Shown: piece by piece, positions 1 through 64,000 of the stretch
Numbering within the stretch: the first letter of the stretch is position 1
Layout: each line of letters opens with the position of its first letter
Source of the DNA: Halegenticoccus soli
Lineage (GTDB): Archaea > Halobacteriota > Halobacteria > Halobacteriales > Haloferacaceae
Assembly (NCBI RefSeq): GCF_002844195.1
Contig: NZ_PEND01000004.1
Location: forward strand, 1 to 64,000
DNA length: 64,000 nt
Direction: 5' to 3'
The notes under the pieces: generated by a model
Databases searched by the model: none
Told to the model about the DNA's origin: nothing
What the model saw: only the letters and a program-made list of their open reading frames with translations
Translations under genes and position numbers: made by a program

Positions 1-530
1 AACAGAGCCAGATCCTCGAAGCGCAGGGCGACGCCATCTCGACCGTGCTGCGCGCGAAATCCGCCGAATCGATGGGCGAGCGCGCGATCATCGAAAAGGG
101 GATGGAGACGCTCCAGAGCATCGGCGAGGGCGACTCCACCACGTTCGTCCTGCCGCAGGAACTCACCTCGCTGGTGGGCCGCTACGGCAGGCAGCTCTCT
201 GGAAGCGACGTGCAGGATATCGAAGGGCTCGAAAGCCGGGGCTTCGACGAGGAGACGCGCGAGATGCTCGGGCTCGACAACATCGAGGAGATCCTCGGCG
301 AAATCGACGAGGCGGCGGAGATGGACGTCGAGAAGCTCGAACAGGAGGCGCAGGCGGTCAAGGCCGGCGAGGGCGTGGACATAAAGAGCGCCGAGGAGGT
401 GCTCGAAGAGGCCGAGACCGCCGAGACGACCGCCCCCGGCGACGGTTCGCGTTCGACCGCCTCCGGCGGGCGTCCGGGCGGATCGAGCGCGGACGCCGAC
501 GGCGAGGAGACGGAAAAAGAGCTGGAATAG
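1..530 (+). CDS. SPFH/band-7 (stomatin-like) protein, C-terminal part
   Basis: Only the last 175 or so codons are in the window; the frame is open from base 3 and stops with TAG at 528-530. The first visible residues (EAQGDAISTVLRAKSAES) are the Ala/Glu/Arg-rich helix that follows the SPFH domain in stomatins and prohibitins. It is followed by TFVLPQELTSLVGRYG, which fits the hydrophobic C-terminal oligomerisation region. The rest is an acidic tail ending EETEKELE, typical of haloarchaeal versions. Such proteins form membrane-attached ring scaffolds, usually beside an NfeD protein or a membrane protease. The membrane anchor and SPFH core lie upstream of the window, so the family call rests on this tail. 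Confidence 0.8.
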   Translation, partial: QSQILEAQGDAISTVLRAKSAESMGERAIIEKGMETLQSIGEGDSTTFVLPQELTSLVGRYGRQLSGSDVQDIEGLESRGFDEETREMLGLDNIEEILGEIDEAAEMDVEKLEQEAQAVKAGEGVDIKSAEEVLEEAETAETTAPGDGSRSTASGGRPGGSSADADGEETEKELE

Positions 531-569
531 CGAAGCCTTTTCTTTCCCGGGTCGCGTAACCCGAAGCAG

Positions 570-1178
570 ATGCCCGAGGGAGTCGACGAGGACAAGCGGG
601 CGACGCTCCGGCGGTTCGCCGCGCTGGGCGCCGCGACCCCGTTCGTGGGGTTCGGCGACGGCGACGGTTCGCGCGAGGGGAGCGACGTCCGCGACGCCAT
701 TCTGGGCTACCTCGCGACGACGCCGGGCGCGCACTTCTCGAAGCTCCGCGACGACCTCAAACTCGGCACCGGCGAGACGCAGCACCACCTCCGGCGGCTG
801 CTCTCGGACGGCGCGATCGAGTCGCGGCGCGACGGCGACTACCGGCGCTTCTTCCCGTCGAACCGCTTTTCCGAGTTCGAACAGGTCGCGCTCGGCTACC
901 TCCGGCGGAACACCCCGCGGGGGATGCTCATCCTGCTCCTGCGCGACCCGGACGCGACCGGGAGCGACCTCGCCGCGGCGCTCGACGTGTCGCGGGCGAC
1001 GGTGAGCACCTACGCGAAGGAACTGGAGGACGCGGGGCTCCTCAGCAGGGAGGACGGCTACGCGGTCGTCTCTCCCGAGTCGGTCATCACGCTCTTGATC
1101 CGGTACGCCGACTCGTTCGGCTCCGACGCGGTCTCGTTCGCCGCGGAGGCGGATCGGTTCATCCGGTTCGATCCGTGA
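570..1178 (+). CDS. Winged-helix transcriptional regulator with two HTH domains
   Basis: 202 residues with two winged-helix units. The first (about residues 40-95) reads RDAILGYLATTPGAHFSKLRDDLKLGTGETQHHLRRLL, the MarR/ArsR-like pattern of haloarchaeal regulators. The second (about 110-165) reads MLILLLRDPDATGSDLAAALDVSRATVSTYAKELEDAGLL. The N-terminal stretch LRRFAALGAATPFVGFG is mildly hydrophobic and could be a short membrane contact. No ligand-binding domain is visible. It starts 40 bases after the SPFH gene and could be co-transcribed with it. DNA binding is well supported; the target genes are unknown. Confidence 0.8.
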   Translation: MPEGVDEDKRATLRRFAALGAATPFVGFGDGDGSREGSDVRDAILGYLATTPGAHFSKLRDDLKLGTGETQHHLRRLLSDGAIESRRDGDYRRFFPSNRFSEFEQVALGYLRRNTPRGMLILLLRDPDATGSDLAAALDVSRATVSTYAKELEDAGLLSREDGYAVVSPESVITLLIRYADSFGSDAVSFAAEADRFIRFDP

Positions 1179-1235
1179 GCGGAGGGCCGTCGAGCGTCAG
1201 TCGGGGGGTTCGATCGGCGGCGTCCCGAACAGCGA

Positions 1236-1255
1236 TCCGCCGCCTCGTCGGCGGA
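1236..1255. terminator. Hairpin between convergent genes
   Basis: TCCGCCG and CGGCGGA form a 7-bp stem with a 6-base loop between the convergent ends at 1178 and 1275. There is no T run, so its role as an archaeal terminator is uncertain. Confidence 0.3.
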
Positions 1256-1274
1256 CCGCCGCTCGGGCGCTGGT

Positions 1275-1520
1275 TCACACGCTGACCTTCCAGGTCGTCC
1301 CGGAGGAGTATCCCCACTTCTCGACGGTGATTTCGAAGTCGCCGTTGAGGATGGCGCGCATGTTCGCGCCGACCTCCTTGGCGGTCAGCCCGAGGTCCTC
1401 GGCGATGAGTCTGGATTTGAAGTACGTCCGCGTCTCCGCGTTCTCGCGGAGGTACCGCAGGATGCGCTCTTGTTTCTCCGTCAGGTCGGTCGCCGCGGAT
1501 GCGGTCGCGGTCGCGCTCAT
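1275..1520 (-). CDS. Small winged-helix protein (DUF7123-type)
   Basis: 81 residues. After a Thr/Ala-rich start the protein is one winged helix: TEKQERILRYLRENAETRTYFKSRLIAEDLGLTAKEVGANM, then a beta wing with TVEKWGYSSGTTWKVSV. This matches a small haloarchaea-restricted family that I recall as DUF7123. A TATA-like ATATTAGCC read on the minus strand near 1545-1553 lies about 28 bases before the ATG, which supports a leaderless transcript and this start. Probably a DNA-binding protein; no target can be inferred. It is convergent with the upstream regulator gene. Confidence 0.75.
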   Translation of the reverse strand: MSATATASAATDLTEKQERILRYLRENAETRTYFKSRLIAEDLGLTAKEVGANMRAILNGDFEITVEKWGYSSGTTWKVSV

Positions 1521-1789
1521 ACCTCAGTAGTGGTAGGTTCGGCTAATATGGGATTTGGTACGAGCGGTTAACACACCGGAGTCTTGCGATTTCTCGCGAA
1601 TCGGGTGGTTCCCCCGTCCCCCCGACGCCCGCGTTGGGTACGGTCGCCTAACAGCCGATCGGTCCGCCAGTACGCGCGCCTAGCGCCGGGTGTTATCTCG
1701 CCGCAACCGCCCGAAGCGCGTTCCTCGGGGGCTAACGTGCCAGCTCTCGGTCAGAATCTTCTTACGTCTGCCTCCCGGACCGATGCGTT

Positions 1790-3646
1790 ATGAGCAGCCC
1801 GGCTGCGGAGGGCGTCGCCGACGCGTCGCGGGTCGACGTGAGCGTCGTCCTCCCTGCCTACAACGAGGAGCGAACGATAGAGCGGACGGTCCGGACGACG
1901 CTCTCGGCGCTCGGCGACTTCCTCCCGGAGGGAGCGTACGAGGTCATCGTCGCCGAGGACGGCTGCGACGACCGGACCCCCGAGATCGCGGATCGGCTCG
2001 CGGAGCGGGATCCCCGCGTCCGGCACTTCCACAGCGACGAGCGGCTGGGCCGCGGGGGCGCGCTCGAACGCGCGTTCGACGCCGCCCGCGGCGACACGCT
2101 CGTCTACTTCGACACGGACCTGGCGACCGACATGAAGCACCTGGAGGAGCTCGTCGAGCGCGTCCGGTCGGGCGAGTACGACGTGGCCACGGGTTCGCGC
2201 TGGATGCCCGGCCGCGAGGCTGACCGACCGCCGAAGCGCAGCGTCCCCAGCCGGGCGTACAACGGGCTCGTCCGGGTGTTCCTGCGCTCCGACCTCCGCG
2301 ACCACCAGTGCGGGTTCAAGGCCGTGAGCCGCGACGCGTTCGATCGCCTCCGGGACGACATCGAGGACAACCACTGGTTCTGGGACACGGAGCTGCTCGT
2401 GCGCGCCCAGCGCGAGGGCCTGCGCGTCGCGGAATTCCCCGTCGATTGGACGCCGAAGGGCGACACGAAGGTCGACCTCGTGCGCGACGTGCTCGGGATG
2501 GGCAGCCAGATCGGTCGGACGTGGTGGCAGCTGTCGGTCCAGCCGCGAATCACCCCGCAGGTGACCGCGGCCGCGGGACTCCTCATGACGCTCGTGGCGC
2601 TGGCGCTCATGAGCGTCTACCTCGATCCGCGGGCCGTCCTCGACGAGATGGCGCGGGCCAACCCGGCCCTGATCCTCCTCGCGGCGGCCGTCTACGTGAT
2701 CTCGTGGCCCATCCGCGGCGTCCGCTACCGCGACATTCTCGGGGAGCTGGGCTTCCGCGAGAAGGTCGGCTTCCTCACCGGGGCGATCTTCATCAGTCAG
2801 ACCGGCAACCTCGTCTTCCCGGCCCGCGCCGGCGACGCCGTGCGGGCGTACGTGGTGAAGGCCCGCCGGGGCATCCCCTACCCGTCCGGCTTCGCGTCGC
2901 TCGCCGCCGAGCGCGTGTTCGACCTGCTGTCGCTCGTGGCGCTCGCGGGGGCCGTCCTCGTCGGCATCGCCGCGACGGGCGGCCTCCCCGACCTCATCGC
3001 GGGCATCACCGGGAGCGGTTCCGTGGGCGACGTCGAGCGGCGCGCAGGGCGCATCGCCGCCTACGTCGCCGCCGGCGTCGGGTTCGCCGCCATCGGCGCC
3101 GTCGTCGCCATCGTCGCCAGCGCCCGCTCCGACCGGAGCTACGTCCGGCCGGCGATCCGGCGCATCAGCTCGGACTCGTACGCAGACTACGTCGCGGGCG
3201 TCATCGAGCGGTTCGTCGGCGACCTCCAGCGCGCGGCGGGGACCCGCGAGGCGTTCACCCGCGTCGGGGTCAGCAGCCTCCTGATCTGGACGCTCGACGT
3301 GTTCACCGCGGTCGCCGTCCTCCTCGCGCTCGGCGTGCGGCTGCCGGTCGTGACGCTGCTCGCGGTGAGCTTCTTCGCCGTCAGCGTCGGCAACCTGGCC
3401 AAGGTTCTGCCCCTGTCGCCGGGCGGGATCGGCCTGTACGAGGCCGCGTTCACGGTGCTCGTCGTGGCGCTCACCACGATCGATCCCGCGGTCGCGATCG
3501 GCGCGGCGGTGCTCGATCACGCGGTGAAGAACGTCGTGACGGTCCTCGGCGGCGTCGGATCGATGGGCGCGCTGAACGTGTCTCTCACCGAGGCGGTCGA
3601 GGAGAGCCGCGACGTGCGCGAGACCGCGGAGCCGACGCAGGACTGA
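1790..3646 (+). CDS. aglD: AglD-like glycosyltransferase fused to flippase-like membrane domain
   Basis: 618 residues. Residues 15-245 are a GT-A family 2 glycosyltransferase: VSVVLPAYNEERTIERTV, the nucleotide-binding AEDGCDDRTPEIA, the metal-binding FDTDLATDMKHLEEL, and DHQCGFKAVSRDAF as in dolichol-phosphate sugar synthases. Residues 250-600 are a polytopic membrane domain of the lysylphosphatidylglycerol-synthase/UPF0104 type, with LPLSPGGIGLYEAAF as its signature. This arrangement is that of Haloferax AglD, which charges dolichol phosphate with the last sugar of the S-layer N-glycan. A TTCTTACG box near 1757-1765 suggests a short or absent leader. The donor sugar is not predictable, and other haloarchaeal paralogues share this architecture. 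Confidence 0.85.
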   Translation: MSSPAAEGVADASRVDVSVVLPAYNEERTIERTVRTTLSALGDFLPEGAYEVIVAEDGCDDRTPEIADRLAERDPRVRHFHSDERLGRGGALERAFDAARGDTLVYFDTDLATDMKHLEELVERVRSGEYDVATGSRWMPGREADRPPKRSVPSRAYNGLVRVFLRSDLRDHQCGFKAVSRDAFDRLRDDIEDNHWFWDTELLVRAQREGLRVAEFPVDWTPKGDTKVDLVRDVLGMGSQIGRTWWQLSVQPRITPQVTAAAGLLMTLVALALMSVYLDPRAVLDEMARANPALILLAAAVYVISWPIRGVRYRDILGELGFREKVGFLTGAIFISQTGNLVFPARAGDAVRAYVVKARRGIPYPSGFASLAAERVFDLLSLVALAGAVLVGIAATGGLPDLIAGITGSGSVGDVERRAGRIAAYVAAGVGFAAIGAVVAIVASARSDRSYVRPAIRRISSDSYADYVAGVIERFVGDLQRAAGTREAFTRVGVSSLLIWTLDVFTAVAVLLALGVRLPVVTLLAVSFFAVSVGNLAKVLPLSPGGIGLYEAAFTVLVVALTTIDPAVAIGAAVLDHAVKNVVTVLGGVGSMGALNVSLTEAVEESRDVRETAEPTQD

Positions 3647-3659
3647 CGCGGCGATCACC

Positions 3660-3667
3660 TTTTTATC
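3660..3667 (+). promoter_or_regulatory. TATA box of the cupin gene
   Basis: TTTTTATC centred 25 bases before the GTG at 3689. It supports that GTG as the start of a leaderless message. Confidence 0.5.
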
Positions 3668-3688
3668 GACGTCAGCGAATCACGCGGT

Positions 3689-4045
3689 GTGTACTCCCGC
3701 GCAAACCTCGACGACCTGGAGAGCCGAGAGATCGACGGCGTCGAACCGTCGCTGAAGGCGGTCGGATACGAGCTCCGCCCCGAGCGGATGCGTCCGAGCG
3801 TCTGGGCGTTCGAGGCCGGCGAGTCGAACAACCGACACTACCAGCGCGAGCAGGAGGAGCTGTACCACGTCCTCTCCGGCCGGTTCGAGATGGCGGTCGA
3901 CGACGAGACGTTCGAGATCGGCCCCGGCGAGATCGTCGTCGTCCCGCCGGAGGCGGAGCGACAGCTGACGGCCGTCGAGGCCGGCGAGGTGTTCGTCGTC
4001 GGCGCGCCGAACGCGAAAGATGACGGCGTCGTGGTGGAGGAGTGA
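3689..4045 (+). CDS. Cupin-domain protein
   Basis: 118 residues, starting at GTG. The single cupin barrel carries motif 1 as NRHYQREQEELYHVLSGRFE, with His and Glu ligands, and motif 2 as GPGEIVVVPPEAERQLTA. In motif 2 the usual second His is replaced, so metal binding may be weak. Single-domain cupins of this size include sugar isomerases, dioxygenases and small-molecule sensors; nothing here discriminates between them. The gene stands alone between aglD and the convergent DUF84 gene. A TATA box 25 bases upstream supports the GTG start. Confidence 0.8.
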   Translation: MYSRANLDDLESREIDGVEPSLKAVGYELRPERMRPSVWAFEAGESNNRHYQREQEELYHVLSGRFEMAVDDETFEIGPGEIVVVPPEAERQLTAVEAGEVFVVGAPNAKDDGVVVEE

Positions 4046-4112
4046 GTCGAACGCGGTCGGGGACGGGGTAGAGTTCGACCGAGGGAGAGGTCGACCGAGA
4101 CAGAGTTCGAAC

Positions 4113-4625
4113 TCAGCCGTACAGGTCGGTCACGAACGGCCCGAACGCCCCGGCGGCCGCCGCCGAGAGCGCCGCCTCCCGGTCGATCCGGCCGGCGGTG
4201 AGCGCGCCCGCCGCGCCCTGCTTTTTCGCCACGTCGTCCGTCCCGAGCACGTCGTCCATTACCGGTCCGAGCTCCTCGCCGGCGCGGATCCGGTCGGCGA
4301 TCGATCGGGGGAGTTCGAGGCCGGGGCCGGCCCCCCGCCCCGTCCGCTCGCCGTCGGTGACGGCGGCCCACATCACGAGGTACAGCCCCTCCGCCCCGTC
4401 GAACGTCGCGACGCCCCCTTCGACGCCGACGCCGTAGTCGTACCCGCCGGCGTCGAGGACCCGCCGCGCCCGGTTCTCCGCGCCCGCGACAGTCTCGGCG
4501 TGGCCGACGGGCTGTTCGCTCACGCCCGATTCGACCGGGACGGACTCGACCGTCGCGTCGCCGTCGACGACCGCCTCGACGGCCCGTCGCTTCACCGGAT
4601 TCCCGCTGCCGACGCCGATTCGCAT
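4113..4625 (-). CDS. DUF84-family inosine/xanthosine triphosphatase
   Basis: 170 residues. The start MRIGVGSGNPVKRRAVEA is the nucleotide-binding motif of the YjjX/DUF84 family. GGYDYGVGVEGGVATF and the later PVMDDVLGTDDVAKKQGAAGALTAGRIDR are further family signatures. These enzymes hydrolyse non-canonical purine nucleotides such as ITP and XTP, protecting nucleic acids from deaminated bases. The length matches the family (about 170). It is followed 23 bases away by the cobalamin-binding-type gene in the same direction; no functional link is obvious. Confidence 0.85.
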   Translation of the reverse strand: MRIGVGSGNPVKRRAVEAVVDGDATVESVPVESGVSEQPVGHAETVAGAENRARRVLDAGGYDYGVGVEGGVATFDGAEGLYLVMWAAVTDGERTGRGAGPGLELPRSIADRIRAGEELGPVMDDVLGTDDVAKKQGAAGALTAGRIDREAALSAAAAGAFGPFVTDLYG

Positions 4626-4648
4626 ACCCGGTCGTCCCGGCCGACGGC

Positions 4649-5395
4649 CTATCGCTCTGTCGGAATTCCCCCGTGGAGGGCGTCGGCGAGCGCCTCGATC
4701 CCCTGGATCAGGTTCGGGCTCGGCTGGTTGAGGAGCGCGTTGTCGAGGACGTGGATCTCGGCGTCGACGTTCCAGTCGCGCTCTGCGACGACCGACGGAT
4801 CCACCCGATCGCCGCGGCCGCAGACGTGCAGGACGACGTAGTCAGGCGCTTCGGCCTCGACCTCGGCGGCGCTCACCTCGCGCGAGCGCGCGCCGGGCTC
4901 GACGAACGGGTAGGAGCCGCCCGCGGCGACCGCGGCGTCGGGGACCCAGTTGCCCGCCGCCATGGGCGGGTCGGACCACTCCTCGCAGTACACGGTCGGT
5001 CGCGGCCGACCGGCGACCCGCTCTCCCACCCGATCGAGCCGCTCGCGCGCGCCGGCCGCGAGGCGCTCGCCCGCGTCGGGGCGGCCGATCGCCCGCCCCA
5101 GGTCGGCGAACGACGACAGCACGTCGTCGAGCGTCGCCGGCTCCGCGTGGTGGACCCGATAGCCCCGCCCGCGGAGTTCGTCGCGAATCTCCGCCTGGAG
5201 CGCGTCGCAGGTGCAGACGAGATCGGGATCGAGGTCGGCCACCCGGTCGTAGTCGGGGTTGAGCCAGCCGCCGACGATCGGTCGATCCGCCTCGCAGTGG
5301 GTCGTCACGCCGACGAGCGCGTCCGCCGCCCCCATCGCCGAGATGGTCGCGGTCGCGCTCGGAGCGAGCGAGACGATCCGGAGTCCGTCGGTCAC
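4649..5395 (-). CDS. Cobalamin/siderophore-binding-type protein (BtuF fold)
   Basis: About 248 residues from a GTG at 5395; an in-frame TTG at 5422 would add nine. TDGLRIVSLAPSATATISAMGAADALVGVTTHC and later YDRVADLDPDLVCTCDALQ are the first lobe of the helical-backbone metal-chelate binding family (BtuF/FhuD). YVVLHVCGRGD and ALLNQPSPNLIQGIEALADALHG complete the second lobe. There is no signal peptide or lipobox, unlike a true transporter subunit, so this is probably one of the cytoplasmic haloarchaeal paralogues annotated as cobalamin-binding. No ABC transporter genes are adjacent. A TATA-like stretch around 5420-5430 favours the GTG start. Confidence 0.7.
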   Translation of the reverse strand: MTDGLRIVSLAPSATATISAMGAADALVGVTTHCEADRPIVGGWLNPDYDRVADLDPDLVCTCDALQAEIRDELRGRGYRVHHAEPATLDDVLSSFADLGRAIGRPDAGERLAAGARERLDRVGERVAGRPRPTVYCEEWSDPPMAAGNWVPDAAVAAGGSYPFVEPGARSREVSAAEVEAEAPDYVVLHVCGRGDRVDPSVVAERDWNVDAEIHVLDNALLNQPSPNLIQGIEALADALHGGIPTER

Positions 5396-5524
5396 ACCGT
5401 TGTGACGGTGCTCCGAGGACAAATACGCTCCGCCATCGCTCGTATTTTTAGCGTTTGCTATTCAAAACCAAAGAACGTCGTTTCGGCGCTCGATTCGACG
5501 GAACGCGCGCAAGACACCAAACGA

Positions 5525-5532
5525 TTTAAATA
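5525..5532 (+). promoter_or_regulatory. TATA box of the tfb gene
   Basis: TTTAAATA stands out in GC-rich surroundings 81 bases before the tfb ATG, so this message should have a leader of roughly 55 bases, unlike the leaderless neighbours. Confidence 0.55.
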
Positions 5533-5612
5533 CCTTTCGACCCTCTTTCGCCCAAGGAACGCTTCCGGTTTTTTCAGGGCATTCGCCCCCGGCAGCACCG
5601 GCCGTCCCATCT

Positions 5613-6572
5613 ATGAGTGAAAAGACGCACACACAGACGCGAACGAACGAACGAGAGTCCACGCGCGGCGAGGCGCTTCAGTGTCCCGAATGCGGGGGAC
5701 ACGTCATCGCCGACGAGGGCCGCGGCGAGACGATCTGCGCCGACTGCGGCCTCGTCGTCGAGGAGGATTCGGTCGACCGCGGTCCCGAGTGGCGCGCGTT
5801 CGACGCCGCCGAGAAGGACCAGAAGTCCCGGGTCGGCGCGCCCACGACGAACACGATGCACGACAAGGGCCTGTCGACCAACATCGACTGGCGGAACAAG
5901 GACGCCTACGGCAACTCCCTCGGCTCGCGGCAGCGCCAGAAGATGCAGCGGCTGCGCAAGTGGAACGAGCGGTTCCGCACGCGCGACTCCAAGGAGCGCA
6001 ACCTCAAGCAGGCGCTCGGCGAGATCGACCGCATGGCCTCCGCGCTCGGCCTCCCCGACAACGTCCGCGAGACCGCCTCGGTGATCTACCGCCGCGCGCT
6101 CAACGACGGTCTCCTGCCGGGGCGCTCGATCGAGGGCGTCGCCACCGCCTGCGTGTACGCCGCCGCCCGGATGGCGGGCGTCCCGCGCAGCCTCGACGAG
6201 ATCACCGACGTCTCCCGCGTCGAGAAGAGCGAGGTCGCCCGGACCTACCGGTACGTCGTCCGGGAGCTCTCGCTCGAAGTCAAGCCCGCCGACCCCGAGC
6301 AGTACGTCCCGCGGTTCGCCTCCTCGCTCGGCCTGTCGGACGAGGCCGAACACCGCGCCCGCCAGCTGCTGAAGAACGCGAAGGAGAAGGGCGTCCACAG
6401 CGGGAAGAGCCCGGTGGGGCTGGCGGCCGCCGCCGTGTACGCGGCCGCCCTCCTGACGAACGAGAAGACCACGCAGGCCGCGGTGAGCGAGGTCGCCGAC
6501 ATCAGCGAGGTTACCATCCGCAACCGGTACCACGAACTGCTCGAAGCGGAAGAGAGCCTCGGCGTGGCCTGA
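5613..6572 (+). CDS. tfb: Transcription initiation factor IIB (TFB)
   Basis: 319 residues, the usual TFB length. An N-terminal zinc ribbon (CPECGGHVIADEG ... CADCGLVVEED, residues 25-50) recruits RNA polymerase. It is followed by the B-reader/linker region WRAFDAAEKDQKSRVGAP. Two cyclin-fold repeats (about 120-210 and 215-310) bind TBP and the BRE; the second ends with the recognition helix VSEVADISEVTIRNRYHEL. Haloarchaea carry several TFBs for different gene sets, and which one this is cannot be told. The message appears to have a leader, from a TATA box 81 bases upstream. Confidence 0.97.
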   Translation: MSEKTHTQTRTNERESTRGEALQCPECGGHVIADEGRGETICADCGLVVEEDSVDRGPEWRAFDAAEKDQKSRVGAPTTNTMHDKGLSTNIDWRNKDAYGNSLGSRQRQKMQRLRKWNERFRTRDSKERNLKQALGEIDRMASALGLPDNVRETASVIYRRALNDGLLPGRSIEGVATACVYAAARMAGVPRSLDEITDVSRVEKSEVARTYRYVVRELSLEVKPADPEQYVPRFASSLGLSDEAEHRARQLLKNAKEKGVHSGKSPVGLAAAAVYAAALLTNEKTTQAAVSEVADISEVTIRNRYHELLEAEESLGVA

Positions 6573-6654
6573 GCGGGCAGAGAGCGACGCGACTTTCGGG
6601 GATCGCTTCGTCCCCGCTCCGGCTCGGCTCGGGATTCGGGTCCTCGGTTCCGTT

Positions 6655-8153
6655 TTACGAGGTCCAGTACGTGCGCGTGAGCAGCACCAGCACGGGGATG
6701 ATCTCGATGCGGCCGATCCACATGAGGAACGTCATCGCCAGCTTGGTGCTCGTCGGAAAGTCCGTGAACCCGGCGAACGGGCCGGCGATCCCGAACGCCG
6801 GCCCGATGTTGAGAAACGTCGCCGCCGCGGCGCTCATCGCCTCGAACTCGGTGAGCGACAGCCCGGCCCGCGCGCCGTCGGCGACGATGAACACCGTCGC
6901 GAGGAAGAAGATCACGATGCTAAGCAGCGTGTACCCGTAGATCTGATTCACGGCGTCCTCGTCGACGACCTCGCCGCTCAGCCTGACCGGCCGAACCGCG
7001 CGCGGGTGAACCGTCGTGAAGAGCGTCCGGCGGAACGCCTTGAGGACGACGAGCCAGCGGAGCGCCTTGATGGAGCAGGTCGTGCTGCCGGCCATCCCGC
7101 CGGTGAACATACACAGAAAGAGGACGTTCTTGGCCGCCGGCGACCACGCGTCGAAGTCCGCGCTCGCGTACCCCGTGGTGGTCACGATCGACGTCACCTG
7201 AAACAGCGAGTGCCGGAGGACCTCCTCCGCCGTCAGGTCTCCCTGCGCCGGATCCGCGACGAGAAGGGCCGCGACGACGAGCGTGAAGAAGACCAGTACC
7301 CCAGATAGAAGTGTAACTCCTCGTTCCGCCGGAGGCGCGAGAACTCCCCGCGCGTGACCTGGTACAGGAGGACGAAGTTGACCGCACCGACCGCCATGAG
7401 CGGGACCGTCGCCCACTGAACCGCGGGCGAGAACGCGGCGATGCTGTCCGCCCGCGGCGAGTAGCCGCTCGTCGAGACGGCGGTGAAGGCGTGTGCGACC
7501 GCGTCGTACAGCGTCATCTCGGGGGCGAGCCCGGCGAGCCGAAGCCCGTAGAGGGCGCCGACGGCGAGGAGCGTCAGCCCGAGGTAGAGCTTTCCGAGGA
7601 GGGCGGCGGTTTCGGCGATCCGCGGGGTGAGCTTGTGGAGGTCCCGCGTCTGCGTCTCCGTCTCCATGAGCTGCGCGCCGCCGTACGAGAGCGTGCTGAG
7701 GACGGCGATCGCGAGGACGAGGATCGAGAGCCCGCCGAGCCACTGCAGCAGCGACCGCCACAGCATGATCGCCCGGGAGTGCGCCCCGAAGTCGACGACG
7801 ACGGTCGCGCCGGTGGTCGTCACCCCGCTCATGCTCTCGAACAGCGCGTTCACCGGGTGCGCGAGCACGCCGTTGCCGGCGAGGACGAACGGCACCGCGC
7901 CGACGAGCGCGAGCGACAGCCAGGTGAGAGACACCATGAGGAACGCCTCCCGTCCGCCGAGGTCGGGGTCGGGGTCGAGGCGCTCCAGCAGGCCGCCGAG
8001 CGCGACGGCGACGGCGATCGCGGCCGCGAACGGGGCGACGTCCTCGCGGTCGGCGACCGCGACGAGGAGGGGCAAAAGGAGCGGGCCGGCGCTCCACTTC
8101 TGGATGGTCCCGACCGTGCTGAGGCTCGCGCGCCAGTCGACTCGAACCGCCAT
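6655..8153 (-). pseudogene. trkH: TrkH-family potassium uptake protein, frameshifted
   Basis: Start MAVRVDWRASLS at 8153. Four selectivity-filter loops are readable in order: SGVTTTGAT, TAVSTSGYSP, VTTTGYAS and LNIGPAFG, and the ending WIGRIEIIPVLVLL is the TrkH signature. The first two loops are in one frame and the last two in another. The switch lies at a C run (CCCC, 7299-7302; GGGG on the coding strand). One more G would join HFYLG to VLVFFTLVV and give a normal protein of about 499 residues. Without a partner TrkA or in its intact form this would be the membrane subunit of a Trk potassium uptake system. A homopolymer sequencing error is as likely as a real mutation. Confidence 0.85.
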
Positions 8154-8295
8154 CGGCGTTCGTCCCACGCGGGGACCACACGCCGTTCGCGAAAGAACGC
8201 TTCGGTCGACCGACGAGCCGACCGCGAGCCGTGGGCGAGCCGAGGGCGACCCGCGAGCCAAAGACACTAGTCGCAGGCGTGCGCAGAGGCCGGTG

Positions 8296-9441
8296 ATGCA
8301 GACGGAACACGCCCTCCGCGTCGGCGACGCGGCCGAGATGAGCGCCGTCGCCGACGAGTCGGTCGAGCTGGTCGTCACGTCGCCGCCCTATCCGATGATC
8401 GAGATGTGGGACGACCTGTTCGCGTCGCGCGACCCCTCGATCGGGGCGGCGCTCGAACGCGGCGACGCCGAGGCGGCCTTCGAGCGGATGCACGCCCAGC
8501 TCGACGCAGTGTGGGACGAGGTGGTCCGCGCGCTCGTCCCGGGCGGCATCGTCTGCGTGAACGTCGGCGACGCCACGCGCTCCGTCGGCGGCGGCTTCCG
8601 GCAGTTCCCCAACCACGCCCGGATCGTCGACGCCCTCACGGAGCGCGGCCTGCGGCCGCTTCCGGACGTGCTCTGGCGGAAGCCGACCAACCGGCTCACG
8701 AAGTTCATGGGTTCGGGGATGCTCCCGCCCAGCGCCTACGTCACCCTCGAACACGAGTACGTCCTGATCTTCCGGAAGGGCGGAACCCGCGCGTTCCCGG
8801 CCGGCGACCGCGCCCGGTACGAGAGCGCGTTCTTCTGGGAGGAGCGCAACGAGTGGTTCTCCGACCTCTGGGAGCTGCAGGGCGAGGGACAGTCGCTGTC
8901 CGACTCGACGGACCGAGAGCGGTCGGGCGCGTTCCCGCTCGAACTCCCCCTGCGGCTGATCCGGATGTACTCGCTGTACGGCGACACGGTGCTCGACCCG
9001 TTCGCCGGCACCGGAACGACGGCGCTCGCCGCGATGCTCGCGGGGCGCAACTCGCTGGGGCACGAACTGGACGCCGACCTGATCGCGGCGTTCGACGAGC
9101 GACTCTCCGACCTCCCCCGGCGCTCGCGGGAGCGGATCGCGGCGCGGCTGGACCGGCACCGGACGTTCGTCGCCGGGTGCGAGGAGCGGCCTTCGTACGA
9201 AGCGGTCCACTACGACTTTCCGGTCGTCACGAAGCAGGAGCGGCGGATCCGGCTGTACGCCGTCGAGTCGGTGAGCGAGAGGGCGACGCCGACGGACGAT
9301 CGCGGCTCGCGGTACGTCGTCGAGTACGTCCCCGTCGACGGGGACTCGGCGGCCGACCACGGTTCGCCGGTCGACGACGGCTCGGCGGTCGACGGTACGT
9401 CGCCAATCGACGGCGACTCGCCGGCCGGATCCGGCGGCTAA
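8296..9441 (+). CDS. zim: Site-specific DNA methyltransferase, cytosine-N4 type (probable CTAG methylase)
   Basis: 381 residues from the ATG at 8296. The order is catalytic motif IV (VVTSPPYPMIEMWDD, residues 25-40) before the SAM-binding motif (LDPFAGTGTTALAAML, about 230-245), as in class beta methyltransferases. The SPPY form points to N4-cytosine. The N-terminal half matches what I remember of the orphan haloarchaeal CTAG methylase (Zim), so that specificity is inferred. No restriction endonuclease gene is adjacent, fitting an orphan enzyme. The C-terminal 35 residues are an acidic Asp/Gly/Ser tail and probably unstructured. A CTAG site lies about 27 bases before the start codon (8268-8271). 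The gene diverges from trkH. Confidence 0.85.
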   Translation: MQTEHALRVGDAAEMSAVADESVELVVTSPPYPMIEMWDDLFASRDPSIGAALERGDAEAAFERMHAQLDAVWDEVVRALVPGGIVCVNVGDATRSVGGGFRQFPNHARIVDALTERGLRPLPDVLWRKPTNRLTKFMGSGMLPPSAYVTLEHEYVLIFRKGGTRAFPAGDRARYESAFFWEERNEWFSDLWELQGEGQSLSDSTDRERSGAFPLELPLRLIRMYSLYGDTVLDPFAGTGTTALAAMLAGRNSLGHELDADLIAAFDERLSDLPRRSRERIAARLDRHRTFVAGCEERPSYEAVHYDFPVVTKQERRIRLYAVESVSERATPTDDRGSRYVVEYVPVDGDSAADHGSPVDDGSAVDGTSPIDGDSPAGSGG

Positions 9442-9490
9442 CGCTGCCACGGGGGACAACCCTTTGCGTCCCCGGCGCGGGGGTCGACGT

Positions 9491-10204
9491 ATGGATCTGG
9501 ACTTCGACTCGTTCGTGCTCGCCGCCAGTGCGGCGGACCTCGGCGAGGAGCCCGCCGCGCGCGAGCGCGCCGACGCGATCGAGTTCCGGATGGACCTCGC
9601 GGCCGACCCCCTCGGCTCGCTCGCCGACTACGACGGCGACCTGCCGATCATCGCGACGAACCGCGCCCGCTGGGAGGGCGGCGAGGCGTCGCCCGACGGG
9701 CGGCTCGCCGCGCTCTTTCGAGCCGCGGAGTTCGACGCGGTCGCGGCGATCGACGTGGAACTCGCCTGCTTCCGCGCCGACGCCGTCCCGCGGTCCGAAG
9801 CGCCCTCCGTCGACTCCGGCCGCGCGGCCGACCTCCGCGCGCACGCCCGCGACCGCGGCGCCGCGGTCGTCGTCTCCGTCCACGACTTCGAGTCGACGCC
9901 CCCCGAGGCGGACCTGCGGGACCTTCTCTCCGCGGCGGCCGCGGAGGGCGACGTGGGTAAGCTCGCGGTCACGGCCGCCGGACGGGCCGACGCGCTCGCG
10001 CTCCTGTCCGCGACGCACGGCGCGACGGCGGCCGGCGAGCGGGTGGCGACGATGGCGATGGGCGAGGCCGGCCGGCACACGCGGGCCGTCGCGCCGGTGT
10101 ACGGCTCGAAGATCGGCTACGCGCCGGTCGATCCGGCGAAGGCGACCGCGCCCGGGCAGTATGACCTCGACACGCTAGCCTCGCTCGTCGAGCGGCTGTC
10201 GTGA
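9491..10204 (+). CDS. aroD: 3-dehydroquinate dehydratase, type I (AroD)
   Basis: 237 residues. It converts 3-dehydroquinate to 3-dehydroshikimate, the third step of the shikimate pathway. The type I barrel is recognisable from ADAIEFRMDLA (substrate-binding Glu and Arg), VVVSVHDFESTP (catalytic His) and GDVGKLAVTA (Schiff-base Lys). The C-terminal GSKIGYAPVDPAKATAPGQ is also typical. The partner enzymes that make dehydroquinate in archaea are encoded 0.7-4 kb downstream on the other strand. The ATG at 9491 follows the methylase gene by 49 bases and aligns with the family start. Confidence 0.93.
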   Translation: MDLDFDSFVLAASAADLGEEPAARERADAIEFRMDLAADPLGSLADYDGDLPIIATNRARWEGGEASPDGRLAALFRAAEFDAVAAIDVELACFRADAVPRSEAPSVDSGRAADLRAHARDRGAAVVVSVHDFESTPPEADLRDLLSAAAAEGDVGKLAVTAAGRADALALLSATHGATAAGERVATMAMGEAGRHTRAVAPVYGSKIGYAPVDPAKATAPGQYDLDTLASLVERLS

Positions 10205-10296
10205 TCGGCCTCGCCGAGGCGCGCCCGCGGAGGATCGCCCGTCGCGGCGGACAATCCCGAATGTTAAACACTGTGGCGACTAACACGGCGTAAGAC

Positions 10297-10755
10297 ATGG
10301 CAGACACACGACGGCGGGCCGTGATCGCCGCGCTCCTGGGCACCCTCGGCGCGCTCGCCGGCATCGCGGGGTTCGGTCACGTCTACCTCCGGGAGTGGCG
10401 GCGGGCGATCGCCTGGTTCCTGTTCGTGCTGGGCGCGAGCATCCTGCTCATGGTCGCGTTCGTCGATCCCGAGGTGCTCGCCACCGACCCGATGTCGATC
10501 ACGGCGGACGACCTGCCGATGACCGTGATCGGGCCGATCTTCCTCCTGCTGTCTTTGAGCATCTTCGACGCGTACTACGTCGGTCGCCGCGGGAACAGGG
10601 GAGGACGCGGCGACGACGACGGCCACGCCTGTCCGCACTGCGGCCGGGAGGTCGACGCCGACCTCGATTTCTGTCACTGGTGCACCGAGCGCCTCGACCG
10701 CGCGGTCGAGCCGACGGACGGAACGGACGGAACGGACGCCGACGCGACGAAGTAG
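10297..10755 (+). CDS. Membrane protein with C-terminal zinc ribbon
   Basis: 152 residues. Two or three transmembrane helices are visible (about 8-28, 38-58 and 75-92: VIAALLGTLGALAGIAGFG, AIAWFLFVLGASILLMVAF, VIGPIFLLLSLSIFDAYYV). They are followed by a Gly/Arg/Asp linker and a zinc ribbon with CPHCGREVDADLDFCHWCTERL (residues 112-133). The tail is a short degenerate repeat (TDGTDGTDADATK). This architecture is common in haloarchaea, where it is annotated as a zinc-ribbon domain protein. The function is unknown. A poly-G run and direct repeats follow the gene. Confidence 0.8.
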   Translation: MADTRRRAVIAALLGTLGALAGIAGFGHVYLREWRRAIAWFLFVLGASILLMVAFVDPEVLATDPMSITADDLPMTVIGPIFLLLSLSIFDAYYVGRRGNRGGRGDDDGHACPHCGREVDADLDFCHWCTERLDRAVEPTDGTDGTDADATK

Positions 10756-10800
10756 CCGACGAGGTGCGAAGCGGGCGCGGCCGGGTTACGTGGCGGTAGA

Positions 10801-10853
10801 GGGGGGGGGGTCGGGTTCAGTGACGAGAGAGGGATGTTGAGTGACGAGAGAGG
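10801..10853. repeat. G10 homopolymer and 18-bp direct repeat
   Basis: Ten consecutive G (10801-10810) are followed by two copies of an 18-base sequence, 10815-10832 and 10836-10853, that differ at one position (core GTGACGAGAGAGG). The block lies between convergent genes. Confidence 0.6.
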
Positions 10854-10857
10854 AACC

Positions 10858-10881
10858 GGGCGCGCCGACTTCGTCGCGCCC
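10858..10881. terminator. Hairpin between convergent genes
   Basis: GGGCGCG pairs with CGCGCCC, with an inner two-pair extension, between the zinc-ribbon gene and dehydroquinate synthase. There is no T tract, so it may be a barrier to transcription rather than a classical terminator. Confidence 0.3.
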
Positions 10882-10931
10882 GATCAAGTAACGGCGACAC
10901 TCCCTCGGACGGGGACCGAGGGGCGGTCAGC

Positions 10932-12164
10932 TCACTTCTCGATGATGCTCTCTTCGACCGCCTCGCCGAAGTGCCGCGCGGTGTCCTCGTAGTAGACGAG
11001 CACTTCGTCGCCCGCTTCGAGGTCAGTCACCGCCTTCCGGCCCTCGCTGGTGGCGACTTTGATCGTCTCCGCGTTCTGGAGCAGCGTCTCGACCCGATCC
11101 TCGTCGTCGTCGGTCTCGACGCGCGCCTGGATCCGGAACATGGGGCGCTTTTCGATCTTCACCCGGCCGACGATCGCCTCGCGGGTCCGCCCCTCCGTGT
11201 CGACGATCTGCACCTCGTCGCCGCTTTTCAGCTCCGAGAGGTACTTCGTCCCCCCGCCGGGCGTCCGGACGTACGCGTGGACGGCCCCCGCGTTGACGCG
11301 GAACGGGCGGGAGGCGACGTAGGGCGACTCGGCGGTCTCCGCGTGGACGAAAAACAGGCCGCGACCCATGCTGCCGACGAGCATCCCCTCGTCGTGCTCC
11401 ATGAGCGAGCCGGTGTCGACGCAGACGCGGTCCGCCATCCCCGTCCGGTCGACGGCCGTGACCTCCGCCCACCGGAGTTCCAGCGTCTCGCGCTCGGTCG
11501 CGTCGCGCACCTCGACGGTCCGGCGGATCTCGTCGGGGTCGTCCGCGTCGAGCAGGACGCCGTCGGCGCCGAGTTCGAGCGTCTCGAACGCCGTCTGCGC
11601 CTCCTCGGCGTCGGTCACGCCGGCGATGAGCTCCGTCTCCTCGCCGATGCGGGCGATCAGGTTCTCCAGGGGGATGATCTTCCAGTCCTCCCCGATCACG
11701 ATCGTGTACTCGGCGTCGGCGGCGGCCTCCTCCGCGAACGACTCGTACTCCTTGTCGATAATGCGGACGTACGCCCCCTGCGCCCGGTTGTCGTACCGGC
11801 GGAGGGTCGTCAGGTCGGCCGATCCGGCGAAGTCCGGGGGGAGGGTGACCGTCCCGTCGCCCTCGCCGCCCTTGCCGACGACGTACGCGTCGGCCGTCGC
11901 GTCCGCCTCGGCCGCCTCCTCGCCCTCCGCGCCCCCGTCGACCCTGTCGATCAGCCCCTCGTCTTCGGCCTCCATGACGTGGGCTTCGAGGTCGGTCAGG
12001 AAGGCGGCGACCTTCACGTCCCCGAGTTCCCGGACGCGGGCCACGTCCGACTCGTCGACGAGCACCCAGTCGACGCCCGCTTCGAGCCCGGCCGTGATCC
12101 GCTTTTTCCTCGTCTCCCAGTCTCCGACCGCGTCGTCGGCTTTCAGCCACACGCTGCGTGTCAT
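10932..12164 (-). CDS. 3-dehydroquinate synthase type II (AroB')
   Basis: 410 residues from the ATG at 12164 (MTRSVWLKADDAVGDWETRK). This archaeal enzyme oxidatively deaminates and cyclises 2-amino-3,7-dideoxy-D-threo-hept-6-ulosonate (ADH) to 3-dehydroquinate with NAD, replacing the bacterial DAHP route. Family signatures include VDWVLVDESDVARVRELG, VIGEDWKIIPLENLIA, CVDTGSLMEHDEGMLVGSMGRGLFFVHAE and VNAGAVHAYVRTPGG. The ending LVYYEDTARHFGEAVEESIIEK is also characteristic. Its substrate-producing partner is two genes upstream on the same strand, which supports the assignment. An upstream GTG/ATG would add only unconserved residues. Confidence 0.95.
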   Translation of the reverse strand: MTRSVWLKADDAVGDWETRKKRITAGLEAGVDWVLVDESDVARVRELGDVKVAAFLTDLEAHVMEAEDEGLIDRVDGGAEGEEAAEADATADAYVVGKGGEGDGTVTLPPDFAGSADLTTLRRYDNRAQGAYVRIIDKEYESFAEEAAADAEYTIVIGEDWKIIPLENLIARIGEETELIAGVTDAEEAQTAFETLELGADGVLLDADDPDEIRRTVEVRDATERETLELRWAEVTAVDRTGMADRVCVDTGSLMEHDEGMLVGSMGRGLFFVHAETAESPYVASRPFRVNAGAVHAYVRTPGGGTKYLSELKSGDEVQIVDTEGRTREAIVGRVKIEKRPMFRIQARVETDDDEDRVETLLQNAETIKVATSEGRKAVTDLEAGDEVLVYYEDTARHFGEAVEESIIEK

Positions 12165-12248
12165 TATCGGTGGCACTCGGCGGCACGGCTTGAACGTGGC
12201 GGATGACACAGATCCGGTGGAGCGCGGCGGGGCGAGGGGACGCGACGG

Positions 12249-13037
12249 TCAGCAGATCTGCCAGCCGCCGTCGACGTGCAGCAGTTCGCCCGTGACGTAC
12301 CGGGCGTCGTCGCTGGCGAGAAAGAGCGCCGCGCCCGCCACGTCCTCCGGCGTCCCCGCCCGCCCCAGCGGGATGGGTTTCAGAAGCCCCCCCGTCGCGC
12401 CCTTCTCGGTCGCCTCCTCGGTCCACCCCTCCGCGAACTCGGTGGCGATCTGTCCGGGCGCGACGGCGTTCACCCTGACGCCGTGCTCGGACAGTTCGAG
12501 CGCCGCGCCGCGGGTGATCATCCGAACCGCCCCCTTGGTCGAGTCGTACTGCACCTGCCCCTTCTGGGCGAGGTTCGAGCTGATCGACGCCGTGTTGACG
12601 ACGCGCCCCGGCTCGCCGCGGTCGAGCATGTCCTTCGCCGCCGCCCGAACGCCGAAGTAGACGCCGCGGACGTTCACCGCGTGGATGCGGTCGAACTGCG
12701 CTCTCGTGATATCGAACATCCGGCCCGGGATCTGGACGGCGGCGTTGTTCACCATCACGTCGACGCCGCCGAACTCGCGCGCCGCCTCGACGACGGCCTC
12801 GATCTGGTCCGGGTCGGACACGTCCGTCTCGACGTACTCGGCCTCCCCGCCCGCCTCGCGGATCACCTCGTGGGTCGCCTCGGCCTCGTCGAGGTCCTTC
12901 GGCGCCTCGCGGACGTCCGCGACGACGACCGTCGCGCCCGCCTCGCCGAACCGCCTCGCGATCTCCCGGCCGATGCCGGAGCTTCCGCCCGTCACGATCA
13001 CCGTCTCGTCCGCGAAGTCGTAGGTTACAGACGCCAT
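12249..13037 (-). CDS. SDR-family oxidoreductase
   Basis: 262 residues. Classical short-chain dehydrogenase: cofactor motif VTGGSSGIGREIARRFGEAG, VVADVREA at the end of the second strand (an Asp that favours NAD), NNAAVQ, and the catalytic Ser/Tyr/Lys in NTASISS and VQYDSTKGAV. The ending LFLASDDARYVTGELLHVDGG is typical of the glucose/3-oxoacyl reductase branch. The substrate is unknown. It sits between ADH synthase and dehydroquinate synthase in an otherwise aromatic biosynthesis run. This may be chance insertion or a linked reaction. Confidence 0.9.
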   Translation of the reverse strand: MASVTYDFADETVIVTGGSSGIGREIARRFGEAGATVVVADVREAPKDLDEAEATHEVIREAGGEAEYVETDVSDPDQIEAVVEAAREFGGVDVMVNNAAVQIPGRMFDITRAQFDRIHAVNVRGVYFGVRAAAKDMLDRGEPGRVVNTASISSNLAQKGQVQYDSTKGAVRMITRGAALELSEHGVRVNAVAPGQIATEFAEGWTEEATEKGATGGLLKPIPLGRAGTPEDVAGAALFLASDDARYVTGELLHVDGGWQIC

Positions 13038-13176
13038 GCCCTCACATCTCGCTCCGGGGTCAAAAACGCCGACCCGGAGGGGGATGGCGACGGGGGCGCG
13101 CGCTGGCGGCCGGAGATCGCGCGCTGGAGGTCGGTGGTTGCGCGCGGGGGATCGAACCAGGGTTACGCGCTGGGGT

Positions 13177-13205
13177 CGCACCTCCGACTGCGCCTCGGAG
13201 GTGCG
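13177..13205. terminator. Perfect 11-bp hairpin after the ADH synthase gene
   Basis: CGCACCTCCGA and TCGGAGGTGCG form a perfect 11-bp stem with a 7-base loop. It starts 9 bases past the stop codon of the gene at 13214-14014. It could end, attenuate or process the trp-ADH synthase message before the SDR gene. There is no T tract. Confidence 0.5.
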
Positions 13206-13213
13206 TTTCGGGG

Positions 13214-14014
13214 TTACGCCTCGGCGGACAGCCCCGCCCGACCGAGCGCCTCCTCCGCGCTCCGGTTCTCGTGGACGACCGCGGAGACCGCGCGCGCGAT
13301 GGCCTCGGGGTTCTCGTGCTGGAAGATGCTGCGGCCCATCGAGACGCCGGCCGCGCCCGCGTCCATCGCGCCGCGGACCATCTCGACGGTGCGGCGGTCG
13401 GTGCCGCGGCTGCCGCCCGCGATCACCACGGGCAGCCGCGTCGACTCGACGACGTGCCGGAAGCTCTCGGCGTCGCCGCTGTAGGCGGTCTTGATCACGT
13501 CCGCGCCGAGCTCCTCCCCCAGGCGGACGGCGTGGCCCAGGCTCTCGGCGTCGTGTTCGTCGACGCCGGGACCGCGGGCGTAGGTCATGGCGAGAACGGG
13601 CATGCCGAGCCGCTCCGCGTCCTCGGTCACGCGCGCGAGGTCCTCGATCTGCCCGGGTTCGTGGGTGCTGCCGACGTTGATGTGAAAGGAGACGGCGTCG
13701 GCGCCGGCGCGGACGGCCTCCTCGACGGTGCCCGTGACCCGTTTGTCGTTCGAGTCGGGGCCGATGACGGTCGAGGCGTTCAGGTGGACGACGTACCCCT
13801 TGCCGTTCTTGTGGGGGTGAACGCGCGGGGCGATCCCCTTCTGGGTGAGCACCGCGTCCGCGCCGCCGCGCGTCACCGCGTCGATGGTTCCTTCGATGTT
13901 CTTGAGGCCGGTGACGGCCCCGAGCGTGATTCCGTGGTCCATCGGGACGATGAGGTACCGCCCCTCTGTGGAGATGCGATCGAGTCGAGAACTGATTCCT
14001 GCGTCGGTGATCAT
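13214..14014 (-). CDS. 2-amino-3,7-dideoxy-D-threo-hept-6-ulosonate (ADH) synthase (AroA')
   Basis: 266 residues. A class I aldolase barrel related to archaeal fructose-bisphosphate aldolase: RYLIVPMDHGITLG carries the Asp/His pair near the N terminus, and GADVIKTAYSGD carries the Schiff-base Lys. In the archaeal pathway it joins a 6-deoxy-5-ketohexose phosphate with aspartate semialdehyde to make ADH. Plain fructose-bisphosphate aldolase is the alternative, but the nearby type II dehydroquinate synthase and trp genes favour ADH synthase. It begins 27 bases after trpA and probably shares its message. Confidence 0.92.
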   Translation of the reverse strand: MITDAGISSRLDRISTEGRYLIVPMDHGITLGAVTGLKNIEGTIDAVTRGGADAVLTQKGIAPRVHPHKNGKGYVVHLNASTVIGPDSNDKRVTGTVEEAVRAGADAVSFHINVGSTHEPGQIEDLARVTEDAERLGMPVLAMTYARGPGVDEHDAESLGHAVRLGEELGADVIKTAYSGDAESFRHVVESTRLPVVIAGGSRGTDRRTVEMVRGAMDAGAAGVSMGRSIFQHENPEAIARAVSAVVHENRSAEEALGRAGLSAEA

Positions 14015-14041
14015 GGTATGTGAAACTGTGACAACACGCGG

Positions 14042-14878
14042 TTATGTGCGTTCCGGATGCGGTACACGTTGCTCCGCCCCGCGTCGCGCGCCCGCCTTCA
14101 GCTCGCGGGCCTTCTCTTCTAAGCGCGCGGCGACGTCGCTCGTGGCGGCGTCGTTCTCGTGCCCGTCGGCGACAATGTCCACGAGGGCGCTCCCGACGAT
14201 AACCCCGTCGGCGCCCGCGGCGACGACGCGCTCGGCGTGCTCGCCCGTGGAGATGCCGAAGCCGACCGCTTTCGGCACGTCCCAGTCGGCGAGCCTCGCG
14301 AGGCTCGCGTCGGTCTGGTCGGACACGTCCGCCCGCGCGCCGGTCGTGCCGAGCCGCGCCTGCACGTAGACGTAGCCCGACACCCGCTCCATGATGCGCT
14401 CCAGGCGCTCGCCGCGCGTCGTCGGGGCGACGATGAAGATCAGGTCGCGGTCGTGGGCGTCGCACGCCGCCCGGAGCGGGTCGCTCTCCTCGGCCGGGAG
14501 GTCCGGGACGACGAAGCCGTCGATGCCGACCTCGGCGGCGCGGCGGACGAACGGTTCCGGCCCCCGCTCGTCGCCGAAGCGGTAGATGAGGTTGTAGTAG
14601 GTCATGCAGACCAGCGGCGCGTCGACGTCCAGCTCCTCGACGAACCCGAAGAACCGCTCGGGGGTCATCCCGGCCTCCAGCGACCGGACGACGGCGCTCT
14701 GGATCGTCGGCCCCTCGGCGACGGGCTCCGAGAACGGGAGGCCGAGTTCGATCACGTCCGCCCCGCCGCGGGCGAGCGCCTCGACGTATTCGAGCGACGA
14801 CTCGTAGTCCGGATCCCCCACCGCGAGGTACGGGACGAACGCGGGGCCGGCGGCGAAGGCCTCCGGGACGCGGCTCAT
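14042..14878 (-). CDS. trpA: Tryptophan synthase alpha subunit
   Basis: 278 residues. It cleaves indole-3-glycerol phosphate to indole, which is channelled to TrpB. The catalytic Glu and Asp are visible in [23 protein letters not shown] and in the VPDLPAEES region. The phosphate-binding stretch [28 protein letters not shown] is intact. Its ATG overlaps the trpB stop by four bases (ATGA), so the subunits are translationally coupled. The C-terminal 30 residues are a charged helix. Confidence 0.97.
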
Positions 14879-16128
14879 CGGAGTCCCCCCGTTCCGCCCG
14901 CGAACACGTCCAGGTCGGGGGCGTTCTTGACGTCGCGCTTCGCCGTCTCCTCGATCACCGATTCGAGGTCCTTGTCCCCCCGCCCGGAGACGTTCACGAT
15001 CACCGTCTCGCCGAGGTCCTCGCCGGCGTCTTCGAGGTAGCCGAACGCGTGCGCCGTCTCCAGCGCGGGGATGATCCCTTCGAGCTGCGAGAGCCGGTGG
15101 AACGCCGAGATCGCAGCGTCGTCGTCGACGTTCACGGGCGTCACCCGGCCGGCGTCGACGAGGTGGGCGAGTTCGGGACCGACCCCCGCGTAGTCGAGGC
15201 CCGACGAGACGCTGTGGGACTCCATGATCTGCCCGTGACGGTCCTGGAGGAGCTTCGTCCGCGCGCCGTGGAGGACGCCCTCGCTGCCGGTCGTGAGCGA
15301 CGCGGAGTTGGGCGCGACCCCGGCCTCCTCGTCCACGTCGAGGCTGCTGCCGCCGGCTTCGACGGCGTAGAGGTCGACGCCCTCGTCGTCCAGAAAGCGC
15401 GCGAACGCGCCCATCGTGTTCGATCCGCCGCCCGCGCAGGCCAGGACGCTGTCGGGGAGGGTGCCCGCCCGCGTTCTGATCTGCTCGCGGGCCTCCTCGG
15501 AGATGACCGCCTGGAAGTCCCGGACCAGACTCGGGAAGGGGTGCGGGCCGACGACGGAGCCGATGACGTAGTGGGTGTCCTCGACGTTCGTCGCCCAGTC
15601 GCGCATCGTCTCGCTGATCGCCTCCTTGAGCGTTCCGCGGCCGACGGAGACGGGATTGACCGCCGCGCCGTTGAGGCGCATGCGGAACACGTTGGGGCGC
15701 TGGCGGTTGATGTCGCGCGTGCCCATGTACACCTCGCAGTCGAGGCCGAGGTGCGCGCAGGCCATCGCCGTCGCGGTGCCGTGCTGACCGGCGCCCGTCT
15801 CGGCGATGATCCGCTCTTTGCCCATGTACTTCGCAAGGAGCACCTGCCCCAGCGCGTTGTTCAGCTTGTGCGCCCCGCCGTGGACGAGGTCCTCGCGCTT
15901 AAGGTACACCTCGCGGCCGTAGCGCTCCGAGAGGCGCTCGGCGCGCTGCAGCGGCGTCGGGCGGCCGCCGAAGTCGCGGAGCCGGCACCTGAACTCGTCG
16001 AGAAAGCCGTCCTCGTTTTCCACCGCGTACCGCTCGTAGGCGTCCGCCAGCTCCTCGATCGCCGGCATCAGCGCCTCCGGCACGTACTGTCCCCCGTAGT
16101 CTCCGAATTTTCCGTCGTTCGTACTCAT
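14875..16128 (-). CDS. trpB: Tryptophan synthase beta subunit
   Basis: 417 residues, the usual length for the TrpB1 form. It joins indole and serine using PLP. The PLP lysine is in [14 protein letters not shown], the active-site Glu in [16 protein letters not shown], and the phosphate-binding glycine loop in [13 protein letters not shown]. The end carries the [10 protein letters not shown] motif that positions the PLP ring. The gene overlaps both trpC (ATGA at 16125-16128) and trpA. Confidence 0.98.
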
Positions 16129-16940
16129 GCGTTCCCGCCTCCGTCCCGCGGCGTCTTCGATCGATCGTCTCCTCGACGGGCGCGCTCGGCCCGGACGAAC
16201 CGTTCGGTGTTCGCCCGCACGTCCCCGTCCATGATGGCGGTCCCGACGAGCAGGGCGTCGGCGCCCGCCGCCCGCATCCGCCGGGCGTCGGCCGGCGTCG
16301 TCACGCCGCTTTCGGCGATCAGGGTCACGTCCTCGGGGACCGCCGGGGCGACCGCCTCGAACGTCCCGAGGTCGACCTCCAGCTTCGCGAGGTCGCGGTT
16401 GTTGACCCCGACGATGCTCGCCCCGGCGGAGAGCGCCTCGCGCAGCTCGTCGGCGTCGTGCACCTCGACGAGCGCCTGAAAGCCGCGCTCTTCCGCCGCG
16501 CGGAGTAAGGACGGGAGGTCGTCGACGAACCGCGCGATGAGCAGGACGAGATCCGACTCGACGAGGTCGAGCTGATCCTCGCGCACGACGAAGTCCTTGC
16601 GGAGCACGGGGACGTCCACCGCCTCGCGCACGCGCCGGAGGTTCTCGACCGATCCGCCGAAGTGCTCCGGCTCCGTCAGCACCGACAGCGCCGCGGCGCC
16701 GCCGTCGACCATCGCCTCGGCGAGTTCGACGGGGTCCTCCTCGCGCCGCCCCTCGGTCGTGGGGCTCGTCGGCTTGACCTCCGCGACGATCGGCACCCGG
16801 CCGTCCGCCTCCGCCGCGGCGATCGCGTCCGGCAGCGACCGCGCGGCGATCGACAGGCGCTCCTCCCCGCCCGATCGCTCGCGCGCGGCGTCGAGGATGG
16901 AGCGGACCGCGGGCGCCATCGATCCCTCATTAGCGTTCAT
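16125..16940 (-). CDS. trpC: Indole-3-glycerol-phosphate synthase
   Basis: 271 residues. It closes the indole ring of the tryptophan pathway. The barrel shows [12 protein letters not shown] (substrate Lys), [13 protein letters not shown] (catalytic Lys), a Glu in [15 protein letters not shown], and [30 protein letters not shown] and the phosphate-binding [10 protein letters not shown]. First gene of the trpCBA run. The remaining tryptophan genes (trpD, E, F, G) are not in this window. A CTTATG box 28 bases upstream suggests a leaderless message. Confidence 0.97.
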
Positions 16941-16967
16941 CGTTGTACACTACTGTGCTGTTTTGGA

Positions 16968-16973
16968 CATAAG
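16968..16973. promoter_or_regulatory. TATA-like element shared by trpC and the divergent MGMT homologue
   Basis: CATAAG on the plus strand (CTTATG on the minus) lies 28 bases before the trpC ATG at 16940 and 25-30 bases before the ATG at 16998. It is the only AT-rich TATA candidate in the 57-base gap. Confidence 0.4.
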
Positions 16974-16997
16974 GCTTGCGTCCGAGGCTCAACTTTC

Positions 16998-17474
16998 ATG
17001 GGGGAACTGCGCGACGGTACCGACATGGACGACACCGGCATCTACGCCCGCGAGTCCGCCGCGCTCGGTCGAGCGGTCCAGATCGGCGTCGCGAGCGGCC
17101 GCGTCATCAGCGTCTCGTTCCCCGAGTCGGTCCCCGAGGACGCGGAGTCCGATCACCCCCTGCTCGACCGCGTGTTCGACTACGTCGGGGGTGCCGAGGA
17201 CGACTTCGAGGACGTGGCCGTCGCGCTGACGGTCCCGACGGAACAGCGCCGGGTGCTCGACGCCGTCCGAAACGTGCCCCCCGGCGAGACGGTCTCCGTC
17301 GAGTTGCTCGCCCGCGCGGCCGGGCTGGACGCCGACGACGAGGGGGACCTGGCGACGGTTCGGGAGGCGCTTTCGGAGAACCCGACGCCGATCTTCGTCC
17401 CGGATCACCGGGTGCGGGACGCGTCGGGCGCGACGCCACCGGACGTGGCGGAGCGGCTCCGGGCGGTCGAGTGA
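16998..17474 (+). CDS. MGMT/Ogt-family homologue without the active-site cysteine
   Basis: 158 residues (149 if the ATG at 17025 is used). The first half resembles the N-terminal domain of O6-alkylguanine-DNA alkyltransferases. The second half is the winged-helix domain: TEQRRVLDAVRNVPPGETVSVELLARAAGL, then NPTPIFVPDHRVRDASG. In active enzymes that last motif is PCHRV; here the methyl-accepting Cys is Asp, and the DNA-flipping Tyr of the SYGEL region is also absent. It therefore cannot self-alkylate and may be a DNA-lesion sensor like the alkyltransferase-like (ATL) proteins, or a neutral paralogue. It diverges from trpC. Confidence 0.8.
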   Translation: MGELRDGTDMDDTGIYARESAALGRAVQIGVASGRVISVSFPESVPEDAESDHPLLDRVFDYVGGAEDDFEDVAVALTVPTEQRRVLDAVRNVPPGETVSVELLARAAGLDADDEGDLATVREALSENPTPIFVPDHRVRDASGATPPDVAERLRAVE

Positions 17475-17497
17475 GAACGCGCGGAGGCCGACCGCGT

Positions 17498-17872
17498 TCA
17501 CCGCCGAAACCGACGCACGAGATACAGCCCGAGTCCCACCGCGAGCAGCAGGTCGGAGGCTGCGCCGGCGGCCGACGCGCCGGTCGCGAGTTCGATCCCC
17601 TGGGCGACGCCGGATCCGGCGAGCGTCGCGGCGGTGAGGATCCCGACGGGGTCGTCGCCCCACCACGTGAACGCGAGGACGCCGAACACCACCATCACGA
17701 CCGCGAACGCGACGTCGACGGCGAAGAGCGCGAGCGGATCGCCGGTCGCGCCGGCGTACAGCACGAGCGCGACGTACCCGACGACGAGAGCAATCTGCGC
17801 CAGCGTCAGCGGATCGCTGAGGTCGAAGCCGGACGGGGATGCGGACATACCGGAACGCACGACCTCCTTCAC
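17498..17872 (-). CDS. Small integral membrane protein
   Basis: 124 residues (116 if the internal ATG at 17848 is used). Four hydrophobic helices are visible: LTLAQIALVVGYVALVLYAG, LFAVDVAFAVVMVVFGVLAF, VGILTAATLAGSGVAQGIEL and AASDLLLAVGLGLYLV, with a basic end (RRFRR). It has no recognisable domain; similar small four-helix proteins occur across haloarchaea. Convergent with the MGMT homologue gene. Confidence 0.7.
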   Translation of the reverse strand: MKEVVRSGMSASPSGFDLSDPLTLAQIALVVGYVALVLYAGATGDPLALFAVDVAFAVVMVVFGVLAFTWWGDDPVGILTAATLAGSGVAQGIELATGASAAGAASDLLLAVGLGLYLVRRFRR

Positions 17873-17928
17873 CTTACGCGGTGGGTTCGGCGAACCGCCC
17901 GCGCTCTATCTCCTCCTCGTCTTCCCCC

Positions 17929-18417
17929 TCACGCCCGTTCGAGCGCCGCGGCCCCGAACGGGACGCCGAACCGGTCGCACCAGATGCTCACGCCGTCGTA
18001 CTCGTTCGGGTCGACGTCGTCCGGCAGCCGCTGGACGAACGTCCCGACCTTCGTGCTCTCGCCGCCGTCCGCGCCGCCGTCGACGAGCACCCGCGTCCCG
18101 GCCGCGACCTCCTCGCCCGTGTCGGGGTCCGACGAGGGGGTGAGGTAGACGAACACGTCCGGTCCCTGGGTCTGCTCGTACTCCTCGAAGAGGAGGAAGT
18201 AGCCGTCGCCGTCGCGGTACAGCGTCACGGTTCCCGAGACGTCGTGGCCGGCCTTGCCGACGAACGTTCCGGTCTTCAGCGCTTCGGCGTCGTCTCCGAC
18301 GGGCGATTCGTCCACCGCGGTCACTCGCTCGGGGACGAACAGTTCGGCCGCGAAGACGCCGCCCGCGGCGACGAGGACGACCGCCAGCGCCCCGACGAGG
18401 ATGGTCCGCCGTTCCAT
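17929..18417 (-). CDS. DM13-domain protein, membrane-anchored
   Basis: 162 residues from the ATG at 18417. One N-terminal transmembrane helix (ILVGALAVVLVAAGGVFAAEL) anchors an extracellular DM13 domain: TGTFVGKAGHDVSGTVTLYRDGDGYFLLFEEYEQTQGPDVFVYL. The domain ends with the conserved Cys region VSIWCDRFGVPFGAAAL. DM13 is related to DOMON domains and has been suggested to take part in redox or heme chemistry; that function is not proven. A longer frame upstream adds unconserved residues and was not used. Confidence 0.8.
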   Translation of the reverse strand: MERRTILVGALAVVLVAAGGVFAAELFVPERVTAVDESPVGDDAEALKTGTFVGKAGHDVSGTVTLYRDGDGYFLLFEEYEQTQGPDVFVYLTPSSDPDTGEEVAAGTRVLVDGGADGGESTKVGTFVQRLPDDVDPNEYDGVSIWCDRFGVPFGAAALERA

Positions 18418-18586
18418 GGGTGGTAGAGGTTCGCGCTGGTATTCTCCGTTGGTCGGTAGTGCGCGCACCGTGCCCACACCGCACTCGGCTCGTCGACGGA
18501 CTGTCGTGCTCGTGTTCGTTCCACGCCCGCGCGGCCGTCGAAGGGGCCCTCGGCGTTTCGGGAGTCCCGCCGTCGTCGAACCCCGG

Positions 18587-19591
18587 CTACGACGCCCACT
18601 CGACGTCGAGCGCCTCGTGGACGACGAACTCCAGGGCGTTCACGAGGTAGTGCGCGACGACGACGACGAGCAGGCTCCCCGTGAGGACGAACGCCGCCGC
18701 GAGGACGAAGCCGAGCAGGCCGGTGACGACGACGCCCGCCGGCCCCTGCGCGCCGTGTCCGAGCGCGAACGCGGCGGACGAGAGCACCGCGAGGAGCCAC
18801 GGCGAGAGGCCGAACCCCGCGCTCAGCGCGCCGACGAGCGCCCCGCGGAACAGGAACTCCTCGAAGCCGGCGATGATCGGGAGGACGACGAGGAGCAGCA
18901 CGGCCCACCCGGCGAGCGTGTCGGGCGCGAGCGCCTCCCGGAGCTCCTCGGACCGCCCCAGCCCCCACCGATCTCCGACAGACGCGCCGACCTCGTTCAG
19001 CGCGTAGAGGGCGATCCCAAGACCGATCCCCAGCGCCAGGGACGTCGGACCGACCGCGTCGGGGGACGCGCCGAACGCCCAGGCCGGGATCTCGGCGTAC
19101 CACGCCCCGGCGAGCAGCAGGGCGCCGAACAGCCCCTGCGAGAGCGCGACGTTCGCCAGGAGCGCCCCGGTGGAAAACTGCGCCGCGGGCGGCGTCGGAG
19201 CCGCCGGGTCCGGCGAGGCGGCGTTCCGGGGGCCCGCCTCGGCGGGTCGGAAGCGGTCGGAGTCGAAGCTGTCACCGTCGAAGCGGTCGGAGTCGCCGCC
19301 GCTCGGTGCGGGCGTCCGCTGCGTTTCGCGCGGAGAGTCGCCGTCGGCTCGGCGGTGGTCGGGACGGTCGTGATAGTCGGGATGATCAGGACGGTCCGGA
19401 CGGTCACCGGCCGGACGGTCGGGACGGTCGGAACGACGATGGTCAGGACGGGACCGGTCAGAACGATCGGGACGATCGAGACGGTCGGAGCGGTCGCCGT
19501 CGTGGACGAGATCCTGCGACGCGCGCGCCAGAAGGAGCAACAACCCGAGGACGACGCCCGCGAAGCCCGCGAACGTCGTCCAGTCGGCCAT
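18587..19591 (-). CDS. CPBP-family intramembrane protease with Asp/Arg/Pro-rich linker
   Basis: 334 residues. An N-terminal helix (FAGFAGVVLGLLLLLARAS) is followed by about 60 residues of almost pure Asp/Arg/Pro/Ser, then a polytopic domain. The CPBP (CAAX protease and bacteriocin-processing) motifs are FEEFLFRGALVGAL with the Glu-Glu pair, and SSAAFALGHGAQGP with the conserved His. The last helix is LLGFVLAAAFVLTGSLLVVVVAHYLVNALEF. These are glutamic intramembrane endopeptidases; the substrate is unknown. The linker is encoded by expanded 9-base units at about 19340-19500. The stop of lonB lies 6 bases upstream of the start codon, so co-transcription is likely. Confidence 0.85.
   Translation of the reverse strand: MADWTTFAGFAGVVLGLLLLLARASQDLVHDGDRSDRLDRPDRSDRSRPDHRRSDRPDRPAGDRPDRPDHPDYHDRPDHRRADGDSPRETQRTPAPSGGDSDRFDGDSFDSDRFRPAEAGPRNAASPDPAAPTPPAAQFSTGALLANVALSQGLFGALLLAGAWYAEIPAWAFGASPDAVGPTSLALGIGLGIALYALNEVGASVGDRWGLGRSEELREALAPDTLAGWAVLLLVVLPIIAGFEEFLFRGALVGALSAGFGLSPWLLAVLSSAAFALGHGAQGPAGVVVTGLLGFVLAAAFVLTGSLLVVVVAHYLVNALEFVVHEALDVEWAS
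19340..19500. repeat. Degenerate 9-base tandem repeats encoding an Arg/Asp linker
   Basis: The plus strand carries many variants of CGGGACGGT in tandem, in frame with the CPBP protease gene, producing R-x-D repeats on the minus strand. It looks like slippage expansion. Confidence 0.65.
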
Positions 19592-19597
19592 CGACGC

Positions 19598-21763
19598 TTA
19601 CTGGGGGCTGGGGCTGCTCGGTCCCTTGCTCACGCTCTTGTCCGAGAGCGCGGAGCCGGTGATGCTCTTGAGCCGGTCGACCAGCGAGTCCTTCTCGGGT
19701 TCGCCTTCGAGGGCGACGTCGAGCACCTCGCTGATGTGGCTGACCGGCACGATCTCGATCATCTCCTTGTACTCGTCTTCGATCATCACGTCCTGGAGGT
19801 TCGCCTTCGGGATGATGACCGTGTCCATGCCAGCCTTCGCGGCGGCCTCGATCTTGTGGGTGACGCCGCCGACCGGGAGCACGTCGCCGCGGACCGACAG
19901 CGAGCCGGTCATGGCGATGCTCTGGTCGATGCCGACGTCCTCCAGCGCGCTGATGACCGCGGTCGCCACGGTGATGGAGGCGGAGTCGCCGTCGACGCCG
20001 CTCTGCCCCGCCTGGACGAACTGGATGTGGATGTCCTTCTCGGAGATGTTCTCGTCGGAGAACTTCTTGATGATGGCGGAGACGTTGTCGACGGCCTCCT
20101 GGGCCATCTCCTTCAACTGGCCGGTGGCGATGACCTCGCCGGGGCCCTGCGAGGGCGTGACCTCGGCCATGACGGGCAGGACGATCCCAGAGTCCTCGCC
20201 CATGACCGCGAGGCCGTTGACGCGGCCGACCACGTAGCCCTCGTTGACGGAGAGCTCGTAGTCCTTGCGGCGCTGGATGAAGTCGTCCGCGAGCTGCTGT
20301 TCGATGCTGCGCGAGCGACCCTTCGCCTGCAGCACATGCTCGCGGGTGACCACGTCGGCGCCCTCCGCGCGGGCCATGTCGCCCGCGACGCGGACGAGCC
20401 CGCCCAGGTTCCTGAGTTCGAGCGTCAGGTGGCCCTTGCGCCCCGCGCGGCGGCGGGCTTCGAGGATGACCTCCTCGATCGCCTCCTCGGAGAAGTCGGG
20501 CAGGCGGCCGTCCTTGGCGACCTCCTGCGCCACGAACCGGGCGTACTTCCGGCGCATCTCGGGGGTGTCCTCGATGGTGTCGTCCATGTACACCTCGTAC
20601 CCGTAGCCCTTGATACGGCTGCGGAGCGCGGGGTGCATGTTCTCCATCGCGTCGAGGTTCCCCGCCGCGACCATGATGAAGTCCGTCGGGACCGGCTCCG
20701 TCTGGACCATCGCGCCCGAGGACCGCTCGGACTGGCCCGTGATGGAGAACTCGCCCTCCTGGATCGCCGTCATCAGGTGCTGCTGGCTCCGGATGTCGAG
20801 CGTGTTGATCTCGTCGATGAACAGCACGCCCTTGTTCGCCTTGTGGATGGCGCCGGGCTCGACGCGGTCGTGGCTCGGCGTCTCCATCCCGCCGGACTGG
20901 AACGGGTCGTGGCGGACGTCGCCGAGCAGCGCGCCGGCGTGGGCGCCCGTCGCGTCCTCGAACGGCGCCGTCGTCGTGTCGGCGTTGTTGACGATGAGGT
21001 TCGGGATCATCGCGTCGCTGCTGCGGCTGCCGTAGCGGAACGCGAGGTAGATGATACCCGCCGCGAGGATGCCGAGCAGGATCTGCCCGGCGATGATGAG
21101 CGAGTAGCCCAGGACCACCGCGATGATGATCCACATGAGGAACGAGCGCATCTGGTTGCGCTTGCGCGCCTCCTCCTTGTGGGCCTCGACGATCTGCTCG
21201 CCCTTGCCCGCGGGGACGGTCCGCACCTTCGGGCGGTTGCCGTCGTCCGGGTTGTGGTAGACGAGCACGTCCTGAAGCTCCTCCTTCGGGAGGAGTTCCG
21301 CCATCGCCTTCGCGAGCATCGACTTCCCCGTCCCCGGGGAGCCGATCATCATCACGTGCCGCCGCTGCTTCGCGGCCTTCATGACGACGTCGCGGGCGTG
21401 TTCCTGCCCGATCACCTGGTCGACGAGTCGGTCCGGGACTTCGATGTCGGCGGTCGAATCGACCATCAGTCCGCCGAGGAGGTCGTCCTCGTCGATCTCG
21501 TCCGCGACTTCCGCCTCGACTTCGACCTCGCTGCCGAGGTCGTCGAGGGTCGGCTCGTCGGAGGCGGACCGCTCGTCGTCTCCCCCCCGGTCGTCCGGTG
21601 CGGGAGCCCCGTCTCCCCGGTCGCCCGATGCGGGAGCCTGTTCGCCGCCGTTCGTGAGTTCGTCGGACACGGCCTCCTCGCCGTCGTCCGGCTGCTCCGA
21701 ACGGTCGGGCGTGTTCGCCTCCTGCTCCGGGAGGCTGTCGTCGTTGTCCATGTCGTTGCTCAT
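19598..21763 (-). CDS. lonB: ATP-dependent membrane protease LonB
   Basis: 721 residues. An acidic N-terminal extension (about 90 residues) precedes the AAA+ module: Walker A IGSPGTGKSMLAKAMAE and Walker B GVLFIDEINTLDI. The two membrane helices inserted in the AAA+ domain, typical of archaeal Lon, are MRSFLMWIIIAVVLGYSLII and ILLGILAAGIIYLAF. The C-terminal protease has the catalytic Ser in GDSASITVATAVISAL and Lys in PVGGVTHKIEAA. In haloarchaea LonB is the main membrane-linked quality-control protease and is essential in Haloferax. A TATA-like TTTATG lies about 20 bases upstream. Confidence 0.97.
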   Translation of the reverse strand: MSNDMDNDDSLPEQEANTPDRSEQPDDGEEAVSDELTNGGEQAPASGDRGDGAPAPDDRGGDDERSASDEPTLDDLGSEVEVEAEVADEIDEDDLLGGLMVDSTADIEVPDRLVDQVIGQEHARDVVMKAAKQRRHVMMIGSPGTGKSMLAKAMAELLPKEELQDVLVYHNPDDGNRPKVRTVPAGKGEQIVEAHKEEARKRNQMRSFLMWIIIAVVLGYSLIIAGQILLGILAAGIIYLAFRYGSRSSDAMIPNLIVNNADTTTAPFEDATGAHAGALLGDVRHDPFQSGGMETPSHDRVEPGAIHKANKGVLFIDEINTLDIRSQQHLMTAIQEGEFSITGQSERSSGAMVQTEPVPTDFIMVAAGNLDAMENMHPALRSRIKGYGYEVYMDDTIEDTPEMRRKYARFVAQEVAKDGRLPDFSEEAIEEVILEARRRAGRKGHLTLELRNLGGLVRVAGDMARAEGADVVTREHVLQAKGRSRSIEQQLADDFIQRRKDYELSVNEGYVVGRVNGLAVMGEDSGIVLPVMAEVTPSQGPGEVIATGQLKEMAQEAVDNVSAIIKKFSDENISEKDIHIQFVQAGQSGVDGDSASITVATAVISALEDVGIDQSIAMTGSLSVRGDVLPVGGVTHKIEAAAKAGMDTVIIPKANLQDVMIEDEYKEMIEIVPVSHISEVLDVALEGEPEKDSLVDRLKSITGSALSDKSVSKGPSSPSPQ

Positions 21764-21900
21764 AGAACTATGTCGCTACATAAACGGTGGGTCGCGCAAC
21801 TGATATACTTTCTCCCCCAGGACGAGCACGCCACAAGCACGCGTACTGACGTGTCGGGACTCCTACTCCCGGAATTCGTTGCCGTAGTCGTCTCGTCGTT

Positions 21901-21908
21901 TTTATAAA
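21901..21908 (+). promoter_or_regulatory. TATA box of nadM
   Basis: TTTATAAA centred 27 bases before the ATG at 21932. The alternative ATG at 21908 overlaps this box, so it cannot be the start of a message from this promoter. Confidence 0.6.
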
Positions 21909-21931
21909 TGGGCGTGCGAAACAGACGTGGT

Positions 21932-22465
21932 ATGCGGGGGTTCTACATCGGCCGGTTCCAGCCGTACCACAACGGCCACCACCACATGGTCGAGGCCATC
22001 GCCTCGGAGGTCGACGAACTCGTCCTGGGCATCGGGAGCGCGGGTGACTCGCACACGACGCGCAACCCGTTCACTGCGGGCGAACGTATCATGATGCTCA
22101 CGAAGTCGCTCGCCGAGTTCGACCTCACGACGTACGTCGTCCCCATCGAGGACCTCGAACGCAACTCCGTGTGGGTGAGCCACGTCCAGAGCATGAGCCC
22201 GACGTTCGACGTCGCCTACTCGAACAACCCGCTCGTCATCCAGCTGTTCGAGGAGGCCGGCGTCGAGGTTCGGCAGTCGCCCATGTTCCGCCGCGAGGTG
22301 CTCGAAGGGACGGAGCTGCGCGAGCGGATGATCGAAGGCGGCGACTGGGAGGGCCTCGTCCCGGAGCCGGTCGTCCGGGTGGTCGACGAGATAAACGGCG
22401 TCGAGCGGATTCAGCGGATCGCCGACTCCGACGCCAACGGCGACACCGGGACCGACCCCGAGTGA
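21932..22465 (+). CDS. nadM: Nicotinamide-nucleotide adenylyltransferase
   Basis: 177 residues from the ATG chosen by the TATA box position. MRGFYIGRFQPYHNGHHHMVEAIA holds the nucleotidyltransferase HxGH motif as HNGH. EGTELRERMIEGGDWEGLVP is the C-terminal ATP-phosphate motif. The enzyme adenylylates NMN to make NAD, the archaeal final step. Six bases separate its stop from the GTG of the DUF62 gene, so the two form an operon. The last dozen residues are an acidic haloarchaeal tail. Confidence 0.95.
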   Translation: MRGFYIGRFQPYHNGHHHMVEAIASEVDELVLGIGSAGDSHTTRNPFTAGERIMMLTKSLAEFDLTTYVVPIEDLERNSVWVSHVQSMSPTFDVAYSNNPLVIQLFEEAGVEVRQSPMFRREVLEGTELRERMIEGGDWEGLVPEPVVRVVDEINGVERIQRIADSDANGDTGTDPE

Positions 22466-22471
22466 TCGGCC

Positions 22472-23323
22472 GTGATCACCATCGCTTCCGACTTCGGCAC
22501 CCCGTACCCCGCGGCGATGAAGGGCGTCATCCTCCGGCGGACCGACGCCCGGCTCGTCGACGTCGCCCACGACTTCCCCCGGCAGGACGTGCGCGCGGCC
22601 GCGTTCTGGCTCCGCGAGGTGCTGCCGTACTTCCCCCCGGCGGTCCACCTCGCGGTCGTCGACCCGGGCGTCGGCACGGACCGGGCCGCGGTGGTGGTTC
22701 GCGCGGGCGACCACGCGCTCGTCGGCCCCGACAACGGCCTGTTGCTCCCCGCCGCTCGACGGATCGCGGCCGAATCAGCGGGGTCCGACGGCCGGAACGA
22801 CGGCGAGGGTGACGTGGACGACGGCGACGAGGACGAGGCGGGTAACGACGAGGTGGAAGTGTTCGAGTACGCCTACGAGGACCCGGACTCGGCGACGTTC
22901 CACGGGCGGGACGTGTTCGCCCCCGCGGCCGCCGAGGTCCACGAGGTCGGCGTCGACTCGCTGGAGGCGCTGGACGCGGTGTCGCCGGCGTCCGAATTCG
23001 TCGACCTCGCACTCCCGGAGCCGGCGGTCCGCGAGGACGACGAGACGGGCCGGGTGCTCGCGGTCGACGGCGAGGTGCTCGTCGTCGACGACTTCGGCAA
23101 CGCGATCACGAACGTCCCCGGCGCGCTCGTCCGGGGACGCGACGCGGTGACCGTGAACGGCGAGCGCGTCCCGGTCGGGGAGTCCTTCGCGGCCGTCGGG
23201 GCCGGCGAACGGCTGGTCACGGTCGGCAGCCACGGGTACGTCGAGTGCGACGTGAACCGCGGTCGGGGCGACGAGGCGTTCGGCCTCGCGCCGGGCGACG
23301 CGGTGACGATGCAGTTCGACTGA
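22472..23323 (+). CDS. DUF62 S-adenosyl-L-methionine hydrolase (SAM hydroxide adenosyltransferase)
   Basis: 283 residues, starting at GTG. MITIASDFGTPYPAAMKGVIL, VDVAHDFPRQDVRAAAFWL, VHLAVVDPGVGTDRAAVVV and GPDNGLLLPAA are the four conserved blocks of the N-terminal DUF62/SalL fold. The C-terminal barrel contains VLVVDDFGNAITNVPG. Family members split SAM into adenosine and methionine with water. There is an acidic insertion (about residues 105-130, rich in Asp/Glu/Gly) that looks like a haloarchaeal surface loop. Co-transcribed with nadM; why NAD synthesis and SAM turnover are paired is not known. Confidence 0.92.
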   Translation: MITIASDFGTPYPAAMKGVILRRTDARLVDVAHDFPRQDVRAAAFWLREVLPYFPPAVHLAVVDPGVGTDRAAVVVRAGDHALVGPDNGLLLPAARRIAAESAGSDGRNDGEGDVDDGDEDEAGNDEVEVFEYAYEDPDSATFHGRDVFAPAAAEVHEVGVDSLEALDAVSPASEFVDLALPEPAVREDDETGRVLAVDGEVLVVDDFGNAITNVPGALVRGRDAVTVNGERVPVGESFAAVGAGERLVTVGSHGYVECDVNRGRGDEAFGLAPGDAVTMQFD

Positions 23324-23626
23324 GCCGGGCTGGCGACTCAACTCGACCGAACTGGGCCGAGGACTCGACTCGATTGAGCGACCGTTCGGCGAAGATCCGA
23401 TCCGTTCGGTGAGTGCCGAGCGTCAGATGACGACGACCGGCAGTTCTTCGACGACCTCCGAGTCGGTGTCACCGGTGTAGAGAGCCGAACAGTCGTACAA
23501 CTCCCTCGCCACTCCTCGCTCTCTACCTCTCAGTCTCGCGCCACACTTTCTGTGACTTCTTTCCGTCGCGTCGCTACGGGCGTTCCACTCGGGTCGAACA
23601 AAAATCGGGAATCGCTTCCGCGAGGG
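23324..23626. other. Intergenic region with a possible gene end on the minus strand
   Basis: About 300 bases between the DUF62 and thermosome stops. On the minus strand an open stretch ends at TGA (23423-23425) and reads ARELYDCSALYTGDTDSE and then VVEELPVVVI. That looks like the C terminus of a real protein, but I find no upstream start or domain. It may be a gene remnant. No other feature is evident. Confidence 0.3.
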
Positions 23627-25231
23627 TTACTCGGCGGCGATGACGTCGTCGATGCGGACGATCATCGTGGCCGCCTCGGTGGCGGACTCGACGGCCTCGC
23701 GCTTGACGGCCGCGGGGTCGATGATGCCCCGCTCGACGGGGTCGCCGATCTCGCCGGCGCGGCCGGTCGAGATGATGCCCGCGCGACCCTCCTTCTCGTA
23801 CAGGGCGCGCAGGTCGACGAGCGCGTCGATCGAGTCCATGCCGGTGTTCTCCGCGAGGGTGCGCGGGAGGCTGTCGACCGCGTCGGCGAACGCCTCGACC
23901 GCCAGCTGCTTGCGGCCCTCGATGCCCGCGGCCGCGCTGCGGACGTGGTCGGCGATGGCGATCTCGGTCGCGCCCGCGCCGGGGACGACGCCGCCCTTGT
24001 CGATCGCGGCGATGACCACGTCGACCGCGTCGTTCATCGCGCGCTCCAGCTCGTCGACGACGTGTTCGGTGCCGCCGCGGAGGAACAGCGTCACGGCCTT
24101 CGCCGCGGAGCCCCCCTCGACGAAGGTGAGCTCGTCGTCGCCGTACTTCTCGACACGGACGCTCTCGACGTGGCCGAAGTCGGCCTCGTCGAGGTCCGAC
24201 AGCGAGCCGAGGCGCTTCGCGCCGGTCGCGCGGGAGATGGCCTTGGCGTCCGACTTCTTCACGTTCTTGAACGCGAGGATGCCCGCGTCGGCGAGGTAGC
24301 CGGCCACGCGGTCGTCGATCTTCTTCGAGCAGAAGACGACGTCGACGCCGGCGTCGGCGAGCGTCTTGGCGTAGCCGCGGAGTTCGCTGTCCTCCGCCTC
24401 GATGGCGGCGTTGAGCTGGTCGACGCTCGTGATGTTGTACTCGGTGTCGACCTCGCCCTTGCGGACCTCGAGCTTCATGTCGAGGACGGCGACCGTCGCG
24501 TCCTCGACCCGCTCGGGCATGTTGTCGTTCGCCGGCTCCTTGTCGATGATGACGCCCTCGACGAGTTCGGTCGCGCTCGAACTCGCGCCGGTCTGCGTCT
24601 GGACGTGGATGTCGTCGCGGTCGATCCGCCCGTCGTCGTCGGCGACCTGCCGGACGGCGGTGACGACCTGCTTGGCCAGGACGTCGGCGGTCACGTCGCC
24701 GGTTCCCTTCCCGGTCATGCTCGACTCCGCGACCTGTTCGAGGGTGTCGTCGTCGAGGTCCGCGGGACTCGACGAACCGTCGTCGTTGAGGTCGACGTCG
24801 AGCACCTGCGCGTCGATGGCCTCCTGCGCCAGGCGGGCGGCCTCGTGGTACCCCTCGACGATGACCGTCGGGTGGAGGTCGGAGTCGAGCAGGTCCTCGG
24901 CCTGCGCGAGGAGCTCGCCCGTCAGGACGGCGGCCGTCGTGGTCCCGTCGCCGACCTCGTCCTCCTGCGTCTCGGCGACTTCCACGATCATCTGGGCCGC
25001 CGGGTGCTCGATGTCCATCTCGTTGAGGATGGTCGCGCCGTCGTTCGTGATGACGACGTCGCCCGACGAGTCGACGAGCATCTTGTCCATCCCGCGCGGC
25101 CCGAGCGTCGTCCGTACCGCGTTGGCGACGGCTTTCCCGGCTCGGATGTTTGAGTCCTGCGCGGCCTGGCCGCGGGTGCGCTGGCTACCCTCCGCGAGGA
25201 TGAACAGTGGTTGCTGCATCTGTGTTGCCAT
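23627..25231 (-). CDS. Thermosome subunit (group II chaperonin)
   Basis: 534 residues. ATP-driven folding chamber subunit. Nucleotide-binding signatures are [37 protein letters not shown] and [18 protein letters not shown], and the C-terminal TEIAIADHV with the later [16 protein letters not shown]. The helical protrusion lid lies in the apical domain around residues 230-270. Haloarchaea carry two or three paralogues, so the subunit letter is left open. The C terminus ends [12 protein letters not shown] without the Gly-Met-rich tail seen in some paralogues. A strong TATA box lies 38 bases upstream. Confidence 0.97.
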
Positions 25232-25268
25232 GATGAGTAAACCTCACCGGATCCAAGGATTGCGGTTC

Positions 25269-25276
25269 TATATATA
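25269..25276 (-). promoter_or_regulatory. TATA box of the thermosome gene
   Basis: TATATATA, with purine-rich sequence (GGAAAAG) just upstream on the minus strand as a BRE candidate, 38 bases before the start codon. Haloarchaeal chaperonin genes are heat-inducible; the control element itself is not identified here. Confidence 0.6.
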
Positions 25277-25470
25277 CTTTTCCATCCGTTTCGATGAAAC
25301 CCCCGGACGCAAGCAACCACGCCTGCCTGTGACTCGCTCGCCTCCGGCGCGGTCGCGGGAGCCGTCGTCGACGGAGGGGCCCCTCGTTGACAGCGGGTGG
25401 CTAGTATTCACCTCAGGGCCCAGAACCCACCTCAAAGTATACATAACGTCCGATACATGTCGGGCGTACG

Positions 25471-26301
25471 ATGCTGGAACTGGAGCACGGCTTCCGGGTG
25501 GTCGACGTGCGCGCGCGGCTCGACCCCGATGCGAACGACGTGGCGACTCACGGGCGGGAGATCTCCCCGGAGCGGCTGGAGCGCGAGATGCACCAGGCGG
25601 GGGTCGTCCGGGCCGTCGTGTCGCCGGGGCCGCGTGAGTCGGGGGAGGGGTACCTGAGGGCGAACAACGCGGTCGCCCGGCTGAGCGTCGACCGGCCGTT
25701 TCTCGCCTTCGCGCGGCTCAACGGCGCGAGGGACGTGGCGCGACGGCCGACCGCCAGGCTTCGAAACCTCGCCGCCTCCCGGCAAGCGCACCACGCCGCC
25801 CCGGACGACGTCGAGCGATACGCCTACGACGACCGCTTCCACGGGTTCGTCCTCGATCCGGCCGCGGACGGGTTGCCCGACGACGAGGTGCTGGACGAAC
25901 TCGACGCGGTCGGCCTGCCGGTTCTCGTGCGCGCCGGCGAGCGGTTCGCGCCGGACGCCGCGGCGGAGACGCTCCTCGGGCGGTCGTTTCCGGTGGTTCT
26001 CACGAGCTTCGGGGGGTTCCCGCTGAACCGGGAGTTGATGAGCGAATCGCTCGACCTGCTCGACGAGCACGACCAGCTCCACCTGGACACGAGTTTCGTC
26101 GGCTACCGATCCCTTCTGGAACGCGGCCTGCTGGAGCACCCCGACCGGATTCTCTTCGGCAGCGGCGTCCCGGACGCGCATCCGAACGTCGGGGTCATGG
26201 AGATTCTGACGTTGAACGTGCCGGAGGACGCGATGCGGCGCGTCTTCTCGAAGAACCCCTCGCGGGTCGTGCCGGGGCTCGGACCGGGCGAGGAGCCGTA
26301 G
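25471..26301 (+). CDS. Amidohydrolase-like TIM-barrel protein
   Basis: 276 residues. Strand-turn patterns of an amidohydrolase-2 barrel are visible: [16 protein letters not shown] at the start, [22 protein letters not shown] in the middle, [25 protein letters not shown], and [22 protein letters not shown] near the end. The first metal motif HxH is replaced by R-A-R and the later His positions are partly missing, so a metal-dependent mechanism is doubtful. It may be a non-metal decarboxylase-type member or an inactive relative. It stands alone between the thermosome gene and a convergent glycosyltransferase. Confidence 0.6.
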
Positions 26302-26425
26302 TTCGACCTACCAGGAGCCGTCGTCCGTCTGCCGGATGAGACTGATCCGCCGGACGAGACCGGTCCGCCGGGCGAACACGATCCGTCTGTTCGGTCCCTT
26401 CACCGCCGATCGTATCTCGCCGCCC

Positions 26426-27328
26426 TCACCGCCAATCGTACCGCGCCACCGCCCGGTCGGCCCGCTTCGAGAGGCCGTGCGGGTTCCGCGCGGTGGTTCT
26501 GTCCCGTGCTCGTGCGACCAGCCCGTCGGAGGCCCCGGTGGCGATTCCGGCGACCACGTCGCGGCCGGTGCCGAACCACGTCGTCGGTGCAGCGTTGCCG
26601 CCGACGACGTCCTTCGCGGTGGAGACGGCGTCGCTCGCCGCGTGCGAGAGCGTCCGCCGCACGACGGTCGGCCGGAGGCCGTAGTTCTTCACGAGGCGGT
26701 AGGTCAGCGCGCGGTACTTCCACCCCCAATCGTGCTCCTCGACGCCTCCGTCCGCCTCGTACTCGCGGCGGACGCACATTCTCGGCTGCCACCTCACGGT
26801 CGCGTCCATCCCGGCGACCCGGTGTGCGGCGTCGCGCGCCCCGCCCGTTTCGAGGTACTCGTCGAAGCCGTCGATCGCGCCGAGCGTCTCGGCCCGGAAC
26901 GCGACGTTGTTGCCGCTGAAGTACGTCACGCGCCGGTGCGCGATCTCCCGGCGTTCCGGCTCGTCTGTCGTCATCCCGACGCGGAGCGTCTGGTGGGTCG
27001 GCCCCGTGACGACGTCGGCGTCCGCGAGCCCCTCGACCACGGCGCCCAGCCAGGACTCCTCGATCACGAAATCCTGGCCGAGAAAGGCGATCGCGTCCCC
27101 CGACGCGGCCTCGATCCCGGCGTTCCGCGCGACGTTCAGCGTCCGAGCGGAGATCTCGACGAGCACGTCGACGTCGTCGCGCTCGCGTACCATCCCGGTG
27201 GTGCCGTCCGCGGACGGGCCGTTGACGACGACGATCTCGGCGTCCGGCGCGTACGCTGCCAGCGAATCGAGGCTGGCCGCGAGGCGATCCCGCCCGTTCA
27301 GGGTCGGGACGACTACCGAGAGGTCCAT
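26426..27328 (-). CDS. Family 2 glycosyltransferase
   Basis: 300 residues from the ATG at 27328. LSVVVPTLNGRDRLAASLDSL, IVVVNGPSADGT and ARTLNVARNAGIEAASGDAI are the GT-A nucleotide-binding part. FLGQDFVIEESWL takes the place of the DxD motif and NNVAFRAETLGAIDGFDE is the acceptor-side signature. The C-terminal 90 residues are basic with amphipathic helices and may touch the membrane. CTTAAATG at 27352-27359 is 25-30 bases upstream and supports this start over one eight codons earlier. Sugar and acceptor are unknown; a cell-surface glycan is likely. Confidence 0.85.
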   Translation of the reverse strand: MDLSVVVPTLNGRDRLAASLDSLAAYAPDAEIVVVNGPSADGTTGMVRERDDVDVLVEISARTLNVARNAGIEAASGDAIAFLGQDFVIEESWLGAVVEGLADADVVTGPTHQTLRVGMTTDEPERREIAHRRVTYFSGNNVAFRAETLGAIDGFDEYLETGGARDAAHRVAGMDATVRWQPRMCVRREYEADGGVEEHDWGWKYRALTYRLVKNYGLRPTVVRRTLSHAASDAVSTAKDVVGGNAAPTTWFGTGRDVVAGIATGASDGLVARARDRTTARNPHGLSKRADRAVARYDWR

Positions 27329-27555
27329 ACGGGGACGTATACGACCGAACACTTAAATGAACGCGTCTCGCGTTCTTTCCTCCTCGCGCCTCCTCGATCT
27401 CGCGCTCCCCCCGGTTTCTCATTTTCTCACCTCCTCCCTCTCTCGCCCTCTCATCTTCTCGCTCTCTCTCTCTCGGCCGATCTCCTTCTCGCTATCCCGC
27501 CCGGTCCGCGGTGGGTCGGTGGTCCGGTTGCGATGCGGACGGGACGACACCCCCA

Positions 27556-27574
27556 CCCCCCTGCTTCCGGATAA
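27556..27574 (-). repeat. ORB-like element, copy 1
   Basis: Plus strand CCCCCCTGCTTCCGGATAA. Its complement has the layout of archaeal origin recognition boxes: a short core with GGAA followed by a G run. Confidence 0.35.
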
Positions 27575-27641
27575 ATAGGGGAAGAGGGTAGACCGACGGG
27601 AGGACGCTCGGAGTGGCTCGGTGGCGAGCGTAGCTCGGGGA

Positions 27642-27660
27642 CCCCCGTGTTTCCGGATAA
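27642..27660 (-). repeat. ORB-like element, copy 2
   Basis: Complement TTATCCGGAAACACGGGGG, 17 of 19 bases shared with copy 1. This copy has the GAAAC core most like published ORBs. AT-rich sequence (ATAATTTCCAGGATA) follows. Confidence 0.35.
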
Positions 27661-27776
27661 TTTCCAGGATAGCTTACGATCGCCCGGTTCGTCTCTCTCA
27701 TCTTCTTACCTCCTCCCTCGTCGGCTCGCCGTCGGTTTCCCGCCCGGTCCGCTACCGGACGGTTTCTCGGAGCGCA

Positions 27777-27795
27777 TTATGCGGAACCAGGGGGG
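27777..27795 (+). repeat. ORB-like element, copy 3 (inverted)
   Basis: TTATGCGGAACCAGGGGGG on the plus strand; it matches the complement of copy 1 at 17 of 19 positions, so it faces the other two copies. Confidence 0.35.
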
Positions 27796-27919
27796 TCCCC
27801 CCGTCCCTCCTGGGCGGAACGAACACGGTCGAGGCGAACCTATCCGCCGTTCGGCCGGAGCGGTGGCGAGAGCGCGCAGTTGTGACAAGGAATCAGACGG
27901 ACGGGGAACTGGACGAGCG

Positions 27920-27985
27920 GTAGAATCGGAGACGCGGCGGATCGGGCGAGCGATGGAATCGGGAGAGCGGCGAATCGGACGAGCG
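27920..27985. repeat. Degenerate 33-base tandem repeat, two copies
   Basis: 27920-27952 and 27953-27985 agree at 25 of 33 positions, sharing GAATCGG and CGAGCG at the ends. Confidence 0.6.
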
Positions 27986-28034
27986 CGCGATCGTCGGTCG
28001 GCGGCAGACGACGGACGGCCGACGGCGGCGCGCT

Positions 28035-28310
28035 CTACGTGTTCAGGAAGTAGACCTGCTTGCGGGCGTCCTTGAAGCTGTAGCGCGACCCGACCAGATC
28101 CGAGTCCTCGAGCCGGTTCAGGGCGTACCGTACAGTGCGGTCGGGGAGCAGGGACTCCTCGGCGAGTTGCCCCTGCGAGAGGGGGGCGTCGGTTTCGAGT
28201 ACTTTCGCGACGAGTTTCGCGCTCGGGGGAAGTTCGCGGAGGCGGTCGCGGAACTCCTGTTCCGAGAGGCGGTCTTCGTGGTTGGGTTCTGCGGTGGTAC
28301 TGGTGCTCAT
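28035..28310 (-). CDS. Winged-helix regulator, MarR/TrmB-like
   Basis: 91 residues, a single winged helix: PPSAKLVAKVLETDAPLSQGQLAEESLLPDRTVRYALNRLEDSDLV, then a wing ending KQVYFLNT. This small family is widespread in haloarchaea and DNA-binding is expected. CCTTTACC read on the minus strand near 28336-28343 sits about 28 bases upstream and may be its TATA box. It diverges from the PPOX gene across a 139-base AT-rich gap and could regulate it or the neighbouring non-coding locus. Confidence 0.8.
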   Translation of the reverse strand: MSTSTTAEPNHEDRLSEQEFRDRLRELPPSAKLVAKVLETDAPLSQGQLAEESLLPDRTVRYALNRLEDSDLVGSRYSFKDARKQVYFLNT

Positions 28311-28449
28311 GCCCGTAGTGTGAAAACCCTGCGTGGTAAAGGTTAGCTACATATGCGACAAAAGGCTGAAGATTCCTTAAAGTCCTTATATCTGTCCTAA
28401 CTGCCGCTCCCCTCGTACGTTTTTACGCATCCACCCCGATAGTTCGTGT

Positions 28450-28845
28450 ATGATCCCGGAGTCGCACCGAGAGATATTCGAGAAGCAGTCGTTCGCCCAC
28501 CTCGCCACGCTGATGCCGGACGGCACGCCGCACGTCACCCCCGTCTGGGTCGACCAGGAGGACGGGGAGTACGTCCTCGTCAACACCGCCCGCGGTCGGC
28601 GCAAGGAGAAGAACGTCAGCCGGAATCCGAAGGTCGGCCTGTCGGTCGTGGATCCCGACGATCCGTACCGGTTCGTGTCGGTGCGCGGGGAGGCGACGCT
28701 CTCGGAGGAGGGCGCGGTCGAGCACATCAACCGGCTCGCCCAGCGGTACATGGGCGTCGACGAATACCCGAATCTCGGCCAGGAGTCGGGTCCGCGAGTC
28801 ATCGTCAGAATTCCGACCGAGGATATCGTCACCGGCGGCGACTGA
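28450..28845 (+). CDS. PPOX-class F420-dependent oxidoreductase
   Basis: 131 residues with the split-barrel flavin/F420-binding fold: FEKQSFAHLATLMPDGTPHVTPVWV, VLVNTARGRRKEKNVSRNPKVGLSVVDPDDPYRFVSVRGEA. The basic KEKNV segment is typical of F420-binding members of the pyridoxamine-phosphate-oxidase superfamily, and haloarchaea make F420. It would reduce a small organic substrate that cannot be named. Length is normal for the family. Confidence 0.85.
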   Translation: MIPESHREIFEKQSFAHLATLMPDGTPHVTPVWVDQEDGEYVLVNTARGRRKEKNVSRNPKVGLSVVDPDDPYRFVSVRGEATLSEEGAVEHINRLAQRYMGVDEYPNLGQESGPRVIVRIPTEDIVTGGD

Positions 28846-28860
28846 TCCGCGATCGCCGAC

Positions 28861-29022
28861 TCAGTGTTCGAGCGTGTCCGTGTCTGGGTCGTCCCCGTGC
28901 CGGCGATACCGCCCGAGCAGGCGCTGACACTCCGGGCAGTGAACCAGGAGAACGCCCGGTCGCTCGTGTCGGATCAGTTCCGACGGCTCCCGCTCCGCCC
29001 CGCAGTACTTGCAGGTGGGCAT
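28861..29022 (-). CDS. Small zinc-ribbon protein (53 residues)
   Basis: Short gene: ATG at 29022, TGA at 28861-28863. The product reads MPTCKYCGAEREPSELIRH and then ERPGVLLVHCPECQRLLG, followed by a basic-acidic tail. Two CxxC pairs make a complete zinc ribbon. CATAAG at 29047-29052 (CTTATG on the minus strand) lies 25-30 bases upstream, the leaderless distance, supporting expression. Partner and role are unknown; haloarchaea have many such one-domain zinc fingers. Confidence 0.75.
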   Translation of the reverse strand: MPTCKYCGAEREPSELIRHERPGVLLVHCPECQRLLGRYRRHGDDPDTDTLEH

Positions 29023-29224
29023 GCCGAACGGTACGCCGGTCAGTCACATAAGCGCAGTCTCGACGGCGGATCGACGACAGGATCAACTCTATCGACGGCG
29101 GAATCGACGATGGGGTCGACGACGGATCAACGGTGGAATCCACGGCGGGTCGACGGCGGGTCGGTCCCCGGCGCGAGATTCATCCAATACGCCTTTAATC
29201 CTCGGGCGAGGATCCGTCAACAAC

Positions 29225-29932
29225 GTGAAAGGGAAGGAGTGGTACCAGGCCGACGAGATCGCCGAGGAGTACGACGCCAAGCGCTTCTCGAAGGGCGGTC
29301 AGCTCATAGACCACCGGGAAAAACAGGCGGTTCTCGAAGCGCTCGGCGACGTCCGGGACAAGCGGGTTCTCGAGATCGCCTGCGGGACCGGCCGGTTCAC
29401 CGTCATGCTCGCGGAGCGGGGGGCGGACATCGTCGGACTGGACATCTCGTCGGCGATGATGGCGCAGGGTCGGCAGAAGGCTCGCGAGGCGGGCGTCTCC
29501 GACCACATCGAGTTCATGCGCGGGGACGCCGCGCGCCTGCCGTTCCCCGACAATCACTTCGATTCGGTGTTCGCCATGCGATTTTTCCACCTGGCTGACA
29601 CGCCGGCGAAGTTTCTCGCCGAGATGGCTCGCGTCTCCCGAAATCAGGTGTTCTTCGACACGTTCAACCGATTCAGCACGCGCAGCGTTTACAACTGGCT
29701 CCTGCCCATGGGGTCGCGGCTGTACGCCAGAACCGAGGTCGAGCGGCTACTCGGAGACGCCGGCTTAGTGCTGGCCGGCGAAGACCACGACTTCGTCCTC
29801 CCGTACGGGTTCTACCGGGAGATTCCGAACGGGCTCGCGGGACAGTTCAGGGATCTCGACGCCACGCTTCGGGACAGCGCGATCGGCGAGAAACTCGCGT
29901 CCGTCTCCTACTGGGACGCTCGCGTCCGCTAA
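29225..29932 (+). CDS. Class I SAM-dependent methyltransferase
   Basis: 235 residues from the GTG at 29225, which is placed 29 bases after a TTTAAT box near 29195. The SAM-binding motif is VLEIACGTGRFTVMLAERGADIVGLDIS, followed by EFMRGDAARLPFPDNHFDSVFAMRFFHL (motifs II-III). This is the ubiquinone/menaquinone-methylase-like branch of the superfamily, which also methylates small molecules and lipids. An open frame extends upstream to 29009 but the added sequence is unconserved in appearance. The substrate is unknown. Confidence 0.85.
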   Translation: MKGKEWYQADEIAEEYDAKRFSKGGQLIDHREKQAVLEALGDVRDKRVLEIACGTGRFTVMLAERGADIVGLDISSAMMAQGRQKAREAGVSDHIEFMRGDAARLPFPDNHFDSVFAMRFFHLADTPAKFLAEMARVSRNQVFFDTFNRFSTRSVYNWLLPMGSRLYARTEVERLLGDAGLVLAGEDHDFVLPYGFYREIPNGLAGQFRDLDATLRDSAIGEKLASVSYWDARVR

Positions 29933-29943
29933 AAAAGCGCAGG

Positions 29944-30354
29944 TCAGAAGTCGTCGTCGATGATCTCCCCGACCGCGAAGTTCGATTTCACCTCGGTGAT
30001 CTCCACCTTCACCCGCTCGCCGATCTCGGCGTCGGGGACGATGATGACGTAGCCGCGTTCGACGCGCGCGATGCCGTCCCCCTGCTTGCCGATGTCCTCG
30101 ATCTCGACGTATCGAAGCTCTCCGACCTCCACCGGCGGCTGCGGCTCCGTCGACGCGCCGCTGCCGCCGCTGCTGGCGCTGCCTCCCTCGCTCGCGGCCG
30201 CGGCCTTTCGGGAGATGAGCGCGACGCGGTAGACTTCGCCCGCGTCGATCGAACCGGTGTCGACCTCGCGGCGGGGAACCTCGACTACGTACTTGTCGTC
30301 TTCCGCCCGCACCTCAGCACTGAACAGACACAGGAGCTTATCTGAGATTTCCAA
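29944..30354 (-). CDS. TRAM-domain RNA-binding protein
   Basis: 136 residues. The C-terminal 60 are a TRAM domain (RYVEIEDIGKQGDGIARVERG, then YVIIVPDAEIGERVKVEITEVKSNFA), an RNA-binding beta barrel found in tRNA-modifying enzymes and, alone, in archaeal cold-shock-like RNA chaperones. The N-terminal half is a second small domain with a Ser/Gly linker between. The start codon is TTG, preceded at eight bases by GGAGGTC (complement at 30361-30367), an unusually clear Shine-Dalgarno in this window. A CCTTTAACC box near 30396-30404 may be its promoter. Confidence 0.88.
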   Translation of the reverse strand: MEISDKLLCLFSAEVRAEDDKYVVEVPRREVDTGSIDAGEVYRVALISRKAAAASEGGSASSGGSGASTEPQPPVEVGELRYVEIEDIGKQGDGIARVERGYVIIVPDAEIGERVKVEITEVKSNFAVGEIIDDDF

Positions 30355-30576
30355 CGTGCAGACCTCCGGTTTGTACTCGGTTTGCGTGGTTAAAGGTGTA
30401 CCGCCGCCAGACGGCGTCGCTGCGGCGCTCGCCGTGCCTGTCGGCGCGACCGCGCCGATCGTTCCTGCCGCGACTGCCCCGCCCGTGAGTGACTGCTCCG
30501 CCCGTCGGCGACTGTCGGCTGCTCCGCTCGTTCGAGCCTCAGCGCGCGTGCGCCGTCCCGCACCGCCGACGTGCGC

Positions 30577-31365
30577 TCACTCGCGCCGCCTCCGCGCCGT
30601 CCCGTCGGATCGCGGCGTTCCGTCGGCTCGCTTCGCGCCCTCGGAGTCGTGGACGACGACTTCCCCGGGCTCCGCCTCGGCCGGGCGGTACGCGTCGCGC
30701 ACGGCGATCGCCTCCTCCAGTTCCCGGACGGCGCGCGCCTTCAGCGCCTGCGCGAGATCCTCGGCGTCGGCGCGGGAGATGTCGCGACCCAGGCCCTCGC
30801 ACTCGTGCGCCCGGACCACCCCCTCTTCGTCGACGGCTTCGCCCATCGGCTGACTCGTCCCGCCGAGCGCTCCGTCAGCGCCTTGCGCTGACGCGCCCTC
30901 GCCCCCTTCGCTCGCGAGGACCACGCTGAAGGGGTACGTCTCGCAGATGAGCGGCCGATCGTCGTGGACCGAGCAGGCGCCGACGCCGTCGGCGTTCTCC
31001 TCGTAGAACGTGCAGTCCCCGCAGGAGTCGGTCTGCAGCGCCCACTCGAACGTCTCCCCTTCGAGATCGCCGTCGGCGTTTTCGGAGAGTCCGTACGGCA
31101 TCGGGCGGGCGACGTCGCGCCAGTCGTAGTCGGTGACCGACTGGAGCTCGCGCACCTCGTCCGGAAATACCGTGGCCGTGTGCGGTTCGCGCTCTCCGTC
31201 CGGCGCGTCTTCGGTTTCTTCGGTTTCTTCGGTTTCTTCGGGGTCGTAGCCCTTACAGCACGCCCCGCAGCGGGTGCACTCGAAGCCGATGGACTCGATC
31301 GCGTCGGCGAGGTCGGAGACGCGGAGGTCGCGGGCGCGGTCGAGTTCGGCTTCCAGGCTCTGCAT
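30577..31365 (-). CDS. YkgJ-family cysteine cluster protein
   Basis: 262 residues. Cysteine clusters are CTRCGACCKGYD (about residue 35), CGDCTFYEENADGVGACSVHDDRPLICETYPF (about 130-165) and a final HECEGLG. The family pattern CxxCxxCC...CxxY is typical of putative metal- or FeS-binding proteins annotated as Fe-S oxidoreductases; no reaction is proven. Two haloarchaeal additions are a slippage-prone EETEETEETE stretch encoded by 9-base repeats near 31208-31240, and an Ala/Gly-rich insertion before the last Cys. Confidence 0.85.
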   Translation of the reverse strand: MQSLEAELDRARDLRVSDLADAIESIGFECTRCGACCKGYDPEETEETEETEDAPDGEREPHTATVFPDEVRELQSVTDYDWRDVARPMPYGLSENADGDLEGETFEWALQTDSCGDCTFYEENADGVGACSVHDDRPLICETYPFSVVLASEGGEGASAQGADGALGGTSQPMGEAVDEEGVVRAHECEGLGRDISRADAEDLAQALKARAVRELEEAIAVRDAYRPAEAEPGEVVVHDSEGAKRADGTPRSDGTARRRRE

Positions 31366-31804
31366 TCGTGTGGTGTGCCCTCGGGGACGCGGGCTGAAAA
31401 CGGCGTCGGGATGGACCTCGATCTCGCGGGAACGGAAACTCGGTTACGTCGGTTCACCTGTATCGACTGCGTCGGCCCTCCGACGTCTTTCGAACGAGTC
31501 GGCTCTCCGGTATCGTCTCTCGCCCGGGTCCGCTCTCTGGCATCGACTGCCGCCGCCGACAACGACGAGACGCCTCGGACCTCCCCAGCCGTCTCCCTCG
31601 CTCGCTCAGTCGCCCCTCGCGCGCCGCGGTCGCCCCCGACGGGGCGACAGCGCGCGCCGGACGGACGGGCATCCCCTCCCGAGCCGATCCGGCGGACGTT
31701 TCTCTCCGTCTTTCAGCCGCCGTTCGTCCCCTTTCGACGGCGACGAACGTCGCGGTGAGGATTCACGGCGAGGATTCACGGCAAGGACTCGCGGCGAAGA
31801 CGCC
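31366..31804. other. Intergenic region with degenerate short repeats
   Basis: No gene is supported in these 440 bases. At 31757-31795 a 13-base unit (GAGGATTCACGGC) occurs twice in tandem with a third, altered copy. Between about 31440 and 31560 variants of TATCGACTGC/GTCGGCTCTCCG recur. The rest is unremarkable GC-rich sequence. Confidence 0.4.
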
Positions 31805-32620
31805 TCAGCGGGGTCGGACCGTCGCCCCGTCTCCCGGCGTCCCCCAGCCGGACCCCGCTCCGTCCAACGCCACCTTTCCCTCGTGGGCCAGCTTCTCGAC
31901 GTGCGCGACGACCGTCGCGCGCGCGAGGTCCCGAACCCCGCCGAGATCCTTGTCGTACGCCGCGTCGAGGATCGCGTCCGGGTCCGACGCGCCCTCCCGA
32001 ACCGCCGCCAGCACCCGCCGCTCCCGATCCAGACGGTGCCGGATCAATCGTACGAGCGTCGCCCGCGGGTCGTCGATGACGGGCCCGTGCCCCGGCAGCA
32101 GCCGCGACGGATCTCGGGCGTGAAGCCGCCGAAGCGCCGTCAGGTACGCGCGAACGTCCCCCTCCGGCGCCCCGACGACGACGCTCCCCTCGGCGACGGC
32201 GAGATCGCCGCAGAGGACGTCCCCGCCGACCGCGAACGCGACGTGGTCCGGCGCGTGTCCGGGAGCGTCGAGCACCTCGACGCGTCCGTCCCCCACCGCG
32301 ATCTCCGTCCCCTCGCCGAACGTCCGGTCCGGCCGGACGCCCGTCGCGGCCTCGAACCGATCCTCCCTGCCCCGGCGCGCCCACACCGTCGCGCCCGTCT
32401 CCGCGGCGTAGTCGGCGACCGCACCCACGTGGTCCGGGTGGGTGTGGGTGACCGCCACGTGCGCCACCTCCCGATCGGCGACCGCCTCGTCCAGCTCGTC
32501 CGTCCGGGCAGGCGGGTCGACGAGCAGCGCGTCCGTCTCGCCGACGAGGTACGCGTTCGTCCGCCCGGTCGGCGCGCGGGTTGCCACGGGGACCGAAACG
32601 CGGTCTATGCGGGTTCGCAT
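31805..32620 (-). CDS. MBL-fold metallohydrolase (LACTB2-like)
   Basis: 271 residues. Metal-binding motif VTHTHPDHVGAVADYA at about residue 60, a further His in DAPGHAPDHVAF, and Asp/His in VLCGDLAVA and LLPGHGPVI. The C-terminal 60 residues form a small winged-helix-like extension (YDKDLGGVRDLARATVVAHVEKLAHEGKV) as in LACTB2/hydroxyacylglutathione-hydrolase relatives, some of which are RNases. The gene starts 4 bases downstream of the stop of the radical SAM gene, so they are one transcript. Confidence 0.88.
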   Translation of the reverse strand: MRTRIDRVSVPVATRAPTGRTNAYLVGETDALLVDPPARTDELDEAVADREVAHVAVTHTHPDHVGAVADYAAETGATVWARRGREDRFEAATGVRPDRTFGEGTEIAVGDGRVEVLDAPGHAPDHVAFAVGGDVLCGDLAVAEGSVVVGAPEGDVRAYLTALRRLHARDPSRLLPGHGPVIDDPRATLVRLIRHRLDRERRVLAAVREGASDPDAILDAAYDKDLGGVRDLARATVVAHVEKLAHEGKVALDGAGSGWGTPGDGATVRPR

Positions 32621-32624
32621 CGGC

Positions 32625-34415
32625 TCAGTCCGCGCTCTCCGCGCTCCGTGCGACCGCGAACTTCGAGAGGTCGACTCCGCTCCCGATCTCCTCGGGGGAC
32701 TCGTACGGACGGTTGACGATGATGTCGCCCGCGCGCCGCTTGCCGAGGCCCGGAATCGCCGTGAGCTCGTCCATCGTCGCGCGGTTGAGGTCGAGGGGGT
32801 ACGGAACGCCCGTCACGGAGCGGTAGCCGTGGTCGACGACGGCGACGTCCACCGTCGTCCCGAGTTCGCGCTCGCCGGGAATCGCCACCAGCAGCGGGTA
32901 GGTCCCGAGCTGGCGGCCGAACGTCCGGCCGTCCCTGTGGTATTCGAGGTGGACGTCCGGCAGCACCGTGCCCGGCGGCGCGACGCGCTCCAGCATCGGT
33001 CGGTCGATCTCCTCGCGCACCTCCCGCTTGTACCTCTTGAACAGCTTCTTGTGGTCCTTCGCTATCTGCGCGCCCGTGTCGGACATCTCCGTCCCGGCGA
33101 ACGCCATCACCTGCCGGATGTTGATCCGCCGGAGCATCAGTCCCTCGTCGTAGACCCGCCGCAGGAAGCGCTTGTTGCGCTCGAACGTCTCCTCGCGCTC
33201 GCCCTTCAGGCCGTGCAGGAGGTTGATACCCGGCAGGAGCTTCGGCAGGCGATTCGCCGCCGACTCGCCGTGCGTCGGCGCGGCGGACGGATCCTCCCCC
33301 GGTCGCCACCCGGCCTCCTCGTTCACGATCCTCACGGCCTCGAAGCACTCGTCGGCGCTCACGTTGAGGTTGTTCTCCTCCTGCACGACGGGATCGGCCG
33401 ATTCGAGCCCGAACGCCGCCGTGTCGCCGGCCGTGTTGTGCTCGGCGATGATCCGGATGCACTCGCGGCTCTCCTCGGGCCACCGGGCGATCGTGATCGG
33501 GTTCATGTTGTCGAGGTGGAGCGTCCCGAGGTCGGGCGCCACCTCCCGGATGCCGCCGTAGAGCCGCCGGAGCGCGTCGGGGTTCGGTGACTCGCCGTCG
33601 CCGCCGAACGCGAGGATGTCCGCCTGCCTGCCGAGTCGGAAGTGGCGCGCGCCGCGCTCGTAGAGCCGCTCGACCTCCTTCACGACGGACTCGACCGCGC
33701 GGAACGCCGGGTTGCCGTACAGCGGCTCGGTGCAGAACGAACAGCGGTAGGCGCAGCCGCGGGAGGTCTCCAGCTCGCAGATGAGGTAGTCGGGGTGGTT
33801 CGGGTGCTGTTCGATCACGAACGCGCCTTTCGCGGCCCAGCGGTCCAGCTCCTCGTTGTCGCGGACGCGGTCGCCGAACCCCTCCAGGCCGTTCTCGACG
33901 AGGTCGTGCGCGGCGGCCTCGACGTCGCCCTTCGCCACGAAGTCGAAGTCGAGGTCGCGGCGCTCCGTGTCCGTTCCGCCCGCGTTCTCCTCGCCGACGC
34001 CGAAGCGGATCGGCCCGCCCATGAGGGACGTTCCCTCGGCGGTCCAGGCGAGCTCGCGCACCTCGTCCGGTTCGGCGGGCGTCCCGCCGACGTACTTTCC
34101 GGGCACGGTCATCCCGCCGAGGTAGATCAGCAGGTCGGCGTCGGCCACGTCGCGCCACTTCCGGCGGTCCTCGCGGAGCTCGTCGATCGTGTGGTAGGTG
34201 ACGTTCCCCTCCGGAACGCCGGCGTCGACTAGCGCCCCGGCCGTGAAGCGCGGGTACGTCGAGACGTACGGCGGCACGCCGAAGTGCGCCGGCTCGTCGA
34301 CGTACCCGTCGACGAGCGTGACGGACACGTCGGCGGGGTGCGGCGGCGCACCGCCGCCCGCACCGCCTCTGCCGTCGCCACCGCCTCCGCCGCCGAAGTC
34401 GGCCGGATCGGTCAT
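32625..34415 (-). CDS. Radical SAM protein with C-terminal helix-hairpin-helix
   Basis: 596 residues. The N-terminal part (about 30-190) resembles a cobalamin-binding-like domain of the UPF0313/MiaB-related type. The radical SAM cluster motif is CAYRCSFCTEPLYGNPAF near residue 230, and the family signature LHLDNMNPITIARWPEES follows. Residues about 540-590 hold a helix-hairpin-helix (ATMDELTAIPGLGKRRAGDI) suggesting nucleic acid contact. Haloarchaea conserve this protein, but its reaction is unknown; methylthiolation or methylation of RNA is a reasonable guess. It is upstream of the MBL hydrolase gene in the same transcript. Confidence 0.88.
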   Translation of the reverse strand: MTDPADFGGGGGGDGRGGAGGGAPPHPADVSVTLVDGYVDEPAHFGVPPYVSTYPRFTAGALVDAGVPEGNVTYHTIDELREDRRKWRDVADADLLIYLGGMTVPGKYVGGTPAEPDEVRELAWTAEGTSLMGGPIRFGVGEENAGGTDTERRDLDFDFVAKGDVEAAAHDLVENGLEGFGDRVRDNEELDRWAAKGAFVIEQHPNHPDYLICELETSRGCAYRCSFCTEPLYGNPAFRAVESVVKEVERLYERGARHFRLGRQADILAFGGDGESPNPDALRRLYGGIREVAPDLGTLHLDNMNPITIARWPEESRECIRIIAEHNTAGDTAAFGLESADPVVQEENNLNVSADECFEAVRIVNEEAGWRPGEDPSAAPTHGESAANRLPKLLPGINLLHGLKGEREETFERNKRFLRRVYDEGLMLRRINIRQVMAFAGTEMSDTGAQIAKDHKKLFKRYKREVREEIDRPMLERVAPPGTVLPDVHLEYHRDGRTFGRQLGTYPLLVAIPGERELGTTVDVAVVDHGYRSVTGVPYPLDLNRATMDELTAIPGLGKRRAGDIIVNRPYESPEEIGSGVDLSKFAVARSAESAD

Positions 34416-34601
34416 ACGCCCCGCTTGTCGGCCGAGCGGTAAAACGGTGCGGTTCCGCGCTTCGACAGCGTCGCTCCGCGTCTCGACGGTACGGTTCCGC
34501 GCCCCGACGCCGCGGTTCTCGCCACGCGGACGCGACCGCGGAACGGACTGCCGCAGTTCGGATCGCGGTCCCCGCGGCCCTGGCTCCCCGCCCCCGCGTC
34601 A

Positions 34602-34607
34602 CTTATC
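34602..34607 (+). promoter_or_regulatory. TATA box of the zinc-ribbon/Hsp20 pair
   Basis: CTTATC, 25-30 bases before the ATG at 34632; it implies a leaderless bicistronic message. Confidence 0.45.
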
Positions 34608-34631
34608 AGGGTGGGCGAACTAGCTCCGGGT

Positions 34632-34790
34632 ATGCCGGCCACGCTCGAAGTCAAGTGTGCGAATCCCGACTGCGAGCTCGACATGTTCGAACTGCACTAC
34701 ACGTACGACATGCCGGACGACGTCGGGGTCGAAGACTTCGCCTGTCCGTACTGCCGCGAGACCGAGACGCTGGAGGAAATTCGGGTATGA
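34632..34790 (+). CDS. Small zinc-ribbon protein coupled to Hsp20 (DUF7559-type)
   Basis: 52 residues: MPATLEVKCANPDCELDMFE, then LHYTYDMPDDVGVEDFACPYC and an acidic end. Cys pairs at residues 9/14 and 39/42 form a split zinc ribbon. I recall this as a haloarchaeal family numbered near DUF7559. Its stop overlaps the Hsp20 start codon by four bases (ATGA at 34787-34790). That overlap argues strongly for joint translation and perhaps a shared role in protein quality control. Confidence 0.8.
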   Translation: MPATLEVKCANPDCELDMFELHYTYDMPDDVGVEDFACPYCRETETLEEIRV

Positions 34791-35284
34791 ACGGGCTCCG
34801 CGAGCTGGGCCGATCGACGGCCAGCGCGGTGCTCGAACGCGTCGGACGCGGGATGAGCAAGGTCCAGGAGCGAAAGCCGCTCCCGCACGACGTGCTCGAG
34901 AGCGACGACGCCTACCTCGTCGTTTTCGACGCCCCCGGCGCGACGCGGGAGGACGTGCAGGTCAGATTCGTCGACAACGAGGTGCAGGTCCGAATCGACC
35001 GCTTTCGCGACTTCTACGAGGGGTTCGAGATGCGCTTTCCCGGCCGCGGCCTCTCGCTCGACGGCGCGGCGGAGCTCCCCGACGACGCCTCGGTCGAGGC
35101 GGGCGAGCCGAACGCGACGCTGACGAAGAACGGGGTGCTCCGCGTCCGGATCCCGAAGGACGACCGCGGACGAACCGTCGCTGTCGAGGAGGAGGAGGAG
35201 GCGGGCGAGGAAGGCGAAGCCGACGTCTCCGATATCTCCGAAGCCTCCGAAGCCTCCGAAGGCGACGAATCCGGCGAGGAGTAA
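34787..35284 (+). CDS. hsp20: Hsp20/alpha-crystallin family chaperone
   Basis: 165 residues. The alpha-crystallin domain spans about 35-125: AYLVVFDAPGATREDVQVRFVDNEVQVRID, and the closing LTKNGVLRVRIPK in place of the usual L-x-NGVL signature. The C-terminal 35 residues are a Glu/Ser/Ala tail with SEASEASEGDESGEE; the I-x-I oligomerisation motif is not obvious. The ATG is within the stop of the preceding zinc-ribbon gene. An ATP-independent holdase is expected. Confidence 0.92.
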   Translation: MNGLRELGRSTASAVLERVGRGMSKVQERKPLPHDVLESDDAYLVVFDAPGATREDVQVRFVDNEVQVRIDRFRDFYEGFEMRFPGRGLSLDGAAELPDDASVEAGEPNATLTKNGVLRVRIPKDDRGRTVAVEEEEEAGEEGEADVSDISEASEASEGDESGEE

Positions 35285-35318
35285 CCGACGAACGAAGGGC
35301 CGAACCGGATCGAATCGC

Positions 35319-36458
35319 CTAGTCGATCACCATCCCTTCCGCGATCTCGAACTCCTCCGAGCCGTCGAACCGGTTCGGATCGAACGCCGTCGGCAACGCT
35401 CCCTCCTCGCCGAGCATCGCCGCCGCGACGGCTTCTCCGATCGCCGGCGCTCGCATGAAGCCGTGCCCCTGCCAGCCGGCGGCGACGAAGACGCCCCGCT
35501 CCGCCCCCGGAGGCGCTCCCTCGGATCCGAGTTCGCCGAGGAGCGGATTTCCGTCCGGCGTCGCGGTGCAGAGTCCGGCCCAGGCCCGCTCGACGCGGAG
35601 ATCGTAGCCCGCCCGCTCGCGCAGCCCCGATCGGATGGCCTCGACGAACCAGCCGTCCGCGGTGCGGTCCCACGCGTCCGGATCGGCCTCGACCGGCTCC
35701 GTCCCGTCACCGGCCAGCAGACCCGTCGGGTGCGGCCGGAAGTAGATCCCCGCCGTGGCGTCGTAGCACATCGGGCCGTCGTACCGCGCGCCGCCGGTGA
35801 GCGCCTGCACGCGGTACGGCTTCAGCGGGACCGCGACCCCGGCGTCCGCGAGGACCCGCTTGGTGTGCGCGCCGGCCGCGACGAGCACCGCGTCGAACCG
35901 CTCTCTCTCCCCTCCGGCGGCGACTCCCGGCGGATCGAGCAGCACGTCCGCCGCCGCGCCCGTCTCGAACCTCGCGCCCGCGGCGGCCGCCCGGTCGGCC
36001 ATCATCGAGACGTAGTTCCCCGGGTCGGTCCAGCCGGCGTTCTCCGCGACCGCCGCCGCCTCCGCGCCGCCGGTCAGGGTCGGGAACCGCTCGCCGAGTT
36101 CGGCCGGCGACAGCGGCGAGACGTCCCGGCCGCGGCGCCGCATCCGCTCTGCGCTCTCTTCGATCGCGGCGGCCCGCTTCGCGTCGCCCTCGCGGGCCAG
36201 GAACACGTACGGGCACTCGACGAACTCGAAGTCCCCCTCGCCGGACAGCTCGCGGAAGCGTTCGAGCGCCCGCGCGCCGATCGCCGCGTCGACGTCCCCG
36301 GCGTAGGCGTCGTAGAGGACGCCGGCGGCCCGCCCGGAACTGCCGCTTCCGGGCTCGCCCCGGTCGTACACCGTCACGTCGGCCCCCGCGGCGGCGAGGT
36401 CGTGAGCGGCGGTGACGCCGACGGCTCCGGCGCCGACGACCGCGACGCGGTCCGTCAT
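35319..36458 (-). CDS. FAD-dependent oxidoreductase (DadA/sarcosine-oxidase family)
   Basis: 379 residues. The FAD-binding start VAVVGAGAVGVTAAHDLAAAGADVTVYDRG is a textbook GxGxxG fold. GSGSSGRAAGVLYD follows, and the C-terminal GLCTATPDGNPLLGELG and GVFVAAGWQGHGFMRAPAIGEAVA match the D-amino-acid/glycine/sarcosine oxidase branch. It would oxidise a secondary or primary amine. It overlaps the stop of the creatininase-like gene by four bases, so the two are translationally coupled, which may hint at a shared substrate pathway. Confidence 0.9.
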   Translation of the reverse strand: MTDRVAVVGAGAVGVTAAHDLAAAGADVTVYDRGEPGSGSSGRAAGVLYDAYAGDVDAAIGARALERFRELSGEGDFEFVECPYVFLAREGDAKRAAAIEESAERMRRRGRDVSPLSPAELGERFPTLTGGAEAAAVAENAGWTDPGNYVSMMADRAAAAGARFETGAAADVLLDPPGVAAGGERERFDAVLVAAGAHTKRVLADAGVAVPLKPYRVQALTGGARYDGPMCYDATAGIYFRPHPTGLLAGDGTEPVEADPDAWDRTADGWFVEAIRSGLRERAGYDLRVERAWAGLCTATPDGNPLLGELGSEGAPPGAERGVFVAAGWQGHGFMRAPAIGEAVAAAMLGEEGALPTAFDPNRFDGSEEFEIAEGMVID

Positions 36459-37228
36459 CGGTGGTCTCTCGGCAGCAGATCCTCGAACCGCTGGTCGGCG
36501 AGCCAGCCGACGAGCGCGTCCAGTTCCTCGCTCGCCCGGTCGAACAGCCGACGACCCGCCTCCGGGGACCCGTCGGTCGGCGTCCCGGTCGCGCCGCTCT
36601 CGCTGAAGTCGGCCGTGTCGAAGCCGACCTCCGCGCCGTGGACCCGCTTCCCCCAGACGGGGCTCGCGCCCGCCTCGGCGTCCGGGAGGGCGTCCTCGCG
36701 GACCAGTTGCGGGTTCACCGCGTACATCATACTCGTCTCCATGGCGTCAGCGTGGCCGATGCCCTCGACGCCGAACAGCTCCTCCGCGAGGTCCGAGAGC
36801 GCGCCCCACCAGCTCCACGGGGCGACGAACGCCGTCCCCGCCGCGCGGAGGCGGCGGGCGACCCGGCGGAGCGACTCGACGTTCCCGCCGTGACCGTTCA
36901 CGACGACGGCCTTCGAGACGCCGTGGCTCGCGACGCTCGCGAGCACGTCGGCCACGTAGGATTCGAAGGTCTCCGGCTCCGCCCAGAGCGTCCCGTCGAA
37001 CTGCCGGTGGTGATCGCTCACGCCGACGGGGATCGTCGGCAGGACGACGGCTTCGTCGCGGTCGACGTTGCGCGCCGCCGCCTCGGCCGTCATGAAGTCC
37101 GTTCCGAGCGGGAGCGCCGGCCCGTGCTGCTCGACCGCGCCGACCGGGAGCACCGCGACGGTGCTCCCGCCGTCGAATCGCTCCTTCGCGCTCGTTGTCG
37201 TGCGTTCGGCTAGCAGGTTTCGGCTCAT
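36455..37228 (-). CDS. Creatininase-family amidohydrolase (ArfB/MftE-like)
   Basis: 257 residues. Metal-binding motifs are LPVGAVEQHGPALPLGTDFMTAEAAA (Glu, His, Asp), NGHGGNVESLRRVARRL and GHADAMETSMM. In archaea family members include ArfB, which removes the formyl group from the GTP cyclohydrolase III product in riboflavin and F420 synthesis; elsewhere they are creatininases or mycofactocin peptidases. ArfB is the usual haloarchaeal annotation. Coupling to an amine oxidase leaves creatinine/creatine-type breakdown as an alternative. Confidence 0.85.
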   Translation of the reverse strand: MSRNLLAERTTTSAKERFDGGSTVAVLPVGAVEQHGPALPLGTDFMTAEAAARNVDRDEAVVLPTIPVGVSDHHRQFDGTLWAEPETFESYVADVLASVASHGVSKAVVVNGHGGNVESLRRVARRLRAAGTAFVAPWSWWGALSDLAEELFGVEGIGHADAMETSMMYAVNPQLVREDALPDAEAGASPVWGKRVHGAEVGFDTADFSESGATGTPTDGSPEAGRRLFDRASEELDALVGWLADQRFEDLLPRDHR

Positions 37229-37293
37229 ACCCGCCGGTCGAACGCCGAGAACTTAGCTGTGGCCGGCGCGGTAGTTCGTTCGGACCGCCCGCG

Positions 37294-38076
37294 CTAGCCG
37301 AGGAACTCTTCGACGCCCCGGGCGGGGTACCCGACGACGACGTCTGCGCCGGCTTCCTTGAGCGCCCTGACGCGGTCGCCCACTTCGGCCGGCGCGCCGA
37401 CGAGCGCGTAGTCGCGGGCCGCAGAGAGGAGCACCTCGCGGGCGCGACCGGTCGCGGACGAGTCCGCCGCCGCGCCGTCGGGCAGCGCGCGCGCGACCGG
37501 TCGGCGGCGCGAGACGTAGGCGCCCACCGCGTCGAGCACCGCGTCCTCGTCGTCCGTCAGCACCGTGGGGGCGTACACCGCGAGCTCGCCGTCGAAGCCG
37601 GCGGCCCGGAGCGCGCGGAAGCCGCGCTCGGTCGTGCGCGAGAGCAGCTCGTACTGCGTCCCGCCCGCCGCGAGCGCGACCCGCTCGACGCCCTCCGTGC
37701 CGACCCACGCGTCGGGGACCCGCTCTCTGGCCGCGCCGAGGCGCGGCGCGATGGCGCGCGAGCGCTCCCCGTCCGTGAGGTACGCGGGGTGACCCGCGAC
37801 GAGCACCTGGCCGACGCCCTCGGGCACCCAGTCGTAGAGCGAGTCGTCCCCGAGGGGGTCGAACCCGTCGGCGCGGACGGGCGTCGTGAGCCGGACGTCT
37901 ATCTCCCCGGCGAGCTCGCGGAGCGTCTCGGCGTCGGGGAGGCGTTCGTGCCCCTCGTAGTCGATGGCGACCGACCCGAGCGGCAGGTCGAGCGCCCGCC
38001 GCACGTCGCACTCCGCGGGCTTCAACGCGGCCGCGTCCAGCCCCGTCTTCGCCAGCGCGCGCTCACCGGTCAGCAT
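37294..38076 (-). CDS. Luciferase-like (F420-type barrel) family protein, haloarchaeal (DUF7388-type)
   Basis: 260 residues. No complete known domain, but several stretches recall the bacterial-luciferase/F420-dependent reductase fold: FRALRAAGFDGELAVYAPTVLTDDEDAVLDAVGAYVSRR, then YALVGAPAEVGDRVRALKEAGADVVVGYPARG, which is how Mer-like proteins end. The N-terminal half lacks the usual substrate loop. I recall this as a haloarchaea-only DUF (about DUF7388). The function is unknown; an F420- or flavin-binding role is inference. Confidence 0.6.
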   Translation of the reverse strand: MLTGERALAKTGLDAAALKPAECDVRRALDLPLGSVAIDYEGHERLPDAETLRELAGEIDVRLTTPVRADGFDPLGDDSLYDWVPEGVGQVLVAGHPAYLTDGERSRAIAPRLGAARERVPDAWVGTEGVERVALAAGGTQYELLSRTTERGFRALRAAGFDGELAVYAPTVLTDDEDAVLDAVGAYVSRRRPVARALPDGAAADSSATGRAREVLLSAARDYALVGAPAEVGDRVRALKEAGADVVVGYPARGVEEFLG

Positions 38077-38313
38077 CGGCCGTCACCTCGTTCGGTATCA
38101 CTGTCGAGAAGATCCTGTTCACCGTCGCGGAACGCGATCCATCGTCTGTGCGACCATGTGATCTCCCGTACCGCCGTCCGCAAAATAAGGTTGTCGTTGC
38201 GCCCAATACTCCGATCCGAGCGCCGATCGGCGATTGCCGCTTCGTCGCGGGCGCGCGGCGGCGGTTCGCCGCGGTCGCCAGCGGTGGTTCGCCGTAGGCC
38301 GCCGCCCGCCGCC

Positions 38314-38913
38314 TCACCGCGGCAGGTCGGCGTCGGGGTCGACCACCCGATCCACCTCGGGCGGCATCCGCCAGTCCGTCGTCAGTTCGAGCAGCTGGAC
38401 GAGCATCCGGGCCGTCGCGCCCCAGACGGTGTAGCCGTCGACGCGGAAGAAGTGCAGGCGGATGTCGCCGTAGTGCGGGTGGTCCCGGCGCTCCGACTCG
38501 TAGTTCCGTCGGTCGGTCAGGTCCGCGACCGACAGCACCGCGATCTCGGCCACCTCCCGCTCGTCGGGGGTGTACTCGCGGTCGGGGACGCGCGCGACGA
38601 ACGGCCGCACGGAGTAGTCCGTCACGGTTCGGATGTCGTCCAGTCGGCCGACGATCTCCGCCTCGTCCGGTCGCAGTCCGATCTCCTCCCGCGCCTCGCG
38701 GAGCGCGGTCGCTTCGAGATCGGAATCGCTCGGCTCGCGGCCGCCGCCGGGGAAGCTCATCTGGCCCGCGTGTTCGCCGAGGTGGTCCGCGCGCTTCGTG
38801 AACAGCACGTGCGGCTCCCCGCCCCGCTCCAGCACGGGCGCGATGACCGCTGCCCGGCGTCCGGCGTCCTCGACCGCCTTCGGCGCGTGGCGCCTCACCC
38901 CCGAGAGATCCAT
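38314..38913 (-). CDS. Nudix hydrolase, CoA pyrophosphatase type
   Basis: 199 residues. HVLFTKRADHLGEHAGQMSFPGGGREP is the UPF0035 motif that precedes the Nudix box in NudL/NUDT7-type CoA diphosphatases. It is followed by ATALREAREEIGL with the metal-binding REAREE. Such enzymes cut CoA and its derivatives into phosphopantetheine and 3',5'-ADP. The length is normal and the ATG at 38913 is the family start. Confidence 0.88.
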   Translation of the reverse strand: MDLSGVRRHAPKAVEDAGRRAAVIAPVLERGGEPHVLFTKRADHLGEHAGQMSFPGGGREPSDSDLEATALREAREEIGLRPDEAEIVGRLDDIRTVTDYSVRPFVARVPDREYTPDEREVAEIAVLSVADLTDRRNYESERRDHPHYGDIRLHFFRVDGYTVWGATARMLVQLLELTTDWRMPPEVDRVVDPDADLPR

Positions 38914-39251
38914 ATCCTTCCCTCTCGTTCTACGCTCTTATCTTGCCGGGCTTCGGTCGGTGATAGTGTTCGGCTAAGCAGTCACCCCGACGAATTCCAT
39001 CAGGGACCACCAGAAAGCCTTCGGACGGGTCGGCGAACCCCGGCGACGCAAGCACGTGAGCGACCGCCGGGAGCGACCGCGCGCAGCGAGCCGCGGGAGT
39101 CGACCCGCCCTTGCCCTTTCAATCCACCAGGACGACGGCTGAGCGACTCCACGGAACTGACGGCGGTAACGTCCGTCTCTGAACAGTGCCTCGATCGGTC
39201 GCCCACCCCTCGGCATTTCTAGCGCTCAGCTTTTTCGGTCGCGCAGCTCTT
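38914..39251. other. Intergenic region, possible dispersed haloarchaeal element
   Basis: No gene is supported. Read on the minus strand from about 39140 to 38977 the DNA translates, in two frames, to patterns I have met as spurious short proteins in other haloarchaeal genomes (for example RPKAFWWSLMEFVGVTA). This suggests a dispersed non-coding repeat or a decayed mobile sequence. No terminal inverted repeats were found. Confidence 0.25.
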
Positions 39252-39911
39252 TCAGCTCCCTTTCCGGTCGCTCAGCTCTTCCAGACCCTCTGGTTTCTCG
39301 CCCGATCCGTCGCGCCCGAGCGCGTCGTTCAGCCGCTCCCGCGCCGAGCCGACGTCCACCGGCGCCCACGCCTCCAGGTCGTAGCTCACGTCCAGCAGGC
39401 GGTCCATCCGCTCGTCGTCGCCCGCGGCGGCGGCGCGCGCCGCGTCGGCCAGGAGGCGCTCGCCGACCTGCCGCCCGAGCGCCTCCCGGTCGATCCGCCG
39501 GGGCTCCACGTCCATGATGTGCGGGAGGTCCTCGGCGTTCTCCGGGAGCGTCGGGAACGCGACCGGTCCGGGCGTCAACAGCGGTTCGTCCTCGGAGTCG
39601 CCTCGCTCGCCGCGTTCGTCCGCTCCGTCGTGTCCGTCCGCTTCGTCGCGTTCGCCCGTCCCGCCGCACTCGCGTCCGTCGTCGCCCTCCGACGCCCGAG
39701 TCCGCTCGTACTCGACGAGGTAGTACGCGTCGACGGCGTCTTCGATCGCCGCGGCCAGCGCCTCCGGGTCCGCGTCCGTCCCCCGCTTGAACGCGAGTTC
39801 GTCCAGCGCCCGCCGCAGCTCATCCCGCGTCAGCGCGCCGAACAGGTCGACGACGCCCGCGAGCTCGTCCCACGCGGCGGGGCTCGCGCCGGTCGGTTCG
39901 CCTCCGCCCAT
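39252..39911 (-). CDS. Conserved haloarchaeal protein (DUF7109-type)
   Basis: 219 residues, hydrophilic and mostly helical. The N-terminal domain (WDELAGVVDLFGALTRDELRRALDELAFKRG) and the C-terminal one (PHIMDVEPRRIDREALGRQVGERLLADAARAA) are separated by an acidic, His/Asp/Gly-rich linker (about residues 75-110). I recall it as a haloarchaea-only DUF. Its ATG directly follows the TAG of the upstream glycosyltransferase gene (TAGATG), indicating one message. Confidence 0.75.
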   Translation of the reverse strand: MGGGEPTGASPAAWDELAGVVDLFGALTRDELRRALDELAFKRGTDADPEALAAAIEDAVDAYYLVEYERTRASEGDDGRECGGTGERDEADGHDGADERGERGDSEDEPLLTPGPVAFPTLPENAEDLPHIMDVEPRRIDREALGRQVGERLLADAARAAAAGDDERMDRLLDVSYDLEAWAPVDVGSARERLNDALGRDGSGEKPEGLEELSDRKGS

Positions 39912-41006
39912 CTACCCGACCCCCTCGAGATCCTTCACGGCCGCCTCGTGCACCTCCGCGGACGTAACCGGCGCGTCCTTCCACGCCGGGAGGCGGCGAT
40001 CCGCCGACGGCTCGACGATCGACTCGGCGTACCGCTCGACCTGTTCGCGCTCGCCCGCGCGGTCGAAGTCGAGGCCGTTGAACGCCGCGTCCAGCGCGTA
40101 GCGTTCGACGAACTCCAGGGCCGTCTCCCGGTACCGGTCGGGCAGCGTCGCGTAGTCGGGCTCGACGCCGTGGTCCGCCGCCGCCCGCAGGACGGCGTCC
40201 CCGACCGCCCGGCTCATGTCGGACAGTCCGGTCGGGCCGCCCACCGCGCGGTGGTCGTGCTCGTACCTGCCGAGGTCGACCTGCGCGCTCCGCTCGAACC
40301 CCGCGGCGGCGAACGCGTCGCCGAGCGTGCCGACTTCCAGCCCCCACGACCGCTGGACGCGGAGGCGCTCCGCGAGCGCGCTCGTCGCGGCGAACTCGCC
40401 GGCCAGGGCGTAGCGGAACGACGCGAGGTAGTCGAGTACCGGGGCGTCGCACTCGTCCCGCAGCGCCCGGACGAGCGGCGCGTAGAAGAGCCGGAAGAGG
40501 CGACCGTAGAGGCGGCCGCTCTCGACCCGCGCGTAGTACCCCTTCGAGAAGGCGTACCCCTCGAGGAGCGGGAACAGCAGCCGCGGCACGTACGAACGGG
40601 TGTAGCTTCGGGCGTCCGCGTCGTGGACGACGACGAACTCCGAGTCGAGCGCCCGGCCGAGCGCCAGCCACACGTCGCGGCCCTTTCCTCGCCCGCCGTC
40701 GAGGCCGTGGGCGTCGAGGAGCGACTCCACCCGCGGACCGTCGCACCAGAGCACCTCGACCGGCAGGTCGTACCCGGCGAGCCAGTCGCGGAACGACCGG
40801 ACGCGGTCCGGCGGCGCGCGCAGGGGGACGATCACCCGCTCCGGGTCGACGCGCTCCAGTTCGGAGAGCGCGTGCTCCGCCGCGAGCGCCCCGTACTCCC
40901 GCTCCGTCATCGGCACGACGACGGCGGCGTCGTCGGTCGGCGCGGCGGGATGCGGGTCGCCGAGGTCGTGCAGCGTCGCGACCCGCTCCTGGACGTACTC
41001 CATCAT
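39912..41006 (-). CDS. Glucosyl-3-phosphoglycerate synthase-like glycosyltransferase
   Basis: 364 residues. TDDAAVVVPMTEREYGALAAEHAL, VIVPLRAPPDRVRSFRDWL and the metal motif VVHDADARSYTRSYVPRLLFPLLEGYAFSKGYYARV are arranged as in GpgS/MpgS-type enzymes, which make glucosyl- or mannosyl-3-phosphoglycerate. SWGLEVGTLGDAF and LGRYEHDHRAVGG are further matches. In salt-loving organisms such glycosides can be compatible solutes, but the substrate is not proven. Two adjacent ATGs are possible starts; the first is used. Confidence 0.82.
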   Translation of the reverse strand: MMEYVQERVATLHDLGDPHPAAPTDDAAVVVPMTEREYGALAAEHALSELERVDPERVIVPLRAPPDRVRSFRDWLAGYDLPVEVLWCDGPRVESLLDAHGLDGGRGKGRDVWLALGRALDSEFVVVHDADARSYTRSYVPRLLFPLLEGYAFSKGYYARVESGRLYGRLFRLFYAPLVRALRDECDAPVLDYLASFRYALAGEFAATSALAERLRVQRSWGLEVGTLGDAFAAAGFERSAQVDLGRYEHDHRAVGGPTGLSDMSRAVGDAVLRAAADHGVEPDYATLPDRYRETALEFVERYALDAAFNGLDFDRAGEREQVERYAESIVEPSADRRLPAWKDAPVTSAEVHEAAVKDLEGVG

Positions 41007-41095
41007 CGGCACCTCAGGACTCGCCTGGTAAAAACGAGCCGGTTGCGTCAGAACGGTCCGGCTCGATTTCGCGCCGTCGGCTGATCGGCTCACCC

Positions 41096-42253
41096 TCACG
41101 CCGGGAGCCGTCCGGCGCGCCCGAGACCGCACAGCGCGACGCCGACGACGCCGAGAACGCCCGCCATCCCGGCGAAGATCGCGTCGTACGCCACCCCCCG
41201 CGCGACGAGGGAGCCGACGGCGGTCGACCCCGCCGCCTGCGCCAGCATCATCCCGCCGCTGTAGACGGCGTACGCGCCGGCGCGGTTCTCGTCGGGGAAC
41301 GCGGCGAGCAGGAACGCGTCGACCGCCGGAAAGAGGCTGTGGACGAGGTAGCCGACGGCGGCCGTGACGACGAAGAGGGGGAGCAGACCGTCGGTCGCCG
41401 TCAGCAGGAACACGCCGCCGACGAACGTGAGGAGGGTGCCGAGGAGGTACGGGACGGACGGCAGCCGGTCGGCGAGTCGGCCGCTGAGGTAGAACGCGGG
41501 CACGCCGGCCGCGAAGACGACGGTCAGCATGTTCTTCGCGGCCGCGTCGGAGAGCCCCTTGTCGATCATGTACAGCTCGTAGAACGTGAAGAGGCCCTGC
41601 CAGACGAAGCCGACGAGTCCGAGGACCGCGACGCCGAAGGCGATGAGCCGCCACTCGGAGGCGGCCGCCCCGAACAGATCGCGGCCGCCGGCGCTCGCGC
41701 TCGGCAGGGCGGCCCGTCGGGCGGTCCGGTACAGCGCGACGGTGACGAGCGCGGCCGTGACGCCGATGAGGGCGAACGTCAGCCGCCAGTCGTAGACGAG
41801 CGTGAGCGTGACGAACGGCGCGGCGATCACCGCGGCGACCTGCGCTGCGGTGCCGTGGACGCCCATCACCCAGCCGACGCGCTCGGGGTAGAGTTCGCTC
41901 AGGAGGGGGTTGGCCGCGACGAAGTAGACGCCCGTCGCCAGCCCCATCAGGAACGCGCCGAGGGCGAGCGTGACGACGGACGTCGCGGCCGCGGTGAAAA
42001 GCGCCGACCCGGAGAGCACGACGCCCGTCCCGAGAACGACCCGGTGGCGCGGAACCTTCGTCAGCAGCCAGCCCGCCGGGACGCGCGGGAGCGCGCTGCC
42101 GACCCAGACCACGGTGGCGAGCAGGCCCGCCGTCGCCTCGTTGATGCTGAACTCCACCATCAGTTCCTTCAGGAGCGGCGCGAACACGACCCGGGCGAGG
42201 TTGACGAGCAGGACCAGAGAGCAGAGCGAGCCGAACAGCCGTCCGCGTGACAC
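41096..42253 (-). CDS. MFS transporter
   Basis: 385 residues with about 12 membrane helices. The major facilitator pattern is seen as VWVGSALPRVPAGWLLTKVPRHRVVLGTG (helix 2-3 loop) and YLSGRLADRLPSVPYLLGTLLTFVGG (helix 8-9 loop). FSINEATAGLLATVVWVGSALPR near the start is typical of nitrate/sugar/drug branches, and the substrate cannot be assigned. It lies upstream of the GpgS-like gene on the same strand, separated by 89 bases. Confidence 0.88.
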   Translation of the reverse strand: MSRGRLFGSLCSLVLLVNLARVVFAPLLKELMVEFSINEATAGLLATVVWVGSALPRVPAGWLLTKVPRHRVVLGTGVVLSGSALFTAAATSVVTLALGAFLMGLATGVYFVAANPLLSELYPERVGWVMGVHGTAAQVAAVIAAPFVTLTLVYDWRLTFALIGVTAALVTVALYRTARRAALPSASAGGRDLFGAAASEWRLIAFGVAVLGLVGFVWQGLFTFYELYMIDKGLSDAAAKNMLTVVFAAGVPAFYLSGRLADRLPSVPYLLGTLLTFVGGVFLLTATDGLLPLFVVTAAVGYLVHSLFPAVDAFLLAAFPDENRAGAYAVYSGGMMLAQAAGSTAVGSLVARGVAYDAIFAGMAGVLGVVGVALCGLGRAGRLPA

Positions 42254-42357
42254 GGCGCTCCTTTCGCGCGCGGCGGGTCAAGCGTTCCGGAATCGGCGCC
42301 CCCTTTCCGATTCTTTCGACCCTCCTGATTTTTGACCTGTCGCGTCGAACGACGGGT

Positions 42358-42525
42358 ATGCGATCGACCCGTAAGGGGCTCCGGGAGGGCGACCTGTACA
42401 AGGACACGTACGAGCGGCTGACCTGTTCAGACTGCGACGAGTCGCTGAAGAAGCGCAGCGACCCGGACGAGATCTACGCGGTCCGGACCTGCCCCGAGTG
42501 CGGGGCCGCGTGGAAGGAGCTCTGA
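42358..42525 (+). CDS. HVO_0758-like small zinc finger protein
   Basis: 55 residues: MRSTRKGLREGDLYKDTY, then RLTCSDCDESLKKR, a short linker and VRTCPECGAAWKEL. The sequence and length match the haloarchaeal family named after HVO_0758. Two CxxC pairs bind zinc. ATTTTTGA at about 42328-42335 is 26 bases upstream and fits a leaderless start. Role unknown; related one-domain zinc fingers in Haloferax affect biofilm and stress phenotypes. Confidence 0.85.
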   Translation: MRSTRKGLREGDLYKDTYERLTCSDCDESLKKRSDPDEIYAVRTCPECGAAWKEL

Positions 42526-42545
42526 CCGCCTCCGGGGCCGTCCGC

Positions 42546-43634
42546 TCACTCGAACACCGCGTCGAACGCCTTCGCGCCGAGCGGGTCGAACGTCCCCGCG
42601 GCGACGTTCTCGTCCACGTGCTCCCGCCGGCTCATCCCGACGAGCGCGCACGTCACGCCGGGGGCGCTCCGGGCGAAATTGATCGCCCGCTGTGCCGCCG
42701 TGTCGCCCCGGAGCTCAGCCGCGATCTCCTCGGGGAGCGACGCGGCGAGGTCGCCCTGGGCGATGCTGGCGCTCGCAAACACGGAGAGTCCCGCCTCGTG
42801 GGCGTATTCGAGCGCGCTCGCCGGCCCCTCGTCGGTCGGGTGGGCCGCGACGGTGAACGCGTCCGCCATGGCGACGTTGAACGGGAGCTGCACGGCTCGC
42901 AGGCCGACCTCCTCGTTTCCCGCCGCCTCCGCGGCCCGCCGGGCGCGCTCTACGACCTCGGGTAGCGACAGGTAGCTCGGGTGCTCCGGCGGGACGCGGA
43001 ACGCCTCCCACGTGGCGACGCCGTAGCCGCCGACGTCGCCCTCCGCGACGCGCTCTTCCAGCGCGGCGAACGCGGCTTCGAGCCGCTCGTACACCTCCTC
43101 TCTGCTCCGCGCGGCGAGCTGCGTCTCGGGGTTGTGGACGTAGTAGAGGTCGACCGTCTCGACGCCGAGGTTGTCGAGCGACCGGTCGAGCATCGCGTCG
43201 AGGAAGTCGGGGGCGATGCAGTGGCTCCCGCGGGCGAGGTCTGCGGGGTCGACGAGCCCCGTCTCGACGAACGCCTCCCGGATATAAGCGCTCGGATCGT
43301 CGGGGGGGCTCCCGTCGAAGGGGAGAAAGCCACCCTTCGTCGCCACTACGACCGACTCCCGGTCGGGGTCGGAGTCGCGCAGCGCCCGGCCGACGACGCG
43401 CTCGCTCCGCTGGCAGCGGTAGTTGATCGCGGTGTCGACGACGTTGATTCCGTTGTTCAGCGCGGCGACGAGCGCGTCGCGGTAGCGCTCGTCGGCCCCG
43501 TCGGTCGGCTCGCCGAGGTACGTGCCGACGCCGACGCTGGAGACGACGCCCGGACCGAACCGCCGGAAGTAGGTGCGGCCGAATCGATCGCCGAACCGGT
43601 TCCGATACCCCCACGTCCCGCTGTGGGTTGCCAT
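42546..43634 (-). CDS. Aldo/keto reductase
   Basis: 362 residues. The barrel shows GVGTYLGEPTDGADERYRDALVAALNNGINVVDTAINYRCQRSERVVGRAL, which carries the catalytic Asp and Tyr region, then VVVATKGGF with the Lys. VETVDLYYVHNPETQLA holds the His. LRAVQLPFNVAM and LALVGMSRREHVDENVAA-like GVTCALVGMSRREHVDEN is the NADPH-binding end. An insertion before the catalytic His makes it longer than a minimal member. NADPH-dependent carbonyl reduction is expected; the substrate is unknown. Confidence 0.9.
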   Translation of the reverse strand: MATHSGTWGYRNRFGDRFGRTYFRRFGPGVVSSVGVGTYLGEPTDGADERYRDALVAALNNGINVVDTAINYRCQRSERVVGRALRDSDPDRESVVVATKGGFLPFDGSPPDDPSAYIREAFVETGLVDPADLARGSHCIAPDFLDAMLDRSLDNLGVETVDLYYVHNPETQLAARSREEVYERLEAAFAALEERVAEGDVGGYGVATWEAFRVPPEHPSYLSLPEVVERARRAAEAAGNEEVGLRAVQLPFNVAMADAFTVAAHPTDEGPASALEYAHEAGLSVFASASIAQGDLAASLPEEIAAELRGDTAAQRAINFARSAPGVTCALVGMSRREHVDENVAAGTFDPLGAKAFDAVFE

Positions 43635-43778
43635 GCCCGAGCTACGGCGGGGCCGATCAAAAGGAGACGGGGTCGCTCATAGGGAGTGTCGGAGCCGGCC
43701 GGCGGTTTCGAAGCCCGTCCCTGGGTGATGTCTCTCGGTTCTTCGCCGAGGATCGCTGCACTCCTCCGAGACTCCCTA

Positions 43779-44975
43779 TCAGATGTCGCCCGCCATCGAC
43801 TTGAAGAGCCGATCGACGAGGTCGGTCCGCGTGATCCCCCGCTGGTCCTGCACTCCGCCGGCGTCCTCGCCGCCGTTCGGGAGCGCCTCCGGCCGCCGTA
43901 TCTGCCCGCCGCCCATCCGGGCGTGCCCGCCGGCGCTGGCGTTTTCGACCCCGTTCAGGGCGGCCTCCAGCGTCCGCCCCATGTGGACGCGGTCGTCGCG
44001 GGACCGCCCCGAGAGGTACACCGTGCCCTCGCGTTCGCCGCAGACGACGACCGCCGTGACTCCTTCGAGCTGGATGAGTTCGTCGGCCGCCTGCGGGATG
44101 GCGTCCACGTTGGAGAGTTGCCCCACGTCGCTCACGGCGAACGAACCCCGGATCTGCCTGCCGGCGATGGCTCTGGCCTTGATTTCGAGCACCTCCGCGC
44201 TCACCTGGGGGTTCGCGATGCGGTCGAGGATGTCCTCGTCGACGCCGGGCGAGAGGTAGGCGCTCGCCTCGAAGTCGGCGGCGGCGCAGCCGGACGTGAG
44301 GTGTTTCGTGTCGGCGAGGATGCCGTACAGGAGGCCCGTCGAGACGGTCGACGGGATCGTGTAGTCGGCGTCGATCTCGCTCGCGTGCTGGTCCGGCGGC
44401 ACCGGTTTCGCGCCGATGTCGCGGAAGTACCCGGCGACGATGCTCGAACAGGAGCCGTAGTCGGTTCGGACGTCGGTGAACTCCTCGCCCGCGCCGTCTC
44501 CGGGGTGGTGATCGACGACGGCGAAGGGGAGCACCCCGCCGGCCCCCGCGAACCCCCGCGGGACGTTGTGGTCGACGAGGACGACGTCCGCCGAATCGAG
44601 CTGGGAGACGTGGTCGATCCTCTCGAAGTCGAGGTCGAGCACGGTCCTGAACGCGCGGTTCTCCTGGTGGCGGATCTGACCGGCGTACGCGATCGTCGCA
44701 GCGGTCCCGACCTGGTTTGCCAGGCAGGACACGCCGATGGCCGCGGCCATCGCGTCCGGATCGGGGTTGGGGTGCATCAACACCGCGATCTCGTCGCGGT
44801 CGGCCAGCACCTCCTTGAAGCGCGCCCCCATCGGCCGCTGGAACCGAAGCAGCGCGTAGGCGCCGAGAAGGAGCGTGAGCGCGCCCACCACGAGCACCGC
44901 CGCTAGCTGCGGGTCGATCCCTGCAAACGGCTCTATCTGGCCGGTGATCCCGGCTTCGGCGGGCCAGCGGCGCAT
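43779..44975 (-). CDS. Membrane-anchored DHH/DHHA1 phosphoesterase
   Basis: 398 residues. One N-terminal helix (LAAVLVVGALTLLLGAYALL) anchors a DHH domain: AVLMHPNPDPDAMAAAIGV, VVLVDHNVPRG, VVDHHPGD, and SSIVAGYF. It is followed by DHHA1 with ASAGGHARMGGGQIR. Family members cleave short RNAs or cyclic dinucleotides. As haloarchaea make c-di-AMP, a role as its phosphodiesterase is possible but not shown. A TM anchor before DHH parallels the bacterial GdpP layout, without PAS or GGDEF parts. Confidence 0.88.
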   Translation of the reverse strand: MRRWPAEAGITGQIEPFAGIDPQLAAVLVVGALTLLLGAYALLRFQRPMGARFKEVLADRDEIAVLMHPNPDPDAMAAAIGVSCLANQVGTAATIAYAGQIRHQENRAFRTVLDLDFERIDHVSQLDSADVVLVDHNVPRGFAGAGGVLPFAVVDHHPGDGAGEEFTDVRTDYGSCSSIVAGYFRDIGAKPVPPDQHASEIDADYTIPSTVSTGLLYGILADTKHLTSGCAAADFEASAYLSPGVDEDILDRIANPQVSAEVLEIKARAIAGRQIRGSFAVSDVGQLSNVDAIPQAADELIQLEGVTAVVVCGEREGTVYLSGRSRDDRVHMGRTLEAALNGVENASAGGHARMGGGQIRRPEALPNGGEDAGGVQDQRGITRTDLVDRLFKSMAGDI

Positions 44976-45065
44976 GTTCCCCCTGACTGTTTCGACCTTG
45001 AAGAATGTTCCCCCCTGATATCGGTCCGGTGGAACGATAAACGCCGAGTTACCCGCTCTCCGCGG

Positions 45066-45965
45066 TCACGCGGAACGTCGCTCGCGGTACGCGACAACGG
45101 CGTCCTGGTAGCCCTCGCGGTAGGTCGGGTAGCGTAACGCGTAGCCTAACTCCCGGAGGCGGGCGTTCGAACACCGCTTGCTCGTCAGAATCCGTCGCCG
45201 GGCGGCCTCCGAGAGCTCACCCGCGGCCAGCCGTTCCTCCTTCGTCCGCTTCGGCGGCCGCTCGACGCCGCACCGGTCGGCCAGCCAGTCGGCGAACGCC
45301 CACTTCGACGCCGGTTCGTCGTCGACGACGAGAACGACCTCGTCCCGCGCGCGGTCCTCGGTCAGGAAGTGCGCCACCGCGCCCGCCGCGTCGTCGCGGT
45401 GAATCATGTTCAGGTACCCCTCGGTGACGGGCCCCTCCAGGTACCGTTCCAGCCGGTAGCGGCCGGGCCCGTAGAGGCCGGCGAAGCGCGCCACGGTCCC
45501 GTCGACGCCGCGGTTGGCCGCGTACTCGCGGGCGACGCGCTCGGCCTCCGCGAGCACGCGGGTCTTCTCCGTCGTCGGCTCGACCGGCGTCGACTCGTCG
45601 ACCCAGTCGCCGCCGTGATCGCCGTAGACGCCCGTGCTCGACGTGTAGACGAATCGATCGGGCGCTGATTCGCGCGCGGCGAACTCGTCGAGGGCCGTCC
45701 GAACCCCCTCGACGAACACCCGCCGGGCCGCCTCGGCGTCCCGGCCGCCGGAGCTCGCGGCGAACACGAGCCAGTCGGCGTCCGGAACCGCCGCGAGCGA
45801 CTCCGCCTCGGTCACGTCCGCCCGAACGGCCTCGAACCCCGCGGCCTCGACGGCCCGAAGCCCCTCCTCGGACCGTCGGACGCCCGTCACGTCGTGGCCG
45901 GCCGCCGAGAGCTGCCGCCCGAGCTCGAGCCCGACGTAGCCGCAGCCGAGAACGACAACTCGCAT
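45066..45965 (-). CDS. NAD-dependent epimerase/dehydratase-family protein
   Basis: 299 residues. Extended SDR fold: VVVLGCGYVGLELGRQLSAAGHDVTGV (GxGxxG), VRADVTEAESL, YTSSTGVYGDHGGDWVDEST, and NMIHRDDAAGAVAHFLTE. The Tyr of the usual YxxxK pair is shifted, as in YeeZ-like members. It is followed 4 bases away by the DUF5791 gene's stop in the same direction, so both share a message. Substrate unknown. Confidence 0.85.
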   Translation of the reverse strand: MRVVVLGCGYVGLELGRQLSAAGHDVTGVRRSEEGLRAVEAAGFEAVRADVTEAESLAAVPDADWLVFAASSGGRDAEAARRVFVEGVRTALDEFAARESAPDRFVYTSSTGVYGDHGGDWVDESTPVEPTTEKTRVLAEAERVAREYAANRGVDGTVARFAGLYGPGRYRLERYLEGPVTEGYLNMIHRDDAAGAVAHFLTEDRARDEVVLVVDDEPASKWAFADWLADRCGVERPPKRTKEERLAAGELSEAARRRILTSKRCSNARLRELGYALRYPTYREGYQDAVVAYRERRSA

Positions 45966-45969
45966 GGGC

Positions 45970-46401
45970 TCAGCGGTCGTTCCGCTCGGCGACGTACCGG
46001 TGGATCGCCGCGAGTTCGTCGAGCGTCATCGGGATTCGCCCCTCGATCGCCTGCTGTACCTCCTGGCCGGTCAGGTCGGCGTCGATGTCCGAGGCGATCG
46101 TGTCCACGTCGAGGACCCCGGTCGTCATTCCCATCAGGAGGTGGTCGCGGACCTCGAGGACGATGCTCCGGGCGTCGGGATACTCCTCGGACGTGGCGAG
46201 GACCGCGGCGGCCTCTTCGAGGGTGAGCTCGACCGGTTCGCCCGCAGCGACCGCCTCGACGGTTTCGCGGTCGAGTTCCGACTCCGCGGCGACGGCGTCG
46301 ACGCCGACCTCGTCGACGACCGACCGGAGCTCGGCCTCGTACGCCTCGCGCAGTTCGGCCGCCGTCAGCGATCCGGGGCGCTCGGCTGCGTCGTAGAGCA
46401 T
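45970..46401 (-). CDS. DUF5791-type protein
   Basis: 143 residues from the ATG at 46401. SLTAAELREAYEAELRSVVDEVGVDAVAAESELDRETVEAV, LTLEEAAAVLA, and the ending IPMTLDELAAIHRYVAER suggest two helical HTH-like bundles. It is a haloarchaea-restricted family (DUF5791 as I recall). No enzyme motif is visible. It is upstream of the epimerase gene and downstream of the broken pilus accessory gene. Confidence 0.78.
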   Translation of the reverse strand: MLYDAAERPGSLTAAELREAYEAELRSVVDEVGVDAVAAESELDRETVEAVAAGEPVELTLEEAAAVLATSEEYPDARSIVLEVRDHLLMGMTTGVLDVDTIASDIDADLTGQEVQQAIEGRIPMTLDELAAIHRYVAERNDR

Positions 46402-46436
46402 ACCCGACCGTGGACGGCCCGCGGGCAAAACGGTTG

Positions 46437-49400
46437 TCACTCCCGTCGGCACGCCGCGTCGCCGCGGTCTTCACATCCGGGGGAGGGCCACCCGGCCGAC
46501 CGCTCGTCGGCGTTCCCGTCGACGTCGCCGACGCCGGTGCCGCCCGGCGGAACCGCCACGACGACGATCGTCCCCGTCTCGAACGACACGCGCTCGTTCC
46601 GCCCGAGGCGTTCGTCGTCGCCGTCCCCGTCGACGTCGAGCGCGACCGCCGCCCCGTCGCGGACGTACCGGACGGTCGCCCCGCCGCCGTCGGGTGCGCC
46701 GGTTCGCGCCCGGACGGCGAAGCGGTGGTACTCGCCGCGGACCGTGACCGTCCAGACGTTGACTGTCGCATACCAGTACCCGGGGACGGGCGCGACCGGC
46801 AGGCCCGCGGGGGCCGCTCCGAGCGCGTCGCCGATCCACCGCGTTTTCGCCCGCTCGGTCGCGTTTTCCAGCCCGCGCGAGACGAGTCGTTTCACCGCTC
46901 GTCGACCCAGTTCGCGGGTCGTCGCCGCCGTGCGGTTCGTCGGTCGCTCCGCGACGCGGGCGGCGTCGCTCCGCACCGCCCGTCCGAGTTCGACCCGGAG
47001 CAGCACGCCGAGCCTGTCAGCCCGCCGGCGCGAGAGATCCCCGCTCGCGCGCGCCTCTGCCGCGATCGCGCGCGCGAGGGACCCGTTCGACGCGGCGATC
47101 GCGCGGCGGCCCCTCCCGTCCCACCGCCGCACGGCCGCGGTCACGACCGCTCGGCGCTCCCGCGCCGACAGCGCGGTTTCGCGCCGGAGGACGCCCCGCG
47201 ACTACCGGCGGACGACGGCGAGCGCCCGTCCGACCGACTCGTCGAGACGATCCCGCCGCCCTCGAAGGGTTTCGTTCCCCGTCGCGGCCAGCGTTCGGTT
47301 CGCGGCGACGAGCGCCCGGCCCGCCGTCCGCAGCGCGACTCGATCGTCGCGGCCGAGGAGCGCGTTCACGACGCCGTCCGCCGCGTCGTCGTAGGGGGCG
47401 GTGAAGACGTTCACGTTGCGCGCCGTCAGCGGCCGGTGCGATCCGCCGTCGGGAAGGGCGTCGACGCGGTCGCCCTCCACGGTCGAGAGCGTGAGATACC
47501 CCGGAGATCCGTCCGGAACGACCGGAAACGGGTCGCTCGGCCCGTCGGTTCCGAGTTCGGCGCGAGTCGGTCGCGTCGCGTTCTCGCGCGCGGCGAGGAC
47601 GGCCCGCAGTCGATCGCCGGCTCCGACGCCGGCGTCGCCGAGGGCGCGCTCGAACCGCCCGTTCGTCCGCGAGGTCCGCTCCGCCCGCGCGTCCAGCGCT
47701 CCGATCACGCGGTCCAGGTACGCCGCCCGCGCCGCGACGCGCGCCCTGTCCGCGGCGCCGGCGGATCGATCAGCGCCGCCCGACGCTCGCGGAGCTCGGC
47801 GGCGAGCCGGGCGGGCGGATTCGCTCTGCCGGTCGCAATCGCCCCTCCGGAGGCGACGACCGAGACGTTTCGAACGCGCTCCCGGAGCGCCGAGACGTCG
47901 CGGTACGCCCACGTCGAGAGCCGGTCGGGGCGCGTCCCGTACACGATTATCGAGGTCCGACGGAGCGATCCGTCGACGGCGCGCCGGGCGATCGCGTCCG
48001 GGCCGCCGTTGGCGTCGACGAGGCGCTTCCGCGCGGTCGCCGGAACGTCGGCGAGGTTGGGGCCGTCCACCGCGCCGCCTGGCTCGAACGTCGGCCGCGT
48101 GGGCCGCGAAGGCGCGCGCCCGTGGGGATCGTACTGCCCCGTGAGAGCGATCGTGACCCGATAGCGGTCCCGTCACTCGGCGCGGCGCTCTCTCGTCCGA
48201 TTCCCCTTCCGCCACGTTCGGACGATCCGGTGGTGCACCGTGACGTCGCGGGCGTCCGTCTCGAATATCGAACTCGATACGGACGGGTCGTTCCGGTTCG
48301 CCCCCGATCCGATTCTGAACGAGTCCCCGACGGCGGGGCGACGGTCGCCGCCGGTCCTATCGACGGTGATCCGATCCGCCGTTCGCTCCCCCGCGAGCGT
48401 CCAGTTCGGACCCGGCGGTCGGCGGCGCGGCCTGTCGCCGTCGCGCGTTTGAGTCACGTCGGTGCGAAGCCTCGCCTCGGTGCGGTACGATCCGCGCAGC
48501 GTCCCCTCGAAGGACTCCTCGTCGCCCGCGGCGACGAACGCGGCGAACGCTTCGTCCGCGGACCGGTTCACGCCGACCGTCACGCCGTCGTCGGCGTCGC
48601 GTGCGGGGGCCGGATCGAGCCGGGGGATCGGACCGTCCTCGATCGGTCCGTTCGGCCGCACGACGACGGTTTCGGCCCACTGTTCTCCCCGCAACGGGGT
48701 CGCCGCCAGGAGGTCCTGCACGCCGACCCGGGCGGTCGCGCGGGCGAGTCCCCGTCCGGCGGCCGGATCGCTCCGCCCGAACACCGATCGCTGGACGGCC
48801 AGGACGCCGCCGTTCGCCGAGAGTTCGACGTGGCGGTTGGCGACGACGTTCTCGATCGGAGCGCCGCCGTACTGGCCGTAGCCGCGCGCCCACGCCACCG
48901 GGTACAGTCGGGCCGTCAGCTGCCGACCGAGTCCCGGTCCGTCGAGCGGCCCGCGGTTCAGCCGCCGCTCGAACGCCCCGGTTCGCTCGTGGAGCGCCAA
49001 CACCGGCGCGGCGACGGTGAGCGTCACGCTCCGGGACTCGCGGGCGACCGTCCTGCCGCCGCGCTTTGCCGTTCTCGCCACGTTTCGGACGACAACGCGC
49101 AGCGCCGTTCCGTCGGCGACGGGCTCGACGCTCACCCGACGCTTCGCCGGGCGAAGGTCGGCCGCACCGTCGACCGCCGGGAGCGACGCGACCGCGACGA
49201 CGTCTCCCCGGCGGTAGCGCGTCTCCTTGAGCTTTGCCTCGGCCCGGAGATAGATCCGAATCCGGAGCGCGTCGCGGAACGGCGCGGTTTCGTTCAGCGC
49301 CCGCCCGGCCGGCGTCGACGCCGGCGCGGTCACCGGCGCTCTCGCGGCGTCGCGAGCGGCCTCCCGGACCGCGCTCCGAAGCGCCGTCGCGGCGTTCGCC

Positions 49401-49552
49401 TCGACCCGATCCATCGCGGCCTCGACGGCGCGGTCCTCGATCGTCGGCCCGCGGGTCGACACCGTCGACGCGAACGCGGCGCTCGTCACGAGCAGCAGCA
49501 CGCCGACGAGCGCGAACGGTACCCGCGCCCGCCGGTCGTCGGCGAGCTTCAC
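46437..49552 (-). pseudogene. Large pilus-associated accessory protein (DUF7286-type), broken
   Basis: Intact, this would be about 1,038 residues. The start MKLADDRRARVPFALVGVLLLV is a membrane anchor. Coding quality is clear to HHRIVRTWRKGNRTRERRAE, then TGA at 48173-48175. The same frame continues convincingly after it (RDRYRVTIALTGQYDPHG and on). Near 47750-47780 the frame changes by one base (AALIDPP to ADRARVAARAAYLD). TAG at 47202-47204 interrupts that frame, which again continues (SRGVLRRETALSARERR) to 46437. Three lesions mean a decayed gene. It closes the type IV pilus-like operon. Confidence 0.75.
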
Positions 49553-49571
49553 CGTCGAGACCCTCCCGGGG

Positions 49572-50453
49572 TCACGGCGACCACGTCCGGACGGTGATTC
49601 GGACGGATCGAACGTCCACGGTCCTGGCGGCGGCTCGCGGGGTCTCGAACCTCCGGCGGAGGTCGCGCTCTATCGCCGTCGACAGCGCCTCGGCGAGCCG
49701 GTCGTTCGCCGCCCCCGTCCGGTCCCGCCTCGCGGCGTTCTCGACGTCGCCGGCGTCTGCGCCGTACAGCGCCGCCGTTCGGAGGTACCTGTACGTGACC
49801 AGCTCCGGAAGCGGGTAGTCGTCTCGAAGCGCGAACCGGGTCCGCTCGGGCGGGAACAACCCGCCGACGATCCGATCGGCGACGACCCCCGCGACCGCCC
49901 CGAATCCGCCCCGCTCCGCGGCGGCGATCGCGTCACTGCGGGCCGCCGGCAGCCCGCTCGGCGCGGCGAGCGTCGCCGCGTGGACGGCGGCGCCCGCAGG
50001 AGGCGCTTCCCCGACGGCGAGCCTGCCCTGCAGGTGCGAACCGGGGTACGGCCGCCATACCGCGACGACGTGCGCTCTCGGACCCGTCGCGTTTCTCACC
50101 GCGCGACGCACCTTCCGGGCGAAGTCGTCGCCGGTTCGGGTGAGACGTTCTCCCCGAACGGTCGGCCGCTCGACCGCCGCGTCGGCCAGCAGCTCGGCGT
50201 AGGTCCCGTGGGCCGTCCGATCGAACTCCGGTCCGTCGGTCTCCGGAAACGGGACGAGCCGCTCGTCCGCCCGTCTCGCGCCGGGCGCCAGCGTGTACCG
50301 GACGTTCGTCGTGCTCGTCGCCAGCACTTCCGCCGTCGCGTCGGCGGTTCCTCCCTCCGCGGGTCGATCCGCGCCCGGAACCGCGACGAGCGTCGTCGCG
50401 GCCGCGCTCAGGAGGACGAGACAGAGCGTCGCGTCGAGCGCCGCGCTGGTCAC
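49572..50453 (-). CDS. Membrane-anchored pilus accessory protein (DUF7284-type)
   Basis: 293 residues. An N-terminal helix (LDATLCLVLLSAAATTLVAVPG) is followed by ATAEVLATSTTNVRYTLAPG, ELLADAAVERPTVRGERL and a long extracellular helical part with VRITVRTWSP at the end. It belongs to the set of haloarchaeal proteins (DUF7283-7286, number tentative) encoded beside secretion ATPases. Role unknown; probably part of the pilus or its basal complex. It overlaps the preceding gene by four bases. Confidence 0.7.
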   Translation of the reverse strand: MTSAALDATLCLVLLSAAATTLVAVPGADRPAEGGTADATAEVLATSTTNVRYTLAPGARRADERLVPFPETDGPEFDRTAHGTYAELLADAAVERPTVRGERLTRTGDDFARKVRRAVRNATGPRAHVVAVWRPYPGSHLQGRLAVGEAPPAGAAVHAATLAAPSGLPAARSDAIAAAERGGFGAVAGVVADRIVGGLFPPERTRFALRDDYPLPELVTYRYLRTAALYGADAGDVENAARRDRTGAANDRLAEALSTAIERDLRRRFETPRAAARTVDVRSVRITVRTWSP

Positions 50454-50866
50454 GCCCAGACCACCACGCGGAGCTTGCCCGGCGCGATCACGCCGGGGCC
50501 GAGCCGGACGCTGACCGGCCGAGACGCGCTGTCAACCGTCGCAGTCGCTGCCCCGGTCGCCGCTTTTACCGGCGGCGTCGGTCCCGCGGTCCACTCGCGT
50601 CCGTCCGCGCGGACGGTGACGTTGAGGCGGTACCCGTCCGGACCGGCGGCCGGTCCCTCGCTGACGGATTCCGGCGCGACGACCCCGCCGGTGGCGAGCG
50701 CGTCGTGCACGCGTCCGAGCGTCGGCTCCGCGAGGTCGCGGTCGGTCCCCGGCAGCGCCTCGTCCAGAACGCCGGCGTACAGCCCCAGCCCGAGACAGAC
50801 GGCGAACAGGGCCGCGAGCGCGACCGTCGGCTCGGCCTGTCCCCTACGCGCCGACCAGCGTGACAT
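50450..50866 (-). CDS. Pilin-like accessory protein (DUF7285-type)
   Basis: 138 residues. MSRWSARRGQAEPTVALAALFAVCLGLGLYAG has the look of an archaeal class III signal peptide: basic n-region, a Gly followed by QAEP, then a hydrophobic core for PibD processing. The mature part is a small beta-rich domain with LNVTVRADGREW. It may be a minor pilin. It overlaps the upstream gene by 23 bases. Confidence 0.7.
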   Translation of the reverse strand: MSRWSARRGQAEPTVALAALFAVCLGLGLYAGVLDEALPGTDRDLAEPTLGRVHDALATGGVVAPESVSEGPAAGPDGYRLNVTVRADGREWTAGPTPPVKAATGAATATVDSASRPVSVRLGPGVIAPGKLRVVVWA

Positions 50867-51314
50867 CGACTCCCTCCCACGAGGTGCGCCGCGCGACGAG
50901 CGTCCGGTCGACCGACGCCCACGTCGGCTCCCGCGTCCGCGCGTCGATGATCGCCTGCCTGAACGCCTCGGGGGAATCGAACGCGCGGTCGGGCGGCGTC
51001 CCGTACAGCACAGACTCCAGCGGCGAGTTCGATCGGACGGGCGTCACGGGACCGAACGCGAACGACGCGTGGGCCGTCCCGCCGTCGCTCTTGAGGCCGA
51101 TCCGGTGCGGCCCGAGTCTGACCGCGGTCGCGTCGAGGGGGTGCTCGGCGGTCGCCGGGTAGTCGCTCGCCGCGACGGAGTCGACCGTGTCGGCGATCCC
51201 CGCGGCGTCCGGCGGCGCCGCCGTCGGGAGCGACCAGGCGGTCCCGAGAATCGCGGCGCTCGCGAGCGCCGCGCCGAGCCAGCCGTACCACGCGTCGAGT
51301 GGAACGTCGAACAT
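50844..51314 (-). CDS. Membrane-anchored pilus accessory protein (DUF7283-type)
   Basis: 156 residues from the ATG at 51314. MFDVPLDAWYGWLGAALASAAILGTAWSLP is an N-terminal membrane helix. The rest is extracellular with ATAVRLGPHRIGLKSDGG and SPEAFRQAIIDARTREPTW. Haloarchaeal family of the pilus cluster (number tentative). A longer upstream frame exists but its extra residues are not like a coding start. The gap to the platform gene is 82 bases, so this gene may have its own promoter. Confidence 0.7.
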   Translation of the reverse strand: MFDVPLDAWYGWLGAALASAAILGTAWSLPTAAPPDAAGIADTVDSVAASDYPATAEHPLDATAVRLGPHRIGLKSDGGTAHASFAFGPVTPVRSNSPLESVLYGTPPDRAFDSPEAFRQAIIDARTREPTWASVDRTLVARRTSWEGVDVTLVGA

Positions 51315-51396
51315 GGTCCGGGATGGTCCCGTTTTCGCACTTAAACATCGGGTGCCGTCCGATCGATAGTCGGCCGATCTTCGGTCCGTCTCCGCA

Positions 51397-53160
51397 TCAG
51401 ACGAACACCCCGGCACAGACGACGGCCGAGAGGTACGTCGCCGTCGCGGCGAGAAGCGCCAGGCCGACGCGGTAGCCGACGAGCGCGCGGTCGAACCCCC
51501 GTTCGAGCCCGACCGAGAGCCCCGTCAGGAGCGCGGCGAGCAGGAGAACGTACGCGCCGACGGCGGTCCCCAGATCCGCGGTCGAAAGCGCGGCGCCGGC
51601 GCTCATTCCGGCGCGATCGAGGTTCCCGCCGGCCGCGGCTCCGGCTCCGACTCCGACTCCGGCCCCGGAGACGCGCGAGGCGAGCGCGACGGTCGCGCCG
51701 CCGACGAGCGGCGCGAAGACGGCCGCCGTGTTAGCGAGCGTCCCGGTCACCTGAGACAGCTCCCGCCGCGCGTCGCGTTCGGCCCGCCGGAGTTCGTCCA
51801 GCTGATCCGCCATCGCGACGAGGACGTTGCCTGCCGGCCGTCCCTCGGTCGCCGCGAGCGCGAGCAGACCCGCGGCTCCGCGGGCGCGCGGGCTCGGAAC
51901 GTCCGAGAGCGCCCCGTACGGGCCGAGGAACGCCGCCCGAACGTCGACTCGAAGCGTTCGCAGGACGCGGACGGCGTCGCCGAGAACCGCGCCGGCCGGC
52001 CCGGAGACCTCCTCGCTCGCCCGCGCGAGAGCCGCCTCGACCGACTCCCCCTCGGACACCCGTCTTCCGACGAGATAGAGCGCGTCGGGGAGCCCCGATT
52101 CGACGGCCCGAACGCGGTCCCGGACGGCCTTCACCGGCCGATACCGGACGAAGAGCGCCGCGCCGATCCCGCAGCCGAGACCGGCGATCGGCCCCGCCCA
52201 TCCGATCATCGCGGTCGCGGCGATCCACGCGACCGCCGCGGCGCAGCAGCCGACGGCTGGCGCCGGCCACGTTCTGTCGGGGATCCCCGGGTGGGTACGG
52301 TCGACCGTCGGCGGCGGAAACGCGACCGGCCGCCGCGCGAGCAACCACGCGCCGGCGGCGACGAGCGCGGCCGGTAGCGCGACGTCGTAGAGGAGGACGA
52401 ATCCGGAGAGCGTGACGCCGACTCCCGCGACCCGCGCCGCGGGGAGGACGCCGACGAGCGCCAGCGGCAGGAGCACGCCGAAGGCGTACAGCCCGGTCGC
52501 CGGGCCGCGGACGGCCGCCGCGAACGCGGTCATCCGGTCGCGCGTTCCTTCGAGAACCGCCGACAGCGCCCGATCCAGCGTCCGTCCCCGCTCGGCGGCG
52601 GGGGCCTCGGCGCTCGCGACGAGGAGGGAGGTCGCCCTGTCGAGCGCCGGAAACCAGTCGGCCCACTCGGTGGCGAAGCCGTCGAACCCCGTCGCGGGCG
52701 TCCCCTCCGCTCTCCGGACGTGTTCGTCGAGGCTCCGCGCCAGCGCGCCGTCCCCCGTTCGGGCGGCGAAGCCCGCGGCCCGCTCGGGCGACGGTTCGAT
52801 CCGCATCCGGAGCACGGCGCGGCCTAACAGGCCGGTCGTCGAACCGAGAGCCCTGGTCCGGCGGGCGCGTGCCACCGCCGACGGAAGGGCGTGGACGACG
52901 TGCGTCGCCGCGGCCGCCGCCGCGAGCGCCGCCGGAACCGCGAGCGCTCCGGAAGCCGAACGGACGAGCGAGCAGACGGCGAGCGCGCCCGCGCCGCAGA
53001 CGATTCCGGCCCCGTAGCCGGCGCGGACGACCGTCTCCGGTGCGAGGTCGTCGCCGACGTAGGTGAGCGATCGGACGAGGTCGTCGCTCGGCTCGACTTC
53101 GAGCGGCCACAACCGCGCGAGCGCCCGGCAGAGGCAGAGTACGACGCGCGCGGTCGTCAT
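51397..53160 (-). CDS. Type II/IV secretion system membrane platform protein (TadC/PilC-like)
   Basis: 587 residues in two similar halves, each with GspF-type helices: FAAAVRGPATGLYAFGVLLPLALVGVLPAARV, and LYLVGRRVSEGESVEAALARASEEVSGPAGAVLG with the repeat DELRRAERDARRELSQVTGTLANTAAVFAPLVGGATVAL. This is the inner-membrane platform that couples the ATPase to pilin extrusion. The start overlaps the ATPase stop by four bases. Confidence 0.9.
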   Translation of the reverse strand: MTTARVVLCLCRALARLWPLEVEPSDDLVRSLTYVGDDLAPETVVRAGYGAGIVCGAGALAVCSLVRSASGALAVPAALAAAAAATHVVHALPSAVARARRTRALGSTTGLLGRAVLRMRIEPSPERAAGFAARTGDGALARSLDEHVRRAEGTPATGFDGFATEWADWFPALDRATSLLVASAEAPAAERGRTLDRALSAVLEGTRDRMTAFAAAVRGPATGLYAFGVLLPLALVGVLPAARVAGVGVTLSGFVLLYDVALPAALVAAGAWLLARRPVAFPPPTVDRTHPGIPDRTWPAPAVGCCAAAVAWIAATAMIGWAGPIAGLGCGIGAALFVRYRPVKAVRDRVRAVESGLPDALYLVGRRVSEGESVEAALARASEEVSGPAGAVLGDAVRVLRTLRVDVRAAFLGPYGALSDVPSPRARGAAGLLALAATEGRPAGNVLVAMADQLDELRRAERDARRELSQVTGTLANTAAVFAPLVGGATVALASRVSGAGVGVGAGAAAGGNLDRAGMSAGAALSTADLGTAVGAYVLLLAALLTGLSVGLERGFDRALVGYRVGLALLAATATYLSAVVCAGVFV

Positions 53161-55061
53161 TCGGTTCCGCCCCCGTCTCGATACGCCGCGACGACGTCTT
53201 CCGGTCGGGTGCGCTCCGCGTCCGCGAGAGCGGCGAGGAGCGACTCGCGGTCTTCCAGCGCGGTCAGGAGCGCCGCGTACGACTCGCCCGGCCGAGCGAG
53301 GCTCGCGACCAGCTCGCTATCGCCGCGAGCGATCGCGCCCGTCGGCGCGAGTCCGTCCTCACCCGGCGCGTAGAGCGGCTCGAAGTGCACGCCGTCCACC
53401 GCCGTTCGAACCTCCTCGATGCGCGAGACGCGACGCCGGTCGTCACCTCTCAGGGTCGCCACCAGGTCCGTCGCGCCGAACGAGGACTCCGGCACGCCGA
53501 GATCCGAGACGACCCGCTCGCGGACGGCGTCGCCGCCGTCGCCGTGGATCGTCCCGAGCACGGCGCTGCCCGCGGCGCCGACCCGCATCGCCTCGTACAG
53601 CGCCGCGGCCTCCTCGCCGCGAACCTCGCCGACGACGAGCGCGCCCTCTCCGAGCCGAAGAGCCGTTCGGAGTGCGTCCGTGGGCGAGAGCACCGCGTCG
53701 TCGTCGGTTCCGACCCGCAGGCGCTGCACGTCGCGCCCGCGCTCTTGGAGCGCCCGAACCGGCAGCTCCGGGGAATCTTCGATGACGACGGTGCGGGTCG
53801 CGGCCGGCAGCTCCCAGAGCAGCGCGCCGAGGGTCGTCGTCTTCCCCGCGCCGCGGGTACCGGCGACGAGCGCGGCCGCCGATCGCTCGACGGCGACGGA
53901 GAGGAGCGCCGCCGCGTCCGCCGGCACGGTTCCGTTGGCGATCAGACCGGGGAGCGTCCACGCGTCGCCGCCGTGTCGCCTGAAGGCGAACGCGAGGCCG
54001 TCGCTCGCCGGCGCGGTCACGCCGGCGACGCGGACGCGCCCCTCCCCGGTCGACGGCTCGACGACCGCGTCGATCGTCGGGTGCGCGCGCGAGAACGCCC
54101 GGCCGCTCGCGCGCCTGAACCGCGAGGCGAGGGCCGCCGCGCCGCCGGGCGTCAGCCGGACGTTCGTCCGCATCCGCTCGCCGTCGACGGTGACGCGGAC
54201 GGGGTTTTCGGTCGCGGGAGCGGTGACGAACGCGTCCGACACGCGCGGATCGGCGAACAGGTCGTCGAGCACGCCGTGGCCCCGGGTGTACCGCTCCAGC
54301 ACCGCCGAGAGCCGCTCGACGGGGTCAGCCTCGTCGGCGACGCGACGGACGGCCCGTCCGGGCGCCCGAGCCCCGCCCGAGACGCCGCCGGACGCGAGCA
54401 GTTCGGCGGCCGCCGCGAGCGTCGACGCCTCCCCCTCGCCGAGCGCGTGCGCGACCGGTTCCAGGTGGTACACCCGCCGATCCAGACCGGCGTCGTAGAT
54501 CCGGACGGCCGCACCCGTGTCGAGTGGCCAGCGGTCGTCGAGCCGCGCCCCGGCCGGCGGTCGGATCGTCACGCGGGAGCGGGCGATCGTCGGGCCGACG
54601 AACGGCCGGAGCGCGTCGCCGTACCCGTCCGCCCTCGCCGCGCCCTCGGCGAGCCCCGTCTCCGCGGCGATGGCCGCGACCGGTCCCGCCCGCCCCGTCG
54701 CCTCGCGGGCGGCGCGAAGCGGGTCGCTCGCCGCGACCTCGGCGAGCCGCCCGTCGTGAAACGCCGCGCGCTCGACGAACCGCCCCGCCGCGAGGAGCAA
54801 CGCCGCGGCGCCGTCGACGTACTGGCGTTCCCGCCCGTCCGCGCGGGTCCGAACGGCGTCGGCGTCGCGCCGTGAGAGGGCGCCGACGACGGTCGCCCGA
54901 CAGTCGGACTCCGCCGCGAGATCGCCCCCGCCGGGGCAGTCGTCGCTCTCGACGACGAGATCGACGCGGTCCGAGCGGCCGATTCCGGCCGGTTCGACGA
55001 ACATCGCCTCGCAGCGACAGGTCCGATCGTCCGGGTTCCGCAGCCAACGAAGCACGTTCAT
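53157..55061 (-). CDS. Type II/IV secretion system ATPase (PilB/GspE-like)
   Basis: 634 residues. N-terminal domain with CRCEAMFVEP and DDCPGGGDLAAESDC, Cys pairs typical of haloarchaeal pilus ATPases. The AAA motor has Walker A AGTRGAGKTTTLGALL, the Asp box VVIEDSPELPV, Walker B LGEGALVVGEVRGEEA and the His box VLGTIHGDGGDAV. It powers pilin assembly together with the platform gene just downstream. No PilT-like retraction ATPase is present. Confidence 0.92.
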   Translation of the reverse strand: MNVLRWLRNPDDRTCRCEAMFVEPAGIGRSDRVDLVVESDDCPGGGDLAAESDCRATVVGALSRRDADAVRTRADGRERQYVDGAAALLLAAGRFVERAAFHDGRLAEVAASDPLRAAREATGRAGPVAAIAAETGLAEGAARADGYGDALRPFVGPTIARSRVTIRPPAGARLDDRWPLDTGAAVRIYDAGLDRRVYHLEPVAHALGEGEASTLAAAAELLASGGVSGGARAPGRAVRRVADEADPVERLSAVLERYTRGHGVLDDLFADPRVSDAFVTAPATENPVRVTVDGERMRTNVRLTPGGAAALASRFRRASGRAFSRAHPTIDAVVEPSTGEGRVRVAGVTAPASDGLAFAFRRHGGDAWTLPGLIANGTVPADAAALLSVAVERSAAALVAGTRGAGKTTTLGALLWELPAATRTVVIEDSPELPVRALQERGRDVQRLRVGTDDDAVLSPTDALRTALRLGEGALVVGEVRGEEAAALYEAMRVGAAGSAVLGTIHGDGGDAVRERVVSDLGVPESSFGATDLVATLRGDDRRRVSRIEEVRTAVDGVHFEPLYAPGEDGLAPTGAIARGDSELVASLARPGESYAALLTALEDRESLLAALADAERTRPEDVVAAYRDGGGTE

Positions 55062-55088
55062 AGTCCGCGCTGGTCGCGTCCCGGTATT

Positions 55089-55556
55089 TCAAATCCCGCC
55101 CCGCGACCGGCGGACGATCACGGTCGGCGCGCCGTTGCGCCGTTCGAGCGTCATCCGCAGCCGGTGGACGCCGGGTTCGCGCAGGCTGATGGCCCCTCCG
55201 GGCGTCCGGAGGGCGACTCCGTCTACCCGCCTCCGCTCGACAGATCCGCCGGAGAGCCTGTAGGTCACGGTCGCGCTTCGACACCGCGGTCGGGGGCAGC
55301 CGATCCGCACCGCTTCGACCGGTTCCGCGGTCCACGATCGGCCCGGCAGTCTGATCTCGACGGTCCGACGCGCACCCGGCGTCCCCGGCTCGACGGGATC
55401 CTCTCGGGCCGCGAGGTCGCGGGCGGTGCGCTCGAAGCGGTCGAGATCGGCGTCGAGCCGCGCCGCGGTCCGATCGGCCCGGGCGTCGTCGACCGCGGGA
55501 AGCGAGGCGGCGAAAAGCGCGACGGTCAGCGCGGCCGCCAGCACGATCCGTATCAC
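55089..55556 (-). CDS. Membrane-anchored pilus-operon protein (DUF7311-type)
   Basis: 155 residues, starting at a GTG that overlaps the upstream stop (GTGA). The N-terminal helix (IRIVLAAALTVALFAASLPA) is followed by a helix of acidic/basic heptads and a beta domain with TVEIRLPGRSW and HRLRMTLERRNGAPTVIV. Haloarchaeal family always seen before the ATPase gene (number tentative). It may be a pilus base component. Confidence 0.7.
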   Translation of the reverse strand: MIRIVLAAALTVALFAASLPAVDDARADRTAARLDADLDRFERTARDLAAREDPVEPGTPGARRTVEIRLPGRSWTAEPVEAVRIGCPRPRCRSATVTYRLSGGSVERRRVDGVALRTPGGAISLREPGVHRLRMTLERRNGAPTVIVRRSRGGI

Positions 55557-56074
55557 AGCACCGCGCGCAGACGATCGGCGAGGTTCGTCGGGCGCCCGTC
55601 CCCGTCGGCGTCGGTCGCCGCCTCGACCGAGTCGGCGTCGGTCGACGCGTCCCCGCCCTCGGTCGCATGCGATCGGTCGACGTCCAGGGAGGCGTCCGAA
55701 CCGGCCGATCCCTCGGCCGAAGCACCACTCGATCCCCGGATCCCCGCGACGACCTCGTCGAACTCGTCGACCTCGTCCCCGCGCGTCGGGCCTCGACGCG
55801 CCGCTTCGAGCGCTTCGACTCCGGCGAGCGCCGCGTCCGCGCGTCGTTCGACGTCGCGGTTGACCGCGCGGACGTTTCCGACGTAGCCGCGGAGCGCCAT
55901 CGTCGCCGCCTCGAGCTCGGCGACGCGGTCGTCGAGGCGTTCGACCGCTTCCGTCAGCTCTTCGAGCCGTGCGTCCCGCTCCGCGGCGTCGGCGATCCCG
56001 TCGACGCTCCTCTCGTCGCCGATCAGCGCGCGCTCTACGGCCGCAAGCCGCTCTGCGAGTGCCGTCTCGTCCAT
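55553..56074 (-). CDS. Coiled-coil protein of the pilus operon (DUF7310-type)
   Basis: 173 residues from the ATG at 56074. Residues 1-95 are a coiled coil (LAERLAAVERALIGDERSVD, then LEELTEAVERLDDRVAELEAATMALRGYVGNVRAVNRDVERRAD), the rest an acidic, Ser/Ala-rich tail ending LADRLRAVL. First gene of the pilus operon. A TATA-like TTTCAAATACG (56096-56106) is 27 bases upstream. Confidence 0.75.
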   Translation of the reverse strand: MDETALAERLAAVERALIGDERSVDGIADAAERDARLEELTEAVERLDDRVAELEAATMALRGYVGNVRAVNRDVERRADAALAGVEALEAARRGPTRGDEVDEFDEVVAGIRGSSGASAEGSAGSDASLDVDRSHATEGGDASTDADSVEAATDADGDGRPTNLADRLRAVL

Positions 56075-56095
56075 AGGTGCGGGTTCTCCGGTCTT

Positions 56096-56106
56096 CGTAT
56101 TTGAAA
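56096..56106 (-). promoter_or_regulatory. TATA box of the pilus-like operon
   Basis: Minus-strand TTTCAAATACG centred 27 bases before the ATG at 56074, the leaderless distance. It lies in the only AT-rich patch of this gap. Confidence 0.5.
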
Positions 56107-56149
56107 TTGTCAGGGTAGCGTTGAGTAGCGGAAGAGACACGTGTTCGGT

Positions 56150-56310
56150 ATGAGGGTCGTGCTGATCGGGGTGGGTCAGGCGGGGGAAAGTGCGCGACCG
56201 CGTTGGCGGAGTTTCTGGAGCGCGCGGCGCGGGCGCAGGAGAGCGCGACGGAAGAGCGACCGGATTCGGCGAGCGTCCTCGAAGACGACCGGCTCGACCC
56301 GCTGCTCTGA
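56150..56310 (+). pseudogene. CetZ (tubulin/FtsZ family) remnant
   Basis: MRVVLIGVGQAG is the N terminus of CetZ, where a second G and K follow. Here the G run at 56182-56186 is one base short. With one more G the frame continues as GKCATALAEFLERAARAQES and then DSASVLEDDRLDPLL before TGA at 56308-56310. The second part resembles the acidic C terminus of CetZ, so the GTP-binding and loop domains in between (about 300 residues) appear deleted. CetZ proteins control cell shape and motility in haloarchaea. At about 53 residues it cannot function. Confidence 0.55.
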
Positions 56311-56371
56311 CCGTCCCGTCGGTTCGTCGGCGCGCCGTTCGCGGCACCCCGACCGCTCTCCACCCCGGTTC

Positions 56372-56389
56372 CCCGTCCGCGCGGACGGG
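56372..56389. promoter_or_regulatory. Perfect 18-bp palindrome upstream of the DUF389 gene
   Basis: CCCGTCCGCGCGGACGGG, perfectly symmetrical, 7 bases before the TATA-like GTTATC at 56397-56402. It could be an operator or simply a GC-rich hairpin. Confidence 0.4.
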
Positions 56390-56425
56390 TGAGGGAGTTA
56401 TCTCTACCTGACACCTACTCAACAC

Positions 56426-57586
56426 GTGCGTCTGGTTCAGATCATGATCCCGTCGGGGCGACGCGAGGCCGCTCTGACGGTTCTCGACGGCGAGGGCATC
56501 GACTACGCGGTCTGGGAGGAGACGGGGCGCGGCGACTTCGAGGCGGTCGTCTCGTTTCCGGTACCGCCGGCCGGCGTCGAGTCCGCGCTCGAACGCCTCC
56601 GAAACGTGGGAATCAGGGACGACTCGTACGCGATCGTCCTGCCGACGGAGACGGTCGTCTCGGCCCGAATCGACGCGCTTCGGGGTCGGTACCGCGGGAA
56701 CCGCATCTCCCGCGAGGAGTTGCTCGCGCGGACGGAAGACCTCGCCCCCGAGACGTCGACCTACGTCGCCTTTCTCCTCTTGAGCACGCTCATCGCGGCC
56801 GCGGGGCTGCTCTCGGACTCCGAGGCGACGATCGTCGGCGCGATGGTCATCGCCCCGTTGATGGGGCCGGCGCTCTCGGCGAGCATCGGGACGGTTCTCG
56901 GCGATCGCGACCTCGCCTCCCGCGGCGTCGCGCTCCAGACGGCCGGGTTACTGCTCGTCGTCGCGACCGCGGCGCTCCTGGGGTGGGCCCTCAGGGAGAC
57001 CATGATCGTTCCGCCGGCCACCGACCTCGAAGCCATCCCGCAGGTCCGGGAACGGCTCACGCCGAACTTCCTGTCGCTCTTTCTCGCGCTGGGGTCGGGA
57101 ACGGCCGGCGCCCTAAGCCTCGTTCGGAACGCGGGGACGACTCTCGTCGGCGTGGCCATCGCCGTCGCGCTCGTTCCGCCGGCCGCGACGGCGGGACTCG
57201 CGGTCGCGTGGGGGCTTCCGCTCGCCGCGGCGGAGGCGAGCGTGCTCGTGCTCGTGAACCTCCTCGCCATCAACCTCTCGGCGCTGGTCCTGCTGTGGGC
57301 CGCCGGGTACCGTCCGGAGCGCTCCTCGGAAACCGCGGCGGTCAGGCGGACGCTGCTGTCGCGGCTCGCGACCATCGCGGCGGTTCTCGCCGTGCTCTCC
57401 GTGGTCCTCGCCGGCGTGACCTACGCGTCGTTCGGGACCCCCGCCGAGGTGACCGTCGTCGTCGGCCACCCCGACGGCGCATCGGTGCCGGGATTGGCAG
57501 ATCGGATCGACGAGCGCCTGACGGGCGAGACGGGCAGGGACACCTCCGTCGAGGTCGTCTACGTCACCTCGCAGGAGTCGGCGTGA
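56426..57586 (+). CDS. DUF389/TIGR00341-family membrane protein
   Basis: 386 residues, starting at GTG. A soluble N-terminal domain (MRLVQIMIPSGRREAALTVLDGEGIDYAVWEETGRGDFEAVVSF, about 1-90) precedes six or so membrane helices with the DUF389 signature ATIVGAMVIAPLMGPALSASIGTVLGDRDL and LVRNAGTTLVGVAIAVALVPPAATAGLAVA. The C-terminal part is a short extracellular or cytoplasmic domain. Function unknown; suggested roles include transport. GTTATC at 56397-56402 is about 27 bases upstream. Confidence 0.88.
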   Translation: MRLVQIMIPSGRREAALTVLDGEGIDYAVWEETGRGDFEAVVSFPVPPAGVESALERLRNVGIRDDSYAIVLPTETVVSARIDALRGRYRGNRISREELLARTEDLAPETSTYVAFLLLSTLIAAAGLLSDSEATIVGAMVIAPLMGPALSASIGTVLGDRDLASRGVALQTAGLLLVVATAALLGWALRETMIVPPATDLEAIPQVRERLTPNFLSLFLALGSGTAGALSLVRNAGTTLVGVAIAVALVPPAATAGLAVAWGLPLAAAEASVLVLVNLLAINLSALVLLWAAGYRPERSSETAAVRRTLLSRLATIAAVLAVLSVVLAGVTYASFGTPAEVTVVVGHPDGASVPGLADRIDERLTGETGRDTSVEVVYVTSQESA

Positions 57587-57611
57587 GAAGCGGTCGGCGG
57601 ATCGAGCGCGC

Positions 57612-58955
57612 TCAGACGAGGCTCGCGCCGTCGAACTCGGTCCGCGAGTAGTCGACCTCCATCAGGTCGAGGATGGTCGGCGCGATGTCGAACAGGTCGG
57701 CCTCGCCGATGGTCGCCTCGGGGTCGTCGACGTACAGCGTCGCGTTCTCGAAGCTGTGCATCCCGTTGCGCGGCCCGCTTCCGAACACGTCGTCGTGACC
57801 CTTGAAGCCGGCCTTCAGGTCGAAGCCGTGGTTCGGGATGGCGACGAGGTCGGGCGCGATGTCGTCGTGGTCGCCGCGGAACGCCTCCTCCTTCTCGACG
57901 ACGCGGGCGCACACCTTCTTCCCGTCGGGGCCTTCGAGCGATTCGAGCGCCTCCTTGAGTTCGGCGCGCGTCGACTCGTACTCGCTCTGCGGGACGGTCC
58001 CGCGCGGTTCGCGCCCTTCGAGGTTGATGTAGAACCGGCCGGGGATGAGCGAGTAGGCGACGGCGTCGTCGCTGATGTCGTCGAGTTCCGAGTGGTCGTC
58101 CGTCCGGTAGCTGAGCCAGCCTTCCTGTTCGAGCCAGGTGTTGAAGTGAACCTCGTAGTCGAGCGAGGTGAACCCGTGGTCGCTGGCGACGACGAGCGTC
58201 ACGTCGTCGGGGAGCATGGCGCGGATGCGCCCGATGTAGTCGTCCAGCTTCCGGTAGAAGTCCATGAACGCGTCCTTGTTCTCGCCGTCGCGCTCGTAGT
58301 CCTTGAAGAGAAAGTGGTTCACGCGGTCGGTGGTCATGAAGACGCCGAAAAAGAGGTCCCAGTCGTCCTGTTCGATGTAGTGTTCGAACGCCTCGAACCG
58401 CCTGTCGAGCGTCTCGTGGGCGTCCTCCATGAACTCGCTCTTGTCCTCTTTGTGCCCGAGCTTGGCGTTCACGTCGATCTTGTAGCCGATCGACTGGAGG
58501 TAGTCGCGCAGTTCGTCGGGGCGGGCGGCCTTGTCGATGCCGGGCGAGAGAAAGCCCGACACCATCCGCTGGACGTTCCGCTGCGGGGGGAACGTGACGG
58601 GAACGTTCAGGACGGTCGCGTCCCTCCCGGTCTCGGAGACGCGGTCCCAGAGGCGGGTCGCCTGCACGTCGCGGCCCATGGGGACGTAGGTGTCGTACGA
58701 GCCGACTTCTCGGTCCTGAAACCCGTAGACGCCGGTTTCACCGGGATTGACGCCGGTCGTGAGCGCCGGCCAGCAGGCGCTGGACTCGGGGGGGACGATG
58801 CTGTCGATCGCGCCGGCGCTCCCCTCGTCGGCGAAAGCGGCGAAGTTGGGAAACTCGTCGCGGTGCTCTTCGAGCAGGCTGAACGGCACACCGTCGATAC
58901 CGATGAAAGCGACGCGCGGGTCGTCGTTGCCGCGCAATCGATCGAACAGTCCCAT
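57612..58955 (-). CDS. Alkaline-phosphatase-superfamily hydrolase (type I phosphodiesterase-like)
   Basis: 447 residues. RVAFIGIDGVPFSLLEEH carries the metal Asp, PPESSACWPALTTGVNPGETGVYGF the nucleophile region (Ser/Thr at the active site), and VTLVVASDHGFTSLDYEVHFNTWLEQEGWL the Asp-His pair. DIAPTILDLMEVDYSRTEFDG closes the fold. Haloarchaeal members are annotated as nucleotide pyrophosphatases or phosphoglycerate-mutase-like enzymes; the substrate is unknown. It converges with the DUF389 gene, 25 bases apart. Confidence 0.88.
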   Translation of the reverse strand: MGLFDRLRGNDDPRVAFIGIDGVPFSLLEEHRDEFPNFAAFADEGSAGAIDSIVPPESSACWPALTTGVNPGETGVYGFQDREVGSYDTYVPMGRDVQATRLWDRVSETGRDATVLNVPVTFPPQRNVQRMVSGFLSPGIDKAARPDELRDYLQSIGYKIDVNAKLGHKEDKSEFMEDAHETLDRRFEAFEHYIEQDDWDLFFGVFMTTDRVNHFLFKDYERDGENKDAFMDFYRKLDDYIGRIRAMLPDDVTLVVASDHGFTSLDYEVHFNTWLEQEGWLSYRTDDHSELDDISDDAVAYSLIPGRFYINLEGREPRGTVPQSEYESTRAELKEALESLEGPDGKKVCARVVEKEEAFRGDHDDIAPDLVAIPNHGFDLKAGFKGHDDVFGSGPRNGMHSFENATLYVDDPEATIGEADLFDIAPTILDLMEVDYSRTEFDGASLV

Positions 58956-59127
58956 ATCTTTCGCATAGCCCGGAGGAGCATAAAGAACCTTCCCTTACCG
59001 CGATACGGGCCGAGCCACTCGTTCGCACGCCGTGGCCGGTCGAGATGGTCGATCGAGCGTCGCGACGCGGGATCGTCGCCGAAGGAGCAAAGTGCGAACC
59101 GCGGCAACTACCACCAGTGACCGAGTC

Positions 59128-59565
59128 GTGAAAGAGTTCGAGCGAAAGCAACTGCTGGAGCGCGTCAACCGGGAGGGCGCGACCGTCGGGGCGGACATCC
59201 CGGAGACGATCACCGTCCAGGGCGAGGAGATCAACCTGCGCCGGTTCGTCTTCGAGATCAAGCGCCGTGACACCATCCCGTCCGGCGAGCGCGAGCGCGT
59301 CGATCGAGCGAAGAAGAACCTGCGCAGAGAGCGCCTCCAGCGCCTCCGGCGCATCGAGAACAACGAGGTGAGTTACGAGGAGGGGCGCGCGCTCGTCGAG
59401 AGCATCATCGGCATCGACCGGGCGCTGAACGCCCTCGATCAGCTTCGCCCCGTCGACCTCGAACAGGAGGCTAAGGTGCAGCAGGCGGCCGATCAGAAGC
59501 GCTGGATGAAGTTTCTCAAGCAGGCGCTCGGCAACGAGAGCGACAACAAGGGTATCCGCCGATGA
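59128..59565 (+). CDS. DUF5788-type protein
   Basis: 145 residues from the GTG at 59128. FERKQLLERVNREGATVGADIPETITVQGEEINLRRFVFEIKRRDTI, then a highly basic helix (VDRAKKNLRRERLQRLRRIENNEVSYEEGRALVESIIGIDRALNALDQL). The basic helix suggests nucleic acid binding. Its stop overlaps the PolX start by four bases (ATGA at 59562-59565), a strong sign of coupling with DNA repair. Confidence 0.8.
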   Translation: MKEFERKQLLERVNREGATVGADIPETITVQGEEINLRRFVFEIKRRDTIPSGERERVDRAKKNLRRERLQRLRRIENNEVSYEEGRALVESIIGIDRALNALDQLRPVDLEQEAKVQQAADQKRWMKFLKQALGNESDNKGIRR

Positions 59566-61310
59566 GCCGGAACGAGGAGGTCGCCGCGCTGCTCGACGAG
59601 TACGCGGACCTGCTCGACGCGAAGGGCGTCGAGTACAAGCCGCGGAGCTACCGCCGGGCGGCCGACAACGTCCGCGAGTACCCACGCCCGATCGAGGAAC
59701 TCGCCGCCGAGGGCACGGACGCGGTTCGACGCGTCGACGGCGTCGGCGACGCCATCGCGGACAAGATCGTCGAGTACTTCGACGACGGGCGGATCGAGGA
59801 GCTGGAGGAGCTCCGCGAGGAACTCCCCGTGGACATGCGGGCGCTGACGAGCGTCGAGGGCGTCGGACCGCGGACCGTCGGCGACCTCTACGAGGCGCTC
59901 GGGATCACGAACCTCGACGAGCTGGAGCGGGCCGCCGAGGAGGGGGAGATCCGAGCGGTCGAGGGGTTCGGCGAGAAGACGGAGCGGAACATCCTCGACA
60001 ACATCCCGTTCGCCCGGCAGGCCCAGGAGCGCCAGCTGCTCGGCAGGGCGCGCCCGCTCGCGGACGGCGTGCTCGACTACCTCAGGGAGGCCGAGGGCGT
60101 CGAGCGCGCGGAGGTCGCGGGGTCGATCCGGCGCTGGCGCGAGACCATCGGCGACGTGGACGTGCTCGTCGCGAGCACCGCGGGCGAAGACGTGGTCGAC
60201 GCCTTCACCGACTGGCCCGTGGCCGAGACGGTCATCGAGGCGGGTCCGAGCAAGGCGAGCGTCCGCGCCAACGGCATCCGCGTCGACCTCCGGGTGGCGA
60301 CGCCCGCGGAGTTCGGCAGCGCGCTCCAGTATTTCACCGGCAGCCGCGAGCACAACATCCACCTCCGGAACGTCGCCATCGCGCGCGACCTGAAGATAAA
60401 CGAGTACGGGATCTTCGACGTCTCCGAGGTTGACGACCCCGACACGGGCCAGCGGGTCGGCACCCGGATCGGCGGGGAGACGGAGGAGGAGATCTACGAC
60501 GCGCTGGACATGCCGACGATGCCGCCCGAACTCCGCGAGGACGCGGGCGAGATCGAGGCCGCGCTGGAGGGCTCGCTCCCGGACCTCGTCGGGGAGGAGG
60601 AGATCCGCGGCGACCTCCACACCCACACCGACTGGTCCGACGGAAACCGCACCATCGAGGAGATGGTCGAGGCGGCCGCGGACCGCGGCTACGAGTACCA
60701 CTGCGTCTCCGATCACGCTGCCGGCCCCGGCATCGTCGCGGGCGTCGGCCTCTCCGAGGAGGAGGTCGAAGAGCAGGCGGCGGCCGTCGCGGCCGTCGCG
60801 GACGACGCGCCCGTCGAAGTGCTCCACGGCATCGAGACGAACATCGACGCCGAGGGCGGTCTCTCGCTCGACGACGACGTCCTCTCCGGACTGGACGTCG
60901 TGATCGCTTCCCCGCACACCGCCCTCGACCAGGGCCGCGAGGCCGCCACCGAACGGCTGTTGCGGGCGATCGAGCACCCCTCGGTCGACATTATCGGTCA
61001 CCCCACCGGCCGACTCCTGAATCAGCGACCGGGCCTCGACCTCGACCTGGAGCGGATCGCCGAGGCGGCGGCCGAACACGGCACCGCGCTCGAACTCAAC
61101 GCCAACCCGCACCGGCTGGACCTCCGCGCCGAGGCGATCCGCATCGCCGTCGAGGCGGGGGCCGCGATCGCGATTGACACCGACGCCCACGGCCCCGCGG
61201 AACTCGACAACGTCCGGTACGGCGTCTACACCGCCCGCCGGGGGTGGGCCGAAACCGCGGACGTGCTCAACGCGCGCGACGTCGACGGGCTCCGGGAGTT
61301 CCTCCACTGA
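59562..61310 (+). CDS. polX: DNA polymerase X with PHP nuclease domain
   Basis: 582 residues. Helix-hairpin-helix region 40-140 (VRRVDGVGDAIADKIVEYFD, TSVEGVGPRTVGDLYEALGI). The nucleotidyltransferase centre is VAGSIRRWRETIGDVDVLV with two Asp, and the third Asp in VRANGIRVDLRVA. The C-terminal PHP domain (about 340-575) has GDLHTHTDWSDGNRTIEEM, HCVSDHAAG, LHGIETNID and AIDTDAHGP, a full metal set. It fills gaps and trims ends in base excision repair, as in bacterial and archaeal PolX. Longest gene of the DUF5788-PolX-Mut7-C run. Confidence 0.96.
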   Translation: MSRNEEVAALLDEYADLLDAKGVEYKPRSYRRAADNVREYPRPIEELAAEGTDAVRRVDGVGDAIADKIVEYFDDGRIEELEELREELPVDMRALTSVEGVGPRTVGDLYEALGITNLDELERAAEEGEIRAVEGFGEKTERNILDNIPFARQAQERQLLGRARPLADGVLDYLREAEGVERAEVAGSIRRWRETIGDVDVLVASTAGEDVVDAFTDWPVAETVIEAGPSKASVRANGIRVDLRVATPAEFGSALQYFTGSREHNIHLRNVAIARDLKINEYGIFDVSEVDDPDTGQRVGTRIGGETEEEIYDALDMPTMPPELREDAGEIEAALEGSLPDLVGEEEIRGDLHTHTDWSDGNRTIEEMVEAAADRGYEYHCVSDHAAGPGIVAGVGLSEEEVEEQAAAVAAVADDAPVEVLHGIETNIDAEGGLSLDDDVLSGLDVVIASPHTALDQGREAATERLLRAIEHPSVDIIGHPTGRLLNQRPGLDLDLERIAEAAAEHGTALELNANPHRLDLRAEAIRIAVEAGAAIAIDTDAHGPAELDNVRYGVYTARRGWAETADVLNARDVDGLREFLH

Positions 61311-61313
61311 GCG

Positions 61314-61859
61314 ATGGACGCAAACGAGGACGGGGTCGCGAACGAGGACGGGGTCGCGAACGAGGACGGGGTCGCGAACAAGGGCGGAGACGCGAACGAG
61401 AACGACGGGCGGGCGCGGGGCCGCGATCGGCTCCTCCTCGACGTGATGCTCGGGAAGCTCTCGACGTACCTCCGGATGTGCGGCTACGACGCGGCGTACG
61501 CACTGGATCGCGGTCTGGAGGACGACGACCGCCTCCTCGAACTGGCCGCCGCGGAGGATCGCCGGCTGGTCACCCGAGACGCCGGCCTCGCCGCCCGCGC
61601 GGCGGACGCCGTCCTCCTCGAATCGAGGGGGACCGAGGACCAACTCCGGGAACTGCGCGAAGCCGGGTACAGCCTCGAACTGGACGATCGCCCCTCGCGG
61701 TGCGGCCGGTGCAACGGCCCCGTGGTCCGGGCGGACGGCGACGCGCGCCCGGACTACGTGCCCGACGGGGTTCGGGCGTGGCGCTGCCGCCGCTGCGGCC
61801 AGTGGTTCTGGAAGGGGACGCACTGGGCGGACGTGGCGGAGCGGCTGGGTGAACTCTGA
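61314..61859 (+). CDS. Mut7-C RNase-domain protein with N-terminal tandem repeat
   Basis: 181 residues. The first 30 are repeats of ANEDGV, encoded by 18-base units (three exact and two altered, 61320-61410). The Mut7-C domain follows: RLLLDVMLGKLSTYLRMCGYDAAYAL, RRLVTRDAGLAARAADAV, and a zinc ribbon CGRCNGPVVRAD ... RCRRCGQWFWKGTHW. This PIN-like domain is found in the exonuclease Mut-7 and alone in archaea. It starts 3 bases after PolX and is probably in the same transcript. Confidence 0.88.
   Translation: MDANEDGVANEDGVANEDGVANKGGDANENDGRARGRDRLLLDVMLGKLSTYLRMCGYDAAYALDRGLEDDDRLLELAAAEDRRLVTRDAGLAARAADAVLLESRGTEDQLRELREAGYSLELDDRPSRCGRCNGPVVRADGDARPDYVPDGVRAWRCRRCGQWFWKGTHWADVAERLGEL
61320..61410. 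repeat. 18-base tandem repeat in the Mut7-C gene
   Basis: Three near-identical units of GCGAACGAGGACGGGGTC followed by two degenerate ones, in frame (ANEDGV). It lies outside the enzyme domain. Confidence 0.8.
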
Positions 61860-61911
61860 CGCGCCGACCGCGTCGTCTCACCGTGGATCACCTCTCGCCG
61901 CAAGCTCCGCC

Positions 61912-62856
61912 TCACCGCAGGTCCCGCGGCGTCCACTCCTCGCAGGCGTCCATGTCCGACATGAGCTCCCTGTGGCGCTCGCAGTACGGCTTCATCCCTT
62001 CCTCGGTCCGAACGTAGCGGAAGCGAGCGCAGCTCCCGCAGTAGCTGTCGCCGGCCGTCGCCCGCGGCGCGTCGTCCAGTATCTCCGCGTCGCCCGCCGA
62101 TCCGGACGCGGACGGTCGCAGGGTGCCGTCGCCCGGGGTTCGGACGTCGTTCGCGGCCGCGCCGCCGTCGCTGACGGTCGCCCCCGGTGCTCCCGCCCGC
62201 GGTCCCGTCGCCGTCGTCCGGGAACCCGTCCCCCGCGACCCGGTCGACCGGTTCGTCTGCGTTTCGACCTCGCCGTCGGGCGCTTCTCCGAGAAGTCCGA
62301 CGCCGCCGAGGCCGCCCCGCCGGGAGCGGTCGACCTCGACGATCCTCGTTTCGCCCCGACGGGTCACTTCCATCTTGACCGTCCCGACCGGGTCGTTTCG
62401 CGTCTTGAAGTTCGCGACGCCGACGAGCAGGCACCACAGGACGGCGATGAGGCCGAAAAAGTAGACGCCGACGGTCGGGAGGGTGAGATCGATCGCCCCT
62501 TCCGGGATCGTCGCGCCGGTCCACCGGTACGGGTAGGCGTGCGAGAACAGGGCGACACCCATCATCGAGACGCTCGCGCCGATCACCGACGCCGCGCGCG
62601 TCGTCCGCCCGGCCGGCAACGCGGTGACGACGCCGAGGAGGACCGCCGGAACGCCGACGCCGGCGAGCAGACCGCCGTACTTCCTGGCGACGAATAGATC
62701 CCCGCTGGTCAGCCCCGCCGGTACCGTCGTCGCGACGACGATTCCGGCGACGACGAGAAGCGACCCGAGGGCGAACAGTCCCACGCCGAAGTACAGCCGT
62801 CGGAGGTCCGGTCCCACCCCCGATCCGCCGCCGTAAACCTCCCCCAGACTGGTCAT
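61912..62856 (-). CDS. Four-helix membrane protein with C-terminal zinc site (DUF7139-type)
   Basis: 314 residues from the ATG at 62856. Four membrane helices between 20 and 150 (LYFGVGLFALGSLLVVAGIVVA, YGGLLAGVGVPAVLLGVVTAL, VIGASVSMMGVALFSHAY, VGVYFFGLIAVLWCLLVGVANF). They are followed by a short beta segment (VKMEVTRRGETRIVEVDRS), a Thr/Gly/Ala-rich linker of about 80 residues and a cysteine cluster CGSCARFRYVRTEEGMKPYCERHRELMSDMDACEEW. This arrangement is a recurring haloarchaeal DUF (about DUF7139). Function unknown; the Cys/His set may bind zinc. Confidence 0.75.
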   Translation of the reverse strand: MTSLGEVYGGGSGVGPDLRRLYFGVGLFALGSLLVVAGIVVATTVPAGLTSGDLFVARKYGGLLAGVGVPAVLLGVVTALPAGRTTRAASVIGASVSMMGVALFSHAYPYRWTGATIPEGAIDLTLPTVGVYFFGLIAVLWCLLVGVANFKTRNDPVGTVKMEVTRRGETRIVEVDRSRRGGLGGVGLLGEAPDGEVETQTNRSTGSRGTGSRTTATGPRAGAPGATVSDGGAAANDVRTPGDGTLRPSASGSAGDAEILDDAPRATAGDSYCGSCARFRYVRTEEGMKPYCERHRELMSDMDACEEWTPRDLR

Positions 62857-62993
62857 GTCCGCACTTACACGACAGGTACACAAAACGATACGTCAGACAC
62901 TCGCCAGACTGTCGGCGGGCCGACGACGCGGAGGGTCGGAGGCGGCGGAACCGTTCCGAAGGGATTAATGTCGGCCGTGGCGAACCGGGGAGC

Positions 62994-63281
62994 ATGGCTG
63001 ACGACGAAGCGGAAGACGAGGGCCCCGCGGTCGAACTCGGCGAGGGGAAGCCGGTCGAGGGCGCCCCGATCGCGCGAGTCGCCTCCCGGCTCACGTGGCC
63101 ACAGGAAAAGAGCAGCATCCTTCGCAAGGAGGGCGACGCCGTCATCCGGACGCCGAGCGGCCCGCAGACGCTCTCGGACGTGCTCGACCGTGTCGACGAA
63201 ACCTACTTCGACTCGCGGCAGACGTTCGTGACCTCGGTTCACGACGTCATCGGCACCGGGCCGGTTCGAACGAGCGAGTGA
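62994..63281 (+). CDS. DUF5789-type protein
   Basis: 95 residues. After an acidic start comes the family core: VEGAPIARVASRLTWPQEKSSILRKEGDAVIRTPSGPQTLSDVLDRVDETYFDSRQTFVTSVHDVIGTGPV. It is a small haloarchaeal family of unknown function; the beta-helix pattern suggests a nucleic-acid or regulatory domain. The gene is monocistronic, 64 bases before DUF302. Confidence 0.8.
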   Translation: MADDEAEDEGPAVELGEGKPVEGAPIARVASRLTWPQEKSSILRKEGDAVIRTPSGPQTLSDVLDRVDETYFDSRQTFVTSVHDVIGTGPVRTSE

Positions 63282-63345
63282 GTCGGGGCCCGCGCGTCCG
63301 CGTCGCCCCAATTGCTTTTTCGGCCTCGAAATCCAAGCGGCGAGC

Positions 63346-63795
63346 ATGGCGCTCCCAATCGATCCGACGGCGCTCGGAGCGGCGGACATCGGCGAGGAAC
63401 GAGCGACGCTGCGGATGCCCCACGAGGAGGCGATCGAGCACGTCCGCGAGACGTTTCTCGACGCCGGCTTCGGCGTCGCGACCGAGTTCTCCCCGTCGGA
63501 CCTGCTCAACGAGAAGATCGACGCCGACCGCGAGCCGTACTACGTTCTCGGCGCGTGTAACCCGCGGATGGCGGACCGGGTGCTCACGTCCTCCGACAAC
63601 CGTCTCGGGGCGCTGTTTCCCTGTAACGTGGTGATCTGGGAGGAAGAGCCGGGCGTCCAGACGGTCTACCACGTCAGCATCATGCGGATCGGTCGGCTCG
63701 GCGGCCTCGCGCCGAACGACGAGGAGATGCGCGACATCATCGCGGAGACGGGGGAGATGGTCGACGAGGCGTTCTCGAACCTCGACGCGGCCTGA
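63346..63795 (+). CDS. DUF302-domain protein
   Basis: 149 residues. MPHEEAIEHVRETFLDAGFGVATEFSPSDLLNEKIDADREPYYVLGACNPRMADRVLTSSDNRLGALFPCNVVIWEEEPGVQTVYHVSIMRIG is a full DUF302 domain, including the Cys of CNVVIWE. DUF302 proteins are small, often near metal or redox genes, and their role is not settled. Start ATG at 63346. Confidence 0.88.
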   Translation: MALPIDPTALGAADIGEERATLRMPHEEAIEHVRETFLDAGFGVATEFSPSDLLNEKIDADREPYYVLGACNPRMADRVLTSSDNRLGALFPCNVVIWEEEPGVQTVYHVSIMRIGRLGGLAPNDEEMRDIIAETGEMVDEAFSNLDAA

Positions 63796-63829
63796 GCCCG
63801 AACCGCGACCCGCGTTTTCCCGCCGACGC

Positions 63830-64000
63830 CTACCGGTTGACGGTTCCGCCGGCGTTCGTGAAGTCCGCGAGGCTCGTCTGGAGGCCGGCGACCATCTCGG
63901 ACTTTCGCCGGAGGTCCGACGTCGAGACGGGAAGCCGGTCTGCGACCTCCCGGACGGCCGTTCCGAACGTTTCGGCCTCGCCGTGTGCGCCCTCGAAGGC
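63830..64000 (-). CDS. Unidentified protein, C-terminal 56 residues
   Basis: The minus-strand frame is open to the window edge and ends with TAG at 63830-63832. The visible end reads AFEGAHGEAETFGTAVREVA, then DRLPVSTSDLRRKSEMVAGLQTSLADFTNAGG and TVNR. It is helical and heptad-like, as in the tail of a coiled-coil or signalling protein. The family cannot be identified from this part. Confidence 0.55.
   Translation of the reverse strand, partial: AFEGAHGEAETFGTAVREVADRLPVSTSDLRRKSEMVAGLQTSLADFTNAGGTVNR

Follow-up and report, generated by a model that had tools for sequence, protein, structure and literature searches.

What has become of the largest gene of a type IV pilus-like operon in Halegenticoccus soli? 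In the window analysed here, a stretch of 64,000 nucleotides from contig NZ_PEND01000004.1, the DUF7286 gene (46437 to 49552 on the minus strand, with a GTG start at 49552 and a frame that ends at 46437) is very likely a real and recent pseudogene, and the archaeal type IV pilus-like machine of which its product would be an obligate component is predicted not to work in this genome, as one case of repeated loss. Pfam profile searches find family PF23957 spread over three pieces of the gene: 48173-49552 matches positions 1-432 of 1000 (553.7 bits, E 1.6e-165), 47705-48172 matches positions 435-581 of 1000 (156 bits, E 2.1e-45) and 46437-47201 matches positions 765-1000 of 1000 (313.1 bits, E 7.5e-93), against a curated cut-off of 27 bits. 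A single full-length frame of approximately 1000 residues is absent, the gene being interrupted by two stop codons and a 13-base deletion. The orthologous protein of Halegenticoccus tardaugens, the only other Halegenticoccus genome compared, is intact at 1,039 residues (L009 6001-9120) and 66-68% identical. When it is used as a tblastn query, its residues 1-597 align in one frame of the gene and residues 606-1025 in a second, and each frame contains one stop. There is no second DUF7286 copy in the H. soli genome, both matches being the two frames of this same gene.

The three lesions were read from the assembly of one genome of this species, and their columns were scored in an alignment of 33 intact DUF7286 relatives. 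The first is an in-frame TGA after 459 residues (48173-48175, minus strand), and the third is an in-frame TAG (47202-47204, minus strand) with coding similarity on both flanks; the open reading frame list and the sequence place both where a preliminary description of this DNA had put them. That description had also reported a one-base frame change near 47750-47780, and although the place is right, the alignment resolves the lesion as a net 13-base deletion with a frame shift (junction at 47757-47764 on the minus strand, at about 47760/47759). Five residue positions are lost, a P-x-T-Y-D stretch of which the P and Y are invariant in all 33 intact relatives. Stop-codon readthrough cannot rescue the gene, because the frame change cannot be bridged. 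The proposed origins of the stops from CGA and CAG codons fare less well. The TGA column is occupied by Trp in 12 of the 33 relatives, including H. tardaugens, and by Ala, Val or Thr in the others, never by Arg; since it is Trp in the close relatives, a CGA precursor is unlikely, and an ordinary single transition explains the TGA. The TAG column is variable, so that CAG is unsupported and the precursor codon cannot be named. The description of the gene as a three-lesion pseudogene is nevertheless supported by the intact ortholog in H. tardaugens, the disabling lesions here and the lack of another copy.

Could the gene really be open, and the lesions be errors of sequencing or assembly? The assembly is in 15 contigs, the lesions are those of the consensus sequence, and a trkH gene in the same window is likewise shifted by one base at a run of G, so that some consensus errors are possible. 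However, homopolymer-type errors would not take the form of two substitutions and a 13-base deletion, and they are an unlikely source given the 13 bases of the middle lesion; the Trp column of the TGA requires only a single transition. Three lesions in one gene also contrast with a single further clear lesion attributable to this genome among approximately 127 gene-like ORFs, in a comparison of 164 kb with syntenic H. tardaugens DNA that is noisy in GC-rich sequence. Stop-to-stop ORF scans gave many false calls from antisense frames, and only cases checked by eye were used. Sequencing error in the DUF7286 gene is thus unlikely, and we give very little credence to a gene that is really open. 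The other clear lesion is the one-base frame change at the G run (around 7300) in the third trkH copy; this gene for a TrkH-type cation transporter falls into two frames (6658-8147 of the window, minus strand) and is one open frame in H. tardaugens, and the two other TrkH genes of the genome are open. Synteny with H. tardaugens breaks and flips at approximately 38000-38300, with the 38 kb before that point inverted relative to the rest of the window.

The lesions are recent, because the H. tardaugens gene is intact. Against that species, dN/dS is 0.35 for the DUF7286 gene (993 codons), 0.23-0.50 for the rest of the operon and 0.20 in the median for 24 neighbouring control genes (0.11-0.36), and DUF7286 pairs from other genera give 0.15-0.26. 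With outgroups, changes unique to one lineage fall at 36 DUF7286 sites in this genome and at 57 in H. tardaugens, and p3 and DUF7284 likewise have more changes in H. tardaugens than in this genome. Neither dN/dS against the sister species nor lineage-unique changes reveal relaxed selection specific to DUF7286 here, and dN/dS shows that the gene was under constraint until lately. A random single change in the gene makes a stop in about 2.7% of cases, so that two nonsense mutations correspond to approximately 75 unconstrained substitutions at equal rates, or some 2.4% per site. This is a rough estimate, and with a dS of 0.69 for the species pair it agrees with a loss well after the species split.

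The same figures bear on whether the gene has been split into at least two separately made proteins that still work together. All of the pieces are coding-like, the last has an in-frame GTG at 47144, and dN/dS is not consistently raised in the pieces after the stops (0.24 in the last). However, low dN/dS is equally expected from recent loss, the deletion takes out invariant residues, and the third piece (47205-47759) has no plausible signal. Nor did a survey of the family turn up relatives with a clearly similar split at these positions, a finding that would have spoken against a pseudogene. A working split is exceedingly improbable, and we return to a pseudogene, of which the only possible product would be the 459-residue N-terminal fragment, without the strongly conserved C-terminal half. 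Because only such a fragment could be made, a machine that does not function is predicted, although in principle the fragment could keep a partial function.

All other genes of the operon, likewise on the minus strand, are intact, as had been noted for those upstream. They encode the DUF7284 protein (49572-50453; PF23955, E 7.2e-95), the DUF7285 protein (50450-50866; PF23956, E 9.1e-41), the DUF7283 protein (50844-51344; PF23954, E 2.6e-57), a putative platform membrane protein of the T2SSF/TadC/PilC-like kind (51397-53160), a T2SSE/TadA-like motor ATPase with a Cys-rich N-terminus (53157-55061), the small DUF7311 membrane protein (55092-55589; PF23993, E 2.2e-46) and a predicted coiled-coil protein without a Pfam match (55553-56114). 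The small membrane protein genes therefore number four with DUF7311, not three as first described. The ATPase is stop-free over 634 codons and matches the PF00437 profile, of the T2SSE/VirB11 kind (E 2.3e-19; 69.7 bits against a cut-off of 24.9), and it also matches a TadA-family NCBIfam model at E 2.7e-32, under the model cut-off. The platform protein scores 20.3 bits against PF00482 (E 5.9e-4), under the cut-off of 25.2, and its gene has the usual place after that of the ATPase. By pattern match alone, DUF7285 fits a class III (prepilin-type) N-terminal signal pattern, RGQAEPTVALAALFAVCLG, and DUF7311 does so less convincingly; the pattern is absent from DUF7283, DUF7284 and DUF7286. There are six T2SSE-like genes in the genome, and other pili may therefore exist in this organism.

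The intact DUF7286 gene of H. tardaugens does not stand in an intact operon. Its ATPase gene falls into two reading frames, with the break at nine consecutive G near residue 342 of 634, ahead of the Walker A motif; this may be a pseudogene, an error, or a site prone to slippage. Split H. tardaugens ATPase sequence lies at L111 8231-10119 (minus strand) and L009 566-2478. The same machine is thus broken independently in both Halegenticoccus species examined, in different genes. The preliminary description had offered two branches, that the machine has lost a component or that this protein is dispensable. The first is the better one, and it can be widened: with the break in the H. tardaugens operon falling in the ATPase, what is being lost is the machine and not DUF7286 in particular. 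Both losses may reflect a relaxed need for the machine.

What of the second branch, in which DUF7286 is accessory and dispensable, and its loss alone leaves the machine working? The other operon genes here have open frames, and their constraint is similar to that usual in the family; DUF7286 alone is broken in two further genomes, by one TAG in G226 and by a frame change in G282, the latter seen against a relative 96-99% identical. However, among 170 family genomes surveyed for DUF7286, the ATPase and the platform, DUF7286 sequence is present in every one of the 143 genomes that have the platform gene. The 27 genomes without a platform, seven of them assigned by elimination, comprise 21 without DUF7286 and six with a partial DUF7286 only (G150, G296, G319, G355, G361 and G398); a full-length DUF7286 without a platform was seen in none of the 170. 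So strict a pairing with the platform speaks for DUF7286 as a functional member of the machine and against its being optional, and the labels accessory and dispensable are unsupported. DUF7286 is intact in most of the 149 family genomes that have it, and single-gene lesions occur in its partners too: the ATPase is broken in G383 and G367 as well as in H. tardaugens, and the platform in G325. Several operon genes are broken in G301. In these cases most of the remaining operon is present. Clean single-gene lesions number about three in DUF7286 (3.1 kb), three in the ATPase (1.9 kb) and one in the platform (1.75 kb), so that per kb they are not concentrated on DUF7286, although the counts are small and single lesions in genomes of low completeness may be errors. 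A machine that still works without DUF7286 is accordingly improbable, and DUF7286 as an obligate component of the machine remains the preferred reading.

Beyond single-gene lesions, the operon is partly deleted in G311, and only remnants are kept in G150, G355 and G398. In G150, decayed C-terminal DUF7286 remnants lie at L110 9844-10810 and the rest of the operon is gone. Contig breaks (G246, G285 and part of G367 and G395) were excluded from the lesion counts, and TGA flags in the ATPases of G386 and G400 were dropped, as the alignments have no internal stop. In G245, a genome of another family, the last approximately 94 residues of DUF7286 lie some 7.5 kb away (L112 9558-17100), as if by a mobile-element insertion or a rearrangement.

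How might the pieces fit together? The DUF7286 protein is probably a large, membrane-anchored, extracellular component that would belong obligatorily to the archaeal type IV pilus-like machine. Its structure is of limited help: modelled with AlphaFold from 20 relatives, the intact protein of H. tardaugens gives a poor structure (mean pLDDT 55, pTM 0.40), which suggests just an N-terminal hydrophobic helix and has no PDB match at E <= 0.001. We infer that the machine is off in this strain, even though the genes for its motor, platform and small pilin-like proteins retain open frames. The whole system would have been inactivated repeatedly and independently in the family, elsewhere by lesions in DUF7286, the ATPase or the platform or by disappearance of the whole operon, and would have been caught early in the process here. 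A bolder alternative is that selection in haloarchaea switches the DUF7286 pilus-like system on and off repeatedly, for example because the filament is a virus receptor or an energy cost, with many species caught with one fresh break and the nine-G run in the sister ATPase perhaps even a reversible switch. We regard this as a long shot, and continue to favour repeated loss of the machine.

The gene belongs to the DUF7286 family by its profile match across the pieces and by its neighbours, DUF7283, DUF7284, DUF7285 and DUF7311, which stand in the order found in relatives; the copy here, though, cannot be translated as one protein. A literature search found no papers naming any of these five families. 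Among archaeal type IV pili, Makarova et al. 2016 (PMC4858521) describe a subclade 4F whose ATPase is Cys-rich at the N-terminus and which has an S-layer-like protein and a coiled-coil protein of halobacteria (arCOG07564). The operon shares with it the Cys-rich ATPase, the coiled coil, small pilin-like genes, a large protein of secreted type and a putative TadC-like platform, but the platform match here is under the Pfam cut-off. It appears most like subclade 4F by gene content rather than by an ATPase tree, an assignment that we offer as a lead. The characterised pilB1 and pilB3 loci of Haloferax volcanii, whose genome also encodes the DUF7286 family, are described as belonging to clades 4C and 2 (PMC6491452). 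The pilB-pilC loci of that species resemble the operon in pairing an ATPase with a platform, several to a genome (PMC6491452), and the literature searched gives no function for the DUF7286 locus.

Inactivation of a gene by small lesions is in itself an ordinary phenomenon. The added interest lies in the independent breaks in two sister species and in the co-occurrence that makes DUF7286 a testable obligate component, whereby one broken gene becomes evidence on an uncharacterised protein family. If DUF7286 is obligate, as its behaviour suggests, deleting it from a laboratory haloarchaeon would be expected to abolish the machine. This machine, widespread in haloarchaea, is lost repeatedly through small single-gene lesions, and the two Halegenticoccus species, each with a different gene broken, are natural controls for its purpose.
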